64,000 nucleotides of DNA. Source: Hallerella succinigenes. Lineage in GTDB: Bacteria; Fibrobacterota; Fibrobacteria; Fibrobacterales; Fibrobacteraceae. How positions within the stretch are numbered: the stretch's first letter is position 1; every line of letters starts with the position of its first letter. The position numbers and the translations under genes are program-made. The stretch covers positions 1,612,001-1,676,000 of the forward strand of contig NZ_PGEX01000001.1 in the NCBI RefSeq assembly GCF_002797675.1, in the 5' to 3' direction. Below the pieces are notes generated by a model that was not told the origin of the DNA, did not search any database, and saw only the letters and a program-made list of their open reading frames with translations. Positions 1 through 64,000 of the stretch are shown in pieces.

Positions 1-704
1 GCAACGTTGGTGAAATCACTTCCCGTCGTCGCGGTGGTGGCCACAAGAAGGCTTACCGTATTATTGACTTCAAGCGTAATCGTGTTGGTATTCCGTGCAC
101 GGTTGAAACGATTGAATACGATCCGAACCGTTCTGCGCGCATCGCTCTCGTGAAGTATGCAGATGGCAAGCGTCAGTACATCATCGCTCCGGCTAACATC
201 AAGGTCGGCGATGTGCTCAACTCCGGTGTCGGTGCTGAATACCGCATTGGTAATGCTCTTCCGCTGAAGGACATTCCGCTCAACGCTACGATTCACAACG
301 TCGAAATGATTCCGGGCAAGGGTGCTCAGATTGCTCGATCCGCCGGTGCTGGTGCGGAACTCATTGCGAAGGATGGCAAGCTCTGCCAGGTCCGTCTCCC
401 GAGTGGTGAAATCCGCTACATTCCGGAAGATGCTCTCGCAACGATCGGCCAGGTTTCCAACATCGACCACATGAATGAATCTTCGGGTTCTGCAGGTCGA
501 TCCCGTTGGCTCGGTATTCGTCCGTCCGTTCGCGGTGTCGTGATGAACCCGGTCGACCACCCGCTCGGTGGTGGTGAAGGTCGAACCTCTGGTGGTCGTC
601 ACCCGGTTTCTCCGTGGGGCAAGCCGGCCAAGGGTAAGAAAACTCGTAACAACAAGCGTACAGACCACTACATCGTGCGTCGTCGCCAGAAGAAGAGGGC
701 ATAA
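1..704 (+). CDS. rplB: 50S ribosomal protein L2 (5' partial)
   Basis: Large-subunit protein that helps build the peptidyl-transferase centre and joins the subunits. Only the last 233 residues are here; the frame is open from base 3, and about 40-45 N-terminal residues lie upstream of the window. The C-terminal [11 protein letters not shown] stretch followed by [12 protein letters not shown] is diagnostic of L2. The stop is 3 nt before rpsS, as in the canonical S10 operon order. Confidence 0.97.
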
Positions 705-707
705 GCT

Positions 708-988
<281 letters not shown>

Positions 989-989
<1 letters not shown>

Positions 990-1345
990 TGAAAGCTACA
1001 GCAAAAGTAAAGAATATCCGCTACGGTGTGCTCAAGCTCCGTTTGGTTACGGATTTGGTTCGTGGCAAGTCTGTTGATCAGGCTTTCGCAATTCTCTCCG
1101 TTCTTCGCAACAAGAAGAAGGGTGCTCCGATCGTCGAAAACGCTCTCAAGTCCGCTGTTGCGAACTTCAAGCAGAAGGCTCCGGGTGCAGTCACTACGGA
1201 AGAACTCAAGATCGATTCCATCTATGCTGATGGTGCTACGATTATGAAGCGTATGCGTCCGCGTTCCCATGGTAGCGCAGACCGTATCGCCAAGCCTTTG
1301 TCCCACTTGACCGTCGTTGTTGCTGACAACGCTGATAAGGAGTAA
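989..1345 (+). CDS. rplV: 50S ribosomal protein L22
   Basis: 118 residues. L22 contacts all 23S rRNA domains, and its beta-hairpin lines the peptide exit tunnel. The hairpin tip region (MKRMRPRSHGSADRI) and the C-terminal LSHLTVVVAD strand are both recognisable. It starts on the A of the rpsS stop and ends 3 nt before rpsC. Confidence 0.97.
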
Positions 1346-1348
1346 ACT

Positions 1349-2014
1349 ATGGGTCAGAAATCTCATCCGTATGGTCTTCGTCTCGGCGTTATCGATGACT
1401 GGCAGTCCAAGTGGTATGCCGAAAACGATAAGTTCGCAGACTTCCTTTATGAAGATATCGTCCTCCGTCGCTACTTGATGAAGCGCTTCGAACATGCCTC
1501 CCTTGCTAAGGTAGGTATCGAACGCACCGTCAAAAAGGTGAACGTGAACCTCTTCACCGCCCGTCCGGGTGTCGTGATTGGTAAAAAGGGCGAAGAATTG
1601 GATCGTTTGAAGAGCGAACTCCAATATCTTACCGGCAAAGAAATCTATATTAGCGTCCACGAAATCAAGCGTCCGGAAGCTGATGCGAAGCTCGTTGCCG
1701 AAAACATTGCTCGTCAACTTGAAAAGCGTGTTTCCTTCCGTCGCGCGATGAAGCGTGCGATGCAGAGTGCAATGCGCATGGGCGTCGAAGGCGTGAAGAT
1801 TCAGTGCGGTGGCCGTCTCGGTGGTGCTGAAATCGCTCGTGTTGAAAAGTATGCTGAAGGTCGCGTACCTCTGCACACCCTTCGTGCTGATATCGATTAT
1901 GCAACTGCTACCGCTAAGACCGTTTACGGTTCTGTCGGTATCAAGGTCTGGATCATGCACGGCGAAAAAATTGGTAAGGACGTTTTCACGGCCGAACCGA
2001 AGAGAGAGAAGTAA
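1349..2014 (+). CDS. rpsC: 30S ribosomal protein S3
   Basis: 221 residues. S3 sits at the mRNA entry channel and helps unwind mRNA. The N-terminal KH domain carries the GxxG loop in [13 protein letters not shown] (about residues 71-83). The C-terminal domain has the family signature [18 protein letters not shown]. Length and position between rplV and rplP are standard. Confidence 0.97.
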
Positions 2015-2017
2015 ATT

Positions 2018-2431
2018 ATGCTGAGTCCTAAAAGAACTAAGTTCCGCAAAGAACAGAAACGTCGTATGAAGGGACGTGCCACTAGCGGTGACACTCTCGC
2101 TTTCGGCGTGTACGGTATGCAGGCTCTCGAAAAGTGCTGGATCACGGCACGTCAGATCGAAGCTGCTCGTATTACGATGCCCCGTACCATCAAGCGTGGT
2201 GGTCACGTTTGGATCCGCATTTTCCCGAGCAAGCCGGTTACGCGTCACCCTGCCGAAGCCCGTATGGGTAAGGGTAAGGGCGCTGTCGAATTCTGGGCTG
2301 CAGTGGTTCTCCCGGGCCGCATCATGTTCGAAATGGATGGCGTTGATCGCGATCTCGCTTTCAAGGCTCTCCGTGATGCAGCACAGAAGTTGCCGATCAA
2401 AGTTAAAATCGTGGAGGCTTCGGAAATTTAA
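2018..2431 (+). CDS. rplP: 50S ribosomal protein L16
   Basis: 137 residues. L16 lies near the A-site tRNA elbow and completes the peptidyl-transferase region. It shows the typical start [19 protein letters not shown] and the RMGKGKG motif at about residues 82-88. Its stop overlaps the rpmC start (TAATG). Confidence 0.97.
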
Positions 2432-2625
2432 TGAAAGCATGCGAACTCAAAGAATTGAGCACCGAACAGCTTCAGGAAAAGCTCTCTCAGCTCAACCTCG
2501 ACTTGTTCAACAACCGGTTCTCTGCTAAGACTGGCAACAGCGTAGAGAAGCCTGTGACGGCACGCGCTATCCGTAAGGACATCGCACGCGTCAAGACCAT
2601 TCTTACCGAAAGGGCCAAGGCTTAA
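2431..2625 (+). CDS. rpmC: 50S ribosomal protein L29
   Basis: 64 residues, a normal length for this small helical-hairpin protein at the tunnel exit, where it neighbours L23 and contributes to the docking site for trigger factor and SRP. The [21 protein letters not shown] helix and the [14 protein letters not shown] helix match L29. It is fused to the rplP stop by a one-base overlap. Confidence 0.95.
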
Positions 2626-2642
2626 GCCGGCAGGAGCAAAAA

Positions 2643-2897
2643 ATGGATAGAAACTCTCGTAAAGTGAGACAGGGTGTCGTTTCGTCTAGCGCTATGGACA
2701 AGACGATCACGGTTGTGGTTGAAGACCGCAAGCGTCACCCGATTTACAACAAGATCATGAAATCCACGTCTAAGTTCAAGGCTCATGACGAAAAGAATGA
2801 AGCCGAAGTGGGCGATACCGTGGAAATTATGGAAACCCGTCCCCTTTCCGCAACGAAGCGCTGGCGCTTGGTTCGGATCGTGGCTAAGAAGAAGTAA
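2643..2897 (+). CDS. rpsQ: 30S ribosomal protein S17
   Basis: 84 residues. This OB-fold protein is a primary 16S rRNA binder. The start [19 protein letters not shown] and the later [20 protein letters not shown] (about residues 56-75) are the classic S17 signatures. A GGAG ribosome-binding site lies 6-8 nt before the ATG. Confidence 0.96.
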
Positions 2898-2921
2898 TCC
2901 TTCTGGAGTAAGGCGAATACT

Positions 2922-3290
2922 ATGATTCAAGAAGAAACAAGACTGGTCGTGGCCGATAACAGCGGTGCGAAAGAAGTCGCCTGCATCCGAGTTTTGGGTG
3001 GATCTAACCGACGCTATGCCAGCATCGGTGACGTCATCAAGGTAGCTGTCAAGGACGCTATCCCCCAGAGCAAGGTGAAGAAAGGCTCTGTTGCAGATGC
3101 TGTCGTGGTCCGTACACGCAAGGAAATCAGTCGTAAGGACGGATCCCTGATCCGTTTCGATGATAACGCTGTCGTCCTCATTACGAAAGACGGCGAACCC
3201 CGTGGAACCCGTATCTTTGGACCTGTGGCCCGCGAACTTCGTGACCGCAATTTCACAAAGATTATCTCTCTCGCACCCGAGGTGCTCTAA
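2922..3290 (+). CDS. rplN: 50S ribosomal protein L14
   Basis: 122 residues, the standard length. L14 forms an inter-subunit bridge with 16S helix 14. The first residues [19 protein letters not shown] and the C-terminal [20 protein letters not shown] are near-canonical. The stop overlaps the rplX start by one base (TAATG). Confidence 0.97.
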
Positions 3291-3595
3291 TGTCTAACAT
3301 CAAGAAGAACGATAACGTGAAGGTTATCTCCGGCTCCTATAAGGGAAAGACCGGTGCCGTGCTCAGCGTTGATCCGAAGAAGGGTCGCGTGATTGTTGCT
3401 GGCGTGAACGTTCACAAGCGTCATGAAAAGCCGAGCCAGACCAATCAGACTGGTGGCATCGTTGAAAAGGAACTCCCGATTGACATCTCTAACGTGATGC
3501 TTCTCGAAGGTTCCACTCCGGTTCGTACTCGTCGTGTCCGTGAAGCGGGCAAGAAGAGCGTTCGCGTGAGCGTCAAGTCCGGAAAGGCTCTGTGA
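3290..3595 (+). CDS. rplX: 50S ribosomal protein L24
   Basis: 101 residues. L24 is an assembly initiator for the large subunit. It has the N-terminal KOW motif ([19 protein letters not shown], about residues 7-25) and the central INVHKRH-like stretch ([13 protein letters not shown]). It lies between rplN and rplE. Confidence 0.96.
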
Positions 3596-3605
3596 GGTCG
3601 TAACA

Positions 3606-4148
3606 ATGAGCACAATGAAGAAAGATGTTTACGAAAAGACCGTCGTTCCGGCTCTCCAGGAAAAGTTCGGTTATAAGAACGTAATGCAGATTCCGCGTCT
3701 GCAGAAGATCGTTATCAACATGGGTGTTGGTGACGCAGCTTCCAATCGCAAGATCTTGGACGAAGCGCTCGACACACTCGCCGCTATCACCGGTCAGAAG
3801 CCGATCGTGACGAAGGCTCGCAAGGCTATTTCCAATTTCAAGCTCCGCGAAGGTCTTGGAATCGGCGCTAAGGTGACCCTCCACGGCGAAAACATGTGGG
3901 ATTTCCTCTATCGCTTTATCAACATTTCCTTGCCGCGTGTGCGTGACTTCCGTGGTCTTCCGCGTCGCGGTTTTGATGGCAGCGGTAACTACACGCTCGG
4001 CATCAAGGAACAGTCGATCTTTGTGGAAATCGATATTGACAAAATCTCTACGACTCTCGGTATGGACATTTCCTTCGTGACTTCCGCTAAGACGGACGAC
4101 GAAGGTCGTGCTCTGCTCGAAGGTCTTGGTCTCCCCTTCAGGAAGTAA
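3606..4148 (+). CDS. rplE: 50S ribosomal protein L5
   Basis: 180 residues. L5 binds 5S rRNA and contacts the P-site tRNA. Family hallmarks are [16 protein letters not shown] at about residues 28-43, [20 protein letters not shown] in the middle, and [21 protein letters not shown]. The start ATG follows a GAGGT ribosome-binding site. Confidence 0.97.
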
Positions 4149-4156
4149 GGTATACC

Positions 4157-4342
4157 ATGGCAAGCAGAAGAATGATTGAAAAGTGCAAGCGCACTCCGAA
4201 ATACACGGTTCGTGGGTATCATCGCTGCAAGCGTTGCGGTAGACCGCACGCTTACATGCGTCGCTTCGGTTTGTGCCGTATTTGCTTCCGCGAAATGGCA
4301 CTCGCCGGTGAAATCCCGGGTATCACCAAATCTTCCTGGTAA
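4157..4342 (+). CDS. rpsN: 30S ribosomal protein S14, zinc-binding (short) type
   Basis: 61 residues. This is the short zinc-containing S14 form rather than the ~100-residue zinc-free form: two CxxC pairs are visible (CKRC and CRIC), with the [18 protein letters not shown] signature. A zinc-type S14 and zinc-type L36 in the same window suggest no zinc-sparing replacement at this locus. Confidence 0.97.
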
Positions 4343-4355
4343 GGAGCATTAAAAA

Positions 4356-4748
4356 ATGGCAACAGATACAATCGCCGATATGCTCACTCGCATCCGCAAT
4401 GCCGTCGCGGCAAAAGCGCCTGTGGTGGACATCCCTGCCAGCAACCAGAAGCGTGAAATCGCTCGCGTTCTGCAGGAAAAAGGTTTCATTAAGAAGTTCG
4501 TCGTCGTTGAAGATGGCAAGCAGGGCATCCTCAAGATCCTTCTCCGCTACACGAACGGCGTTCCGGCAATCCAGGGCATCCAGCGCGTTAGCCGCTCGGG
4601 TCTTCGTATGTACAGCGATGTAGCGAAGCTTCCGCGCGTCCGCAACGGTCTTGGCTATGCTATTATCTCCACTTCTAAAGGTGTGATGACCGATCACGAA
4701 GCTCGCAAGGAAAATGTGGGCGGCGAAGTCATCGCAAAGGTCTGGTGA
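4356..4748 (+). CDS. rpsH: 30S ribosomal protein S8
   Basis: 130 residues. S8 binds helix 21 of 16S rRNA; in E. coli it also represses the spc operon, though no such site was looked for here. The opening TDTIADMLTRIRNA and the C-terminal GLGYAIISTSKGVMTDHEAR plus GGEVIAKVW are typical. Confidence 0.97.
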   Translation: MATDTIADMLTRIRNAVAAKAPVVDIPASNQKREIARVLQEKGFIKKFVVVEDGKQGILKILLRYTNGVPAIQGIQRVSRSGLRMYSDVAKLPRVRNGLGYAIISTSKGVMTDHEARKENVGGEVIAKVW

Positions 4749-4756
4749 GGTAGAAG

Positions 4757-5296
4757 ATGTCTCGTATCGGAAAAGCTATCATTCATATCCCTGCAGACGT
4801 TAAGGTTGCAGTGGATGGACAGAACATCCAGGTCGAAGGCAAACTTGGCAAGCTCTCTACCAAGGTGCACGACCTCATCAAGATCAACCTCGACGGTGAC
4901 AAGCTTTCGTTTGAACGTCCAGATGATTTGAAGTTCAGCCGCGCAATTCACGGCACGACCCGCGCTCTCGTCGCTAACATGGTCGAAGGCGTTTCCAAGG
5001 GTTTCGAAAAGAATCTTGAAATAGTCGGTGTCGGTTACCGCGTGGAACAGAAGGGCAAGGATCTGAACCTTGTTCTCGGCTTCTCCCACCCGGTTATTTA
5101 CAAGGCTCCGGAAGGAATCACCTTGAAGGCTGTTGATCCACTGAAGATCAGCGTCACTGGTATCGATAAGCAGAAAGTTGGCCAGGTTGCAGCAGAAATC
5201 CGCAAGTACCGTCGTCCAGAACCGTATAAGGGCAAGGGCGTTAAGTACGTTGGCGAATATGTCCGCCGCAAGCAGGGCAAGAAGACAGGTAAATAA
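4757..5296 (+). CDS. rplF: 50S ribosomal protein L6
   Basis: 179 residues. This two-domain protein sits near the factor-binding GTPase centre. The start SRIGKAIIHIPADVKV and the C-terminal signature PEPYKGKGVKYVGEYVRRKQ identify it. It is flanked by rpsH and rplR with 8-9 nt spacers. Confidence 0.97.
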   Translation: MSRIGKAIIHIPADVKVAVDGQNIQVEGKLGKLSTKVHDLIKINLDGDKLSFERPDDLKFSRAIHGTTRALVANMVEGVSKGFEKNLEIVGVGYRVEQKGKDLNLVLGFSHPVIYKAPEGITLKAVDPLKISVTGIDKQKVGQVAAEIRKYRRPEPYKGKGVKYVGEYVRRKQGKKTGK

Positions 5297-5305
5297 GGTA
5301 ACGTT

Positions 5306-5677
5306 ATGGCTGTTATTGCAAAGAAAAGACTTGAGTCCAGAATTGCGCGTCATGCACGTGTTCGCAAGACCGTCAACGGTACCCCCGAACGTCCGCGTCT
5401 TGCTGTCCGTCGTACGCTTTCTAACATGATCGCTCAGATCATTGACGACGTTTCTCACAAGTCCTTGGTGCAGGTTTCTACCTCTTCTAAGGATTTCCAG
5501 GCTAAGTTTGGTGAACTCACAAAGACCGAACAGAGCAAGAAACTCGGTAATCTCATCGCTGATGAAGCGAAGGCTAAGGGCATCTCTGCTGTTGTCTTCG
5601 ATCGTGGCGGTTACATTTATCACGGTCGCGTTCAGGCTCTCGCAGAGGGAGCTCGTGAAGGCGGACTCCAATTCTAA
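5306..5677 (+). CDS. rplR: 50S ribosomal protein L18
   Basis: 123 residues. L18 binds 5S rRNA together with L5. The basic N-terminus and the conserved [20 protein letters not shown] segment are seen, and the C-terminal [20 protein letters not shown] is the family signature. The gene ends 10 nt before the rpsE start. Confidence 0.97.
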
Positions 5678-5687
5678 GAGGTACACT

Positions 5688-6170
5688 TTGGAACGCGAAG
5701 CTCAAGTTTCTGAATTTGAAGACAGAGTTGTGCACATCAATCGCTGTGCCAAGACCGTGAAGGGCGGCCGTCGCATGTCCTTCAGCGCTCTCGTTGTCGT
5801 CGGCAACAAGAAGGGCAAGATTGGTGTTGGCCTCGGCAAGGCTAAGGAAGTTTCCGAAGCTATCCGTAAGGGTACCGAAGCGGCTCAGCGCAACCTTATC
5901 GAAGTGAACGTTCAAGACGGAACCATTCCGCACGACATCGAAATCAAGTATGGAGCAACTCGCATCCGCTTGATTCCGGCTGCTCCTGGTACTGGCGTTA
6001 TCGCCGGTGCTGCGGCTCGTGCGGTTTTGGAACTCGCTGGCGTCCACAACATTCTTACCAAGATCTATGGTTCTTCCAATCCGAGCACCGTGGTGCAGGC
6101 TTGCATCGAAGGTCTCACTTCTCAGAAGAACAAAAATGACTACGCTGTATTGCGCGGTCAGAACGCCTGA
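5688..6170 (+). CDS. rpsE: 30S ribosomal protein S5
   Basis: 160 residues. S5 is a decoding-fidelity protein at the mRNA entry site. I chose the TTG at 5688 because it follows an AAGAGGT ribosome-binding site and gives a normal S5 N-terminus. Upstream in-frame starts lie inside rplR and would add about 80 unrelated residues. The double-stranded-RNA-binding-like domain (FEDRVVHINRCAKTVKGGRR) and the GVGLGKAKEV loop are conserved. Confidence 0.94.
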   Translation: MEREAQVSEFEDRVVHINRCAKTVKGGRRMSFSALVVVGNKKGKIGVGLGKAKEVSEAIRKGTEAAQRNLIEVNVQDGTIPHDIEIKYGATRIRLIPAAPGTGVIAGAAARAVLELAGVHNILTKIYGSSNPSTVVQACIEGLTSQKNKNDYAVLRGQNA

Positions 6171-6180
6171 GGTCTAAGAA

Positions 6181-6360
6181 ATGAAAAAAGTGAGAATTAC
6201 CCAAGTTAAGGGAACGATCCACACCCAGCCGAAGCATAGAGCGAACATTGCTGCTCTCGGTCTTCACGGTATTGGAACCTCTAACGAAATCGAACTGAAT
6301 CCGGCTATCCAAGGCATGATCAATGCAGTTCGTTTCTTGATCAAGGTCGAGGAGATTTAA
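6181..6360 (+). CDS. rpmD: 50S ribosomal protein L30
   Basis: 59 residues. A small ATG-started gene fits exactly between rpsE and rplO, where rpmD is expected. It opens MKKVRITQVKGTIHTQPKHR, continues with the L30-like ALGLHGIGTSNEI segment, and ends with IRFLIKVEEI-like residues. The stop is 2 nt before the rplO ATG. Confidence 0.93.
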   Translation: MKKVRITQVKGTIHTQPKHRANIAALGLHGIGTSNEIELNPAIQGMINAVRFLIKVEEI

Positions 6361-6362
6361 TC

Positions 6363-6806
6363 ATGCAACTCAATAGTATCAATGCTGCCAAGAGTGCCCT
6401 TACGAAGGGACGTAAGCGTATCGGCCGTGGTCCGGGCTCCGGTTGGGGTACGACTGGCGGTCGTGGTCAGAAGGGTGCTGGCGCTCGTAAGAGTGCTAAG
6501 GCCGGTCGTGTTGCTTTCGAAGGTGGCCAGATGCCGATGCATCGCCGTATTCCGAAGCGCGGCTTCAAGTCCCAGTTCGTGCGTGATACGCAGATCGTGA
6601 ACCTCAAGGCTATCGAAAACTCCGGCGTTGTTGAATTCGACGCAAAGGTTCTTTTCGACCAGGGTCTCGTCCGCAGTGTCAAGAAGCCGATCAAGGTTCT
6701 TGGTTACGGCACGATCACTAAGGCTGTCACTCTCAAAGTCAACGCTATCAGCGAAAAGGCCAAGGCGGCTGTTGAAGCTGCTGGCGGCAAAGTTGAGATC
6801 GTCTAA
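6363..6806 (+). CDS. rplO: 50S ribosomal protein L15
   Basis: 147 residues. L15 is a late assembly protein of the large subunit. The glycine/arginine-rich N-terminal tail (KRIGRGPGSGWGTTGGRGQK, about residues 17-36) threads into rRNA in known structures. The C-terminal globular part includes KVLGYGTITKAVTLKV. It lies immediately upstream of secY. Confidence 0.97.
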   Translation: MQLNSINAAKSALTKGRKRIGRGPGSGWGTTGGRGQKGAGARKSAKAGRVAFEGGQMPMHRRIPKRGFKSQFVRDTQIVNLKAIENSGVVEFDAKVLFDQGLVRSVKKPIKVLGYGTITKAVTLKVNAISEKAKAAVEAAGGKVEIV

Positions 6807-6808
6807 TA

Positions 6809-8170
6809 ATGGAAGCTCTGAAGAAAGCTATTGACGGTTTCGTCAACGCCTTCAAGATGGAAGACCTGAGGAAGAGAATCCTCTTTACCTTGGGGCTTCT
6901 TATCGTGTATCGCATCGGCTCGCATATCACCATTCCGGGTGTGGATGCTACGGTTTTGGCTGAATACTTCCGTAACAGTAACAATATGTTCGGTTTGTAT
7001 GACTCCTTCACCGGCGGTGCTTTCGCTAAGGCTACGGTTTTTGCCTTGGGCATTATGCCGTACATCAGCGCAAGCATTATCATCCAGTTGATGGGATCGG
7101 TGATTCCTGCGATTCAGATGCTTCAGAAAGAAGGCCAAGAAGGTCGCGCTAAGCTGAATCAGTATACGCGCTACTTCACGGTTCTCCTCGGTGCTCTTCA
7201 GGGCTGGGGCGTGGCCGTTTGGCTTTCTAGCTTGAAAATTTCCACCGCAACCGGTACAGGTGTTTCTGTGCTTACGGACGGTTTCCAGTCCGGGCTTGGA
7301 AATATCGGCTTCCGGTTACTTGCTACGCTTACCTTCACCACGGGAACTATCTTTGTAATGTATCTCGGTGAGAGAATCACTGCAAAGGGTGTTGGTAACG
7401 GAATCTCCCTGATAATCTTCGCCGGTATCGTAGGCGGACTTCCGAGAGCATTCTTCCGCGAACTTGAAATGTTTACCGAAGGCATTCAGCCGCTCGCTAT
7501 CGAAATTTTCATTTTGGCAGTGGTTGTGGCTATCATCGGTTTCATCGTGTACGTGGAACAAGCTGTTCGTCGTATTCCGCTTCAGAGCCCGCGCAGAGTG
7601 GTCGGACGCAAGGTGATGGGTGGCCAGGCTAGCTATTTGCCGTTCAAGGTGAATACGGCTGGTGTCATTCCGGTTATCTTTGCTTCTTCCATTATGTTCG
7701 TGCCCGCGATTATCGCTTCGTGGATGCCAAACGTGAGCTGGGCTCAAACCTTTGCAAGCGTCTTCATTCCTGGCCATCTCACGTATAGTGTGATTTTCGC
7801 CGTGCTGATTATCTTTTTTACTTACTTCTATACGGCTATCCAGTACAATCCCACTGACATTGCGGATAACCTCAAGAAGTCGGGTGGTTTTATTCCGGGC
7901 ATTCGTCCGGGAAAGAAGACCGCTGAGTATATTGACCACATTTTGACTCGCATTTCGCTTCCGGGATCCATTTTCCTGGCTGTAATTAGCGTTGGTCCGC
8001 TTCATTTGAAAGACGCTTTGAATATGTCTTTCTATATTGGTGGCACCTCGGTCTTGATCGTGGTCGGTGTTGCGTTGGATACGCTTCGTCAACTCGAAGC
8101 CCATCTCAATACGAATAACTACGCAGGTTTCCTTAAACATGGCCGCATTCGCGGCAGGATGGCGTCCTAG
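6809..8170 (+). CDS. secY: Preprotein translocase subunit SecY
   Basis: 453 residues. This is the channel subunit of the Sec translocon, with about ten predicted membrane helices. Recognisable points are the GALPYISASI-like plug region ([17 protein letters not shown]) and the cytoplasmic loop with [15 protein letters not shown]-like sequence. The gene is 2 nt after rplO, and its TAG stop overlaps the GTG start of infA. No adk or map follows it, unlike in many bacteria. Confidence 0.97.
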
Positions 8171-8388
8171 TGGCTAAAGAAGAAGGCATTCAAGTAGAAG
8201 GCGTTGTGTTGGAAGCTCTTCCAAACGCGTTCTTCCGTGTTGGCCTTGAAAATGGTCACGAGATTCTCGCACATGTTTCTGGAAAAATGCGCCGGCATTT
8301 TATCCGCATCTTGCCGGATGACAAAGTGTTGGTCGAAATTTCCCCGTACGATCTGTCTCGGGGAAGGATCACCTACCGTTACAAGTAA
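8170..8388 (+). CDS. infA: Translation initiation factor IF-1
   Basis: 72 residues, the standard length. This single OB-fold binds the ribosomal A site during initiation. The start is GTG, overlapping the secY stop (TAGTG), so the two are likely translationally coupled. Family landmarks are [20 protein letters not shown], the [17 protein letters not shown] core and the [12 protein letters not shown] end. Confidence 0.97.
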
Positions 8389-8412
8389 TAGGGACAAAAA
8401 AGGTTAGAACCT

Positions 8413-8529
8413 ATGAAAATCAAAGCCTCCATCAAACCTAGATGTGAAAACTGCAAGATCGTTCGTCGCAAGGGCGTTCTTCGCATCATCTGTTCTAAGA
8501 ATCCCCGTCACAAGCAGAGACAGGGTTAG
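8413..8529 (+). CDS. rpmJ: 50S ribosomal protein L36 (zinc-binding type)
   Basis: 38 residues. The ATG-to-TAG frame opens [20 protein letters not shown], with the CxxC pair, then a later Cys and His ([14 protein letters not shown]) completing a zinc-ribbon. Size and the position between infA and rpsM are canonical. Confidence 0.96.
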
Positions 8530-8537
8530 GAGATTTT

Positions 8538-8906
8538 ATGGCACGTATTGCTGGTGTCGACTTGCCGAGAAACAAGACCGTCGAGTATGGTCTGACGGCT
8601 ATCTACGGAGTCGGTCTTTTCACCTCTCGTAAGATCTGCGCTCAGTTGGGCATCGATCTGAAGAAGAAGTGCGATGATTTGACTGAAGAAGAACAAGGTA
8701 AGATTCGTCACGTTCTCGAAGACGAATATTCTGTGGAAGGTCAGCTTCGTGCAGAAACGACCTTGAATATCAAGCGTCTTCAAGATATCGGATGCTATCG
8801 CGGAACCCGTCATATGAAGCATTTGCCGGCCCGTGGTCAGCGTACCCGTACAAACGCTCGCACTCGCAAGGGTCCGAAGAAGACCGTTGCTAACAAGAAG
8901 AAGTAA
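8538..8906 (+). CDS. rpsM: 30S ribosomal protein S13
   Basis: 122 residues. S13 is in the head of the small subunit and contacts P-site tRNA and L5. The helix-two-turn-helix start ([18 protein letters not shown]) and the C-terminal signature [20 protein letters not shown] are clear. A TAGGAG ribosome-binding site precedes the ATG. Confidence 0.97.
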
Positions 8907-8917
8907 GGAGACGATCC

Positions 8918-9355
8918 GTGGCAGACGAAGAAGTTAAAGAAACCGTTCCGGCCGCTGCAGAAACTGCTGCTCCCGCCGAAGAAAAGGTTAAGAAAGGTAA
9001 GAAGCGTGTTGACGTTCAGGGTATCGCCTGCGTTAACGCATCCTTCAACAACACTATCGTGTCGATCACTGACGCTCGTGGCAACGTGGTTGCTTGGGGT
9101 TCTCCGGGAAACTCTGGTTTCAAGGGCTCCCGCAAGAGCACTCCGTTCGCGGCTCAGCTCGCTGCTGAAGCAGCTGCGCACAAGGCATACGACCTCGGCA
9201 TTCGCAAGGTTGATGTGCGCGTGAAGGGCGCAGGTGGTGGACGTGAATCCGCCGTTCGCGCTATCAAGAACGCTGGCATCGAAGTGCTGACGATTCGTGA
9301 CGTGACCGGTGTTCCGCACAACGGATGCCGTCCTAAGAAGAAGAGAAGAGTTTAA
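8918..9355 (+). CDS. rpsK: 30S ribosomal protein S11
   Basis: 145 residues with a GTG start behind AAGGAG. S11 is a platform protein near the mRNA exit and E site. The conserved part runs from about residue 25 ([20 protein letters not shown]) to the C-terminal [16 protein letters not shown]. The first ~25 residues form an extra acidic/alanine-rich tail ([20 protein letters not shown]), so the protein is longer than the usual ~130 residues. rpsD does not follow, although it does in many genomes. Confidence 0.96.
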
Positions 9356-9376
9356 TCTCAACAGGGGAAAACGCCA

Positions 9377-10351
9377 ATGATGTGGAAATCTCTCCAAATG
9401 CCTCGCAGTTTCCAGAAAGTGGAAACAGGCGAAGACGGACGCTACGCCAAGTTTGTCGTGGAAGCCCTGGAACGCGGTTGGGGCATTACTGTCGGTAATG
9501 CTCTTCGCCGTACGCTCCTTTCCTCGCTGCAAGGTGCTGCAATCGTCTCCGTGAAAATCGCTGGAGTCGAGAAGGAATTCTCGTCTATTCCGGGAGTGAA
9601 GGAAGATGTCACGGACATTATCCTGAACTTGAAGAGCATTCGCGTTAAGCTGCTCTCCGACCACGACGAAACGCTTCGCTTGGATATGTCTGGCGACGGT
9701 GAAATCACCGCTGCAAACATCGAGGAGAATCCCAACGTGGTGATCCTTACCCCGGATGTCCATATTGCGACGCTCTCCGGAAATGCATCTTTGAGCATGG
9801 AGCTCAAGGTCTCTTCTGGACGCGGCTATGTGGTTGCAGACGAGTTGAAGAACCCGGACGCCCCGATTGGTGAAATCGCCATGGATGCAAACTTCAACCC
9901 GGTTTTGAAGGTTGCTATGCATGTGAGCGACACTCGCGTGGGTCAGAAGACGGACTACAACCGTTTGGAATTGGAAATCACGACCGACGGTTCCATCGAT
10001 CCGGAAGACGCTCTTGCTTATGCAGCAAAGCTCCTTGTGGATCACTTGGAAGCCTTCATCAACTTCGAAGGGGATCTCGCATCTCCGGAAGAAATGGTTG
10101 AAGACGAAGAACGTCAGCGTATTGCCGGCCGTCTTCGTATGCGCGTGGACGAACTTGAACTCTCCGTTCGTTCCAGCAACTGCCTTCGTATGGCCAACAT
10201 CCATACGATTGCAGAACTTGTTCGCAATAAGGAACAGGACATGCTGAAATACAAGAACTTCGGTAGGAAGTCCTTGGTTGAACTTAACGACGTATTGACA
10301 TCGATGGGTCTCAGCTTCGGCATGAACGTCGATGAATACTTGAAGGATTAA
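9377..10351 (+). CDS. rpoA: RNA polymerase alpha subunit
   Basis: 324 residues. This is the scaffold for RNA polymerase assembly and a contact for activators. The N-terminal dimerisation domain has the ALERGWGITVGNALRRTLLS segment. The C-terminal DNA/activator-binding domain has NIHTIAELVRNKEQDMLKYK and NFGRKSLVELNDVL (about residues 275-305). An AGGGGAAAA-type ribosome-binding site precedes tandem ATG codons; I used the first. Confidence 0.97.
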   Translation: MMWKSLQMPRSFQKVETGEDGRYAKFVVEALERGWGITVGNALRRTLLSSLQGAAIVSVKIAGVEKEFSSIPGVKEDVTDIILNLKSIRVKLLSDHDETLRLDMSGDGEITAANIEENPNVVILTPDVHIATLSGNASLSMELKVSSGRGYVVADELKNPDAPIGEIAMDANFNPVLKVAMHVSDTRVGQKTDYNRLELEITTDGSIDPEDALAYAAKLLVDHLEAFINFEGDLASPEEMVEDEERQRIAGRLRMRVDELELSVRSSNCLRMANIHTIAELVRNKEQDMLKYKNFGRKSLVELNDVLTSMGLSFGMNVDEYLKD

Positions 10352-10356
10352 GAAAA

Positions 10357-10836
10357 ATGAGACACGGTGTAAAGAACAAGAAACTCGGTGTGAACGCACA
10401 ACATAAGCGTGCCATCCTCCGTAGCCTCGCGACTTCCATCCTCGAAAAAGGCCTGGAAGAGGATCAGCTCAACCGCCCTGTGCGTACGACTCTCCTCAAG
10501 GCTCGCCTTGTCCGCGGTGTTGTGGATCGCTTGGTGACCTATGCAAAGAAGGGTGACCTCTCCGCTCGTCGTGAAGCCGCTCGTATAGTTCGCGACCCGA
10601 AGGTCCTCCAGGGACTCTTCAATGTGATTGGCCCGCGTTATAAGGACCGCAACGGCGGTTACACTCGCGTGCTGAAGCTCGGTCCGAACCGCGCAGGTGA
10701 CGCTGCTGAAATGGCTTTGGTTTCTCTCGTTGAAGATGAAGTCAAGGCTAAGAAGGCTCCGAAGTCTGAAGCTCCGGCTGCCGATGCAAAGCCGATTGAC
10801 ATGGTCAAGGGCGCTGCTAAAGAAGCTGAAAAGTAA
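10357..10836 (+). CDS. rplQ: 50S ribosomal protein L17
   Basis: 159 residues. L17 sits near the tunnel exit. The N-terminus MRHGVKNKKLGVNAQHKRAI and the GGYTRVLKLGPNRAGDAAEMA segment are diagnostic. After about residue 125 comes a lysine/alanine-rich tail (AKKAPKSEAPAADAKPID) not found in the minimal family form. It is the last gene before the terminator at 10858. Confidence 0.97.
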   Translation: MRHGVKNKKLGVNAQHKRAILRSLATSILEKGLEEDQLNRPVRTTLLKARLVRGVVDRLVTYAKKGDLSARREAARIVRDPKVLQGLFNVIGPRYKDRNGGYTRVLKLGPNRAGDAAEMALVSLVEDEVKAKKAPKSEAPAADAKPIDMVKGAAKEAEK

Positions 10837-10857
10837 ATCGTTCTAGATTTCACAAGG

Positions 10858-10884
10858 ACCTGGCTTTAACGAGCCAGGTTTTTT
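10858..10884 (+). terminator. Rho-independent terminator of the ribosomal-protein operon
   Basis: An 8-bp perfect stem (ACCTGGCT / AGCCAGGT) with a 6-base loop is followed by six T residues, 22 nt after the rplQ stop. It separates the ribosomal genes from the polysaccharide genes. Confidence 0.93.
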
Positions 10885-10903
10885 GTATTTTATGACAACT
10901 ATT

Positions 10904-10917
10904 GAATTCATGAATTC
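10904..10917. promoter_or_regulatory. 14-bp perfect palindrome upstream of the export operon
   Basis: GAATTCATGAATTC is a perfect palindrome lying between the terminator and the Wza-like start codon (17 nt before it). Its location is where an operator for the polysaccharide operon could sit. It could equally be chance in an AT-rich stretch, and no matching copy was noticed elsewhere. Confidence 0.25.
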
Positions 10918-10934
10918 CTTGTGCGGAATAGGCT

Positions 10935-12119
10935 ATGTTTTTTAAAAATTCCTTTTTTGGGCTGGCGATTCTCTTTTTCTGCATGGCGAGCTTCGCTGCG
11001 GATTTGGGATCTTTTCAGACACTCTCCCAGTCGGCAATTCCTTCGGCGGTCACTCGTAATTCGGTGACGATGCAGCCTAGCTATAGCGAAGGCGTTGTGG
11101 ATTCCTCCTATAAGCTCGGGCCAGGAGATTATCTCGACATCACTTTGGAGAATACTTATCTCTCGGTAAAGGTTTATCCAGATGGAAGCATTATCATTGA
11201 AGAATGCGGATCGTTGAATGTGGCGGGGATGACCCTTTCGGAAGCCCGTGAAGCCATTTTGAAATTGGTTTCGAAACGTTATGACCCGAAGTATTGCTTT
11301 GTGCAGCTTGCGCAGTTGAAGAAAATTATTGTAAATGTGATGGGCGCTGTGCCGCATGTGGGGCAAGTGCAGGTCGAGGCGCAGACTCGTCTCAGCCGTT
11401 TGCTGAAAATGGTCGGTGAAATTTTGCCGGCGGGTCGCGATGAAGATGTGCAGGTGATTCGTGGAAAGGATACGCTCCATATCGACTTCTTGAAGGTGTC
11501 GAATGAGGGTGATTTTGAAAAAGACATTCTGATGGAACAGGGCGATCTGGTTTATGTGCCGTTTGCAGATATGAAGGGCTCGGTGACGTTGATTCTTTCG
11601 AACTACCGTGCGGCAATCCCGTATGAAGAAGGGCAGACGGTTGATTATTACTTCAATCGTGCGGGAGGAAATCGCATTCCGAATATCGGGTATCAGTCGG
11701 TGACTATCCGTGAAGGCGAAGGAAAGACATATTCTGTTCCGCTGCGCGATGCGGACAAAACGGTGGTGCCGAGGGGTGCCGAAGTGGAATATACGATGAA
11801 GCCGTTGATCGTGTATGTGGGCGGTGCGGTTGCTGGCGTGGGACGCCAGGATTACAACCCGTCTTGGCATGCGCTGGACTATATATCTGCGGCTGGCGTG
11901 ACGACGATTACCGGATCCTTTGACCAGGTGAAGGTGATTCGCGGAGACCGTGAAACGATTTATGTGAATGCAACGGGCGATCCGATTCTTCCGGGTGACT
12001 TTATTGAAATTCCGAAGAGCACTTATGAACGCTTTAAGGACTTTACCTTGTTCATGGGGACCCTTCTGTCTGTTGTGTCTTCGGCACTTACCATTTATCT
12101 TTTCTACTATAACAAGTAA
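10935..12119 (+). CDS. Wza-like polysaccharide export outer-membrane protein
   Basis: 394 residues. This is the likely outer-membrane exit pore for a capsule or exopolysaccharide. A signal peptide (FLFFC-type hydrophobic core, MASFAAD cleavage area) is followed by a Poly_export domain opening LGPGDYLDITLENTYLSVKV at about residue 60. SLBB-type beta-grasp repeats follow, for example around VNVMGAVPHVGQVQVEAQTR and LIVYVGGAVAGVGRQDY. The last ~20 residues (FMGTLLSVVSSALTIYLFYY) form a hydrophobic helix like the one that makes the Wza transmembrane barrel. No lipobox cysteine was found at the cleavage site. It is first in a co-directional set with the Wzz- and Wzy-like genes. Confidence 0.88.
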   Translation: MFFKNSFFGLAILFFCMASFAADLGSFQTLSQSAIPSAVTRNSVTMQPSYSEGVVDSSYKLGPGDYLDITLENTYLSVKVYPDGSIIIEECGSLNVAGMTLSEAREAILKLVSKRYDPKYCFVQLAQLKKIIVNVMGAVPHVGQVQVEAQTRLSRLLKMVGEILPAGRDEDVQVIRGKDTLHIDFLKVSNEGDFEKDILMEQGDLVYVPFADMKGSVTLILSNYRAAIPYEEGQTVDYYFNRAGGNRIPNIGYQSVTIREGEGKTYSVPLRDADKTVVPRGAEVEYTMKPLIVYVGGAVAGVGRQDYNPSWHALDYISAAGVTTITGSFDQVKVIRGDRETIYVNATGDPILPGDFIEIPKSTYERFKDFTLFMGTLLSVVSSALTIYLFYYNK

Positions 12120-12125
12120 TCTGCT

Positions 12126-13328
12126 ATGGCTTCCGAAACTCCGGGTTTGACCGAAACTCTTTTTCGAATTCTCAACAACGACTTGAAACATTTCAAGTTG
12201 TGCTGTGCTCTCGTTTTGATTCCGACGATTGTCGTCTTTGTGTTGGTAATGTGGGTGATTAAGCCGACTTATGCTGCCAAAGCGGTGGTGACGCCTCCGC
12301 CTGACAATTCTTCGATGAGCACTCTTTCGGGCATGCTCGATGGGGAGCTTTCTTCTTATGCTTCGCTGCTTGGCTTTGCTTCGGGCTCGGTGGATGCGGA
12401 TGCGATTTGGACGATTTTCGATTCGAAAGAATTGCAGGATATGGTCATTGACCATTTTAAGCTGGCGGAACATTACGAGTTCGATGGACAGTTCCGCGCA
12501 GATTTGTTGAAACAGTTCCGGAAGAACTTCGAGCTGTCTTTGACGGATGAAAACATGCTCGAAATTTCCATCGAGGATGAAGATTACAGGCTCGCTTCGG
12601 AAATGGCAACGTTCATGCTTGATAAAGCGGACTCGATGTTCAACGCGTTCAAGACCAAGCAGGCCCGTCAGAGCCGTGAATACTTTGACAACCGAATTGA
12701 ACTTTGCCTGAAGATGTTGGATTCTTTGCAGCAGGACTTTGTCAAGTTCCAGGTGGACAACAATTTTTATGAGCCTGAAGTCCAGATGGAAGCGACCATC
12801 AACTACTTGAGCACTCTCCAGACAGAACGTCAAAGTGTCGCAGTGGAAATGAATTACGAAAGTCAGTTGCGAGGAACGGATTCCAAGCGTTACGGCGAAC
12901 TTTCCAAGCGTTATAACTCGTTGAATACGGCGATCCATCAAACGCTCAACGGAAAGCAACAGTCGATGGGTTTGATTACTTTGAAGAAAAGTCCGCAGCT
13001 TGGCGCAGAATATATGCGCAAGCAAGAAGAGGTTAAGGTTCAGGCTGCTTTGTACAAGCTGCTTCGCCAGCAGAGCGAACAAATGCAGCTTGAAGAAGCG
13101 AAGAAGCTGACGAACTTGCACGTGCTTGAAGCTCCTTGGCCAAACGACAAAAAGGTTTCGCCACTCCGAGGTGCTTCTCTGATCTTTACGGTTTTTGTAT
13201 CGATGCTTTTGGCGACGATTCTTTGCAACTTCATTGAACTTGTGAAATCCCAGAAGGGAACTGGTTCCTCGCTTGAAAAGGAATGGGCGACTTTTGTGGG
13301 ATTCTTTAGAAGGAAGCGCGCGAACTAA
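12126..13328 (+). CDS. Wzz-like polysaccharide chain-length determinant
   Basis: 400 residues. This is an inner-membrane co-polymerase expected to set polymer length. One membrane helix lies at about residues 28-47 (ALVLIPTIVVFVLVMWVI), followed by the periplasmic KPTYAAKAVVTPP Wzz entry motif. A long coiled-coil-rich periplasmic part follows, then a second helix near residues 353-377 (LIFTVFVSMLLATILCNF). No C-terminal tyrosine-kinase domain is present, so it is the kinase-less type. The start is 7 nt after the Wza-like stop, and the stop overlaps the next ATG. Confidence 0.85.
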   Translation: MASETPGLTETLFRILNNDLKHFKLCCALVLIPTIVVFVLVMWVIKPTYAAKAVVTPPPDNSSMSTLSGMLDGELSSYASLLGFASGSVDADAIWTIFDSKELQDMVIDHFKLAEHYEFDGQFRADLLKQFRKNFELSLTDENMLEISIEDEDYRLASEMATFMLDKADSMFNAFKTKQARQSREYFDNRIELCLKMLDSLQQDFVKFQVDNNFYEPEVQMEATINYLSTLQTERQSVAVEMNYESQLRGTDSKRYGELSKRYNSLNTAIHQTLNGKQQSMGLITLKKSPQLGAEYMRKQEEVKVQAALYKLLRQQSEQMQLEEAKKLTNLHVLEAPWPNDKKVSPLRGASLIFTVFVSMLLATILCNFIELVKSQKGTGSSLEKEWATFVGFFRRKRAN

Positions 13329-14671
13329 TGTTCGCATGGATTTCCGAATATCCTGAGACAACAGTCCTTGCCCTGATTGTGGTAGGGCTGTTGTTTTATG
13401 TCTGGAAAATGAAGAAGGATTTCTTTTCCCCTGCTTCGGTCTATATCTTTTTCCAGTGCATGACCCTTTCAATTGCCTATTTGCAGATGGACAAGGCGAT
13501 GACGCCGTTCCATTTGAAGACTTGGGGCGTTTGGATTGGAGCTCTGGCTTCGTTTACGTCGGCATGCCTTTTGTACCAGTGGGTAGATTTCCAAAGAAAT
13601 TCTCTGCAGAAAGAGCCTGAGGAAGATAGCTTTGAGAAAATACGGCGTTTTTATAATTGGAAGTGGCATTTTGTATTTGCCGGTGTAACGCTTACGCTTT
13701 ATTTGGTGGGTGTTTTTTCGATCATCCAGAATGTGGGAACGTTGATTCTTTTTTCGGGTAATCCGAGTTACTGGACTTCGCCAAAAATCAATTATGGAAT
13801 TTCGGCGCATTTGTTTTCCAGTGCGCCGCTAGTCGCGATGCTTTTTGGCGTTGGCATGTTCAAGTCTGTGAATCCTTTCCGTTTGAGCCGTTGGATTTCT
13901 CGCGTGATTGCTCCGTCGATATGTGTGCTTAGTGTCTGTGCGTATCCGAGCCGTACATCGCTTTTTATGTGCGTGGGATTTTTGGCCATTCTGTTTAATT
14001 TTTTGCGTAAGAGAATCTCTGTACTCTTGATTGCTGCGTTTCTTGCTCTCGGTATTTCCGCTTTCGTGTTTGTGGCTTCGGCGCGGTCTCAGTATGCGGG
14101 GAGCAATTCGATGCAATCGATGACGATGGATATGGCGATGACGATGCCATACCGATACGTGGCAAACAATTATTGGAATTTGGATTATGCATTGAATCCA
14201 CCTACCGATCGGGAAATTCATCCCTTTACTTATGGAATTGACTTCTTCTCTGGAATGCTCGATTACCTTCGCGTTTCCGGGTCACTAAAAAACAGTTTTG
14301 GCTGGGATGGCGTTTTTAATGAAAGCGTCCAAAAAATTCCTGGATATAATACTACAGGATATCTGTGGGAAGTCTATAAAGATTTCGGTTTGTTCGGCTG
14401 CTTTTTGGTTCCGTTCTTAGTCGGGTTGGCGTTGTCGGTGTTCTATGCCCGGTTAAAACGGCAGATGACAATACGCAGAGTGATGCTGTACGTGATGCTG
14501 ATTTATTTTGTCGGATTCTGGTTTTTTATCGCTGGCTATAAACAGGGTATTTTTTGGGTGTGGGCCGTTATTCTTTGGGCGGTATCGACGCTTTGTGATT
14601 TACGCCCGAAAACGCTTTGCCCGGGCGAAGTAGATAAAGAGCAGAATGCTGAGAGCCGCGTCGCCGGTTAG
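13328..14671 (+). CDS. Wzy-like oligosaccharide repeat-unit polymerase
   Basis: 447 residues of strongly hydrophobic sequence with roughly ten or more membrane helices and a large loop in the second half (about residues 250-340). This is the layout of O-antigen/capsule polymerases that join lipid-linked repeat units in the periplasm. The family is so divergent that the call rests on topology, size and genes on either side rather than a motif. The start shares a base with the Wzz-like stop. The 3' end overlaps the opposing flippase gene by 72 bp. Confidence 0.72.
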   Translation: MFAWISEYPETTVLALIVVGLLFYVWKMKKDFFSPASVYIFFQCMTLSIAYLQMDKAMTPFHLKTWGVWIGALASFTSACLLYQWVDFQRNSLQKEPEEDSFEKIRRFYNWKWHFVFAGVTLTLYLVGVFSIIQNVGTLILFSGNPSYWTSPKINYGISAHLFSSAPLVAMLFGVGMFKSVNPFRLSRWISRVIAPSICVLSVCAYPSRTSLFMCVGFLAILFNFLRKRISVLLIAAFLALGISAFVFVASARSQYAGSNSMQSMTMDMAMTMPYRYVANNYWNLDYALNPPTDREIHPFTYGIDFFSGMLDYLRVSGSLKNSFGWDGVFNESVQKIPGYNTTGYLWEVYKDFGLFGCFLVPFLVGLALSVFYARLKRQMTIRRVMLYVMLIYFVGFWFFIAGYKQGIFWVWAVILWAVSTLCDLRPKTLCPGEVDKEQNAESRVAG

Positions 14672-15844
14672 GGCGAGAATCGGGATATGCCAGTAGGAAA
14701 TGCCGAGGGCCGGTAGGCCAAAGACGGTGCCGGCGTTCAAGATTCCACCTAAAAAGATCAGGAAGACGTAAGTCCAGAGGCGCTTTTCTTTGAGCATGGT
14801 TGCGACGAGACTTACACGGGTCGCTTGGAAAATCAGAGAAAAGACGAGCGTCGAAAAGCTGAATGCGCCGAATGCGAGAAGCTCCGGGTTTGCATGAATC
14901 GGCGCTGCGAAAAAGAGCGTCTTGATGCAGAATTCGGGGATTGTCCAGGCGGGGGAACAGCAGATCGCGATGAAAGCCGTGAAAACGGCGATGTCCTTCA
15001 AATGGAATTTGTCGTCATGGACTTCGTGCTTGGTGACGAGCGAGGACGAAATGAAATTCACCATCAGCCCTGAAGCCAGGACGATTAATTTGTTTGCATA
15101 ATTATAGGCTCCGAACATTTCACGCGGAGCAAAAACGTCCATGGCGTAGAGTCCAAGGGGCAAGTAGAGGAAGCTTGCAAGGCTCGAAAGGGCGAAGGGG
15201 AATGCCTTGGAAAGCATCAGTCGGATAAAGAGGATGCTCCGATGGGTGAATTTGAAAATGACCGGGCGAAGAGCCGCAGTCGCTCCGAATCCCCAAGCGG
15301 GCAGGGCGGCAAGGACCATGGATAGGGCGATCCCTTCGATGCTTTCTATTTGGAGGAAGAAAAGTGAAAATCCCATGACGCTTGAATAGGAAATCGTATG
15401 CAGGATCTTCGCTACGAGCAGTTTTTTCCAGAATTTGCCGCAGATGAAATACCAGTCAAAGAATGCGTGTTGGAACAAAAGCCCGAAAGCCATGATGAAT
15501 TCGCCACGGAATACTGGGTGGTTCCAGCGTACAAGGCACGCAAAAAGCATCATCAAGAGCATCGAACCGAACGTGAGAACGTACCGCAACTGGAACGCGG
15601 ACGAAAGCATTTTCCCCTGCACGACCTTTTTTCCGAAGAAAGCGAGCAGGAGGGTTGCCGTTCCAAAATCGGCAAGAGCTGTGAAAATCGTATAATCGCT
15701 CTGGAGGATGCCGAAGTAAGCAAACGATACGTTTCCGAGGTTCTTCGCCATAAAATTGCTGACGAGAAACGCAACCCCTTGAATCAAAAGGTTGACCGCG
15801 GAAATGAAAACTCCGATGCGAATGGTACGAAAAGCGCTTGACAC
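14600..15844 (-). CDS. Wzx-like polysaccharide flippase (MATE/MOP superfamily)
   Basis: 414 residues, about twelve hydrophobic segments. The N-terminus, IGVFISAVNLLIQGVAFLVS followed by FMAKNLGNVSFAYFGILQSD, matches the first two helices of the polysaccharide-transporter (RfbX/Wzx) family, which flips undecaprenyl-linked repeat units. It is encoded against the Wza/Wzz/Wzy-like set and converges on it tail to tail with a 72-bp overlap, so the two transcripts are complementary at their ends. Its upstream neighbour is tRNA-Leu on the other strand. Confidence 0.8.
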   Translation of the reverse strand: MSSAFRTIRIGVFISAVNLLIQGVAFLVSNFMAKNLGNVSFAYFGILQSDYTIFTALADFGTATLLLAFFGKKVVQGKMLSSAFQLRYVLTFGSMLLMMLFACLVRWNHPVFRGEFIMAFGLLFQHAFFDWYFICGKFWKKLLVAKILHTISYSSVMGFSLFFLQIESIEGIALSMVLAALPAWGFGATAALRPVIFKFTHRSILFIRLMLSKAFPFALSSLASFLYLPLGLYAMDVFAPREMFGAYNYANKLIVLASGLMVNFISSSLVTKHEVHDDKFHLKDIAVFTAFIAICCSPAWTIPEFCIKTLFFAAPIHANPELLAFGAFSFSTLVFSLIFQATRVSLVATMLKEKRLWTYVFLIFLGGILNAGTVFGLPALGISYWHIPILALTGDAALSILLFIYFARAKRFRA

Positions 15845-15905
15845 GCCCTTAAAATAATTGTTTCGCTCTCAAAAGAAATGCTTTTTTGTATTTTTGGCAT
15901 TCGAA

Positions 15906-15988
<83 letters not shown>

Positions 15989-16028
15989 TCTTTTTTTAAC
16001 CCCGAGTTTTTTCACTCATGGAGATAAC

Positions 16029-17282
16029 ATGACAGCTTCGATCAAAGAAACAAGCTCTACTACTCGCAACGTTGAAATTACGATTCCGCAGGAAGCCCTG
16101 AAGGCTCCGTTCGAAAGGAAAGTGACGCATTACCGCAAGGAAGTCCAGCTGAAGGGTTTCCGCGCTGGCAATGTTCCTCGCAACATCATCATCAACCGTT
16201 TCGGTAAAACGATCCGTGGGGAAGTGATCGAAGAATTGATGAACTCCACCTTGAGCGAAGAACTCAAGAAGGCGAATATCATTCCGGTTTCCCGCGTGAA
16301 GGTCGAAAACTTTAAGGATGACGAGCAGGCAGATATTACGTTCACCGCTATCGTCGAAGTCGATCCGGAAATCGAAATCAAGGATTACAAGAACCTCGGC
16401 ATCACGGTTCCGGCTGTTGTCGTTTCGGAAGAAGAAGTGAAGTCCGAAGTCGAACGCGTGCTCCAGATGTATTCTACCGCAGAATCCGTGGATCGCGAAT
16501 CCAAGAAGGGCGACGTTGTTGTCGGTAACTACCTCGAAGTGAAGATCGACGGCGAAAACAAGGAAATTCCGGAAGACCGCGAATTCCGCTCTCTCCTTGG
16601 TGAATCGGCTTCTCCGGGATTTGACGAAGGCCTCACCGGCACGAAGAAGGGTGAAACGAAGGACATCCACTTTGTGTATCCGCAGGACCACAAGGACGAA
16701 CAGTTCCGTGGCAAGACGGCTGACTTCAAGGTGGAAATCACCGACGTCCGCGAGATCCACGCCCCGAAGATGGACGAAGAATTCTTTAAGAAGGTTGGCG
16801 TAAAGGACGAAGCTGAACTGAAGGACAACCTCCAGACGAGCCTCCTCAACAACAAGAAGAACTCTCTCAAAAATAAGGCTGTGAACGAAGCGATCGACAA
16901 GCTCATCGAAGCGAACCCGTTCGACGTTCCGCATTCTCGCGTCATCGATCTCATCAAGTACACGCTCAAGCGTAATGCTGGCACGAACGAAGACATCGAA
17001 CCGTCTGAAGAACAGCTCAAGACTCTCGAACCGGAAGCAGTCCGCGAAATCAAGAAGCACCGCATTCTCGAATTTATCGCCAACGCTGAAAAGCTCAAGC
17101 CGACTCAGGCTGCTGTCGATGCTCGCATCGAAGAAATCGCCAAGGCTTACGGCGTGGACGCCAAGTCCTTGAAGGACCACTTCCGCCAGTCCGGTCGTTC
17201 TGTCGCTCTCCGCGAAGAACTCCGCATTGAACTTGCCGAAAATCTGATCGTCGGCATTCAGCAGGAAGAAGAAGCCAAGTAA
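16029..17282 (+). CDS. tig: Trigger factor (ribosome-associated chaperone/PPIase)
   Basis: 417 residues. It docks at the tunnel exit and shields nascent chains. The N-terminal domain holds the ribosome-binding signature GFRAGNVPRN (about residues 45-54). The FKBP-like PPIase domain follows at about 150-235 (KKGDVVVGNYLEV ... GFDEGLTGTKKGE), then the alpha-helical C-terminal arms. I chose the ATG at 16029 (GGAGA site upstream); an in-frame upstream extension would run through the tRNA. Next come clpP, clpX and lon, the classic quality-control cluster. Confidence 0.96.
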   Translation: MTASIKETSSTTRNVEITIPQEALKAPFERKVTHYRKEVQLKGFRAGNVPRNIIINRFGKTIRGEVIEELMNSTLSEELKKANIIPVSRVKVENFKDDEQADITFTAIVEVDPEIEIKDYKNLGITVPAVVVSEEEVKSEVERVLQMYSTAESVDRESKKGDVVVGNYLEVKIDGENKEIPEDREFRSLLGESASPGFDEGLTGTKKGETKDIHFVYPQDHKDEQFRGKTADFKVEITDVREIHAPKMDEEFFKKVGVKDEAELKDNLQTSLLNNKKNSLKNKAVNEAIDKLIEANPFDVPHSRVIDLIKYTLKRNAGTNEDIEPSEEQLKTLEPEAVREIKKHRILEFIANAEKLKPTQAAVDARIEEIAKAYGVDAKSLKDHFRQSGRSVALREELRIELAENLIVGIQQEEEAK

Positions 17283-17300
17283 CTTTTTAGGGGAAAATTC

Positions 17301-17885
17301 ATGGTCATTCCAACAATCATTGAAAACACCGGTCACGGTGAACGCGCTTACGACATTTATTCGCGTCTTCTCAAGGAACGTATCATTTTCTTGGGTACGC
17401 CGATCAATGATGAAGTCGCAAATAATGTGATGGCGCAGATGATCTTCTTGGAATACGAGAATCCCGAGAAAGACATCACTTTGTACATCAACAGCCCGGG
17501 TGGCTATGTGTCGGCGGGTCTTGCTATCTACGATACGATGCAGCATATTCGCCCGAATGTGGCGACGATCTGCGTCGGTGATAGCATCTCTATGGCGGCA
17601 ATCCTTCTTGCATCGGGAACGAAGGGCAAGCGTTATGCTCTCCCGCATTCCCGCATTATGCTGCACCAGCCTTCGGGCGCGGTAACCGGTCAATCGACCG
17701 ATATCCAGGTGCATGCGAAGGAACTTGTTCGCACGCGTGAAATGCTCACGAAGATTATCGCGGAACACTCCGGTCGTTCGATCGATGAAGTCCGTGAAAA
17801 AACCGAACGCGACTTCTTCCTCACTCCGGAAGAAGCTCTTGAATTCGGCGTCATTGATGAAATCTTCAAGCCGCATAAGGCGTAA
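17301..17885 (+). CDS. clpP: ATP-dependent Clp protease proteolytic subunit
   Basis: 194 residues. This serine peptidase forms the 14-mer degradation chamber. The catalytic serine lies in [16 protein letters not shown] (canonical GQAASMAA), the histidine in RIMLHQPSG, and the aspartate in the [12 protein letters not shown] region. It starts 18 nt after tig and is followed by its unfoldase clpX, so the pair is likely co-transcribed. Confidence 0.97.
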
Positions 17886-17914
17886 GTGAAATCACGAGCA
17901 TAAAGGCTGATTCG

Positions 17915-19180
17915 ATGTATAAAAACGGAAAGAACCATACTCAGATTACCTGCAGTTTTTGCGGAAAGCCTGCGGAACAGGTCGCAAAGATGATTTCTGG
18001 CGCGAACGTCCACATTTGTAACGAATGTGTGTCGGCGTGCTACAATCTTCTTTTGGACGACTTTGCGAAAGAGGCTTCCAAGGCTCGTGCGGAAACCGCT
18101 CAGGCTCCGCTCCCGACTCCGAAGGAATTGAAGGCTCACTTGGATGAATTCGTCATCGGTCAAGACGATGCGAAGATGGCTCTCTCTGTGGCTGTATACA
18201 ACCATTATAAGCGTTTGCGTTACCAAGACGTGAATGCTGGGAAAAAGGAAAAGGACGATGTCGAAGTGGAAAAGTCGAACCTGCTCTTTGTCGGTCCGAC
18301 GGGTAGCGGTAAGACTCTCCTTGCTCAGACGCTTGCCCGATTCCTGAACGTTCCGTTTTCCATTGCGGACGCTACCGTTTTGACGGAAGCGGGATATGTC
18401 GGCGAAGATGTGGAAAATATCCTCGTCCGTCTTCTGCAAGCTGCGGATTACGACGTGGCTCGTGCAGAACGTGGCATCATCTTTATCGATGAAATCGATA
18501 AGATCGCCCGTAAGACTGCGAACCCGTCGATTACCCGTGATGTTTCCGGAGAAGGTGTTCAGCAGGGTCTTTTGAAGATTCTCGAAGGCACGACGGCACA
18601 GGTTCCGCCGAAGGGTGGGCGTAAGCATCCGGAACAAAGTTTAGTACAAATTAACACTCGCAATATTCTGTTTATTTGCGGTGGCGCTTTCGAAACTCTC
18701 GATAAGATTATCGCGCACCGTGTGAACCAAGGCGGAATGGGCTTTGGCGCGGACATCCGTTCGGAAAAGGACAATTCCTTGTCGAAGCTCTTTAAGCTTC
18801 TTGAACCGGATGATTTGATTCGCTTCGGCCTCATCCCGGAACTCGTCGGTCGTTTGCCGGTTGTGGTTTCTTTGGAAGAATTGGATGCAAATGCTTTGAA
18901 GCGCATCTTGACGGAACCGAAGAACGCCATCGTGAAGCAGTATGTGAAGCTCTTCAAGATGGACGGTATCGAGCTGTCCTTTACGGATGACGGTATTTCT
19001 GAAATCGTCAATTTTACGATGGAACGCAAGACAGGTGCTCGCGGACTCCGCTCGGTGGTGGAACGTACCCTGCAGAAAGCGATGTATGAACTGCCGGGCT
19101 CGAAGACAAAGAAGCTCGTGGTGGATGCCACGCTTGTTAAGAAAGCTCTGTCGCAAGGCGATAAGAAAAACGTCGCCTAA
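17915..19180 (+). CDS. clpX: Clp protease ATP-binding subunit ClpX
   Basis: 421 residues. This AAA+ unfoldase feeds substrates to ClpP. An N-terminal C4 zinc finger ([10 protein letters not shown] ... CNEC, about residues 11-38) is present. Walker A is GPTGSGKT (about 128-135), and Walker B reads [11 protein letters not shown]. The sensor and IGF-type ClpP-docking region follows in the second half. Ordinary length; the gene lies between clpP and lon. Confidence 0.97.
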
Positions 19181-19189
19181 GGATTTTGT

Positions 19190-21592
19190 TTGAAAAAATC
19201 GATCCCTGATACTGAAAATTTGCTTGAGACCGTTGCACTGGATTTGTCTCATGATTTTCCATTGCTCCCGTTGCGTGACGCTCTGGTGACTCCGGGTTCT
19301 TCGACGCGTGTTCTTGTGGGACGTGAAATTTCCCAGAATGCGCTCCAGGCCTCTCGCGCCTATCACGATTTGATCCTGCTCGCTTTGCAGCCGGATCCGG
19401 ATAAGGAAGCGGTATCTCCAGAAGATTTGCCGCTCGTGGGGATGCTTGCCCATGTGCAGTCGGTTTTGCCGCTTCCGAACGGTTGCTGGCGTGTTCTTTT
19501 GGAAGGGGTCGTCGTGGTGGACCTTGTCCATCCGGAAAAGCTTGACGAACGCAATTATTTCTCCTCGAAGATTTCTCTGCGCCTTTATCCTTCTGTCGAA
19601 GAATCCCTGACGAAGCTTGTGCTTGCGGAAGGCGTTCGGCTGTTTGAACAGTATGCGGACGTGCAGAATCTTTCGGTGGATATCGTTGCCGATGTGAAGT
19701 CGAAGGGAGAAGCCTTTGCGACTTACATGGCGATGCTTCCGTTTGTGCGCATTTCCCCAGCCCAAAAGCAGAAGGCTTTGGAGCAGGAAACCTTGGACGG
19801 CCTAGGCCGTACGATCAACGCCTATTTGCAGGCGGCTCTCGATGCGGAACGCGTTGTGGAACATGTGCGTGATGACGTGCAGCAGAAAATGCAGCAGAAT
19901 CAGAAGGACTGGTTCATCAGCGAACAGATCCGTATGCTGCAGAATGAAATTTCGGACGGCGATACCGACGAAGTGGAAAAGCTTGTGCAGAAAGTGAAGG
20001 AGAAGCACTTCTCCAAGGCAATCCAGGAAAAGCTTGACGAAGAATTTGCCCGCATGCGTTTGATGCAGCCGGCAAGTCCCGAATATGCGGTGTCCCGCAA
20101 CTACATTGATTGGTTCCTCGCCATTCCTTATGGCGTCTATACGGATACCGATCTCGACCTGAAAAAGGTCAAAAAAAATTTGGATTCGAAACATTTTGGT
20201 CTCGACAAGGTCAAGGAACGTATCCTTGAATACGTCGCTGTACTCAAACAGACCAAGGCGGAAAACAAGGCTCCGATTATTTGCCTCGTGGGTCCTCCGG
20301 GCGTTGGCAAGACGACGCTTGTGCGTTCGATAGCGGAATCCCTTGGCCGTAACTTTGCCCGTGTGACTCTTGGCGGTGTTCAGGACGAAGCGGAAATCCG
20401 CGGTCACCGTCGCACGTATATCGGTTCCATGCCGGGCCGTTTTGTGCAGGCTTTGCGCCATGCGAAGTGCATGAACCCGGTCATTTTGCTCGACGAAATC
20501 GACAAGATGGGCAACGATTACCGTGGCGATCCGGCGAGTGCGATGCTCGAAGTTTTGGACCCGGAACTCAACCCGGAATTTGTGGACCATTTTATGGAAG
20601 TGGGACTCGATTTTTCGAAGGTGCTGTTCATTGCGACCGCAAACTCCGAAGCAACGATTCCGGCCCCTCTCGCAGACCGTATGGAAGTGGTTCGTTTGCC
20701 GGGCTACTATCCGCATGAAAAGCTTTCGATTGCGAAGGATTACCTCGTTCCGAAGGCGCTCAAGAATTGTGGCGTGGAAGACAAGGATTCCATCGTTTTC
20801 GATGATGATTCGATCAAAACGATTTTGCGCGAATACACCCGTGAAGCGGGCGTGCGTGAACTCGAACGCATGGTGGAAACCATTGTGCGCAAGCGTGTGA
20901 AGGAAACGCTTATGGGCAAGTCGGGTAAGCTTTCGCTCACCCCGAAGCTCGTGGAAAAGTATCTTGGCGTTCCGCGCTTCTTGAGCAACCGTTTGCCGCA
21001 GCCAGGGCATTTTGGCGTCATCACGGGCCTTGCCTGGACATCGGTCGGCGGGGAAATCCTTTTAATTGAAACGAAACTGCTCTCGGGCCGTGGAAATTTG
21101 CTTTTGACGGGTAAGCTCGGCGACGTGATGAAGGAATCTGCGCAGATCGCTTTGAGCCTTGTCCGTGAAAGACTTTTGCGTTTTGACATTGACCCGGCGA
21201 TGGTTCGCAAGACGGATATTCACATTCACGTTCCGGAAGGCGCTGTACCGAAGGACGGGCCTTCTGCGGGTATCGCCCTTACGCTTTCGCTGCTTTCTGC
21301 GTTTACAAGAACTCCGGTTTCGCCGGATATCGCTTTTACGGGCGAAGTGAGCCTTTCCGGCGACTTGCTCCCGATCGGCGGTTTGAACGAAAAGGCTTTG
21401 GCGGCTGTGGATGCAGGCGTGAAAACGCTCTACTTGCCGAAGCAGAATGAAAAAGATATTGTTGAATTGCCTACGACTGCAAAGAAAGGCCTGAAGATTT
21501 ATACGAAAGAACACATCGACGATTTGATTTCTATTCTTTTCCCGAAGGCCAAGAAAAAAGCGGTGCGGGCAAAGAAGGAAAAAAATGTCTGA
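19190..21592 (+). CDS. lon: ATP-dependent protease Lon
   Basis: 800 residues. The N-terminal substrate-binding domain (FPLLPLRDALVTPG start) is followed by a coiled linker and an AAA+ module with Walker A GPPGVGKTTLV (about residues 366-376) and the VILLDEIDKMG Walker B. The C-terminal peptidase has the catalytic serine in PKDGPSAGIALT and the lysine in GGLNEKALAAVDAG. The start is TTG at 19190 behind AAGGA. The stop overlaps the yggS start by 8 nt. Confidence 0.97.
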   Translation: MKKSIPDTENLLETVALDLSHDFPLLPLRDALVTPGSSTRVLVGREISQNALQASRAYHDLILLALQPDPDKEAVSPEDLPLVGMLAHVQSVLPLPNGCWRVLLEGVVVVDLVHPEKLDERNYFSSKISLRLYPSVEESLTKLVLAEGVRLFEQYADVQNLSVDIVADVKSKGEAFATYMAMLPFVRISPAQKQKALEQETLDGLGRTINAYLQAALDAERVVEHVRDDVQQKMQQNQKDWFISEQIRMLQNEISDGDTDEVEKLVQKVKEKHFSKAIQEKLDEEFARMRLMQPASPEYAVSRNYIDWFLAIPYGVYTDTDLDLKKVKKNLDSKHFGLDKVKERILEYVAVLKQTKAENKAPIICLVGPPGVGKTTLVRSIAESLGRNFARVTLGGVQDEAEIRGHRRTYIGSMPGRFVQALRHAKCMNPVILLDEIDKMGNDYRGDPASAMLEVLDPELNPEFVDHFMEVGLDFSKVLFIATANSEATIPAPLADRMEVVRLPGYYPHEKLSIAKDYLVPKALKNCGVEDKDSIVFDDDSIKTILREYTREAGVRELERMVETIVRKRVKETLMGKSGKLSLTPKLVEKYLGVPRFLSNRLPQPGHFGVITGLAWTSVGGEILLIETKLLSGRGNLLLTGKLGDVMKESAQIALSLVRERLLRFDIDPAMVRKTDIHIHVPEGAVPKDGPSAGIALTLSLLSAFTRTPVSPDIAFTGEVSLSGDLLPIGGLNEKALAAVDAGVKTLYLPKQNEKDIVELPTTAKKGLKIYTKEHIDDLISILFPKAKKKAVRAKKEKNV

Positions 21593-22304
21593 GCGTACTT
21601 TAGAAGAAATGCGCGTTGCTTACGAAGCTTTGGAAGCTCGGATTGCAGACGCTTGCAAACAAAGTAATCGTCCAAGAGAAAGCGTTCTCTTGGTGTGGGT
21701 CTCCAAATTCCATCCGCTGGAAGCTGTAGAAAATGCTCTGCAGCTCGGTGCGACGGATTTCGGTGAAAACCGTGTCCAGGAAGCCGTGGAAAAGTTCTCG
21801 GTCAAACGTCCGGGCGTGCGCTGCCATGTGATTGGCCCGGTGCAGTCGAATAAGCTGCGCCATGCGGCAACTGTTGCGGATTGCATTCATTCCGTCGCCG
21901 ATGTCAAATCGGTGCTAAAGCTCGAACGCATTTGCGGCGAACTTGATAAGACTCTCGATATTCTGTTCCAGGTGAATACTTCGGAAGAAGATACGAAGAG
22001 CGGCGTTTCGATGGCAGAAGCGGAACAGTTCTTGCTTTCTCTCCCGGAAGCTCCGCATTTGCGTTACAGAGGCCTGATGACCATCGGTAAAAATACGGGT
22101 GTCGCGGAAGATTCTCGTGAAGGTTTTGCCTTTTTGCGCCATTTGCGCGATAAAATGCTCGCCCGTGGCGGCGTCTTTCAGGATTTTACCGAGCTTTCGA
22201 TGGGAATGACCGGGGATCTCGAAGTCGCAATCGAAGAAGGCGCGACGATGATTCGCGTGGGAACGGCCCTTTTTGGGGAACGCGTTTACCCGCCCAAGAT
22301 TTAG
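21585..22304 (+). CDS. yggS: YggS/PLPBP-family pyridoxal phosphate homeostasis protein
   Basis: 239 residues. This TIM-barrel PLP carrier, related to the alanine-racemase N-terminal fold, buffers vitamin B6 and affects amino-acid pools. The PLP-lysine motif is LLVWVSKFHPLEAVENAL (about residues 34-51). Further landmarks are FGENRVQEA and the C-terminal LSMGMTGDLEVAIEEGATMI phosphate-binding part. It overlaps lon by 8 nt, suggesting coupled translation. Confidence 0.93.
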   Translation: MSERTLEEMRVAYEALEARIADACKQSNRPRESVLLVWVSKFHPLEAVENALQLGATDFGENRVQEAVEKFSVKRPGVRCHVIGPVQSNKLRHAATVADCIHSVADVKSVLKLERICGELDKTLDILFQVNTSEEDTKSGVSMAEAEQFLLSLPEAPHLRYRGLMTIGKNTGVAEDSREGFAFLRHLRDKMLARGGVFQDFTELSMGMTGDLEVAIEEGATMIRVGTALFGERVYPPKI

Positions 22305-22380
22305 TTTTCTAGTTTTAAGGCGAAAAAGGGGCTTGGAAAAACCTTGCGCCTTCCTTTCGCGTTTTCTTTTTAATCATTGA

Positions 22381-23676
<1,296 letters not shown>

Positions 23677-23695
23677 TTCGATTAGGAGGACGTTT

Positions 23696-24409
23696 ATGGC
23701 GGACGAAAACAGCATTGAACTTTTGAAGGGAGTGGACCTTTTTTCGGAACTCTCGGAAGATCAATTGTCTCAGTTGGCGTCGCTCGTCATTACGAACGAT
23801 TACGGGCGCGACGAAACGATCATTCTGGAAAAGGATGAATCGACGCGAGCTCTATTCTTGATTGCGGATGGCGAAGTTAAAGTCTACGTGACGGGTACCG
23901 ATGGAAAGGAAACAATCCTTACGCTCCTGTCGCGTGGAGACTCTTTTGGCGAAATGTCTTTGATCGACGGCGAACCTAGGTCCGCTTCGGTCAAGGCTGT
24001 TCAGCCGACTAAAGTGCTGATCATTCGCCGAGAACACTTCTTAGAACTTTTGAGAACGACGCCGGAACTCGCTACGGGCTTGCTCATGCAGATGAGCCGT
24101 CGTCTTCGCAATGCCAATCGCCAGATAGGTTCTCTTGCAACGATGTCTGTGTACGGACGTGTGGCAGGAACGATCTTGAGCTTGATTGAAGATCGCGGCG
24201 TCCGTATTCACGGTCGCAACGGTGAAATGGTAACGGTGATCCGTAACCGTCCGACGCAGCAGCAGTTTGCGGAAATGTCCGGTACGACGCGTGAAACCGT
24301 GAGCCGTGTGTTCTCGACGTTATCCCGCAATGGAACGATTTCGCTGATGGGCAAGGATCTGGTGATTTCGGAAGAAAGCAAACTTCACGATTTGAACCCG
24401 AAGGACTAG
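23696..24409 (+). CDS. Crp/Fnr-family transcriptional regulator
   Basis: 237 residues. The start at 23696 follows a perfect AGGAGG. The cyclic-nucleotide-binding beta-roll occupies about residues 14-130, with a GDSFGEMSLIDGEPRSASV phosphate-binding-like cassette. The C-terminal winged helix contains TQQQFAEMSGTTRETVSRVF (about residues 190-209), the Crp recognition-helix pattern. No N-terminal cysteine cluster is visible, so it is not an oxygen-sensing FNR; whether it binds cAMP cannot be told. It ends 1 nt before the PASTA-protein start and so may control this cluster. Confidence 0.9.
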   Translation: MADENSIELLKGVDLFSELSEDQLSQLASLVITNDYGRDETIILEKDESTRALFLIADGEVKVYVTGTDGKETILTLLSRGDSFGEMSLIDGEPRSASVKAVQPTKVLIIRREHFLELLRTTPELATGLLMQMSRRLRNANRQIGSLATMSVYGRVAGTILSLIEDRGVRIHGRNGEMVTVIRNRPTQQQFAEMSGTTRETVSRVFSTLSRNGTISLMGKDLVISEESKLHDLNPKD

Positions 24410-24410
24410 T

Positions 24411-25181
24411 ATGGAAGGTCAGCCGGGCAAGGAAAATTTCATTCACCGTATTCTTCGGACGAAGCCTTGGGCTTACGCGCTGCTTTTGCTGGCGGTCGTA
24501 CTTATTTTGTGCGCAGTCGTTTTCGATAAGATTGCGATGCCGATTGTGGCACGTTCCTATGTCGAAGAAAAGACCGTCCCGGCACTTGAAGGCTTGGACA
24601 GCTTGACCGCTGTTCAGAAGGCGACGGAAGCGGGCTTTAACGTTCTCTTTGCCAAGGAACGCGAATACAGCAAGACCTATGACGTGGATCTCGTGATGCG
24701 TCAGAATCCGCTCGCCGATCAGAAGTCGAAGCCGGGTCGCACCATCCATTTGACGATTTCCGATGGCTTGCACCAGTTTACGGTTCCGGATCTCTTTGAC
24801 AAGAACGGTTCGGAAGCGGTTGTCGCAATTGAGAAGGCTGGCTTGAATATGGGCCTCACATTCTCTATGCCGCATACAAATGTCAAAAAGGGCAAAGTCG
24901 TTCGCACGAATCCTTCGGAAGGTTCCTTGGTGCACAAGGGCGATACGGTGGACGTGTTCCTTTCTTCGGGCCCGAATGGGGCGAAGGTGGAATTGCCGGA
25001 AGTCGTTGGAAGTCGTTTGACGGAGGCTCTTTCGAACTTGCGCTCGGCCGGTTTTATTATCGGCAAAACGGAACGTCGTAAAAATTCCGGAGAACAGTCC
25101 GGTCGGGTTTTGAAACAGGATCCTGCTGCGGGTTCTGTCCTTTCGGCGGGCTCCCGTGTAAATCTTGTCGTTGCGGAGTAA
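24411..25181 (+). CDS. Membrane-anchored triple-PASTA protein without a kinase domain
   Basis: 256 residues. A short cytoplasmic tail is followed by one membrane helix at about residues 22-43 (YALLLLAVVLILCAVVF), then three PASTA repeats (about 53-120, 121-188, 190-256), for example FTVPDLFDKNGSEAVVAIEK and VELPEVVGSRLTEALSNLRS. PASTA domains usually bind peptidoglycan fragments or lipid II and hang from Ser/Thr kinases or PBPs. Here there is neither a kinase nor a transpeptidase domain. It starts 1 nt after the Crp-family stop. Confidence 0.85.
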   Translation: MEGQPGKENFIHRILRTKPWAYALLLLAVVLILCAVVFDKIAMPIVARSYVEEKTVPALEGLDSLTAVQKATEAGFNVLFAKEREYSKTYDVDLVMRQNPLADQKSKPGRTIHLTISDGLHQFTVPDLFDKNGSEAVVAIEKAGLNMGLTFSMPHTNVKKGKVVRTNPSEGSLVHKGDTVDVFLSSGPNGAKVELPEVVGSRLTEALSNLRSAGFIIGKTERRKNSGEQSGRVLKQDPAAGSVLSAGSRVNLVVAE

Positions 25182-25190
25182 GGGGATTTC

Positions 25191-27218
25191 ATGCGTCTGA
25201 AGCTTCTCGCATTTTTTTTGCTGAGCTTAGCCATTGTAGCCTGTAGCGGTTCGAAACAGGTCGCGGTGCGGCAGGCGCCTGCAAATTCGACGCAAGAAGA
25301 AGCGAAGAAGCCGCGTTACCCGGTCAAAATGGACAGTGCGGAACTTTTGCGTTTGCAGATAGCGCACAGTTCCTATTTGCGCGCTCTCGCTTTGCAGAAT
25401 CAAGGGGAATATGCGCTTGCGGAACAGTTCATGCGCCATGCGTATGAAGCGGATCCGGAAAACCGCTATTTGGCTTTCTCCGTTTTGGAATTGATGAAAA
25501 TGCGCGGAGGCTCTGCAGAAGCGGCAGCCCTTGCAGAAAAAGCCAAAAATTTGAAAGGCAAACGGACGAGCAATCAGTACGCGCTTTTAGGGCGCGTGTA
25601 TAGCGAACAGTCGAATCTGGACAGTGCGCTTGTCTATTATAAGAAGGCACTCGATTCGAGTGACCAGAACGTTCACGCCGCATACGAATATTCTTTGCTG
25701 CTTGAAATCGTTCACAATTACGATGAACTGATTCGCGTTTATGGAATCCTTTTGCCGCAGATTGGATATCCGCAGTCGATGCTCGAACGCCAGATTTCTC
25801 TGCTTGCGAATGCGAAAAAGGATTCGGCGTTGGCGGACCTTTTTGGGGAAGCCTATGAAGCCCGCGGGGACCGCATCTTTTTGGAAAATCAGATCCGTCT
25901 GCTGTTTGGCATGAAACGCTTTGAAGAAGCGGTGGGGCGTGTGAATGAATTCCGCGCGGATTCGGCTTTTGCAGATGACTCCCTTTCGATCGCCTTTTTG
26001 ACGGCAGCTTATATCGGGCTCAATCAGGATTCCGTGATGGTGGATTCCTTGAAGGAAATTTACAAGCGTCATCCGGATAGACTTCACGTTTTGATGAATC
26101 TCGCCCTGCTAGAAACGAAACTCGAAAAGAAGGACCAGGCTTTGGTTCACTGGAAGCGCCTTTCGACAGCGGATAAGTATGCGGCAAGTGCCTATGGCAT
26201 GCTCAGCGCCTATGCGATGGAAGATAAGGATTCCGTCAAGGCTTTGGAATATTTGGAAAAGGCTTATGAACATGAGCCTATCGCTTATCGCAACGCATTG
26301 CTTGTGCGCTATGCGAATGCAAAGGCTTATCAGAAGGCTTACAAGGTTTTAGACAAAGCGTTGCTTCCTAGTCCGAAACTGGATACTCTCCGCGCCAAGG
26401 TGCAGGAATCGGGCGACTTGGAAGAGCTTCGCAAATTCGATGCGGCGGCGACCCTCGACGTGGCGAGCGTGCATTATGAATATGGCTCCTTCTTGCAGAT
26501 GAATGCGGAAGAACTGGAACGCTCTCCGACGACTCCGGAAAAATTGGACCAGGCGAAGCTTTACCGTAAAAAAGCGGACGACCATTATTTGGAAGCGGCC
26601 AAGATCGGCGGTGAATCGCAGAACCTGCTCTTTGCCTACGGTTCGAATCTTTTGATGCTCCAGCAGATCGATTCCGCGATTGTCGTCTTCAAGAAGATTT
26701 TTGAAAAGTATCCGCAAGATGCGATGGCGAAGAATCACTTGGGCTATTACCTCGTGGACTTGAATCGCAACGCTGAAGAATTGAAATGGGGAAGCTCCCT
26801 GATCGATGAAGCTTTGAAATTGAGTCCGTCGAATGTGGCATATATGGATTCGAAGGGTTGGGCTTTGTATCGCTTGGGCAAGTATCCGGAAGCGTTAATG
26901 ATGATGGAACAGGTGGAAACAGCGGAAGATTCGCTGAAGGAAATGTTCTACCAGGATACTTCGATTTATTCGCACCTCGCTGCAATCTGCCAGGCGCTTT
27001 CTTTGAATAAGCGAGCTTTGGATTATTACCAGCGCGTTCTGAATATCGATCCGAAGAATGAAAATGCGAAGAAGCAGATTGAAGTTTTGAAGCAGGCGAT
27101 TCAAAAATCCAAAGAAGAAGAGTCTGTGGAAAAGCTTGCCGAGGACGCAAAAACAGTACCTGCGAACGAACCCGCCAAGGTTCCCGCTGCAGAAAAGGAT
27201 TCCGGTAAAACGCCTTGA
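25191..27218 (+). CDS. TPR-repeat lipoprotein
   Basis: 675 residues. A lipoprotein signal with lipobox AIVAC (Cys at about 18) is followed by many tetratricopeptide-like helical pairs across residues 60-640, for example ALVYYKKALDSSDQNVHAAY, AKNHLGYYLVDLNR and ALDYYQRVLNIDPKNENAKK. The C-terminus is a lysine/alanine-rich tail. The LolB-like gene follows with a TTGA start/stop overlap. In Pseudomonas a TPR lipoprotein gene (lbcA) also sits just before lolB, from memory, so an envelope scaffold role is plausible but inferred. Confidence 0.82.
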   Translation: MRLKLLAFFLLSLAIVACSGSKQVAVRQAPANSTQEEAKKPRYPVKMDSAELLRLQIAHSSYLRALALQNQGEYALAEQFMRHAYEADPENRYLAFSVLELMKMRGGSAEAAALAEKAKNLKGKRTSNQYALLGRVYSEQSNLDSALVYYKKALDSSDQNVHAAYEYSLLLEIVHNYDELIRVYGILLPQIGYPQSMLERQISLLANAKKDSALADLFGEAYEARGDRIFLENQIRLLFGMKRFEEAVGRVNEFRADSAFADDSLSIAFLTAAYIGLNQDSVMVDSLKEIYKRHPDRLHVLMNLALLETKLEKKDQALVHWKRLSTADKYAASAYGMLSAYAMEDKDSVKALEYLEKAYEHEPIAYRNALLVRYANAKAYQKAYKVLDKALLPSPKLDTLRAKVQESGDLEELRKFDAAATLDVASVHYEYGSFLQMNAEELERSPTTPEKLDQAKLYRKKADDHYLEAAKIGGESQNLLFAYGSNLLMLQQIDSAIVVFKKIFEKYPQDAMAKNHLGYYLVDLNRNAEELKWGSSLIDEALKLSPSNVAYMDSKGWALYRLGKYPEALMMMEQVETAEDSLKEMFYQDTSIYSHLAAICQALSLNKRALDYYQRVLNIDPKNENAKKQIEVLKQAIQKSKEEESVEKLAEDAKTVPANEPAKVPAAEKDSGKTP

Positions 27219-27934
27219 AAAAGTTCTTCCCTTTACTCGCGATCTTTGCTCTTGCTTGGATGTTTATCGGTTGCGGACCGCGTTTGGCAAAGGGACCCGC
27301 AGAATCTTTGGAAGTGCACCTTCCGGACAGTCTCAAGGCAAAATTCTCGATTGAAGTGAACGATTCCGTGGAAGGTTCGCATTCGCTTTCGGGCGTTTTG
27401 TTTGCGGTGCCGTACAAGCGTTATCGCATGGAATTTTCGGGGCCGATGGGCATTGGCGTCGCTTCTGTTCTGTGGAGCGATACGGGTTGGACCTTGACGG
27501 TTTCGACGCGAAAGACTTATGCGGTCGGCAAGGGCTACGTACTCGGTGGCTTTGCTGGGATTCCGGTCTTTGACATTCACCAGATTGCGGCTTTCTTCTG
27601 GGGAGTCACTTTGCCCCACGGCGGAACGATCGATTCAACTCTGGATTCTTTAGAGAATCAGAAAATCTACGGGACAAATGCCTTTGGAATGCCTTTTGTG
27701 GCGACGCGGAATGCGGACGGTCGCATTGTGGAACTTTCTCAAGGGCCGGAACGCTTGGAATTTGTCGATTATGCAGAATTTGGAACTCTAGTGGCGCCTG
27801 CGGAAACGCGTGCTTATCGAGAAGGACGAAACGTACTTTCCATTCGCATTAAAAAGGTCCAAACGGATGCGGAATGGGGAAGCGGTACGTGGCGCCTGCC
27901 GGTTCCCGAAAATTATCAACTTTTGAAAGATTAG
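27215..27934 (+). CDS. LolB-like outer-membrane lipoprotein
   Basis: 239 residues. TTG start overlapping the upstream TGA. The lipoprotein signal ends in FIGC (Cys at about 20). The rest is beta-rich, with segments such as KAKFSIEVNDSVEGSHSLSG, RYRMEFSGPMGIGVASVLW and GWTLTVSTRKTYAVG, a pattern seen in LolA/LolB-fold lipoproteins that accept lipoproteins at the outer membrane. No decisive motif exists, and DUF4292-type proteins share the fold. The call leans on secondary-structure pattern, lipobox and the TPR neighbour. Confidence 0.5.
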   Translation: MKKFFPLLAIFALAWMFIGCGPRLAKGPAESLEVHLPDSLKAKFSIEVNDSVEGSHSLSGVLFAVPYKRYRMEFSGPMGIGVASVLWSDTGWTLTVSTRKTYAVGKGYVLGGFAGIPVFDIHQIAAFFWGVTLPHGGTIDSTLDSLENQKIYGTNAFGMPFVATRNADGRIVELSQGPERLEFVDYAEFGTLVAPAETRAYREGRNVLSIRIKKVQTDAEWGSGTWRLPVPENYQLLKD

Positions 27935-27947
27935 GATTTTGTAGTTT

Positions 27948-30900
27948 TTGAATATGAGACGTTTTTTCTTTTTCGCCTGGCTCGCCCTTTTTGCGTCTTC
28001 CTTTGCGGTGGACACGCTTGAAATTTTTGCGTTGCGTGTGCAGTTCTTGCAGGAATCTCCGGACAATTCCTTGACGACGGGAACGGGTCGTTTTGACTCG
28101 GACAGTGATACTTCCAATGCGAACTACAGCTTGGATCCGAGCGGTCACCGTGCGAGTGCCGCGTACTGGCAAAAGCATTTTGATTTTGCAAATAATTATT
28201 ACAAGGCGGTGAGCAACGGAAACCTGGTGATCAAGGCTCGAATTTTTCCGAGTGGAGAGCCTTATACCGTTGACCATTACATTATCGATTACAACCGTAC
28301 CGCCAAAAAGAAAGGCGAAAAGACCGCGGAGTTTGATGAAGCCCGTAGCCGTGACTACATGAATTTTATTTGGGACGCGGTCACTGAAGCGAACCAGTCG
28401 AAGGATACGCTTGACAATCCGTTTATCGTTCCGCAGTCCAAGAATTCGAATACCAAGCGAGCCTTTATGATTATTCATGCGGGCGCGAGCCGTTTGCTCG
28501 ACGGCGGCAGCATGGGAACGAATAATGCGGATACCCAAGGCGATTTCATGGACGTCTATGTGACGCAGAATTTTTGGAGCTATCTCGATTCGACGGATAC
28601 GACCCGAAACTGTGCCAAGGATTTGAATGGCATGATCATTCCGAATGCGACGTTCGATACGCTGAAGACGATGATGGTGACGAGCGAAACCGCTTCGCAG
28701 GATGGTTTGAACTGGGGCATTAACGGGACAATCGTTTACCAGATCGGTCGAGAACTCGGCATGCCGAATACCTATGATGTGGTGCAGGGAATTTCCCGTT
28801 TGGGCTATTTTGATGTGATGGACTTTGCCGGTTACAATGCGGGCAACGGCTTTTTTCCTGTTTTGCCTTCTGCATGGGTGCGTTCTTACATGGGCTGGAC
28901 GAAGCCTGTGACGGTTTATCCGCCGAGCTCGGGTTCGATTACGGAGAATATCGTGGCGGCGGGCTCTGGAAACGGAACGGAAGTGGTGAAGGTTCCGCTT
29001 TCTTCGAATGAATATCTGTTGATTGAAAACCGGGAGCGTTCGCTGGGCGATTCGGCAAGGATTGCGGTTTCGTATGTACCGGCTTCGGATGTGGCAGCGG
29101 AAGCGGATTATGAAATCGTGACGAAGGTTTACCCGGTCGATAGTTTGCACGTTGCCTTTGAAGACAGCACTTGCGATTCGAAGGGGAAGAATTGCGTGAA
29201 GAACAAGAAGAAGCTGAACGGTGTGATTGTGAACCTTTCTTCTTTTGACGCGGGAATTCCTTCGAGCGGCATCGCCGTATGGAAGGTGAACGATTGGTAT
29301 TTGAGGGAAGGCTTGCCCTATGGCGTTGCGAACTTCTGGGGCGGCGATACGGTGCGCGATCACCAGTATGGCATTATGCTTGCGGAAGCGGACGGCATTC
29401 TTTCGATCGGTAAAACGTTCAAGAATGCGCTCGGCCAGGATACCTATGATTACGGTTCCGGTTCGGATTTGATTCCGCATGTGCGGCAGGGTAAAGATTC
29501 GCCAAAGGATACGGTCTGGTCGATTAAACCTTCGGGCTACGGCAATACGGCGACGACAACAGGCGGCTATACGGGCATTACCGTGACCGCGAAAAAGGCG
29601 AAGGGTTATCACAAGGAAAAAACGGCAAACGCTTTTATGGGTGATAGCGTGGTGAACTTTGCCGCCGCTTCGATTCCGGTGACGATTTCCTGGGCTTCGA
29701 ATTCTTTGATTTCCGGCTCCGAGTTCCCGAAGAATGTCGGTTTGAATGCGGCTGTCCGTGGCGCTGTGGCGCTCGATTATCCGGAAGGCATGGCGGTCGG
29801 TGAAGGCGAAAAGTTGATCGTCTTTGGCGCGGCGGACGGAACGCTTCAGGTGATGACGGCTTCGGGAAGCGCTTTGATGGAAAGCGATACGACCGTCAAG
29901 ACGTCGATCCTTTCGAATGCAGATTCGACAGAAACGGTTTCGCTCTACCGCTTGGGAAGCTCTTATGGAAATCTCATCGGCATAGCAGCGGTGAAGGATT
30001 CCGTGTTCAGCTTGCATCAAAAGAAAGGTCTCGTTCGCACCGTGCTTTCCTCTGCAATCGATCAGGTTCAGTATGACCGCGAACTCGCTTCGCTGAAGGC
30101 GCCTGTAATCGGGCCGATGATTCGAAACGGTTACGTCTATGCTGCGGACTCGAACAAGCTTTACCGCTTCAAAACTTCGAACCTTTCGAAAGTGGAATCC
30201 TTTAACTTGCCGCAAAACTTTATTCCGCATGATATGGCGCTTTGCCCGGACGGGGAATCAGACAACATCGCTCTCGTCGGTAGGAATGCAGAAATGGCGC
30301 TGTACAAAGGCGATGAAGGCCGTGTGCAAAAGCTCGCCTCTCCGAAGATTGCGAATCAGAATTGGATCAGCGTGAAAAAGCAGAGCTTCCGCGTTGCGTG
30401 CTCGGACTTTGACCGCGACGGCCGTTCTGAAATGTTTGTGCTCGGCAGTCGCGGCTATGCGACGATGGTCCGAGCAAACGATTCCGCAACGGTCCTCTTT
30501 GCTCCGCGTTCCTTGAAACGTGGAAACGATGGAAAAAACGCTTTGGATGAAGAAACCTCTCCGATTGCCATTGGCGACGTGAATGGCGACGGTTATCCGG
30601 ATGCGGTCTTTGTCGGTTACAATTTGGTTTATGCTCTCGACCGTTCGGGCGTTGTGCTTTCGGGCTTCCCGGTGACGGTAACGAAGAATTTGCCGGAGTA
30701 TTCCTTCCTTTCGGATCCGCTGGTGATGGATGTGACGGGGGATTCGCTTCCGGAAATTCTCATTGGAACGAATGGCGGCATGCTGATGGCGTTTAATTCC
30801 AAGGGCAAGGCTGTTACAGATGGCTTCCCGATTTCGGCGGGCAACTTTGAATATGGCGAAACGGTTTACCCGCTGACGTTCTTTGTGGACAAAACGATGG

Positions 30901-31373
30901 ATTCGCTTTCGACGCCTCAGGTTTATGCGTTCCAGCGCCATTCCGCTTCGGGATATAACCTGGCAAAGGCTTCGACGCATTCGGACGTGATGGCAAGATC
31001 CTGGAGCATTCCGGGGGCTGGTTATGAACGCTCGAACTTCTTTGACGCTTCGAAGCTTCCGGAACCTGTGGCGAGCGATTCTGTGGAAAGCATTGAAGAA
31101 TTCTTTGTGTATCCGAACCCGGTGCGCGGAGGTGTCGCGAATGTGCGTTATACGCTCGGCATGAATGCAAAGTCTACGACACTTGAATTTTACGACATCA
31201 CGGGCCTTTGCGTTTTTTCGAAGAAACTTGGGGCTGCTAGCAAGGGCGCAAATCAAGCAGACCAGTTGGACATTTCTCGCTTGGGCAGTGATGTTTACAC
31301 GGCGCGTTTGAAGGTGAAGTTCACCTCGGGCAAAAAGAAAGAAAAGCTCTACCGCGTAGGCGTTGTCCGCTGA
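27948..31373 (+). CDS. Secreted M6-peptidase-like protein with degenerate active site, FG-GAP repeats and T9SS sorting domain
   Basis: 1141 residues from TTG 27948 (AGGA 11 nt upstream); ATG 27954 is the alternative and removes two residues. A signal peptide (FFFFAWLALFASSFA) precedes an M6 (immune inhibitor A-like) domain at about residues 20-330, recognised by RAFMIIHAGASRLLDGG and by GRELGMPNTYDVVQGIS...YFDVMDFAGYNAG. The zinc motif HExxH is replaced by YQIGR (28737-28751), so it should not be an active metallopeptidase. FG-GAP/VCBS-like segments follow (DFDRDGRSEMFVLG, IGDVNGDGYPDAVFVG, VMDVTGDSLPEILIG). The end, about residues 1045-1141, matches a Por/type IX sorting domain (FVYPNPVRGG). 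It is probably exported to the cell surface. Confidence 0.82.
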   Translation: MNMRRFFFFAWLALFASSFAVDTLEIFALRVQFLQESPDNSLTTGTGRFDSDSDTSNANYSLDPSGHRASAAYWQKHFDFANNYYKAVSNGNLVIKARIFPSGEPYTVDHYIIDYNRTAKKKGEKTAEFDEARSRDYMNFIWDAVTEANQSKDTLDNPFIVPQSKNSNTKRAFMIIHAGASRLLDGGSMGTNNADTQGDFMDVYVTQNFWSYLDSTDTTRNCAKDLNGMIIPNATFDTLKTMMVTSETASQDGLNWGINGTIVYQIGRELGMPNTYDVVQGISRLGYFDVMDFAGYNAGNGFFPVLPSAWVRSYMGWTKPVTVYPPSSGSITENIVAAGSGNGTEVVKVPLSSNEYLLIENRERSLGDSARIAVSYVPASDVAAEADYEIVTKVYPVDSLHVAFEDSTCDSKGKNCVKNKKKLNGVIVNLSSFDAGIPSSGIAVWKVNDWYLREGLPYGVANFWGGDTVRDHQYGIMLAEADGILSIGKTFKNALGQDTYDYGSGSDLIPHVRQGKDSPKDTVWSIKPSGYGNTATTTGGYTGITVTAKKAKGYHKEKTANAFMGDSVVNFAAASIPVTISWASNSLISGSEFPKNVGLNAAVRGAVALDYPEGMAVGEGEKLIVFGAADGTLQVMTASGSALMESDTTVKTSILSNADSTETVSLYRLGSSYGNLIGIAAVKDSVFSLHQKKGLVRTVLSSAIDQVQYDRELASLKAPVIGPMIRNGYVYAADSNKLYRFKTSNLSKVESFNLPQNFIPHDMALCPDGESDNIALVGRNAEMALYKGDEGRVQKLASPKIANQNWISVKKQSFRVACSDFDRDGRSEMFVLGSRGYATMVRANDSATVLFAPRSLKRGNDGKNALDEETSPIAIGDVNGDGYPDAVFVGYNLVYALDRSGVVLSGFPVTVTKNLPEYSFLSDPLVMDVTGDSLPEILIGTNGGMLMAFNSKGKAVTDGFPISAGNFEYGETVYPLTFFVDKTMDSLSTPQVYAFQRHSASGYNLAKASTHSDVMARSWSIPGAGYERSNFFDASKLPEPVASDSVESIEEFFVYPNPVRGGVANVRYTLGMNAKSTTLEFYDITGLCVFSKKLGAASKGANQADQLDISRLGSDVYTARLKVKFTSGKKKEKLYRVGVVR

Positions 31374-31385
31374 CGGAGGTGCAAG

Positions 31386-32204
31386 ATGCGCAACAGGAAA
31401 TTCAAAGTCGCCGCCTTTGTTCTTGTAAGCATGCTTGGCGCCTGTTCTTCTCCGACGAACGGGGAAACGGGCGGCTTGGATTGCCCGGAATGCGACATCA
31501 AAACGAGTTCCGCTTCGAACACGAGTTCTTCGATGGAAACGTCTTCGGGGTCTAACAGTTCTTCGGGTTCAAACACATCCTCGAGCTCGGTAACGTTGTC
31601 CGTTTCTTGGATTAAAACTTCTGAATTTTCGGTTTCGCAAACGGAAATTACCCAAGCCGATTACGAAGCTTTGATGGGAACGCTTCCGACGCAGATGGTA
31701 AAAGCTAAAGGCGATTCTTTTCCGGTTTCGAATGTGAGCTGGTACGATGCTGTTCTTTTTGCCAATGCGTTTTCCAAACATTTAGGACTCGACACCGCTT
31801 ATTCTTATACCTCAGTGAATGCGGGGAATAAAATTGTGGGACTCCGGACGGACTTAGAAGCGAACGCCGTTCGGCTTCCGACAAAAGCGGAATGGCAGGT
31901 GGCAGCTCGTGCGGGGTCTTTGGATACTTATTACTGGGGCACGGCAAAAGCTTCGGATTATGCACAGTACAACAATTTGACGGATGCGTATCAGCTTGTG
32001 GGGCAAAAGTTGCCAAACGCCTGGGGACTTTATGACGTTTCCGGAAATGTTGCCGAGTGGACAAACGATACGGCTCTCTGCGGCGGAAATTGGACGTCGG
32101 TAGCGAAGGAAATCGCTTTGGACGCCTATGAAAAACATCTTCCGGATTACGCTTCGACAACGACCGGCATCCGTGTTATTCTTATTTCAAAGAACGAACC
32201 ATGA
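31386..32204 (+). CDS. Lipoprotein with formylglycine-generating-enzyme (SUMF1/FGE) domain
   Basis: 272 residues. GGAGG precedes the ATG. The lipobox is MLGACSS (Cys at about 20), followed by a serine/threonine linker (residues 38-75) typical of Fibrobacter surface proteins. The FGE-sulfatase domain (about 78-268) shows NVSWYDAVLFANAFSK, VRLPTKAEWQVAARAG, GLYDVSGNVAEWTND and a final GIRVIL. In FGE relatives this fold acts as an oxidase or as a ligand-binding module. Only one late cysteine (ALCGGNW) is seen, not the catalytic Cys pair of true FGE, so enzymatic activity is doubtful. The stop overlaps the methyltransferase start by 4 nt. Confidence 0.8.
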   Translation: MRNRKFKVAAFVLVSMLGACSSPTNGETGGLDCPECDIKTSSASNTSSSMETSSGSNSSSGSNTSSSSVTLSVSWIKTSEFSVSQTEITQADYEALMGTLPTQMVKAKGDSFPVSNVSWYDAVLFANAFSKHLGLDTAYSYTSVNAGNKIVGLRTDLEANAVRLPTKAEWQVAARAGSLDTYYWGTAKASDYAQYNNLTDAYQLVGQKLPNAWGLYDVSGNVAEWTNDTALCGGNWTSVAKEIALDAYEKHLPDYASTTTGIRVILISKNEP

Positions 32205-33382
32205 TCACTTTTTCGAATGCTCTCCGGGAATCGATGCCGAAGACTCTTTCGAGCCTTCCGCTTCTTTCGATTGCCATTTTGGATTATAAAGATGAACTCG
32301 CAGTGAAGAACAAAGCCTTTGCCTTGTTCTGCGAAAAAAACGGTTTACCGTCGCCGGAAGAAGTGATCGCAAGCCCGCTTCCTAGAAATTACCGCACAAC
32401 GACCAAACGCCGCGCCATTTTTGAAAACGGTGAATTCTCTTTGGCATTTGGCGAAGACGATCGTTCGGAATATGCGGAACCCCTTGAACCGGAAGAACAT
32501 CTTGCCATTTACAAGCTCGTCGAAGGCTATTTGAAAAAGCCGGTTTTTAAGGCTCTTGCCGAAGCGATGAACTGGCTGATTATTCGAGGCTCTTACAAGC
32601 GTCGCACGGTCATCTTTAACGTGCATGAGATGAACGCTTCTGTGGTGCGCAAGTTGAAGCTCATGGGCGAACATTTGACCGCCTCGGAGCTCGGCGTTTT
32701 TTCGGCTCACGTTTACTTTGACCCGACCTGTTCCGACTACTATCTGGAAGCCCGACGTCCGACGAACGCGCTTGCGTTCAAAACGCTTTACGGCCCCAAG
32801 GATCTTTCGCTTGACTTGGGCGATATCCGTTTGAAGTATCCGGTTACAGGCTTTAGCCAGATCAATGAATCGCAGATTCCGAATCTGCTTTCGAAGGCAA
32901 AGGAACTTTTGCAACCGAATGCGGAAGAGCACATGCTTGATCTCTACTGCGGTTATGGACTTTTCTCTCTTGGCATCGGCAAAAATGCGAAGTCCACTTT
33001 TGGTGTGGAATGGGAAGGCCCTTCGATTGAATACGCGAAGAACAGTGCGCGATTCCTGAAACGGATGAATGCGAAATTCCTTGCGGGAAAAATCGACGCC
33101 GAATTTGTGGAAAAGAAAATTCCGAAGTTTCGCGAACCGGAAGTCATTCTACTGGATCCGCCGCGCAAAGGCGTGGAACAGGGCGTGATTTCGGCTCTTG
33201 CCAAAAGGAATCCGAAACGCGTTCTGCATGTGTTCTGCGGTACGGATGAAATACCGCGTTCCGTAAACCAGTGGCGCATGGCCCATTATCAAGTTTCGAA
33301 AATTCAACCGCTGGATCTTTTTCCGGGAACTCCGCATTTGGAAACGGCTGTCTTGATGACGAAAGCGGATGTGCGAAAGTAA
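32201..33382 (+). CDS. TrmA/RumA-family class I SAM-dependent RNA methyltransferase
   Basis: 393 residues. The C-terminal half is a Rossmann methyltransferase: SAM motif I is MLDLYCGYGLFSLGIG (about residues 246-261). The family motifs QINESQIPNLL, VILLDPPRKGVEQGV and the catalytic-cysteine area VLHVFCGTDEIPRS are also present (canonical YVSCNP is altered around the Cys). These enzymes make 5-methyluridine in tRNA or 23S rRNA. No N-terminal TRAM domain or iron-sulfur cysteine set is evident, so it resembles the shorter TrmA side. The target is not assignable. Confidence 0.85.
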   Translation: MITFSNALRESMPKTLSSLPLLSIAILDYKDELAVKNKAFALFCEKNGLPSPEEVIASPLPRNYRTTTKRRAIFENGEFSLAFGEDDRSEYAEPLEPEEHLAIYKLVEGYLKKPVFKALAEAMNWLIIRGSYKRRTVIFNVHEMNASVVRKLKLMGEHLTASELGVFSAHVYFDPTCSDYYLEARRPTNALAFKTLYGPKDLSLDLGDIRLKYPVTGFSQINESQIPNLLSKAKELLQPNAEEHMLDLYCGYGLFSLGIGKNAKSTFGVEWEGPSIEYAKNSARFLKRMNAKFLAGKIDAEFVEKKIPKFREPEVILLDPPRKGVEQGVISALAKRNPKRVLHVFCGTDEIPRSVNQWRMAHYQVSKIQPLDLFPGTPHLETAVLMTKADVRK

Positions 33383-33490
33383 ACGTGACGTAAAAGCCGG
33401 AAAGGAATTGCGCGATGCGTTGCCCTTAAACGAATTCGGCGTCAATGGGTTACCTTCGGGGAACTGGAATTTATTTTGTGCGTATTCCGC

Positions 33491-33515
33491 AAAAAAGGCT
33501 GCCCGGAGGGCAGCC
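33491..33515 (-). terminator. Terminator of the serine-rich repeat gene
   Basis: An 8-bp stem GGCTGCCC/GGGCAGCC with a 3-base loop. Read on the minus strand it is followed by TTTTTT, 30 nt after the stop at 33545. On the plus strand only two T residues follow, so it acts mainly leftward. Apart from this hairpin, 33383-33544 holds no gene that I can see. Confidence 0.85.
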
Positions 33516-33544
33516 TTGAACATTAAATGCGAATTTCTTTTGGG

Positions 33545-34438
33545 CTAGACTTTGATTTTTTGGGCGCTAATCACGACACTAGTTCCCTTAGTACTTGGTG
33601 TAATTTTGATTTCCACGAGATATGTATAATCGGATGTTTCCAATTGATAGATTGTTGTGCCACTTTTGTCGCTTACCAACATATAGTCCGCATTTTGCAA
33701 TGCTGATTTTAATGAATTGACAAATGTTGTCAACGCGGCGTCTAATTGCAAATAGCCCTTGCTCGCCTTCCAGATGGTGGTGTCCACGGTAGACAAATCG
33801 CTTTTCGAGAAATTGGCGAACTCCTCCAAAAAGTCCAAATGTCCATCGTTAAATACCGCTTCCGAAGCGGAAGACATCACGATCACGCTTGAGCTGAAAG
33901 GCACCTCGCTGCTGCTGGAGAACACGGCGCTTGAGCTGGAAGGCTCCTCACTGCTGCTGGAGAACACAGCGCTTGAGCTGGAAGGCACCTCGCTGCTGCT
34001 GGAGAACACGGCGCTTGAGCTGAAAGGCACCTCGCTGCTGCTGGAGAACACAACGCTTGAGCTGAAAGGCACCTCGCTGCTGCTGGAGAACACAACGCTT
34101 GAGCTGAAAGGCACCTCGCTGCTGCTGGAGAACACAGCGCTTGAGCTGGAAGGCTCCTCGCTGCTGCTGGAGGACGAAGCACTGCCGAAGGAAGAAAAAT
34201 GCTGGATGATCCAGTGGTGGCCAATATCCTCACAATCGGACTGGATAATGGATTTCACCAAGGACTGTTTAGAGACATCCACATCGAGGAATGAAAATTC
34301 TATAAAGCCATGGCCGTAACCAGTTTTTACCTTAGCATTTTTGAACAACTCCATATAGGGATGCGAGGATTTGAGACCGGTAAGCTCCGCCACCTTGGCC
34401 CAATCGCCAGCGTTGCTCGCATCGTCAATTGCATCCAC
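33545..34438 (-). CDS. Serine-rich repeat protein, probably 5'-truncated by the IS element
   Basis: 297 residues from a GTG at 34438, with no signal peptide or lipobox. The frame stays open further upstream to a TAG at 34496-34498, right at the IS edge, giving residues LCGLGGILRDDYIESEKTI before the GTG. The true start is therefore probably lost. A ~70-residue N-terminal part is followed by a serine linker built from seven 14-residue units (S-S-S-E-V-P-F-S-S-S-V-V-F-S type), then a ~110-residue C-terminal domain (YLQLDAALTTFVNSLKSALQ; YTYLVEIKITPSTKGTSVVI) that I do not recognise. Confidence 0.7.
   Translation of the reverse strand: MDAIDDASNAGDWAKVAELTGLKSSHPYMELFKNAKVKTGYGHGFIEFSFLDVDVSKQSLVKSIIQSDCEDIGHHWIIQHFSSFGSASSSSSSEEPSSSSAVFSSSSEVPFSSSVVFSSSSEVPFSSSVVFSSSSEVPFSSSAVFSSSSEVPSSSSAVFSSSSEEPSSSSAVFSSSSEVPFSSSVIVMSSASEAVFNDGHLDFLEEFANFSKSDLSTVDTTIWKASKGYLQLDAALTTFVNSLKSALQNADYMLVSDKSGTTIYQLETSDYTYLVEIKITPSTKGTSVVISAQKIKV
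33891..34184 (-). repeat. 42-bp tandem repeat, seven units, coding
   Basis: Seven head-to-tail copies of a 42-bp unit beginning GAGCTGAAAGGCACCTCGCT (plus strand), six nearly identical and the last diverged at its end. The unit is a multiple of three, so copy-number change by slippage or recombination would lengthen or shorten the serine linker without breaking the frame. Confidence 0.95.
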
Positions 34439-34493
34439 AATGGTTTTTTCGCTTTCTATATAGTCGTCCCTTAAAATCCCGCCCAGCCCGCAT

Positions 34494-34499
34494 AACTAT
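34494..34499. repeat. Left copy of 6-bp direct repeat (AACTAT) flanking the IS
   Basis: AACTAT occurs here and again at 35942-35947, on either side of the transposase gene, as a target-site duplication would. Six bases is at the long end for IS5-type elements (usually about 2-4), so the exact element ends remain uncertain by a base or two. Confidence 0.6.
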
Positions 34500-34530
34500 T
34501 GGGAAAAACTGATTTCTACCCTGTGAAAAT

Positions 34531-34575
34531 ATTGCAAGGTTTTCTAAAATATGATTGAAAACCTTGCAATTTTTT
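34531..34575 (+). promoter_or_regulatory. Hairpin with T-tract directly before the transposase start
   Basis: A perfect 14-bp inverted repeat (ATTGCAAGGTTTTC / GAAAACCTTGCAAT) with a 12-base loop is followed by six T residues, and the transposase ATG comes immediately after (34576). It has the form of an intrinsic terminator and would also hide the start region in read-through transcripts, a known IS strategy against activation by outside promoters. Confidence 0.8.
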
Positions 34576-35928
34576 ATGTACAGACCGCCAAAATCCCACG
34601 CACAGACAAGCCTTTTCTGTTCCCTTGAGGAGCAGTTGAACCACAAGCATTCCCTCTACGTTCTCGCGAACAAGATTGACTGGAACAAGTTCGAGACCGA
34701 GTTTTCGAAACGGTTTGACGACAAAATGGGTGCGCCGAACAAGCCGATCCGTCTCATGACCGGGCTCATCATCCTGAAGCACATCCGCAACGTATCGGAC
34801 GAGTCCGTCGTGGAGCAGTTTCAGGAAAACGCCTATTACCAGTATTTTTGCGGAGAACGGTTCTTCTCGACGGAGCAACCCTGCGACCCGAGCGAACTTG
34901 TTCACTTCCGGCACATGATTGGCGAAGCGGGCATGGACATGATCCTCAAGGAAAGTATCCTCGTCAACGATGACCACGATAAACAAGGACCGACAGGATG
35001 CGGCACGGTCTTTCTTGACACGACCGTGCAGGAAAAGAACATCACGTTCCCTACAGACGCCAAACTTGCGAACAAGATAATAGAACAGGTACAGAGGATC
35101 GTGGAAGAGCATGATCTTCCGCAAAGACAGTCCTACAAGAGAACCTTGAAGAAGGTCCATCGTGACCAGCGTTTCCGCAATCACCCGAAGAACGGCAAGA
35201 AGGCTCACAAGGCAGATCGCAGGCTGAAGACAATCGCGGGACGGCTCGTCCGTGAATTAGAGCGAAATCTCGCCAGCAAGAACTTGTTGAACACGTACAA
35301 AGAAAAAATCGAGCTTTTCAAAAAAGTTCTGGCACAGAAGAAATGCGACAAGGACAAGGTCTATTCGCTTCACGAACCCGAAGTAAAATGCATCGGCAAG
35401 GGCAAGGAACACAAGAAATACGAGTTCGGCAACAAGGTGTCAATCGCCCGGAGCTACAGCGGCATCATTGTCGGCGCGGTCTCGTTCCGGGACGAGTATG
35501 ACGGACATACGATAGACGATACGCTTGACCATGTTGAACAAATGCTTGGATTCAGGCCGAGCCAGGCCGCATGCGACCGAGGCTACCGCGGACAAAAGGA
35601 ATCCGGAACGACAAAGATCGTGATACCGGACGTCCCGAAGAAAAACGCGACTTACTACCAGAAGGAAAAGGCTCACAAGCTTTTTTGCAAGAGGGCAGGC
35701 ATCGAGCCTATCAACGGCCACCTGAAAAGCGACCACCGTATGGGTAGAAATTTCTACAAGGGAATCTTTGGCGACATGCTCAATGCAAAGCTTGCAGCAG
35801 CGGCGTTCAACTTCAAGAGGGCCATGAGGCGCTTTTTTGTCCTGTTGGAATGGCTATACTGTTGCTTCCTTTGCCGGGAAGGGGTGAATAAAAACGGCGA
35901 ACCTCCTTATCCTGCGCTCGCGAAGTGA
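34576..35928 (+). CDS. IS5-family DDE transposase
   Basis: 450 residues. I start at ATG 34576; an upstream in-frame TTG lies inside the hairpin. The InsH-type N-terminal domain (RLMTGLIILKHIRNVSDESV, then YYQYFCGERFF) is followed by DDE catalytic segments: VFLDTTVQEKNITFPTDAK (first Asp), QAACDRGYRG (second Asp) and the Glu-containing region near INGHLKSDHRMGRNFYKG. The frame is intact, so the element may still be active. Confidence 0.9.
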   Translation: MYRPPKSHAQTSLFCSLEEQLNHKHSLYVLANKIDWNKFETEFSKRFDDKMGAPNKPIRLMTGLIILKHIRNVSDESVVEQFQENAYYQYFCGERFFSTEQPCDPSELVHFRHMIGEAGMDMILKESILVNDDHDKQGPTGCGTVFLDTTVQEKNITFPTDAKLANKIIEQVQRIVEEHDLPQRQSYKRTLKKVHRDQRFRNHPKNGKKAHKADRRLKTIAGRLVRELERNLASKNLLNTYKEKIELFKKVLAQKKCDKDKVYSLHEPEVKCIGKGKEHKKYEFGNKVSIARSYSGIIVGAVSFRDEYDGHTIDDTLDHVEQMLGFRPSQAACDRGYRGQKESGTTKIVIPDVPKKNATYYQKEKAHKLFCKRAGIEPINGHLKSDHRMGRNFYKGIFGDMLNAKLAAAAFNFKRAMRRFFVLLEWLYCCFLCREGVNKNGEPPYPALAK

Positions 35929-35932
35929 CTTT

Positions 35933-36862
35933 TTAAGGGTCAACTATATAATTTTGATAAGCAAACTGAAGCTCCAGATTTAGTTTCTCATCGGGGCTGC
36001 CCGGTCCGTTTGACCAGAGGCGAGCCTTTGGTTGTGGGGCGATGGTTTGATCCAAACAGCCGTACAGATTCACTTTATATACGTTGCAAAGCTGATCTTC
36101 TCCATCTTTGGTCAAGTATTGCGTAATGGCGCTGATATTTGCCGGGGAGTTCGGCATTTTTATGCGCGTTACCGCCCAGGGACCATAAGCTTTGGTGGAA
36201 TCGATGCTTAGAGAAATATGTCCGCCATTTTTTACTATGTCGCACAAAATGGAAGTAGCATCTTCGTCGCTTTCTTCACAAACTTTCGTAGTATCGTTCA
36301 ATGTGCTTTCCATCAATGCAGCTTGCTCAATCATCTCTTTGATGTCCGTCTGATAAGCGTTGCCGATGAAAGCCGAGTAATAGCTGGCTTGTTGAAATTT
36401 CTCCACAACCACCGAATCGCCTTCGATGTAAAACGAGGAGTTTGAAATGGTGTCATTTGGGCATTGCTTAATATATTCCCTCGGTGTCGCCGAACTGCTC
36501 GAAACCGTTGCGGAACTACTGCTTTCTTTGGTGCTGGAGCTGCTCAAGATGGTGTCTGCAGCCGAGGAACTACTCGGTTTCTTTCCCGACGAGGAGGAAA
36601 CGTCCGAAGTATCCGTTGCGGAGGTGTCCGTTCCTGTCGTGTCGCCAACGAGAATCCATTTGCCGTCTTCGCAAAAGTAATCCGCGGAATCGCTTTCCAC
36701 GTAGAGCGTGTCTCCGGCGATTTTCTCGGTGCATTCGGGTAGGTCGTCTTTCGTGCTGAAGATGTCCTGGTCCTTGCTTCCCGAACTGCTGTCTTCTCCG
36801 CAGGCGAAAAGGCTCAAGAGAGCTGCGCCCGCAGCGACTTTTTTCAAGGTGAAAAGTTTCAT
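35933..36862 (-). CDS. Serine-linker lipoprotein whose 3' end is made by the IS
   Basis: 309 residues. GGAGAG precedes the ATG. The lipobox is SLFAC (Cys at about 21), then an acidic stretch, a short cysteine-bearing motif (CTEKIAGDTLYVES...YFCEDGKWILVG) common in Fibrobacter lipoproteins, and a serine linker (about residues 92-127). A ~180-residue domain with several cysteines follows that I do not recognise. The final Asp-Pro-stop is IS sequence (35933-35941). Without the IS the frame would continue for about 23 residues and stop at 34425. It may be functional or slightly truncated. Confidence 0.75.
   Translation of the reverse strand: MKLFTLKKVAAGAALLSLFACGEDSSSGSKDQDIFSTKDDLPECTEKIAGDTLYVESDSADYFCEDGKWILVGDTTGTDTSATDTSDVSSSSGKKPSSSSAADTILSSSSTKESSSSATVSSSSATPREYIKQCPNDTISNSSFYIEGDSVVVEKFQQASYYSAFIGNAYQTDIKEMIEQAALMESTLNDTTKVCEESDEDATSILCDIVKNGGHISLSIDSTKAYGPWAVTRIKMPNSPANISAITQYLTKDGEDQLCNVYKVNLYGCLDQTIAPQPKARLWSNGPGSPDEKLNLELQFAYQNYIVDP
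35942..35947. repeat. Right copy of 6-bp direct repeat (AACTAT)
   Basis: Partner of the copy at 34494-34499; it lies within the 3' end of the lipoprotein gene on the minus strand. Confidence 0.6.
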
Positions 36863-36926
36863 ATTCTCTCCATTGTGATGATTTTAAGCTGTTTAAAATG
36901 TAACAATTATCTGTATTTTTTACTTA

Positions 36927-36941
36927 CACTTTTACAAAGTG
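36927..36941. promoter_or_regulatory. Palindromic CACTTT-N3-AAAGTG in a divergent promoter region
   Basis: Perfect 6-bp arms around TAC, 65 nt before the lipoprotein start (minus strand) and 105 nt before the nitroreductase start (plus strand). It sits where an operator could act on either gene. No regulator can be matched to it. Confidence 0.3.
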
Positions 36942-37045
36942 AACCTCTACCCTCAGTCAGAGCTTGGTTTCTGAATTTTGAATACCCCATATTCCGCACT
37001 CCAAACCTCATACTGCTCCCTCAAGTCAAAACCTATATTTAAGAA

Positions 37046-37636
37046 ATGAACACCTTCGATTGCATTTACTCCCGTCGTAGCACCCGCCGTTACAAGCAGG
37101 TCCCTGTGGAACTGGAAAAGGTACAAAAGGTTATCGAAGCGGGGCGCTTTGCTCCGAGCGGTGGAAATAACCAGTCCGCGCACTTTTTTGTGATTCTCAA
37201 AAAGGATGTGATTCAAAAGCTCGTAGCTCTGGTGGAAAAAGCCTTTGCCAAAATGGAAGTGACGGAAGGCATGTACAAGAGCTTGCGCAATTCGATTTTG
37301 CAGTCGAAAAAAGGCGGCTATGTTTTTTGCTATGACGCTCCGGTTTTGATCATCGTTGCGAATCAAAAGGATTACGGCAACAACATGGCGGATACCGCTT
37401 GTGCAATCCAGAACATGATGCTCGAAGCGAATGAACTCGATTTGGGAAGCTGTTGGATCAATCAGCTCCGCTGGCTGAACGAAGATCCGGATCTGCTCGC
37501 GTACTTGCAGGAACTCGGCATGCATGAAGATGAACGGGTTTACGCGTCGGTAATTATCGGATACCCGGAAACGGAAGACGGTTTGCCGCTTCGCAAGGCG
37601 TTGGACCGCAAGGGCAATGAAGTGACTTGGATCTAG
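37046..37636 (+). CDS. Nitroreductase-family FMN flavoprotein
   Basis: 196 residues. The N-terminal FMN-binding signature is IYSRRSTRRYKQVPVELEKV (about residues 7-26), then EAGRFAPSGGNNQSAHFFVI. The later segment LGSCWINQLRWLNEDP and the final IIGYPE are typical of NAD(P)H-dependent nitro/quinone-type reductases. The substrate is not predictable. The ribosome-binding site is weak (AAGAA). It reads away from the lipoprotein gene. Confidence 0.88.
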   Translation: MNTFDCIYSRRSTRRYKQVPVELEKVQKVIEAGRFAPSGGNNQSAHFFVILKKDVIQKLVALVEKAFAKMEVTEGMYKSLRNSILQSKKGGYVFCYDAPVLIIVANQKDYGNNMADTACAIQNMMLEANELDLGSCWINQLRWLNEDPDLLAYLQELGMHEDERVYASVIIGYPETEDGLPLRKALDRKGNEVTWI

Positions 37637-37766
37637 TTGAACGGCGAGTCAAAGGTCTAGCCGTGTAAAATTTTATATAAATCGGAGAAGGGGCGCTCTT
37701 TTTATTTTTGCGTATTGCTTAAGGTTTTTGACTTTTAGTGTGTAAAAATTTATTTTTGAACTTGAT

Positions 37767-38621
37767 ATGTCGGCGATAGATAAATTGTTTGATTACGACG
37801 ATTACCGCCGTTTTCTACAAGATTATTTTGACGAGCAGAAAAAGATGCGCGCCGTTTTTTCGCATCGCTTTTTTGCAGCCAAGGCTGGCTTCCGTTCTTC
37901 ATCTTATTGCCTGAACGTGATTCGTGGACGTTTCAATCTGACGCCAAAATCCATTGAAAAAATGACGAAGGCGATGGGCCTTGGTCGTCGGCAGTCCAAA
38001 TATTTTTCTGCCCTGGTGGAATACAATCAGGCAAAGCGCAGTGATGAGCGTGAAAGTGCTTGGGATGAAATTATCCAGATCCGTTCGCAGAACGAATTCT
38101 CGCATGTTTCCCACGATCAGAAGGAATATTTTTCCAAGTGGTATTATCCGGTTTTGCGAGAACTCGTGGTGCATTCGGATTTTGACGGTGACATGATGCA
38201 CTTGGCGCGGTCTGTGGAACCTTCCATTTCGACGGAAGAGGCCCGGGTGGCTGTCGATAACATGCTCCGCTGGGGACTGATTCAAAAGGATAAATCCGGT
38301 AAGTACAAAAGTACCGCTTTGATGCTTGACGCCAAACAGGTTTCTCCGATGGATTTGCGTCAGATTCGCCGGGAATATGTGCAGCAGGCGATCGGTTCTG
38401 TTGAAACGAAAAAGCCTTCTGAACGTTTTGCAACGTTTACTACTCTCGCGATGAGTGAAAAATCCTATGATTATGCGGTGAAGGTTTTGGAAGAAGCGCG
38501 TCGGAAAATTATCGCAAAGGCATCGGATGATCCGATTGTCGATAAGGTTTACGAGATGATGGTCGTTGCGTTTCCGATGAGCAAAAAATTAGAGAAGGAG
38601 ACGAAAAATGAAGCTGAGTAA
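37767..38621 (+). CDS. TIGR02147-family protein (Fibrobacter paralogous family, regulator-like)
   Basis: 284 residues. It opens with the family pattern FDYDDYRRFLQDYFDEQKK, followed by SHRFFAAKAGFRSSSYCLNV and PKSIEKMTKAMGLGRRQSKY, which resembles a helix-turn-helix region. The second half (RVAVDNMLRWGLIQKDKSGK) looks like a winged-helix domain. This matches the TIGR02147/DUF4423 family, found many times in Fibrobacter and assumed to regulate its partner genes; no biochemical role is known to me. It overlaps the LamG lipoprotein gene by 14 nt, so they form a unit. Confidence 0.85.
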   Translation: MSAIDKLFDYDDYRRFLQDYFDEQKKMRAVFSHRFFAAKAGFRSSSYCLNVIRGRFNLTPKSIEKMTKAMGLGRRQSKYFSALVEYNQAKRSDERESAWDEIIQIRSQNEFSHVSHDQKEYFSKWYYPVLRELVVHSDFDGDMMHLARSVEPSISTEEARVAVDNMLRWGLIQKDKSGKYKSTALMLDAKQVSPMDLRQIRREYVQQAIGSVETKKPSERFATFTTLAMSEKSYDYAVKVLEEARRKIIAKASDDPIVDKVYEMMVVAFPMSKKLEKETKNEAE

Positions 38622-40170
38622 AAATTGCTTTGTTAGTTTGTTCGTAATCCTTTGCGGTGTATGGGTGAGTTGTAGTGATGATCACCGGAATGCGGGCGGC
38701 GTAACGGATATCGGAAATTCGATTGCAGGTACGGTGACGCTTGCGGACGGTGTGACGCCGGCGGTTGCGGCCCGTGTTGTTGCCTATGCGGATTCCTGGG
38801 AAAGCGCTGGAATTTTAGACTCGATCGAAACCGCGACGGATAGCCTTGGACGCTTTACTTTGGACGATGTGCCACGTGAAATGCAGGTGCTGTATGTCTC
38901 GAAGGATGCGGAAAATTATCTCGCCCGTGTGGTGAAGGATTCGGTGGATTACATTCTAGGCAACTCCAAGTCTTTGACGGGCTCAATCGCGGAACAGACG
39001 ATGGGCAAGGTGCGTATTGTCGGTACGAGCCTTGAAGCTTTTTTGGATTCAAATGGAAACTTTGCGTTTGACGCAGTGCCGTATGGAGAGCTTTCGCTCG
39101 TTTATGTGAAGGATGGAGCATCCCTTGCGCATTATGAATTTGCAACATCGGAGTCGGACTCGGCAGAAATGCTTCTTCCACCGCTTGCCGTTTCCGAAAA
39201 TGGAGATTCTGTTCTTGTGATTGCGGAAGTGCCGGAAGGCACCGCTCCAGATCCAGCTGATTCTTTGACGGTAATTTCTGTTGAACTTTCGGGCGCTCCG
39301 ATGGAAACACTTTACGGCTTTGTTCTTCCGGTGAAGTTCAACGATAAAATCGATTTTGAAAAATTCTCGGATCCGGCAGCTTTTCAGGTTCTTTCTGAAG
39401 ACGGTGCGGAATTGAATTTTGAAGTCGACTACTGGACGCCTTCTGCATCGCAGGGAGTGCTCTGGGTGCGCCTGGATTCTTTGCCGGCGGGAACGCAACG
39501 GGTGGACCTTTCGCTCGCATTGCGGGAAAAGCCTTTGGCTCCGCAGGGAGCATTCCTAGAAGCGGATTCGGTGATGGCAAGTTTGCACATGAATGGAGAC
39601 GCGACGATTCATGCTGCGACCGATTCCGATGCCGCTTACGGAATCATCGGTTACGGGGCGACGCTTTCCGCAGGGCAGTATATTTCTCTCGATTCGATGA
39701 ATCCTTGTTCGGGGGATTTTACGCTTTCCGTTTGGGCATTGTGGAACGGCGACAACGGCAATCATCAGATTCTGTTTGCCAAGCGTGCTTCTTGGGCGGA
39801 CTCGACTCTTTTCCAGTGGTACTTTGAAGCGAACTCCGGTGTGTTTGCGGTGTACGATGTTCTGCACTGGGATTCCTTGCCGGGAGTTTCTTTGAAGGCG
39901 GATTCGACGCAGTGGAAAATGCTCAGTCTCGTTTCGAAGAACGATTCCGTTTCGATGTTTGTGAACGGTAAACGGGTCAGCGAGCCGATAGCCTTTCAGC
40001 CGCGAGAATTGGATATGGCCCTTCCGTTCCGCGTAGGCGGTAATGACGTAGAAGATGAAACGTGGAACGGGTCGTTGGATGAAGTCCGCGTGGTGAGCAA
40101 GGCCCGGTCTGCGGAATGGTTGCGCTTGGAGTATGAGACCCAGTACGCGGCGAAGAATTTACCGGACTGA
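38608..40170 (+). CDS. LamG-domain lipoprotein paired with the TIGR02147 gene
   Basis: 520 residues. The lipobox is VWVSC (Cys at about 22), followed by a DDHRNAGGVTDIGNSIAGTV lead-in seen in Fibrobacter lipoproteins. A carboxypeptidase-regulatory-like beta domain follows (AARVVAYADSWES ... GRFTLDDVPREMQVLYV, about residues 40-120). The middle part has a DUF2341-like strand pattern. A C-terminal concanavalin-like LamG fold (about 320-510) shows YISLDSMNPCSGDFTLSVWA and WNGSLDEVRVVSKARSAEWL. It is likely an outer-surface binding protein; the ligand is unknown. A GGAG-type site lies in the upstream gene. Confidence 0.83.
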   Translation: MKLSKNCFVSLFVILCGVWVSCSDDHRNAGGVTDIGNSIAGTVTLADGVTPAVAARVVAYADSWESAGILDSIETATDSLGRFTLDDVPREMQVLYVSKDAENYLARVVKDSVDYILGNSKSLTGSIAEQTMGKVRIVGTSLEAFLDSNGNFAFDAVPYGELSLVYVKDGASLAHYEFATSESDSAEMLLPPLAVSENGDSVLVIAEVPEGTAPDPADSLTVISVELSGAPMETLYGFVLPVKFNDKIDFEKFSDPAAFQVLSEDGAELNFEVDYWTPSASQGVLWVRLDSLPAGTQRVDLSLALREKPLAPQGAFLEADSVMASLHMNGDATIHAATDSDAAYGIIGYGATLSAGQYISLDSMNPCSGDFTLSVWALWNGDNGNHQILFAKRASWADSTLFQWYFEANSGVFAVYDVLHWDSLPGVSLKADSTQWKMLSLVSKNDSVSMFVNGKRVSEPIAFQPRELDMALPFRVGGNDVEDETWNGSLDEVRVVSKARSAEWLRLEYETQYAAKNLPD

Positions 40171-40181
40171 TGCTCTTGTTT

Positions 40182-40228
40182 AAAACAGAAAAGCGGTTCC
40201 TGGATGGGAGCCGCTTTTCTGTTTTTTT
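40182..40228. terminator. Bidirectional terminator between the LamG lipoprotein and ferredoxin genes
   Basis: A 15-bp stem (AAAACAGAAAAGCGG / CCGCTTTTCTGTTTT) with a 14-base loop; seven T residues follow on the plus strand and TTTT on the minus strand. It lies between converging stops at 40170 and 40245. Confidence 0.92.
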
Positions 40229-40244
40229 GACTTAGGAAAGAAGA

Positions 40245-40442
40245 TTATTCGTACTTGATGACCTGAGCCGGGCAGCCTTCTGCCGCGTTCTTGATGTCTT
40301 CTTCGTACTGGCTGTAATCAACGCCTTCGTTCACCTTCATTTTTTCGGGGACGGAGAACACTGCGTCGCAGACACCTTCGCAGGCGCCGCAAGAGATGCA
40401 TTCGCTGGCGGATTCATCGAGCCAAACCTTTTTAATTGCCAT
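40245..40442 (-). CDS. Single-cluster [4Fe-4S] ferredoxin
   Basis: 65 residues. Cysteines at 15, 18, 21, 25 and 57 form C-x2-C-x2-C-x3-C plus a late GCP, the pattern of small monocluster ferredoxins, in which three of the first cysteines and the last one bind the cluster. It is a soluble low-potential electron carrier for fermentation enzymes. It stands alone between a terminator and argB on the opposite strand. Confidence 0.92.
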   Translation of the reverse strand: MAIKKVWLDESASECISCGACEGVCDAVFSVPEKMKVNEGVDYSQYEEDIKNAAEGCPAQVIKYE

Positions 40443-40668
40443 AGATCTTGCCTCTGGTTATGAATGTGCCAAAACGACGAATTCTAGCACATTCGGGTGG
40501 TTGTTTCTTTGAATATAGTAATTCTTGCATGGAAAAGGAGGCGAAAATTCTCAAAAATCCGTGTCGGAGAAAATGCCGTTTGACGCTCCGCATTTAAAAT
40601 ATAAGGTGCAAAACTTGGGGATTTATAAATAAATTTGTTTCCAAAATCACAAAGAGGTACACAGAGAA

Positions 40669-41445
40669 ATGAAAAAAGTCGTCGTTAAAATCGGTGGCAG
40701 TCTCGCAATCGACGAGGCCAAGCTCCTGGATTTTACTCGCGCGGTCGCTAAGCTCTCTGCCCAGGATTTCCAGGTGGCAGTGGTGCATGGCGGTGGTAAG
40801 GATATCAACGAGAACATTGCGCTTCTTTCCGAAGAACCGCGATTTATCGAAGGTCTGCGAGTGACGACTCCGAGCATCATGAAGATGGTCGAAATGACTC
40901 TCTCTGGCCATGTGAACAAAAAGCTCGTCCGCATGCTCGAAAACGAAGGCGCATCCGCTATCGGTATTTCTGGCGTGGACGGCAAGCTCTTTGAAGCGAA
41001 GAAACGTGAAGGCGGCGTGGACTTGGGCCAGGTCGGCAATATCGCGAAGGTCAACCCGAAGATTGTGACGGACCTTTGGACGGCTGGCTGGACGCCGGTC
41101 GTAAGCCCGATTTCCATCGGCGAAGGTGTCGCTTGGAATGTGAACGCGGATACCGCGGCGTCGGAACTCGCCATTGCACTCCAGGCAGACAAGTTCCTTC
41201 TTGTGAGCGATGTTCCGGGAGTTCTCGACAAGGAAAAGAATCTCGTTTCGAGTCTCGACGAAGCCAAGGTAGATGCTCTAATCGCCGACGGTACGATTAG
41301 TGGCGGTATGATCCCGAAGGTGAAGGAAAGCATCAAGGCGATCAAGCTCGGACTCGGTGAAATCCACATTCTCGGCTGGAAGGATGCGGATACGTTTGTG
41401 AAACAAATTCAGGGAGAATTGAACTATGGCACAATCCTTCGCTAA
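40669..41445 (+). CDS. argB: Acetylglutamate kinase
   Basis: 258 residues. It phosphorylates N-acetylglutamate in arginine synthesis. The amino-acid-kinase fold is marked by VVKIGGSLAIDE at the N-terminus, VVHGGGKDINENIAL (about residues 37-51), and the C-terminal GTISGGMIPKVKESIKAIKL nucleotide-site segment. It overlaps argD by 20 nt. The 226 bp upstream (40443-40668) contain no gene; I see AT-rich promoter-like sequence but no convincing boxes. Confidence 0.95.
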   Translation: MKKVVVKIGGSLAIDEAKLLDFTRAVAKLSAQDFQVAVVHGGGKDINENIALLSEEPRFIEGLRVTTPSIMKMVEMTLSGHVNKKLVRMLENEGASAIGISGVDGKLFEAKKREGGVDLGQVGNIAKVNPKIVTDLWTAGWTPVVSPISIGEGVAWNVNADTAASELAIALQADKFLLVSDVPGVLDKEKNLVSSLDEAKVDALIADGTISGGMIPKVKESIKAIKLGLGEIHILGWKDADTFVKQIQGELNYGTILR

Positions 41446-42634
41446 TCTTTTGGAACAGGATCAGGCGACCATTGCTCCGCTTTACGGCAAGGTCGATATC
41501 AATTTTGTGAAGGGTGAAGGCTCGTATCTGTTTGATGACAAAGGTGACAAGTATCTGGACTTCGTCGCGGGCATCGCCGTGAACGGTCTCGGTCACCAGA
41601 ATGCAGGCATCAAGGCTGCAATCGTTGAACAGTTGAACCATTTCAACCACATTAGCAACCTTTACCCGAACTACCCGCAGATCGCTCTCGGCAGGAAGCT
41701 CTTGGAAATCACGGGCTTCGATAAGGCGTTCTTTTGCAACTCCGGAACGGAAGCGAACGAAGGCTGCATCAAGTTCGCTCGTAAGTATTTCAATCGCAAG
41801 GGTGAAGCGCATCGCCAGAAGATAGTGACTTTCATCAACAGCTTCCACGGTCGTACTTTCGCCGCTCTTTCTGCAACGGGTCAGCCTTCCATTCGTGAAG
41901 GTTTCGGTTCGATGCCGGGTGATTTTGTACACGTTCCTTGGAACGATGTGGATGCGCTCAAAAAAGAAATTGACGGCAACTCTTGTGCGATCATGCTCGA
42001 AAGCCTTGCGGCAGAAGGCGGCGTGATGACCCTTTCGAAGGAAATGGTCGAAGCGATTAACAGCCTGCAGAAGGAATACGGCGTTCTCGTGATTCTCGAT
42101 GAAGTGCAGGCTGGCATGGGCCGTCTCGGCACGTTCCTCGGTTTTGAAAAGTACGGACTGAATCCGGATCTCGTTTCTTTGGCAAAGGGAATCGGCGGCG
42201 GTCTTCCGCTCGGTGCGGTTCTTTTGCGTCAGAAGATTGCCGATCAGCTGAAGCCGGGTGATCACGGTACGACGTTCGGCGGCAACCCGATCGCTTGCGC
42301 GGCGGGCCTTTCCGTTGTGGAACAGATTGCACAGCCGGCGTTGCTGAAAAACGTGGAAGAGCGTTCTGCAGAGCTGCGGGCAGGCCTTTCGAAACTCGCT
42401 GAAAAGTACACTTCGATTCTCGCCGTGCGTGGCGAAGGCTTGATTCTCGGCCTCGCTTTGGACGAAAATCTTCCGGTGGGCAACGTGATTACCGCAGCTC
42501 GCGAAGAAAAGCTGATGGTGCTTTCTGCCAAGGGAAACGTTCTCCGTATGCTTCCGCCGCTGAATGTTTCTGCGAATGAAGCTCGTGAAGCGATTGCAAA
42601 GCTCGACGCCGCTTTTGCTAAAGTTTCCAAGTAA
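41426..42634 (+). CDS. argD: Acetylornithine aminotransferase (class III PLP enzyme)
   Basis: 402 residues. It converts N-acetylglutamate semialdehyde to N-acetylornithine. Family marks are FCNSGTEANEGCIKFARKYF, the ILDEVQAGMGRLGTF aspartate region and the PLP lysine in SLAKGIGGGLPLGAVLL (about residue 253). The start overlaps the argB end with a GGGAGAA site. Succinyl-diaminopimelate transaminase activity is also possible, as in other ArgD proteins. Confidence 0.93.
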   Translation: MAQSFANLLEQDQATIAPLYGKVDINFVKGEGSYLFDDKGDKYLDFVAGIAVNGLGHQNAGIKAAIVEQLNHFNHISNLYPNYPQIALGRKLLEITGFDKAFFCNSGTEANEGCIKFARKYFNRKGEAHRQKIVTFINSFHGRTFAALSATGQPSIREGFGSMPGDFVHVPWNDVDALKKEIDGNSCAIMLESLAAEGGVMTLSKEMVEAINSLQKEYGVLVILDEVQAGMGRLGTFLGFEKYGLNPDLVSLAKGIGGGLPLGAVLLRQKIADQLKPGDHGTTFGGNPIACAAGLSVVEQIAQPALLKNVEERSAELRAGLSKLAEKYTSILAVRGEGLILGLALDENLPVGNVITAAREEKLMVLSAKGNVLRMLPPLNVSANEAREAIAKLDAAFAKVSK

Positions 42635-42645
42635 GAAATATTTTT

Positions 42646-42684
42646 AAAGCGAAAGCCCGTTCGCGTGAACGGGCTTTCGCTTTT
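42646..42684. terminator. Bidirectional terminator between argD and the radical SAM gene
   Basis: A 17-bp perfect stem (AAAGCGAAAGCCCGTTC / GAACGGGCTTTCGCTTT) with loop GCGT; T-rich on both sides. It serves the converging genes ending at 42634 and 42699. Confidence 0.95.
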
Positions 42685-42698
42685 GTAAACGGAATCGC

Positions 42699-44201
42699 TT
42701 ACTGCTTGTTCGTCGGAGCTTGACGGGCGATCGGAGTCAGTTCGCCGTGCTTGCGGAACAGGTGCTTGACGAGCGTGTTGAAACCGCGGAAAACGCGATA
42801 GCGTTCTCTCGGATTCTTGATCGCCATGATGCCCTGACGGATGATGTAACTCGGGCGTAGATAGAATTCGCGGCGAGCCTTGTCGCAGAAGTCCACGAGA
42901 GCCTGGCTCGAAAGTCCCGGTCGCTTGATCGTTGTGCGATGGAAACCATCCTTGTCAAGCCACTGGTTGTAATCGGTGCTTTCGAGGGCGCCGCTTGCGA
43001 CGGCTTCCTTGTAAGCTTCGGTTCCCGGATAAGCCATAATCGGGTAGAACTGGGCGGTATTCGGGTTCAGTTTTTTCGCATAGTCCAAGGTCATGCGGAG
43101 AGTTTCCGGGGTGTCGCCCAGGTTTCCGACCATGAAGCATCCGTGCACAAGGAAACCTGCCTTGCGGGCGTCCTTGGTGAATTGGATAGCGCGGTCGATG
43201 CTCTTCACGCCCTTGTGAATATTTTTCAAAACATCCGGGCTTGCGCTTTCAAAACCGACGCACATTTCACGACCGCCGGCCTTGTGCATCAGCTTCAGAA
43301 GTTCGAGCGGAACGTCGGCACGGGCATTGCAGCTCCATGTAATCTTCAGTCCGCGGCGGAGAATTTCCTCGCAGATTTCCTTCACATGGCGATGGTTTGC
43401 GGTGAACGTATCGTCTTCGAAGAAGACTTCGCCCAGGTCTTCAAAATGTTCCTTGATGTATTCGAGTTCGTCGACGACATCCTTCGGATCGCGCATGCGG
43501 AAAACGTGACCGTTCAGCGTTTGTGGAATGACGCAGTAGCTGCAGCGGTTTGGGCATCCACGACCGGAAAGAATCACAATCAGCGGGTTCAGGTTTGCGC
43601 CGTAGAAGTAACGCTTGTAGCAAGAATACAGATGCTTGTAATAGGTCTTGCTGACCCACGGAATCTCGTTCAGGTTTGAAATCTTTGGACCTTCCGGCTG
43701 GAAGTCGACGCCGCCTTCCGGTGTGCGGTAGGCGAGACCTGCGATGTCCGAGGGATGAGAGATTTCGCCGCGGAGGTGCCTGACCAGGTTGCGGCAGGTG
43801 TAGTCCGCTTCGCCGATGATGACGTAGTCCAGGTTCGGTTCCATCTGCATGCATTCGAGCGGTTCGGCTGTCGCATGCGTTCCCATGATGGCGGTCGGAA
43901 CGTTGAACATAACCTTGAGCGTTTTGATGACGGAAAGGTCGTTGATGATACTCGGAGTGCTGGTGCTCGCGATGATCAGTTCCGGGCCAAAGGCGCGGAT
44001 GGCTGCGGCCGTCTTTTCGAGGTCGAGGTCCATTGCAGGACTGTCGATCAGCTGAATTTCGTTGTTATCCGCTTCCACGGTTCCGGCTGCATAGCTCAAG
44101 AACATCGGCCAATAAAGCGTACTGGACTTGGTCACGCACGGGCTCCGGGATTCCCGACTAAACATCGGGAAATATGGCGGATTTAAAAAGGTAACTTTCA
44201 T
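42699..44201 (-). CDS. B12-binding-domain radical SAM protein
   Basis: 500 residues from the ATG at 44201, which follows GGGGGATT; an ATG four codons upstream is less likely. An N-terminal cobalamin-binding Rossmann domain (about residues 1-140) is followed by the radical SAM core with CPNRCSYC (CxxxCxxC, about residue 205). GEVFFEDDTFTANHRHVKEI and VGFESASPDVLKNIHKGVK are typical of this large class, which contains methyltransferases acting on lipids, hopanoids, antibiotics and bacteriochlorophyll. The substrate is unknown, and no pathway genes adjoin it. Confidence 0.9.
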   Translation of the reverse strand: MKVTFLNPPYFPMFSRESRSPCVTKSSTLYWPMFLSYAAGTVEADNNEIQLIDSPAMDLDLEKTAAAIRAFGPELIIASTSTPSIINDLSVIKTLKVMFNVPTAIMGTHATAEPLECMQMEPNLDYVIIGEADYTCRNLVRHLRGEISHPSDIAGLAYRTPEGGVDFQPEGPKISNLNEIPWVSKTYYKHLYSCYKRYFYGANLNPLIVILSGRGCPNRCSYCVIPQTLNGHVFRMRDPKDVVDELEYIKEHFEDLGEVFFEDDTFTANHRHVKEICEEILRRGLKITWSCNARADVPLELLKLMHKAGGREMCVGFESASPDVLKNIHKGVKSIDRAIQFTKDARKAGFLVHGCFMVGNLGDTPETLRMTLDYAKKLNPNTAQFYPIMAYPGTEAYKEAVASGALESTDYNQWLDKDGFHRTTIKRPGLSSQALVDFCDKARREFYLRPSYIIRQGIMAIKNPRERYRVFRGFNTLVKHLFRKHGELTPIARQAPTNKQ

Positions 44202-44252
44202 AATCCCCCACAAAATACATTCTAATTTTTAAAAAGAAAGTAGGATAGTGAA

Positions 44253-44849
44253 ATGGAAATGCAAAAGTACGCTATAATCGCCTTGTTTTTGCTCGCATCC
44301 CATGTGTTAGCTGCGGATGCGTTGGATACGGTCCGTGTGAGTGCAGCAGATGGAACGTTGCAAGAAGTTTACACCGTGCAGAAAGACACAAAAATTCGCC
44401 AAGGCCACTTTGTTTCGTATCATCCGAACGGAAAGCTAGGCGTTGAATCCAATTACTTGGACGGCAAGCTCGACGGACTTTACAAGAGCTACTATGTGAA
44501 CGGTCAACTTTGGCAAGAAGTGGAATACGCCGTGGGAAAAGAACACGGGGTATCGAAGACTTACTATGAAAATGGAAAGCTCCGCAATCAGGATACCTTT
44601 GTCATGGGAATCCCGGAAGGCATTTCCAAGGAATGGGATTCGACGGGAACGCTCCGTTCGGAAATGACCTATGTGAAAGGTTATGTCAACGGGGTCGCTC
44701 GCATGTTCGACGCGAACGGCATGATTTCGGAAGACATGGAATTTGTGAACGGAATCCGCGAAGGAATCTACCACAAGTACAACAAGGGCATCGTGGTGCA
44801 CACGGCAAAATTCCGTCGCAACCGTTGCGTGGAAAATTGCAATTTCTAA
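44253..44849 (+). CDS. Secreted MORN/YwqK-type repeat protein
   Basis: 198 residues. A signal peptide (IIALFLLASHVLAAD) is followed by about six MORN_2-like repeats of the form G-x-x-x-x-Y-x-x-N-G-x-L, such as GHFVSYHPNGKLGVESNYLD and GLYKSYYVNGQLWQEVEYAV. It ends in two cysteines (RNRCVENCNF). YwqK-type repeats are common in secreted proteins with no defined activity. It converges with the dedA-type gene, 12 nt apart, with no terminator seen. Confidence 0.85.
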   Translation: MEMQKYAIIALFLLASHVLAADALDTVRVSAADGTLQEVYTVQKDTKIRQGHFVSYHPNGKLGVESNYLDGKLDGLYKSYYVNGQLWQEVEYAVGKEHGVSKTYYENGKLRNQDTFVMGIPEGISKEWDSTGTLRSEMTYVKGYVNGVARMFDANGMISEDMEFVNGIREGIYHKYNKGIVVHTAKFRRNRCVENCNF

Positions 44850-44861
44850 AGTCCTAAAAAA

Positions 44862-45602
44862 TTACGTTTTCTGAATTTCAGAAGTCTGTTCTGCGCTCTG
44901 CGGAACGGACTTTTTCTTTTTCAAGCCCTTGTACAGAATGTAGCAGACAAAGAGTCCTGCAAGGCCTAAAAGAATCATCGAGAGCTCGGAATTGTACTTC
45001 TGGATGATATCGCTTTGTCCGTGGGCAATCACGCCGAGAATGGCAAGGACCATGTTCCAGACCAGTGCGCCGAGTGCGGTGAAAAGAGCAAAGGTGCTGA
45101 GCTTCATACCCGAAAGTCCTGCGGGAATCGAAATCAGCTGACGGATTGCCGGAATCAAACGGCCGACGAAAGTGGAAATGGCTCCGTGGTCGCGGAAAAA
45201 CTTTTCGGCCTGTTCCACTTTTTTAGAATCGAGCAGGCACATGTGACCGAGACGGGAGTCCGCAAACTTGTAGATAATCGGCTGACCGAGAACCTTGGCG
45301 AGAAAATAGTTGATGAACGCTCCGCATAGCGCACCGAACGTGGCCGCGAGAACGAGCAGAACGATGTTCAAACCGGAATCCGGCTGTAGGGCCTTGTAAG
45401 CGGCGGGCGGCACCACGACTTCACTCGGGAACGGAATAAAGGAACTTTCAATCGCCATCAGCAGGGCGACGGAACCGTAGTTCAAATTATCGCTGTACCA
45501 ATCTGTAATCTTCGTGTAAATCGAAGAGGGTTCCGAAGCCAAGGCGGAAACCGCCGAAATAAAAAGGACGATCGTCAAGATGCGGAAAACTCGTTTAAAC
45601 AC
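44862..45602 (-). CDS. DedA-family inner-membrane protein
   Basis: 246 residues, GTG start behind AAGGAG. The DedA (SNARE-associated/VTT) signature is present: ESSFIPFPSEVVVPPAA near residue 55 and FVGRLIPAIRQLISIPAG near residue 150, the membrane-inserting amphipathic segments. Members flip or recycle polyprenyl or phospholipid carriers (undecaprenyl phosphate for some), which is consistent with but not proof of that role here. The C-terminus is a lysine-rich tail. Confidence 0.92.
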   Translation of the reverse strand: MFKRVFRILTIVLFISAVSALASEPSSIYTKITDWYSDNLNYGSVALLMAIESSFIPFPSEVVVPPAAYKALQPDSGLNIVLLVLAATFGALCGAFINYFLAKVLGQPIIYKFADSRLGHMCLLDSKKVEQAEKFFRDHGAISTFVGRLIPAIRQLISIPAGLSGMKLSTFALFTALGALVWNMVLAILGVIAHGQSDIIQKYNSELSMILLGLAGLFVCYILYKGLKKKKSVPQSAEQTSEIQKT

Positions 45603-45704
45603 GGAAACTCCTTTTTTGTGGATTCCAAAGATAGTTTCTGAATCGGATGGTATTTGGAAAGTATATATTGTTAAAGGTGCTTTGCGAAAGGAATTAGGTT
45701 GTGT

Positions 45705-46922
45705 ATGAAATTTTTAGCGTTGCCGCTTTTTTGCGCGGCTTGGGCGTTTGCCATTCTCCCGAATGAAAATCTTTCTCAAGGCAAGATGGCCTATGTCGAT
45801 GGAAACGATTCGAGCGCTTACCTGACAGATGGGAGTCTCACGAATTGGAAATATAAGGAATCCAAGAATGTGGCTCTTCATATTGGGGAAGGACCTTCCA
45901 AGGTGTTTGTTTCTTGGGAGCTTTATTCGTTCGGCGGAATTGACTGGGCGGATTTCGCTTTGGCTTGCCCGCATACAAAAACGCTTTTGACGGACTTCGC
46001 CATTTTGACTTCGGCAAACAGCACCACGGGCTTTGACGGTGACTGGGATACGGCTTATGTCGTCACCCAAAACCAAGTGCTTGCGCGCGGTGTGGCGGTA
46101 GATTTTGAAGGCAAGTCGTGGATCCGCTTGGTTTCTGACGATAACGCGGGGCAGTTTTTGGAAGTAGAAGTTTTTGACATCAGCAACGGCCAAAACGATA
46201 CCTGGTTTTTCATGGGGACGAGTATTTCGGCGATGGGGATCAAGCAGCAGGATTCGGATACGACCAAGACGACTGCAATGCTTATTCATGAGCAGTTCCC
46301 GGACTTTACGCCGGCGATGCTTCGCGGTGGCGTCTCCTGCATTAATACGACAGACATTGTGAATCATTTGCCGGAGTATTTGGAAGCGGTTGGGAACGTG
46401 AATTTTTGGGCGATTGAAATGGGAACGAATGACGGCTGGGGCGGCGGTACGTGGAACCTTTCGACCTATGTCCAGAACTTGCAGACGATTATCGATGCCG
46501 CAAAGGCGTATGGAATTTCTGTGGTTCTTGCTCGAACGCTTGCAACGGATTCAAGCAAGGCCGGCTGGCAAATCGCGCCGGAATTTCTCGCGGCGGAAGA
46601 TAGCCTGATTCAGGTAAACGGTCTTTATCAGGGCCCGGATTTTTATGCGTTCTTTAAGGAACATCCGGAATATTTAGCTTCCGACGGTGTGCATCCGAAT
46701 GGAGAAACGGGCGGAGGCGCAGCAATGCACCGTTTGTGGGCAGAAGCAATCGCCCCGATTTATGCGGACACGACTTCGGCAATTTATTCCCATCGAAAAA
46801 GGGCTTCGTCGGCATCGCCTTCGCTTGTGAAAGTCATTGTGAATGGTGGAAGTGTCGAAATTCGCACCCCCAAGGGAAGCTCGGTGCAAAATTTTGATGC
46901 GAAAGGCCGTATCGCGCATTGA
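45705..46922 (+). CDS. Secreted SGNH/GDSL-type esterase with shortened C-terminus
   Basis: 405 residues from ATG 45705 (an in-frame TTG lies two codons upstream). A signal peptide (FLALPLFCAAWAFA) is followed by a ~140-residue beta-rich discoidin-like region. The SGNH hydrolase domain follows: block I FMGTSISAMG (Ser nucleophile), block III IEMGTNDGWG, block V DGVHPNGE (Asp/His). Such enzymes commonly deacetylate plant polysaccharides, fitting a fibre degrader. The end (VNGGSVEIRTPKGSSVQNFD, then KGRIAH) looks like the first part of a Fibrobacter sorting tail that stops early. Confidence 0.82.
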   Translation: MKFLALPLFCAAWAFAILPNENLSQGKMAYVDGNDSSAYLTDGSLTNWKYKESKNVALHIGEGPSKVFVSWELYSFGGIDWADFALACPHTKTLLTDFAILTSANSTTGFDGDWDTAYVVTQNQVLARGVAVDFEGKSWIRLVSDDNAGQFLEVEVFDISNGQNDTWFFMGTSISAMGIKQQDSDTTKTTAMLIHEQFPDFTPAMLRGGVSCINTTDIVNHLPEYLEAVGNVNFWAIEMGTNDGWGGGTWNLSTYVQNLQTIIDAAKAYGISVVLARTLATDSSKAGWQIAPEFLAAEDSLIQVNGLYQGPDFYAFFKEHPEYLASDGVHPNGETGGGAAMHRLWAEAIAPIYADTTSAIYSHRKRASSASPSLVKVIVNGGSVEIRTPKGSSVQNFDAKGRIAH

Positions 46923-46947
46923 TCCTGGATTTATAAGAATAAAAATC

Positions 46948-46970
46948 CCGTCGGCATAGCCGGCGGTTTT
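46948..46970 (+). terminator. Terminator of the esterase gene
   Basis: An 8-bp stem CCGTCGGC/GCCGGCGG (one G-T pair), 3-base loop, then TTTT, 26 nt after the stop. Confidence 0.75.
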
Positions 46971-46978
46971 GAATACAT

Positions 46979-47009
46979 AAAAAGCACCGCGGAATCGCAG
47001 TGCTTTTTC
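46979..47009. terminator. Terminator, mainly for the malic enzyme gene
   Basis: Stem GCAC-c-GCG / CGC-a-GTGC with a GAAT loop and one C-A mismatch, framed by A6 and T5, so it can act both ways. It lies 20 nt past the malic enzyme stop on the minus strand. Confidence 0.8.
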
Positions 47010-47029
47010 ATTTCACAGTTCAGAAGAAC

Positions 47030-49327
47030 TTAGTGCGCGTTAGCGGACTGTTCCTTCTTTTCTTGAGCGATAGCGTCGACAACGGCGATCACGGCAAGCT
47101 TGAAGATGTCGTGAATGGAGCTGTCGCCTTCGACAAAGTGAACCGGCTTGTTCAAGCCCATCTGGACAGGACCGATGTTTTCGGTCACACCCATTTCGAG
47201 GAGCATGTGGCAAGTGGTGCTTGCTGCGCTGAGGCTCGGGAAGATGAGCGTGTTGACGGTCTTGCCGAAGAGCTTCGTGAACGGATACTTGCGATCGCGG
47301 TGCTTGTCGTCGATAGCGAGGTTAACCTGCATTTCGCCATCCACAACGAATTCCGGATACTGTTCGTGGAGCTTCTTCACAGCCTGACGGACGGTTTCTG
47401 CACAACCCGTCGTCTTCGGATCGCTTCCGAAGTTCGAGTAGGAGAGCATTGCCATCACCGGGTCGAATGCGAAGAACTTCACGGCGTCGTGCGTGAGCTT
47501 TGCAATATCGACGAGCGTGTCCGCATTTGCGTCGGAGTTCACGAGTGTGTCTGCGAGGAAGTAAACGCCCTTTTTCGTACTCACGATGTGGAGTGCGCCG
47601 AAGTGGTTGTAATCCTTGCGAATGCCGATGACCTTCTTGGCGGTTTCGATGGAATCTGCCATGTTGCTGTGGTTACCGACGAGAACTGCGTCTGCGGCGC
47701 CGGTCTTGAGGAGCATCATACCGAAGCGGTCTCGACGGAACATTTCGTCGTAAGCCTGCGGAAGCGTGACGCCCTTGCGACCGTTTTCTTCGCAGTAGAT
47801 CTGAGCGAACTTGTGGCGACGGTCGTTTTCTTCTGCAGAACGTGGGTTGATGATCGTGATGCCGTCCATGGAGAGGGATTCTTGTTCGAATAAATCCTTG
47901 ATGACTTCTGCGTTACCGAGAAGGATCGGCTTTGCAACGCCTTCCGTGAGAGTCTGGACTGCAGCCTTGATCGACTTGATGTTTTCGCCGTCGGTGAAGA
48001 CGAGACGCTTCGGAGCGGACTTTGCCATGTCCGTAAAGCCACGCATGAGCTTGTTGTCGTAACCCATCATATCGCGGAGCTTGTCGTAGTAAGCGTTCCA
48101 GTCGGTGATCGGCTTGTGAGCGACGCCGCTTTCAACAGCAGCCTTAGCGACAGCGATGGAAACATCGGTGAGAAGGCGCGGGTCGAGCGGCTTTGGAATG
48201 AGATAGTTTCTGCCGTAGGAGAAGCGTTCGGAGTTGTAAGCGATGTTCACGACTTCCGGAACCGGCTTGCGGGCGAGTTCAGCGATAGCGCGAACAGCAG
48301 CGTGCTTCATGTGTTCGTTGATTTCCGTTGCGCGGACGTCGAGAGCACCTCGGAAGATGTACGGGAAACCGATCACGTTGTTCACCTGGTTCGGATAGTC
48401 GGAACGGCCCGTTGCAAAGATGATGTCTTCGCGAGAAGAAATGGCGACATCGTAAGAGACTTCCGGAACCGGGTTGGCGAGTGCAAACACGATCGGGTTC
48501 TTCGCCATGGACTGAAGCATTTCCTTCGTGAGGATGTTCGGCTTGGAAAGACCGAGGAAGAGGTCTGCGCCCTTCATCGCTTCTTCGAGCGTGTGGATAT
48601 CGCGATCCGTTGCGTAGACAGCCTTTTGCGGGGTGAGCTTTTCGCGGTCTTTGCGGATCACACCCTTAGAGTCGAGCATGACGATGTTTTCGCGCTTGAT
48701 GCCGAGGGAAACGTAAAGGTTGGTGCAAGCGATAGCAGCTGCGCCAGCGCCGTTTACGACAGCGTGGATTTCGTCGATTTTCTTTCCGGCGACGTCGAGA
48801 GCGTTGATAAGAGCTGCGCTACTGATGATAGCTGTGCCGTGCTGGTCATCGTGCATGACCGGGATGTTGAGTTCCTTCTTCAAGGTTTCTTCGATTTCGA
48901 AGCATTCCGGAGCCTTGATGTCTTCCAGGTTGATGCCGCCGAAAGTCGGAGCGATGCCCTTCACGATATCGCAGAATTTTTTGGGGTCCTTTTCGTTGAC
49001 TTCAATGTCGAACACATCTACGCCAGCGTAAATCTTGAACAGGAGGCCTTTTCCTTCCATCACCGGTTTACCGGCGACTGCACCGATGTCACCGAGGCCG
49101 AGAACGGCGGTACCGTTAGAAATCACAGCAACGAGATTGCCTTTTGCGGTGTAATCGTAGGCTTTGTTGTTATCCTTTTCAATTTCACGGCATGGTTCGG
49201 CGACACCTGGCGTATAAGCAAGGCCGAGGTCCGTCTGCGTACTGTGCGGCTTGGTCGGGATGACTTCAATCTTACCCGGTTTGCCATTAGCGTGGTAGGC
49301 GAGTGCTTGTTCTTTAAGATTGGACAT
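47030..49327 (-). CDS. maeB: NADP-dependent malic enzyme fused to phosphotransacetylase-like domain
   Basis: 765 residues, the MaeB two-domain form. Residues 1 to about 425 form the malic enzyme ([22 protein letters not shown](P)-binding [20 protein letters not shown]), converting malate to pyruvate + CO2. About 430-765 resemble phosphate acetyltransferase ([35 protein letters not shown]), in known MaeB proteins a regulatory acetyl-CoA-sensing region. AGAGG precedes the ATG. It links C4 acids to pyruvate in a succinate/acetate fermenter. Confidence 0.95.
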
Positions 49328-49417
49328 GAGTGAACCTCTTGTTGTTCCAGCGATAAATGCTCATATTGAACGCACAAAATATAGCAAAACGCATTTGCAA
49401 ATTGAAGTGCGATGTAT

Positions 49418-49457
49418 AAAAAAGGGTACGCAAGTTAGCCAAGGCTTAACTTGCGTA
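49418..49457 (-). terminator. Terminator of the pyridoxamine kinase gene
   Basis: Arms TACGCAAGTT and AACTTGCGTA (10 bp) plus an inner AGCC/GGCT with one bulged T; six T residues follow on the minus strand. It lies 25 nt past the stop. The rest of 49328-49482 holds only the malic enzyme leader. Confidence 0.85.
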
Positions 49458-49482
49458 AATTCCGGTCTCGAAAGGAAACTTT

Positions 49483-50322
49483 CTAGGCGTTTAAGGCGGA
49501 AACCAGCTCCGGAAGAGCCGTTTCGAACTTGACTCCGTACCAGTGATTCGGGTCGTCGATCGTGTTTTCGATACATTTGACGGTGAATTCCGCAGCGATC
49601 TTTGCCGATTCAAAAGGCGTTTTGCCGCGGAGAAGCGCCCCGACAAAGGTCGATGCAAAAACATCGCCCGTCCCGTGACTTCCTTTGGAGATCTTTCGGT
49701 GCGCATAGTAAGAGACTTTTCCGTCCGTAAAAACGGAAACGCCTGTTGTTTCGTCTGTGTAGCTGACGCCTGTCAAAACAACGGTCTTTGCGCCGAGCCT
49801 TACCAGGTCTTCGGAAAGTTTTTGGATATAGGCTTCGTCATAGGTTTTGCGGTATTCGTTGCCCGTGAGCATCGCCGCTTCGGTAATGTTTGGCAGGGCA
49901 TAGTCCGCATCGCTAATCAAAACCTTCATCGCTTCCACAATGGAGTTGTCGAATCCGACATAAAGCTTTCCGTTGTCCGCCATGGCTGGGTCGATGATGT
50001 TCACACTGTCCGGTTTTCTCACCGAGTGCAACACATCGCACACGTAAGCAATCTGTTTCGGAGTTCCCAAATAGCCCGTATAAAAGGCGTCGAATTGGAT
50101 GCTTTCCCGTTTCCAATGTTCCAAAATCTTTGGAATGTCATCTGTAAGATCGCGGAAGGTAAAACCCTGAAAGCCGCCCGTGTGCGTCGAAAGGACTGCC
50201 GAAGGTAACACGGACGTTTCAATTCCGCAAGCAGAAATGATCGGCAAAGCGACCGTCAATGAACATTGTCCGACGCAAGAAACGTCCTGGATTGTCAATA
50301 TACGCTTGTAGGGATACTTCAT
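49483..50322 (-). CDS. pdxY: Pyridoxamine/pyridoxal kinase (PdxY-type)
   Basis: 279 residues from the ATG at 50322 (an in-frame TTG/ATG region upstream would extend through the leader hairpin). The ribokinase-like fold opens KRILTIQDVSCVGQCSLTVA and has LSTHTGGFQGFTFRDLTDDI, FDAFYTGYLGTPKQI and the anion-hole/catalytic GSHGTGDVFASTFVGALL. It phosphorylates B6 vitamers in salvage. ThiD was considered, but the STHTGGF and YTGYLG motifs fit pyridoxamine kinase. A terminator-like hairpin lies just upstream. Confidence 0.85.
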   Translation of the reverse strand: MKYPYKRILTIQDVSCVGQCSLTVALPIISACGIETSVLPSAVLSTHTGGFQGFTFRDLTDDIPKILEHWKRESIQFDAFYTGYLGTPKQIAYVCDVLHSVRKPDSVNIIDPAMADNGKLYVGFDNSIVEAMKVLISDADYALPNITEAAMLTGNEYRKTYDEAYIQKLSEDLVRLGAKTVVLTGVSYTDETTGVSVFTDGKVSYYAHRKISKGSHGTGDVFASTFVGALLRGKTPFESAKIAAEFTVKCIENTIDDPNHWYGVKFETALPELVSALNA

Positions 50323-50334
50323 AAGCGCAAATAT

Positions 50335-50407
50335 AAAAAAATAAGTCGCACTCCGAGCTTGTTTGGGCAGCAAAGTGCGACTTAGAACTCGTTTCGCCTA
50401 GAGGCGA
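50335..50407 (-). promoter_or_regulatory. Leader with tandem hairpins and T7 tract before the pyridoxamine kinase gene
   Basis: On the minus strand a small hairpin (TCGCCT/AGGCGA, 50394-50407) is followed by a 10-bp perfect stem (AAGTCGCACT / AGTGCGACTT, 50343-50383, 21-base loop) and then A plus seven T residues, ending 12 nt before the ATG. It reads as an intrinsic terminator inside the gene's own leader, since the next gene upstream is divergent. No known riboswitch class was recognised. The remaining bases to 50539 show no gene. Confidence 0.6.
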
Positions 50408-50539
50408 TTCTTTGAGATGATGCTTTGCTATAGGGGAATGCTGTAACCGATGAGTAGCGTGTTGTTGGCTTTTTTTGCAAAATGAGTACTTTGTACGAAA
50501 TACATAGGCTTTTCTAACCTTGCGAGCCTTGGATAGCTT

Positions 50540-51670
50540 ATGTATCTTTATACCATGGTTATAGGGAATCTAAAAAAGTTGTCGATGGGGATTGTGTCTC
50601 TTTTTGCCTTGGCGGCTTTTGCAGGGGGTGGATTGTGTGCCTGCAATTCCAATGTCCAGGATGCGGAAGCGAAAGCGGTTGTGAACTCGATCGAATTCGC
50701 GGAAACAGACCCGCTCTTGGGAGAACCTTTCAAAGTTTATCCGCTTCAGGGAAAGTATCGGGCGACCTTGATCCAGTATCCGTCGGATTCCTCGCGGACT
50801 TACAAAGGCATTGTCTTGTATGTTCACGGTTATAACGATTATTACTTCAACCGGGAACTTGCCCAGAAGGCCGATTCGGCAGGCTATGGCTTCTTTGCAA
50901 TCGATCTGCATTTTTACGGACGTTCCCTGCGCAGCGACGACGAACCGTTCCGCGCTCGCGAAATTCAGGAATATTTCCCGGAAATCGATTCGGCTTTGGT
51001 GATGGCGCAAAGGCTTTCCCGTACGCTAATGACATCTTCGGATCCCTCGAAGACTTTGTTGCCTGAATATTTGATCGGCCACAGCACGGGCGGTTTGATT
51101 GTGTCTCTTTATGCGGATTCGCGTCGCCACGGTCAGGATTTCGCTGCCATCGTTTTGAACAGCCCGTTCCTCGAAATGAACCTACAGTGGTTTGCTCGGA
51201 ATGTTTTGGTGCCGGTCGCTTCGGCTATAGGTTCGATGATTCCGGATTTCCCGGTGAATGATCTTCCAAATCCGAATTACAGCTACAGCCTGCGCAAAGG
51301 CTATCGTGGCGAATGGGAATACGATACGCGCTTAAAGCCGCCTGTGAGTCCCATGAAGGATCTCGGTTGGATCCGTGCAATTCACAGGGCACATACCCAA
51401 GTTCAAAAAGGCTTGAACTTAGAAACGCCGATTCTTTTGATGCACAGCGATTGCAGCACTCGGGATAAGGACTGGACCGAAGAATATATGCATTGCGACG
51501 GTGTTTTAGATGTCGACAATATGAAAAAGTACGGTCGTCAGCTTGGGCCGCGTGTAACGTTGGACGAAATCCAAGGCGGTCTCCATGACCTTTATCTGTC
51601 TGCCAAAGAAGCCCGTGAAAAGGCTTACCGCAAAACCTTTGAATTCTTCGACAAACATTCGTCTCTCTAA
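50540..51670 (+). CDS. Alpha/beta-hydrolase lipoprotein (serine aminopeptidase/lysophospholipase type)
   Basis: 376 residues from ATG 50540; ATG 50555 and 50585 are alternatives, and none has a strong ribosome-binding site. The lipobox is GLCAC (Cys at about 34). The hydrolase_4 fold shows VLYVHGYNDYYFNRELAQKA (about residues 92-111), the nucleophile elbow LIGHSTGGLIVSLY (Ser in GHSTG), an Asp-bearing MHSDCSTRDKDW and the catalytic His in GGLHDLYLS. It is probably a membrane-attached esterase; the substrate is unknown. Confidence 0.83.
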   Translation: MYLYTMVIGNLKKLSMGIVSLFALAAFAGGGLCACNSNVQDAEAKAVVNSIEFAETDPLLGEPFKVYPLQGKYRATLIQYPSDSSRTYKGIVLYVHGYNDYYFNRELAQKADSAGYGFFAIDLHFYGRSLRSDDEPFRAREIQEYFPEIDSALVMAQRLSRTLMTSSDPSKTLLPEYLIGHSTGGLIVSLYADSRRHGQDFAAIVLNSPFLEMNLQWFARNVLVPVASAIGSMIPDFPVNDLPNPNYSYSLRKGYRGEWEYDTRLKPPVSPMKDLGWIRAIHRAHTQVQKGLNLETPILLMHSDCSTRDKDWTEEYMHCDGVLDVDNMKKYGRQLGPRVTLDEIQGGLHDLYLSAKEAREKAYRKTFEFFDKHSSL

Positions 51671-51687
51671 AAAATCAACAAAAATTC

Positions 51688-51719
51688 AAAAAAGGCCCAG
51701 CCAACCGGCTGGGCTTTTT
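51688..51719. terminator. Bidirectional terminator between the hydrolase and GGDEF genes
   Basis: An 8-bp stem GCCCAGCC/GGCTGGGC with loop AACC; five T residues follow on the plus strand and six (from AAAAAA) on the minus strand. It lies between converging stops at 51670 and 51737. Confidence 0.92.
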
Positions 51720-51736
51720 GCTTTAAACTGCAATGA

Positions 51737-53083
51737 TTAATTCCCCGGCGGCGTGGTCTGCGCAAGGCAAACCTGATTTTTGCCAAGGGCTTCTGCCTGC
51801 TGCATCGCCTGTTCGGCAGCGGAAACAAGTTCGGAAGCGCTCTTCGCATTATCCGGATAAATGGCAACGCCGAGGCTCAGCGTCGTCTGCAGAATCAGAT
51901 TTCCATAGGCGACCTGGAGGTTCTCGATTTCGTGGCGGATCTTTTCGGCGCGTTGCTGGGTGCGAACCTTATCGGCGCCCGGGAGCAAAACGCAGAGCGT
52001 GTTGTCCGCGTAACGGCTAGGAATGTCTTCGGTGCGGATGTAGCGGGGAAGGCGCTGAGCAAGTTCCCAGAGCATCTGTTCTGCGGCGTGGGCGCCGTGG
52101 GAAGTCTTGAGCGTTTCCAGATTGTCCGAAGAAATCATGATCATGCCGATCGGAGTCCCGTGACGGCGGGCTTCGCTTACGGCGCGGGTTAGGGCTTCTT
52201 CCATGTAACGCTTGTTCACAAGGCCGGTGAGCTGATCGCGCAGGCTCTGACTATTGAAACGGAGCTGCAAATTTTGGTTTGCGACGAAAAGGCCGAATGC
52301 GGTGGCGACCATTGAAATTTTGGTTTTCCAAGTGTCGGTCGTTTCCCCTTGCGGAAGCGTGTCCACTTGAAGGGTGAGAACGCCAAAATGTTCTTCGAGA
52401 CCTTCGATCGGAGCGCAGAAGGAATATCCCTGCGGACGGTGGTGCAGGTGGATGCAACCGCTGACGTGTTGCGGATCGGAGTAGTCGGCGACGACAATCT
52501 TTGCGCTGTCGTAGCTTGCGCATTCGGAGCGTGAGATGACCGGGTCGCTGATTATGTTCGGACCGAATGCAAAAATCTGATGCAGTTCGGACTGATTGTT
52601 GCTGTACATGTAAAGCACGCCTGATGCGTTCTTGAAAATCTTCGGGAGAAGATCGTTCAGCATGCGGACCACTTCGGGGAACGGACGGTTGTGCAGAAGT
52701 TCGTGGGTGAAGTCGATCCAGCTTTCATCGGGAAAATCCGGTGCGACGATCTGCGGCTTGGCGGCTTGTGCGTGGATTTCGGTTTCGTCTTCTTCCTTTC
52801 TGTAGGCAGGGAGGCTTGAATCTGCCATCTGTTCCTTGCCTCCGACGACGGGGACGAACTGCGTTTCGGGAACTTTTTTCGCAAGAACGTCGAAAGGGTC
52901 TTCCTTGGAACGGTTGCTTAATTTATACGTAATTGTGTTAAAGAGTGCGGTGACGACTGCTCCCCAAATACCCAAGAACAAATAACGGAGAGACGGGGAA
53001 AGGGAATCTGCAGGTAAAACATAAACGAAAATAACGCCTGCAAAGAAAAAGATCAGCCAAAGAATATAGAGTTTCCATTTCAT
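51737..53083 (-). CDS. Membrane GAF-GGDEF protein with degenerate GGDEF motif
   Basis: 448 residues. Two N-terminal membrane helices (about residues 5-25 and 33-53), a charged linker, and a GAF-like domain (about 115-270: VVRMLNDLLPKIFKNASGVL; YSFCAPIEGLEEHFGVLTLQ) are followed by a diguanylate-cyclase fold (about 283-440: LRDQLTGLVNKRYMEEALTR; LSLGVAIYPDNAKSASELVS). At the active site the sequence is SRYADNTLCVLLPG, so GGDEF has become ADNTL (51995-52009). Cyclase activity is therefore unlikely; a c-di-GMP or GTP-sensing, or partner-binding, role is possible. Confidence 0.85.
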   Translation of the reverse strand: MKWKLYILWLIFFFAGVIFVYVLPADSLSPSLRYLFLGIWGAVVTALFNTITYKLSNRSKEDPFDVLAKKVPETQFVPVVGGKEQMADSSLPAYRKEEDETEIHAQAAKPQIVAPDFPDESWIDFTHELLHNRPFPEVVRMLNDLLPKIFKNASGVLYMYSNNQSELHQIFAFGPNIISDPVISRSECASYDSAKIVVADYSDPQHVSGCIHLHHRPQGYSFCAPIEGLEEHFGVLTLQVDTLPQGETTDTWKTKISMVATAFGLFVANQNLQLRFNSQSLRDQLTGLVNKRYMEEALTRAVSEARRHGTPIGMIMISSDNLETLKTSHGAHAAEQMLWELAQRLPRYIRTEDIPSRYADNTLCVLLPGADKVRTQQRAEKIRHEIENLQVAYGNLILQTTLSLGVAIYPDNAKSASELVSAAEQAMQQAEALGKNQVCLAQTTPPGN

Positions 53084-53204
53084 ACCATAAATCTAATATT
53101 CGGTTAACATCCTGTGTGACGCATCTCGCCGTTTTTTTAGGCTTCATGGCCATGAAAAGACCTGAAAATGGAAGAGATTTCAAAACGACATTTTTGAAAT
53201 ACGC

Positions 53205-53246
53205 ATCACAAGTTTGTGGTTTGCCATGACGAATTTGTGATTTTTT
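53205..53246 (+). promoter_or_regulatory. Terminator-like hairpin in the carB leader
   Basis: ATCACAAGTT pairs with AATTTGTGAT (10 bp, one G-T) across a 17-base loop, followed by six T residues, 145 nt before the carB ATG. The gene to its left is divergent, so on the plus strand it can only lie in a leader for carB or be unused. It also contains a shorter CACAA-GT-TTGTG palindrome. Confidence 0.5.
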
Positions 53247-53328
53247 GAAAGAGGGATTTTGGAGAGAGAACTAGCTCCCACTAGGACTTGCGGTCCCGCG
53301 TTTTTGTATGAAAAAAGATAAAATTTTT

Positions 53329-53353
53329 CCCTTTTCCGGTAAGGGTTCTTTTT
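53329..53353 (+). promoter_or_regulatory. Second small hairpin with T-tract in the carB leader
   Basis: CCCTT / AAGGG (5 bp, 7-base loop) is followed by TTCTTTTT, 38 nt before the carB ATG. With the hairpin at 53205 this makes the 307-bp gap (53084-53390) leader-like rather than empty. I see no open frame in it. Confidence 0.4.
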
Positions 53354-53390
53354 CTAAAATTTTCACGATTTAGCCCCAAGCGAAGGTACT

Positions 53391-56300
53391 ATGCCAAAAC
53401 GTGAAGATCTCAAAAAAATCATGCTCATCGGTTCCGGCCCGATCGTCATCGGTCAGGCTTGCGAATTCGACTACTCCGGTGTTCAAGCGTGCAAATCGCT
53501 GAAAGCCGAAGGCTACGAAGTCGTCCTGGTCAATTCGAACCCGGCGACCATCATGACGGACCCGGATTTTGCCGACCGTACTTACATTGAACCGCTTACC
53601 GCCCAGGCGCTGACGGAAATCATCCGTCGCGAACGTCCGGATGCGCTTCTTCCGACTCTTGGCGGCCAGACCGCTTTGAACCTTGCGATGAAGCTTCACA
53701 AGAAAGGCATTCTTTCCCGTTACAACGTGGAAATGATCGGTGCTCGTCCGGATGTCATCAACAAAGCAGAAGATCGCGAACTCTTTAAGGAGGCGATGGA
53801 ACGCATCGGACTGGACATGCCAAGAAGCATTTCGGCAAATACGCTCGAAGAAGCGATTGCCGCTCGAAATTCTCTTGACTGTTGGCCCGTGGTGATTCGC
53901 CCGGGTTTTACTTTAGGTGGAACCGGTGGCGGTATCGCTCACAACGAAGAAGAATTTGAAACCATCGTTCAGCGCGGCCTTTATTACAGCCCGACTTCCG
54001 AAGTCCTTATCGAAGAATCGATCGAAGGTTGGAAGGAATTTGAACTGGAAGTGATGCGCGACCACAAGGATAACTGCGTGATCGTCTGCTCCATTGAAAA
54101 CCTGGACCCGATGGGTGTTCACACGGGCGACTCGATTACGGTTGCTCCCGCTTTGACGCTTACCGACCGCGAATATCAAAAGCTGCGTGACGCATCGATT
54201 TCCGTGATGCGTGAAATAGGCATTGATACCGGTGGATCCAATGTGCAGTTCGCCTTGAATCCGAAAAACGGCCGTATCGTGGTCATTGAAATGAACCCAC
54301 GTGTTTCCCGTTCTTCGGCTCTGGCTTCCAAGGCGACGGGCTTCCCGATTGCAAAGTTTGCAGCGAAGCTCGCCGTGGGGTATACTCTCGATGAAATTTT
54401 GAACGATATCACCAAGGTGACGCCGGCTTGCTTTGAACCTTCGATCGACTACATCGTCACCAAGGTTCCGCGCTTCGCCTTCGAAAAGTTCAACGGTGCC
54501 GATACGACTCTCGGTACTCAGATGAAGTCCGTTGGCGAAGTGATGGCGATTGGCCGCACGTTCAAGCAGTCCTTCCAAAAGGCGATGCGCTCCCTCGAAA
54601 CGGGCCGCGCAGGCTATGGCGCAGACGGCAAGGACGCTCACTTCGAAGAAGTTTCCGATGAAGTCCTCGCACAGGAACTCAAGCGTCCTTCGACGAACCG
54701 CATCTTCTTTGTCCGCGCCGCTTTCCGTCGCGGTTGGAGCGTCGACAAGATCCACGAAATCAACAAGATTGACAAGTGGTTCCTCCGCGAACTCGAAGAA
54801 ATCGCGATGTTCGAAGATGAGATCCGTTCTGCGAAGACTCTTGAAGAGCTTGCAAAGGATCCGGCTCTTTTCCTTCAGGCGAAGGAACTCGGATTCTCGG
54901 ATCGTCAGATCGCATGGATTCTCGGTTCGAAAGAACTCGAAGTCCGTAAAGCCCGCGAAAAGATCGGCGTCGTGCCGAGCTTTGCCCAGGTCGATACCTG
55001 CGCTGCGGAATTCCAGTCTTACACACCGTACCTTTATTCGACTTACCGTCATGGCGACAACCGTTTCGAAAATCCGACGGAAGGTCAGCTGGGCGACGGT
55101 ACCGGTCTCCGTCCGGGCGAAAAGGCTTCGACCAAGAAGAAGATCATGATTCTCGGCGGTGGCCCGAACCGTATCGGTCAGGGAATTGAATTCGACTACT
55201 GCTGCGTTCACGCTTCTTTTGCTCTGCGCAAGGCTGGCTTTGAAACGGTCATGGTGAACTCGAATCCAGAAACGGTTTCGACGGACTACGATACGAGTGA
55301 CAAGCTTTACTTTGAACCGCTCACACTCGAAGATGTGTTGAACGTTTACCGCCACGAAAAGTGCGACGGTGCAATCGTTCAGTTCGGCGGTCAGACTCCG
55401 CTAAACCTTGCCGATGATCTCGAAGCAAATGGCGTCCACATTATCGGTACGGCGCCTGCAATGATCGATGCTGCGGAAGATCGCAAGCTTTTCGGTGAAA
55501 TCGTGAACAAGCTCGGTGTTTTGCAGCCGCCAGCCGGTATGGCTCAGACGGCGGACGAAGCGATTGCGATTGCCCACAAGATTGGATTCCCGGTTCTTGC
55601 CCGTCCGAGTTTCGTCCTCGGTGGCCGTGCCATGTGCATTGTCCACGACGAAGCGGGTCTTCGCAAGTACATGGAAGAAGAAGCTCTCGAAGTTTCTCCG
55701 GACCGTCCGATTTTGATCGATCACTTCTTGGAACAGGCGACGGAATGCGATGTCGACTGTATTTCTGATGGCGAAACGGCAGAAATCTGCGGTATCATGG
55801 AACATATCGAACTCGCGGGTATTCACTCTGGTGACTCCGCTTGCACGATTCCGCCCCCGACGCTTTCGAAAGAAATTCAGGAACGTCTCCGCGGTTATGC
55901 GATTGCATTTGCCAAGGAACTTCATGTCGTCGGTTTGATGAACGTCCAGTTCGCGGTTCACGGGAATGATATCTATGTAATCGAAGTGAATCCGCGCGCA
56001 AGCCGTACGGTTCCGTTCGTTTCGAAGGCGACGGGTATTCCGTTTGCAAAACTCGCTTCCTTGGTGATGGCGGGTAAGAAGCTCAAGGATCTCGGTTACA
56101 CGCAGCTCTTTACGCCGAAGTATTACGCGGTGAAGGAGGCTGTGTTCCCCTTTGCCCGATTCCCGGGTGTGGATGTGATTCTTTCTCCGGAAATGAAGTC
56201 CACGGGTGAAGTCATGGGTCTTGATTTCCGTCATTCGATGGCTTACATCAAGAGCCAAGTCGGAGCAGGAAACTTTGTTCCGATGCAGGGAAACATCTTC

Positions 56301-56723
56301 CTCAGCGTCAAGGACGAAGACCAGGAAACGGTGGTGCCGTTTGCACAGCGCCTCGTGAAACTCGGATTTGAAATTTACTCGACCCGTGGAACGAGTACCG
56401 TTCTTCGCAATCACGGCATTAAGACGCACGGCGTGTTCCGCATTTCGGACGGTCGCCCGAACGTTCTTGACTTGATCGATGAAAAGGATCTCGCATGGAT
56501 CGTGAACACGCCGACTCCGGGCGCAAAGGCTGCTAAGGATGAAGCGAAGATCCGCTCCACCTGCATTCTCCGCGGCATTCCTATCACCACGACCATCGAT
56601 GCTCTGGAAGCGACTATTGAAGGTTTGGAAGATATGAAGGGCGGATTCGGTGACGGCAAGTTCCGCGTGGAAGTTTGCTCCATTCAGGAATATCAGCGCC
56701 ACGCTCCCAAGGTGAACGTTTAA
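53391..56723 (+). CDS. carB: Carbamoyl-phosphate synthase large subunit
   Basis: 1110 residues, family size. It makes carbamoyl phosphate from bicarbonate, ammonia and 2 ATP for pyrimidines and arginine. The two homologous ATP-grasp halves begin [20 protein letters not shown] (residue ~6) and [20 protein letters not shown] (~583). Each has the [11 protein letters not shown] / [11 protein letters not shown] loop, and a C-terminal MGS-like regulatory domain runs from about residue 970. It lies upstream of carA with 14 nt between, the reverse of the common carA-carB order. Confidence 0.97.
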
Positions 56724-56737
56724 GAAGGACCGCAACA

Positions 56738-57895
56738 ATGACATTACAAGAAAAATGGAAACTCCAACGTGAACGCAAAGCGTTTCTCGCTTTGGCTGAC
56801 GGTAGCGTCTTTTACGGTTACTCGATGGGCGCACCTGTAGACTCCTTTGGTGAAGTTGTGTTCAACACTTCGCTTTCGGGCTATCAAGAAATCCTTTCCG
56901 ACCCGTCGTACGCGGGTCAGTTTGTGACCCTCACCGAAACCGAAATTGGTAACGTCGGAGTGAACGAAACGGACATGGAAAGTCCAAAATTCCAGGCGGG
57001 AGGCTTGCTCGTTCAGCAGATCAATCCGTCGTCGAACTGGCGCTCGGAAGAAGAATTGACGGATGCTCTCAAGCGTTACGGTATTCCGGCTCTCGCTGGA
57101 ATCGATACGCGTGCTCTGACGCTTCTTTTGCGTGAAAAAGGTACGGTCAAGGGCTTTATCTGTACTTCGGGAAGTGTGACTCCGGATGAAGGCGTTGCCA
57201 AGGCGAAAGCTTGGGCTGGCCTCGATGGCGTCGATATGGTGGAAACCGTCACGTGCAAAGAAAAGTACGTATTTTCGGATGAATTCTTGAAGGGCTTCGG
57301 TATGCCACAGGAACTTCCTGCCGCGGATTTGAAGCTCGTCGCGTATGACTTCGGCATCAAGCGCAATATTCTTCGCAACCTTCGTCTTCAGGGATTCCAG
57401 GTGACGGTGGTTCCGGCTTACACGCCTGCAGAAGAAGTGCTTGCGATGAATCCGGATGGAATCTTCTTCTCGAATGGTCCGGGGGACCCTGCCGGCGTGA
57501 AGGACGCTGTGAAGAATGCCCGGGCAATTCTCGGCAAGGTTCCTGTGATGGGCATCTGCCTCGGTCTTCAGATTCTCGGACTGGCTTCCGGTGCAAAAAC
57601 CGGTCGTCTCAAGTTCGGTCACCACGGTGGAAACCATCCGGTGATGTTCATGGAATCGGGACGTGTCATGGTGACTTCCCAGAACCACAACTTCGCCGTT
57701 CTCGACGCATCCATCGATCCGGAAGTTCTTGAAATTACGCATGTGAACTTGAACGACCATTCAATCGAAGGTTTCCGTTCGAAGAAGGTTCCGATGATTG
57801 CTGTACAGTTCCATCCAGAAGCGGCTCCGGGTCCGCATGACTCGAATCCGTTCTTCGAAGATTGCCGCAAGCTTGTTCTTGAAAACAAGAAGTAA
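56738..57895 (+). CDS. carA: Carbamoyl-phosphate synthase small subunit
   Basis: 385 residues from ATG 56738 (GAAGGA upstream; an earlier in-frame start would lie in carB). The N-terminal domain opens AFLALADGSVFYGYSMGAPV. The glutamine amidotransferase domain has the nucleophile in VMGICLGLQILGLASG and the His/Glu pair in AVQFHPEAAPGPHDS. It delivers ammonia to CarB through the intersubunit tunnel. The short spacer after carB indicates one transcript. Confidence 0.96.
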   Translation: MTLQEKWKLQRERKAFLALADGSVFYGYSMGAPVDSFGEVVFNTSLSGYQEILSDPSYAGQFVTLTETEIGNVGVNETDMESPKFQAGGLLVQQINPSSNWRSEEELTDALKRYGIPALAGIDTRALTLLLREKGTVKGFICTSGSVTPDEGVAKAKAWAGLDGVDMVETVTCKEKYVFSDEFLKGFGMPQELPAADLKLVAYDFGIKRNILRNLRLQGFQVTVVPAYTPAEEVLAMNPDGIFFSNGPGDPAGVKDAVKNARAILGKVPVMGICLGLQILGLASGAKTGRLKFGHHGGNHPVMFMESGRVMVTSQNHNFAVLDASIDPEVLEITHVNLNDHSIEGFRSKKVPMIAVQFHPEAAPGPHDSNPFFEDCRKLVLENKK

Positions 57896-57918
57896 TCGGA
57901 TTTAAGCTTTGTCACAGA

Positions 57919-57943
57919 AGCCCCGGATTTTCCGGGGCTTTTT
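57919..57943 (+). terminator. Terminator of the carB-carA operon
   Basis: A 9-bp perfect stem AGCCCCGGA/TCCGGGGCT with loop TTT, then TTTT, 24 nt after the carA stop. Confidence 0.94.
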
Positions 57944-57991
57944 GTGTGGTTCCAAAAACTCGAAGCGGAATATTTGTAAATTTTTTGTTGT

Positions 57992-58957
57992 ATGAAGAAA
58001 TTTATTGTGCCCGCAGTTCTCTTGGTTCTCGCGATAGCGCTTTTCGCTTTTTTGAAAGCGGATCCGTTTCAGCCGAAACTGGACGGAGTACGTTATCTGT
58101 CCCTGCGCGAAGAAATTGATGAAGCGGATATGGCTGTCTTTGCCGCTGCAGATGACCCTGATGAAAAAAAGGTGGCGATTGCTCACCGCGATTCCCTTTG
58201 GAGCGTCCTCGTCGCTATGCGCAATTTGGAATCGGACGCTTCGACGCCAGCCCCGGTAAAGGCTTCTGCCAAGGCGAAGGAATCTTCGGTCGAAAAGGAA
58301 AGTTCGGGGACGAATGTCTTTGTCTTTATCATCGGTGGCCTCATCGCTTTGGTCGTCATCGGTGGCGTTGTCTTCTTTATTCTGCGCAACCGCCAGGAAG
58401 CAATCACCCGTCAGCTCGAACAGATCCGCAGGGATAACCGTTTTAAAACGCCGAAGGGCGGTCTGGAGGATCCGACTTTTGTGGACCGCACCCGAGTTCA
58501 TCGCCGCTCGATTATTGATGACGCAAAACAGGCGGATGAAACTCAAGCTGCGTCCCAGGAATCGAGCTTTGTGACAACGGAAGATGTGGAATTTGAAAAT
58601 GCAAAGGGTGAAATCGAACATCCCGTTCTGCGCCCGACTGCAAAACAGCGTATTACCAAGGCGATGCAGTCTCTTTCCGACACGCTCGCTGGCCTCGCCG
58701 TTCCCAAGGGAGTCCATCGCGATCCGGATAGGGTTCAAAACGTCCGCGCCCAAAGTCACAATACGATGAAGGGAACTGCCATTCCCAAACCGAATCCGCT
58801 TGAAATGACGCGCTTTGACAGAGAACGTCAGGATAAGGAACGCGTAATTCAGCTGAATCGTCGCGGATATACGCCTGCAGAAATTGCCCGTCGCACGCAG
58901 CTTTCCGAAGAACAGGTCGAAACGGTCATCCGCGTCAAACGCGAAACCGGGGAATAG
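57992..58957 (+). CDS. Two-helix membrane protein with C-terminal helix-turn-helix, unknown function
   Basis: 321 residues. A signal-anchor helix lies at about residues 4-20 (FIVPAVLLVLAIALFAFL), then a short periplasmic part and a second helix at about 108-131 (VFVFIIGGLIALVVIGGVVF). A long, charged, probably disordered cytoplasmic region follows. The last ~40 residues (ERVIQLNRRGYTPAEIARRT, then LSEEQVETVIRVKRE) form a helix-turn-helix like sigma region 4 or resolvase-type HTHs. I do not recognise the family. It ends 3 nt before truA and may share its transcript. Confidence 0.7.
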   Translation: MKKFIVPAVLLVLAIALFAFLKADPFQPKLDGVRYLSLREEIDEADMAVFAAADDPDEKKVAIAHRDSLWSVLVAMRNLESDASTPAPVKASAKAKESSVEKESSGTNVFVFIIGGLIALVVIGGVVFFILRNRQEAITRQLEQIRRDNRFKTPKGGLEDPTFVDRTRVHRRSIIDDAKQADETQAASQESSFVTTEDVEFENAKGEIEHPVLRPTAKQRITKAMQSLSDTLAGLAVPKGVHRDPDRVQNVRAQSHNTMKGTAIPKPNPLEMTRFDRERQDKERVIQLNRRGYTPAEIARRTQLSEEQVETVIRVKRETGE

Positions 58958-58960
58958 CCC

Positions 58961-59704
58961 ATGCGCTATCGTTTCCGCTGCGAATATCTCGGCAGCGCCT
59001 ACTATGGTTGGCAAGAACAGAACGAACACGGTAAAACGAAATACGTTACCGTGCAGTCAGCGTTGGAAGAAGCATTTAAAACCGCACTCCGCACCCCGAT
59101 CGATCTCGTCGCCGCAGGCCGCACCGATACAGGTGTTCACGCCCGCGGACAGATGGTCCACTTCGACTACGACGGCGAAATCGACTGTAAAAAATTGACG
59201 CGTTCTATCAACGGTCTTGGTCGTCACACGGTCAAGATTCGCGACCTCGAAGTCTGCGATCCGGAATTCCATTCCCGCTACGATGCGGTTTCTCGCTACT
59301 ACGTCTATTCGATTTTCACAAGGCCCGTGGCACTGCTCCGCGACTTTGGCTGGGAAATCGGACATTTGCCGATCGATTACGATTTGATGCAACGTGAAGC
59401 AAAATCCTTTATCGGTGAACATGATTTTATCCGATTCTGCATTCCGAGAAATGACGGAAAAAGTACGCTTTGCAACATCACCCGTTTTGAGCTTGTCCAA
59501 GTTTCGGATTACATGGTGCAGTGGCATATTCAAGGAAACCGCTTTTTGCACCGCCAAGTGCGTGCGATGGTGGGAACGCTCTTTGACGTCGGACGTGGAC
59601 GTTACCCGGAAGGCACGGTGAAAGAAATCTTTGCCGACCGCTTTAAAGGTGAACGTACAATGGCGCCTCCCCAGGCACTTGTTCTCGAAGACGTGATCTA
59701 TTAA
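58961..59704 (+). CDS. truA: tRNA pseudouridine(38-40) synthase TruA
   Basis: 247 residues. It converts uridines 38-40 in the anticodon stem-loop to pseudouridine. The catalytic aspartate is in AAGRTDTGVHARGQMVHF (about residue 52). FHSRYDAVSRYYVYSI and FLHRQVRAMVGTLFDVGRGR complete the family signature. Normal length; the start is 3 nt after the preceding gene. Confidence 0.96.
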   Translation: MRYRFRCEYLGSAYYGWQEQNEHGKTKYVTVQSALEEAFKTALRTPIDLVAAGRTDTGVHARGQMVHFDYDGEIDCKKLTRSINGLGRHTVKIRDLEVCDPEFHSRYDAVSRYYVYSIFTRPVALLRDFGWEIGHLPIDYDLMQREAKSFIGEHDFIRFCIPRNDGKSTLCNITRFELVQVSDYMVQWHIQGNRFLHRQVRAMVGTLFDVGRGRYPEGTVKEIFADRFKGERTMAPPQALVLEDVIY

Positions 59705-59723
59705 AATTCGGGATTTCAAAAAG

Positions 59724-59751
59724 AAAAGGCCCCGTAGTGCGGAGCCTTTTT
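59724..59751. terminator. Bidirectional terminator between truA and ackA
   Basis: Stem AAAAGGC-c-CCG / CGG-a-GCCTTTT with a 5-base loop and one C-A mismatch; T-rich on both strands. It lies between converging stops at 59704 and 59771. Confidence 0.85.
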
Positions 59752-59770
59752 CAAATGGGATTTGAGCGGA

Positions 59771-60952
59771 TTACTTTACGAGAGCTTCGGTGTCGAGAGC
59801 AATCAAAAGTTCTTCGTTTGTCGCTACGACGATTGCCTTCGGAGTGCCGTCCTTGGTAATCAAGTGGTTCGATTCCTTGCCGCTCTTGTTGTTGCGATCG
59901 TCGTCAATCTGGTAACCGAGAATCTTCAGGTTTTCGAGAGTCTGCTTACGAACGTAAGAGCTGTTTTCGCCGATACCGCCAGTGAAGACGATGGCGTCGA
60001 TGCGCGGAAGAGCCATGGCGATGCCGCCGATTTCACGGGTGAGTCTGTAGCAGAAAACGTCGAGGGCAATCTGGGCGCGCTTGTTGCCTTCGCTTGCGGC
60101 CTGCGTCAAAGTGCGCATGTCGTTCGAAAGGCCAGAGAGACCGAGAAGACCGGATTCCTTGTTCACCAAGTGGTCGAGCTGATCGATCGTGCCGTATTCC
60201 TTGCTGTACTTCTTGCTGATGTAGAAGAGAATCGCCGGGTCGAGAGAACCGGAACGGGTTCCCATGATCAAGCCTTCGAGCGGAGTGAAGCCCATTGTGG
60301 TATCGACGCACTTGCCGTTGAGAATCGCGGAGCAGGAGCTGCCGTTACCGAGGTGAGCGGTGATGAGGCAGGTTTCTTCCGGTTTCGTGCCGAGAACGTT
60401 GCAAGCTTCTGCGGTCACAAAGCGGTGGCTTGTGCCGTGTGCACCGTAGCGACGGATTTTGTCTTGTTCGTAGAATTTGTACGGAATACCGTAGAGGTAA
60501 GCCTTTGTTGGCATCGTCTGGTGGAAAGCCGTGTCGAATACAGCGACCTGCGGAATATCCGGGAAGAACTTGGTTGCGCATTCCATGCCGGTTGTGTGAG
60601 CCGGTTCGTGAAGCGGTGCAAAGAGCGTGATGCTACGGATGTAGTCGATGACTTCTTGCGTCACTTTTTCGCTCTTGATGTACTTACCGCCATGCACGAC
60701 GCGGTGACCGATGGCTTCGATCGAAGAGGTGAGATTCTGGGAGTCAAGGAACTTCTTGACCTGGTCGACTGCTTCAGCGTGAGTCGGGCAGTCAAAGTTG
60801 AAATCGATTTTGCCTTCCGGACCCTTTGCCTTCGTGTGACCGTTCACGCCGATGTTTTCGACGAGACCGCTTGCGATGGATTCCTTTGTATTTGTATCGA
60901 TAACGGCAAACTTCACAGAAGAGCTACCGCAGTTAAGAACGAGTACGCGCAT
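59771..60952 (-). CDS. ackA: Acetate kinase
   Basis: 393 residues. It makes ATP from acetyl phosphate. The ASKHA fold opens VLVLNCGSSSVKFAVIDT. GHRVVHGGKYIKSEKVT, FDTAFHQTMP, the second signature AHLGNGSSCSAILNGKCVDT, and the C-terminal FTGGIGENSSYVRKQTL are all present. No separate pta gene is in the window; the PTA-like part of the malic enzyme is not expected to replace it. AAGG precedes the ATG. Confidence 0.97.
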   Translation of the reverse strand: MRVLVLNCGSSSVKFAVIDTNTKESIASGLVENIGVNGHTKAKGPEGKIDFNFDCPTHAEAVDQVKKFLDSQNLTSSIEAIGHRVVHGGKYIKSEKVTQEVIDYIRSITLFAPLHEPAHTTGMECATKFFPDIPQVAVFDTAFHQTMPTKAYLYGIPYKFYEQDKIRRYGAHGTSHRFVTAEACNVLGTKPEETCLITAHLGNGSSCSAILNGKCVDTTMGFTPLEGLIMGTRSGSLDPAILFYISKKYSKEYGTIDQLDHLVNKESGLLGLSGLSNDMRTLTQAASEGNKRAQIALDVFCYRLTREIGGIAMALPRIDAIVFTGGIGENSSYVRKQTLENLKILGYQIDDDRNNKSGKESNHLITKDGTPKAIVVATNEELLIALDTEALVK

Positions 60953-61018
60953 AACTATAGCCTTGTTTTTCAGAATTTAAATTGGACGAGATTAAAGGTA
61001 TAAATTTAATTTGAGACC

Positions 61019-61945
61019 ATGCTTGGGCAAGTTCCATTTCCGCTGCGATTTTTACTGGCTGGTATTTACCGGGCTGTATTTTGCGCCTTTCGTAGAACGC
61101 TTTACCGCCCAAAGAAACCGTTACAAAAAAGTCGGGTTTGGATCGTAGGATCTTTCCTTGCCGGCGGCGCTGGCAAAACACCTCTTGTTCAACGGCTTTC
61201 GGAACTTTTGACGGCGCAAGGATACCGCGTAGCCATCCTTTGCCATCAAACCGCCTGGGATGAATTTCGAATGCTTCAATCCTCGCCCTGTGGAGCGTCC
61301 GTCTTTCAAACATCCAATCGTTACAAGACTGCAAAACAGCTCGATGGAAAGTTCGACATTTTACTTTGTGACGGGGGGCTCGAAGATACACGTTTTGTAA
61401 ATGCCACCCGGTTCGTTTTGCGGTGGGACGAAACGGCAAAATCCCTGACCGATCTGTTTCCCTGCGGTTCATGCGTGAGCCTTGAAAAAGATCATCCCGA
61501 TGCATGGACGATTGACGGCTACCGTGAACAGGCAACCTCAAGCGCGGATATGGCGAAGCCAAATTTTGCGGTCACATTTGGCATTGAAAAGATTCAAAAC
61601 CTTCAAGGGAAATCGCTTTCTCCAAATTCACCCGTGGCCGTGGTCACGGGCATCGGAAACCCAAAACGTTTTGCGTTAGACATCGAAAGCTTTGGACTTC
61701 AAATTCAAAAATGCGTATTTCTTACGGATCATTCCAAGGCATACGCACGAGTTCTCCGCGCAGAACTCGACGGGGATCTTCCTATAGTTCTTTCCGAAAA
61801 AGATGCTGCCCGTCTCAGTGTACAGGAAAAAGAAAACCCGGCCCTCTATATTGCAAAGGAACGGGTTCAAATCAATTCCGCCTTGTTGGATTATTTAAAA
61901 GCGGCTGACGGCGGTGCTGCCAAGAATCCACCGTCCACATTGTAA
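61019..61945 (+). CDS. lpxK: Divergent tetraacyldisaccharide 4'-kinase (LpxK)
   Basis: 308 residues. LpxK adds the 4'-phosphate to the lipid A precursor at the inner membrane. The N-terminal membrane-associated helix (FPLRFLLAGIYRAVFCAFRR) and the modified P-loop VGSFLAGGAGKTPLVQRL (about residues 42-59) fit the family, as does VAVVTGIGNPKRFALDIESFG. The usual DDGFQHRRL catalytic stretch reads CDGGLEDTRF, keeping one Asp and losing the His. So the family is likely, but catalysis should be checked. The 3' end overlaps the rhodanese gene by 55 bp. Confidence 0.8.
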   Translation: MLGQVPFPLRFLLAGIYRAVFCAFRRTLYRPKKPLQKSRVWIVGSFLAGGAGKTPLVQRLSELLTAQGYRVAILCHQTAWDEFRMLQSSPCGASVFQTSNRYKTAKQLDGKFDILLCDGGLEDTRFVNATRFVLRWDETAKSLTDLFPCGSCVSLEKDHPDAWTIDGYREQATSSADMAKPNFAVTFGIEKIQNLQGKSLSPNSPVAVVTGIGNPKRFALDIESFGLQIQKCVFLTDHSKAYARVLRAELDGDLPIVLSEKDAARLSVQEKENPALYIAKERVQINSALLDYLKAADGGAAKNPPSTL

Positions 61946-62280
61946 ACCTTGGTATAACCCTGCTGAATCAAAAAATCTGAAGCGGCACGGCTTCGCTTTC
62001 CGCTGCGGCAGAATATAAGCAGGTTCTTGTCTTTCGGAAGTTCCGAGTAGCGGGCCTGAATCTGCTGCAGAGGAATGTTCAAAGAACCGGCGACGGTACC
62101 CTGGGCGACTTCCTGCGGAGTGCGGACATCTACAAAAATAGCCTTGGCTTTCTTATCCTTGCTCATTTCAATCGCCTTTTCCCAAGAGACCGTGGTGAAC
62201 AAATCCTTGGAATCGTTTCCCGCGAAGGTAAAACCGCAAATGCAGAGGATGAGAAGTGCGAAAAGGGTAAAGTGCTTCAT
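61891..62280 (-). CDS. Periplasmic rhodanese-like protein
   Basis: 129 residues from the ATG at 62280, which follows AAGGAGATTCT. Signal peptide FTLFALLILCICGFTFAGND. A single rhodanese domain (about residues 30-125) has FVDVRTPQEVAQGTVAGSLN and the active-site loop LIFCRSGKRSRAASDFL, with the cysteine retained. It probably handles sulfane sulfur or thiol chemistry in the periplasm. It converges on lpxK with a 55-bp coding overlap. Confidence 0.88.
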   Translation of the reverse strand: MKHFTLFALLILCICGFTFAGNDSKDLFTTVSWEKAIEMSKDKKAKAIFVDVRTPQEVAQGTVAGSLNIPLQQIQARYSELPKDKNLLIFCRSGKRSRAASDFLIQQGYTKVYNVDGGFLAAPPSAAFK

Positions 62281-62441
62281 AGAATCTCCTTGTTTGGTTT
62301 TAAAATTATCAATCCGCATTCCAAGTTGGAATGATAAATCTGCCTTTTTTGCAAAAAAATGTTTGTTATCGAACAAAGAAATCGCTTTGAAGTTGGATTT
62401 CCCTTTATGCTATGTAAATTGTAGAAAGGAGTCGTTAAAAA

Positions 62442-64000
62442 ATGATATCGACAAAACGGAAAATGGGATTTCTTGCGGCAGCATTTATGCTTGCGGCGGT
62501 GTTCATTGTTTCATTGATTGGGGTTTCTAAAAATCGTTCTTCGAACAATTCCATTGTTTGGGATTCTCCTTGGGAAGTGACGTACCATGGGAAGACATCG
62601 CAGCCACCATCACTGGCTCAGTATCGACCGATTCAAGGGGAAGCTCCACTTGGGGATTCCTTGCTTTTGGAAACGACCTTGCCGACGCGACTTTCGGATT
62701 ATTCCGCATTGCATATTCGATTGTTTGTGTCGACGATGGATGTTTATTTAAACGACGAAAAAATTTATTCCTACGGGCAAGAACTTTTAAGCGAAGGCTT
62801 GATAGTGGGAAGCGGATATCATCGGATTGAACTTCCGGCTGGATGGGGCGGCCAAAAATTAAGGCTGAAAGTTTATGCGGCGGAATCGGGAGCCTTTGAC
62901 ATTATGCCAGAGACGACGATTCTACCGAATCAGATGATGGGCGCTCCGTATTTGGCGGAGCATATTTCGGTGTCGTTCTGCATCGCGATTTTTATGACCC
63001 TGTTCGGGGCGATGGCGATGGTCGGCGGCATCGGCGCAATGGGCTTTGCGGGCTATTTCGTCCGTTTGCCGTTGATCGGATTCTTTTCCTTCGTACTCGG
63101 TATTTGGACGATTTGTTACACGCATGAAATTCAGCTGATTTCGCTGAACCTGGAATTCAATGCGATTCTTGAATATGCGATGCTTTATCTTGCACCGATT
63201 TCGATCGAACTTCTATTCGTCAGTATGCGCAGAAAGAAACTTTCGGGATGGCGCTGGTACGGGCTTGTGTCACTTCCGATTTTTAATGGAATCTTTTTTG
63301 CCGGAACGACGATTCTCCAGCTTGCGCATGTGGCGAACTATCCTCAATTCCTGTTGCTTTTCCATATTTACATGGTCTTGGGTATCGTGTTCCTGATGGT
63401 GCCGGGAGTTGTTTATTCTAAAAAGGATGGACTTCCGGAAAGAATTTCCGATATCGGATTTTTGCTCTTCTGCCTTTCTTGTATCGCAGAACTTGTCGTA
63501 TTTAATTTGAGCCGGGTTACACCGGGTGTGGATCCGCGAGGAAATCCGATTACGTCTTGGGGACTTCTCGTCTATTTGATGTCTTTGCTCGTCAGTTATG
63601 TGATTTACTTGCAGCGTGCGATTGTGAACAAAACGGAAAAGGACCTGCTTTCTTCGCTTGCGTACCGAGATGCTTTGACGGGGCTTTACAACCGTGCAAA
63701 ATGTGAGCAAATTTTCGACGTGCTGAACGGAATCGGTTCGGACTATGCGGTGACGAGTATCGACATGAACGGCCTAAAGAAGCTGAACGATACCTATGGG
63801 CATGGGAAGGGCGATGAACAGCTCCAGGCATTTGCTAAAACCTTGTCCGAAGCGTTCAAGGGAATCGGAACTCCGATTCGTATGGGCGGCGATGAATTTT
63901 TGGTGATTGTACGGCAGGAACATTTGAACGATATGGAAACCGCCTTTGAAAAAATGCGAGTTCTTCAGGAAGAAGCCTCGCAAGTTTTGCCAATCCCGCT
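62442..64000 (+). CDS. Membrane diguanylate cyclase (7TM-type sensor plus GGDEF), 3' partial
   Basis: 519 codons are present; the frame is open at the window end. ATG 62442 follows AAAGGAG. One N-terminal helix (about residues 8-26) and an extracytoplasmic beta-rich domain (about 27-165, e.g. LHIRLFVSTMDVYLNDEKIY) are followed by about seven membrane helices (about 170-385), the 7TMR-DISM layout. The GGDEF domain starts RDALTGLYNRAKCEQIF at about residue 407, with an intact RMGGDEFLVIV (GGDEF at 63885-63899). It is expected to make c-di-GMP in response to an external ligand. It may continue with another domain beyond the window. Confidence 0.88.
   Translation, partial: MISTKRKMGFLAAAFMLAAVFIVSLIGVSKNRSSNNSIVWDSPWEVTYHGKTSQPPSLAQYRPIQGEAPLGDSLLLETTLPTRLSDYSALHIRLFVSTMDVYLNDEKIYSYGQELLSEGLIVGSGYHRIELPAGWGGQKLRLKVYAAESGAFDIMPETTILPNQMMGAPYLAEHISVSFCIAIFMTLFGAMAMVGGIGAMGFAGYFVRLPLIGFFSFVLGIWTICYTHEIQLISLNLEFNAILEYAMLYLAPISIELLFVSMRRKKLSGWRWYGLVSLPIFNGIFFAGTTILQLAHVANYPQFLLLFHIYMVLGIVFLMVPGVVYSKKDGLPERISDIGFLLFCLSCIAELVVFNLSRVTPGVDPRGNPITSWGLLVYLMSLLVSYVIYLQRAIVNKTEKDLLSSLAYRDALTGLYNRAKCEQIFDVLNGIGSDYAVTSIDMNGLKKLNDTYGHGKGDEQLQAFAKTLSEAFKGIGTPIRMGGDEFLVIVRQEHLNDMETAFEKMRVLQEEASQVLPIP

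Follow-up and report, generated by a model that had tools for sequence, protein, structure and literature searches.

The gene at 27948-31373 (+) of the window, which is the whole 64,000-nucleotide stretch of Hallerella succinigenes DNA analysed here, raises the question of what a relative of the M6 metallopeptidases does once its zinc motif has been replaced, and how old that replacement is. Nucleotides 28737-28751 encode Y-Q-I-G-R where active relatives have HExxH, and a scan of the whole protein, which we call M6i, found no HExxH elsewhere.

Domain layout and predicted fold of M6i

The open reading frame at 27948-31373 (+) is uninterrupted. The TTG at 27948 is a mechanical start only; the ATG at 27954 (MRRFFFFAWLALFASSFAVDT), two codons after it, is the likelier start and gives a protein of 1139 amino acids. 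The features of the gene and of its two immediate neighbors are:

27215-27934, +: LolB-like lipoprotein gene upstream of M6i, supported by synteny and named by eye only
27954-31373, +: M6i gene, encoding a pseudo-M6 domain, then a beta-propeller, then a T9SS sorting domain (open frame, NF052323 and TIGR03296 matches, phylum-wide orthologues)
27954-28007, +: probable Sec signal sequence, MRRFFFFAWLALFASSFA, judged by eye from the translation
28008-29687, +: N-terminal region with a predicted immune inhibitor A (M6) fold, residues 19-578 (AlphaFold2; structural matches to 4yu5_B and 4yu6_B)
28737-28751, +: pseudo-zinc motif YQIGR replacing HExxH, with Q at 28740-28742 and R at 28749-28751
28818-28820, +: Met of FDVMDFAG, which the family alignment sets against the Met-turn region of active relatives
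29700-30968, +: beta-propeller, residues 583-1005 (Z 27-31 to 7- and 8-bladed propellers, e.g. BamB)
30405-30620, +: FG-GAP matches inside the beta-propeller (Pfam FG-GAP_3 and FG-GAP)
31107-31322, +: T9SS C-terminal sorting domain (Por_Secre_tail, PF18962; 29.5 bits against a cutoff of 27)
31386-32204, +: FGE-fold lipoprotein gene downstream of M6i (PF03781, 4e-27), conserved in Fibrobacteraceae

Both the FG-GAP and the Por_Secre_tail matches lie above their Pfam cutoffs, and the sorting domain scores 20.3 bits on the NCBIfam model TIGR04183, below its cutoff of 23. The full-length AlphaFold2 model has a pLDDT of 88.2 and places a C-terminal beta domain after the propeller. Searches of Pfam and NCBIfam matched no carbohydrate-binding or adhesin family in M6i.

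Sequence models place M6i near family M6 at scores under the curated cutoffs. It matches TIGR03296 with 51 bits (cutoff 110.8) and NF052323 with E=9.2e-83 and 278.8 bits (equivalog cutoff 600), and the Pfam Peptidase_M6 model (PF05547) gave no match. The same genome encodes a second M6 protein (L061:4434-6971; C1:2373295-2374110) with an intact HEFSH motif, DUF4859 and a weak T9SS tail. This protein passes TIGR03296 and serves as an internal control; PF05547 is silent on it too. Against ten HExxH-bearing relatives, hhalign returned E=1.8e-105, with YQIGRELGMPNTYD facing the HEFGHQLGLPDLYD-type stretch, and with two of the family's classical active M6 proteins the result was E=2e-15, the register being unchanged. 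A PDB search with the single M6i protein as query found no match, so that a profile was required; the 49-row family profile reached immune inhibitor A (4yu5) with E=5.3e-10 and lined the pseudo-motif up with the zinc helix. Every one of the 49 aligned rows, whether active or inactive, has the Met of FDVMDFAG.

Because propellers filled the fold search made with the full-length model, the N-terminal domain (residues 19-578) was folded separately by AlphaFold2, with a pLDDT of 89.9 and a pTM of 0.92. This model matched 4yu5_B with a VIA Z of 22.0 and an rmsd of 3.4 over 384 residues, the next entry having a Z of 8.6, and matched the InhA2 zymogen (4yu6_B) with a Foldseek E of 1.1e-15. The predicted fold of the M6i N-terminal region is thus of the M6 (immune inhibitor A) type. 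M6i shares this fold with immune inhibitor A2 (family M6; PDB 4yu5 and 4yu6) over the 384 structurally aligned residues, which are about 17% identical, and has its motif at the zinc helix, but lacks the zinc motif and carries a C-terminal propeller and a T9SS tail. The sequence-only reading had assigned the protein to M6 by pattern and reported all three HExxH residues as lost. Both points are borne out by the profile match, the structural overlay, the register of YQIGR and the scan for another HExxH; of the family models, TIGR03296 and NF052323 agree below their cutoffs and the Pfam model does not match. M6i is very probably not an M6-type zinc protease.

Age of the motif loss and retention in Fibrobacterota

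The replaced motif extends through the phylum. NF052323 matches were found in 167 of 168 Fibrobacterota genomes, including 89/89 high-quality ones, and none of the 168 reaches the cutoff of that model. Among 58 Fibrobacterota orthologues, HExxH is present in none. The first motif position holds N in 41 sequences, S in 11, Y in four and H in two; Q at the second position and R at the fifth each occur in 56/58, the exceptions being Q to L in two genomes and R to Q in two genomes. Both Q and R rank with the better-conserved residues of the domain, the Gly and Pro around them are invariant, and only four species, all from the window's genus, have Y at position 1. As read from these alignments, the motif loss was inherited from the Fibrobacterota ancestor and the N-to-Y change is the sole recent one. 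The earlier view of three independent substitutions therefore has to be revised, since no orthologue has HExxH, most carry NQxxR, and only N-to-Y belongs to the genus.

Comparisons inside the genus gave dN/dS values of 0.065-0.10 for the whole gene and of 0.04-0.09 for the pseudo-M6 stretch, and the frame is intact in nearly all orthologues. M6i is under purifying selection and anciently inherited. The gene had also been described, from the sequence alone, as intact, retained and encoding FG-GAP repeats plus a T9SS sorting domain; this agrees with the Pfam scores, the dN/dS values and the occurrence in 89/89 high-quality genomes.

An inactivated M6 protein exported by type IX secretion is, as a concept, already catalogued in NCBIfam. 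NF052323 (T9SSA_dep_M6i, "T9SS-dependent M6-like inactivated metalloprotease") describes a homologous M6-like region without HExxH joined to a T9SS sorting domain, as in M6i. M6i differs from it in score (278.8 bits versus 600) and in the Fibrobacterota NQxxR in place of SxxxS or LLxGS. M6i lies outside catalytic M6 by the HExxH test and outside the NF052323 equivalog by score, and is a homologue of both. A search of the open literature, subscription literature being outside its scope, found no papers on the M6i family. What appears to be new is a phylum-wide, sub-cutoff Fibrobacterota branch with an NQxxR signature, the linkage to porU and porV, and the pattern of an adjacent HExxH peptidase.

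Genomic context across phyla and in the window's family

We scanned one genome per species (84,980 species) with the inactive alignment as query and kept the best 80 loci; because the query was inactive and only these loci were kept, active members are under-sampled and the survey is unbalanced. Among the best 80 loci, an intact HExxH occurs in Fermentibacterota, Caldifarciminota (WOR-3), some Zixibacteria and one uncultured genome, and the motif has been lost from Ignavibacteriota, Bacteroidota, Chlorobiota, Rhodothermota, KSB1, Calditrichota, Latescibacterota, Gemmatimonadota and one Zixibacteria locus. Outside Fibrobacterota, the replacements are lineage-specific (SxxxS, LLxGS and KFFGH); as other phyla differ in this way, for instance in SxxxS and LLxGS, no single pseudo-motif is required across the lineage. 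Fibrobacterota and Raymondbacteria form a single clade with strong support, and the zinc-site state changes twice on the best tree, or once when starred branches are applied. Loci above the NF052323 cutoff, again among the best 80, belong to Ignavibacteriota, Rhodothermales and a KSB1 genome. Locus L095, from Ignavibacteriota, reaches 980 bits, so NF052323 is a model of the lineage's Ignavibacteriota side.

A recurrent gene order surrounds these loci. A PorV-family gene lies directly upstream of M6 or M6i at 57 loci from deep Fibrobacterota and other phyla, and PorU is found further upstream in 27 loci with this arrangement. Directly downstream, 38 loci carry a gene for a Peptidase_MA_2 (HExxH) protein with a PD40/TolB-like propeller, in which the H, E and H of the motif and a later E (WFxEG) are invariant in 18/18 aligned sequences. 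The active homologues of Fermentibacterota and Caldifarciminota (for example L126, L131 and L130) resemble M6i in their full-length profile (E=1.8e-105), and those of Fermentibacterota have the porU-porV context in common with inactive relatives; they differ from M6i in keeping HExxH and lack the adjacent Peptidase_MA gene. Among testable loci, defined by at least 1.5 kb of downstream sequence and with the Fibrobacteria class left out, the adjacent peptidase gene is present at 36/37 inactive versus 0/11 active loci, and the sole inactive locus counted without it (L139) has just 1.6 kb of downstream sequence. The association between zinc site and peptidase has a Fisher p of 4e-5 on raw loci, but only one independent contrast (with the starred branches) or two lie behind it, and the correlation is for this reason not statistically established. 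Of 15 genomes with an active M6, 12 have weak matches to the peptidase model, mostly to propeller parts, and 3 have partial relatives of the peptidase that are not linked to M6.

In the window's family, synteny gives the order purA-crp-PASTA-TPR-LolB-like-M6i-FGE lipoprotein, and none of porV, porU and the peptidase gene is linked to M6i. The LolB-like gene (27215-27934), which matched nothing in Pfam and NCBIfam searches, is syntenic 5' of M6i in Fibrobacteraceae and parts of the class. The FGE-fold lipoprotein (31386-32204) also matches GldK/PorK and TIGR02171 weakly. At 24411-25181, the PASTA-repeat protein has no kinase domain, and its match to the Stk1 kinase model is confined to the PASTA end. 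A transposase gene (DUF772 and weak DDE) occupies 34555-35928 and adjoins a Ser-rich repeat ORF without family match (33545-34438, -). Another region of the genome (L159:1061-4114) holds four near-identical tandem lipoprotein genes of about 200 amino acids each.

The T9SS components and the peptidase lie at scattered loci in the window's genome. SprA (C1:1283151-1289732) is above cutoff, a PorU-type sortase (C1:3038573-3041869) scores 389.8 bits, below the cutoff of 420, a PorV relative (C1:2088892-2091048) passes the PorV family cutoff, and a relative of the peptidase (C1:2000766-2004167; 574 bits) keeps HEFSH. Across the relatives, SprA is found in 61/61 and PorU-type matches in 60/61 genomes, and the peptidase model matches all 61 Fibrobacterota genomes searched, some via propeller parts only. 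The Fibrobacterota PorV-family protein itself (L180:856-3207, the C1:2088892-2091048 gene of the window's genome, and L073:3846-6083) is about 740-950 amino acids long, with a Reg_prop/PorZ-like beta-propeller between the first PorV segment and the remainder of the barrel.

A proposed role for M6i

In the mechanism that we favor, M6i would descend from a secreted M6 metalloprotease and be non-catalytic, and its signal sequence and type IX sorting domain would probably deliver it to the outer surface. The pseudo-M6 domain would no longer bind a catalytic zinc in the M6 manner while keeping a fixed shape, and, together with the beta-propeller, it may act as a scaffold or client-binding subunit of a surface maturation module with PorV, PorU and the HExxH Peptidase_MA/propeller protein. 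Retention throughout the phylum, combined with the linkage in relatives to export genes and an intact protease, argues that M6i is probably a structural partner and not an enzyme. We give about an even chance to M6i being a non-catalytic, T9SS-exported scaffold or binding partner in a T9SS surface module. We infer its surface location, its contact with PorV, PorU and the peptidase, and its scaffold role; the contact is read from the operons of relatives and may not hold in the window's family, because M6i is unlinked there.

The Porphyromonas attachment complex, which consists of PorU, PorV, PorQ and PorZ, offers a precedent. Its PorZ subunit is a surface protein that combines a beta-propeller with a T9SS-type C-terminal domain and brings A-LPS to the sortase (PMC8545088), making a non-enzymatic propeller partner plausible. 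M6i resembles PorZ in having both of these domain types (PMC8545088), but PorZ contains two propellers and lacks an M6 fold. M6i as a replacement for PorZ was considered and rejected, since PorZ occurs alongside M6i, with 7/16 genomes above the PorZ cutoff.

M6i could instead be ordinary T9SS cargo, that is, a surface binding protein or adhesin for a plant polymer, protein or surface glycan that stands outside the secretion machinery, and its linkage to porU and porV would then be that of a major cargo co-expressed with its exporter. The sorting domain and propeller fit such a cargo, as does the lack of T9SS gene linkage in the window's family, and pseudo-catalytic domains often turn into binding domains. 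However, presence in every high-quality genome of a phylum of diverse lifestyles, and a position directly behind porV in many phyla, would be unusual for a niche adhesin, and no carbohydrate-binding or adhesin family matched in Pfam or NCBIfam. We regard the cargo explanation as possible but on the unlikely side. The label of adhesin, proposed from the sequence alone, has no specific evidence behind it, and the porU-porV-M6i-Peptidase_MA linkage suggests a T9SS surface module instead.

A further explanation is that M6i has another enzymatic activity, the Gln and Arg of NQxxR and their invariant neighbors forming a new catalytic or ligand site. This would account for Q and R in 56/58 orthologues and for the invariant Gly and Pro around them, but the same conservation may be structural, and within Fibrobacterota Q has changed to L and R to Q in two genomes each. 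Since the other inactive phyla have SxxxS, LLxGS or KFFGH at this place, a shared new chemistry is unlikely, and we consider a new activity improbable. Finally, decay of M6i into a pseudogene-like M6 remnant without a role, which the loss of all three catalytic motif residues and the recent N-to-Y change might suggest, was rejected as hardly credible given the 89/89 retention, the nearly always intact frame, the low dN/dS (about 0.06-0.10) and a loss that predates the phylum.

Returning to M6i as a structural partner, a more speculative and in our estimate unlikely extension is that the pseudo-protease and the HExxH protease are a dedicated pair in a T9SS surface-maturation module of FCB-group bacteria. 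M6i would be the scaffold or substrate presenter, and M6 catalysis would have been lost where the Peptidase_MA/propeller protein joined the porU-porV cluster. If true, such a pair would be a T9SS component not yet described. More broadly, the retention of M6i and its linkage to T9SS and peptidase genes suggest that type IX secretion, which is thought to be the route of Fibrobacter cellulases to the cell envelope (PMC6851124), has an accessory part that is still undescribed. The family's mix of active and inactive members, with a gene context that tracks the zinc site, provides a natural comparison for the change from enzyme to scaffold.
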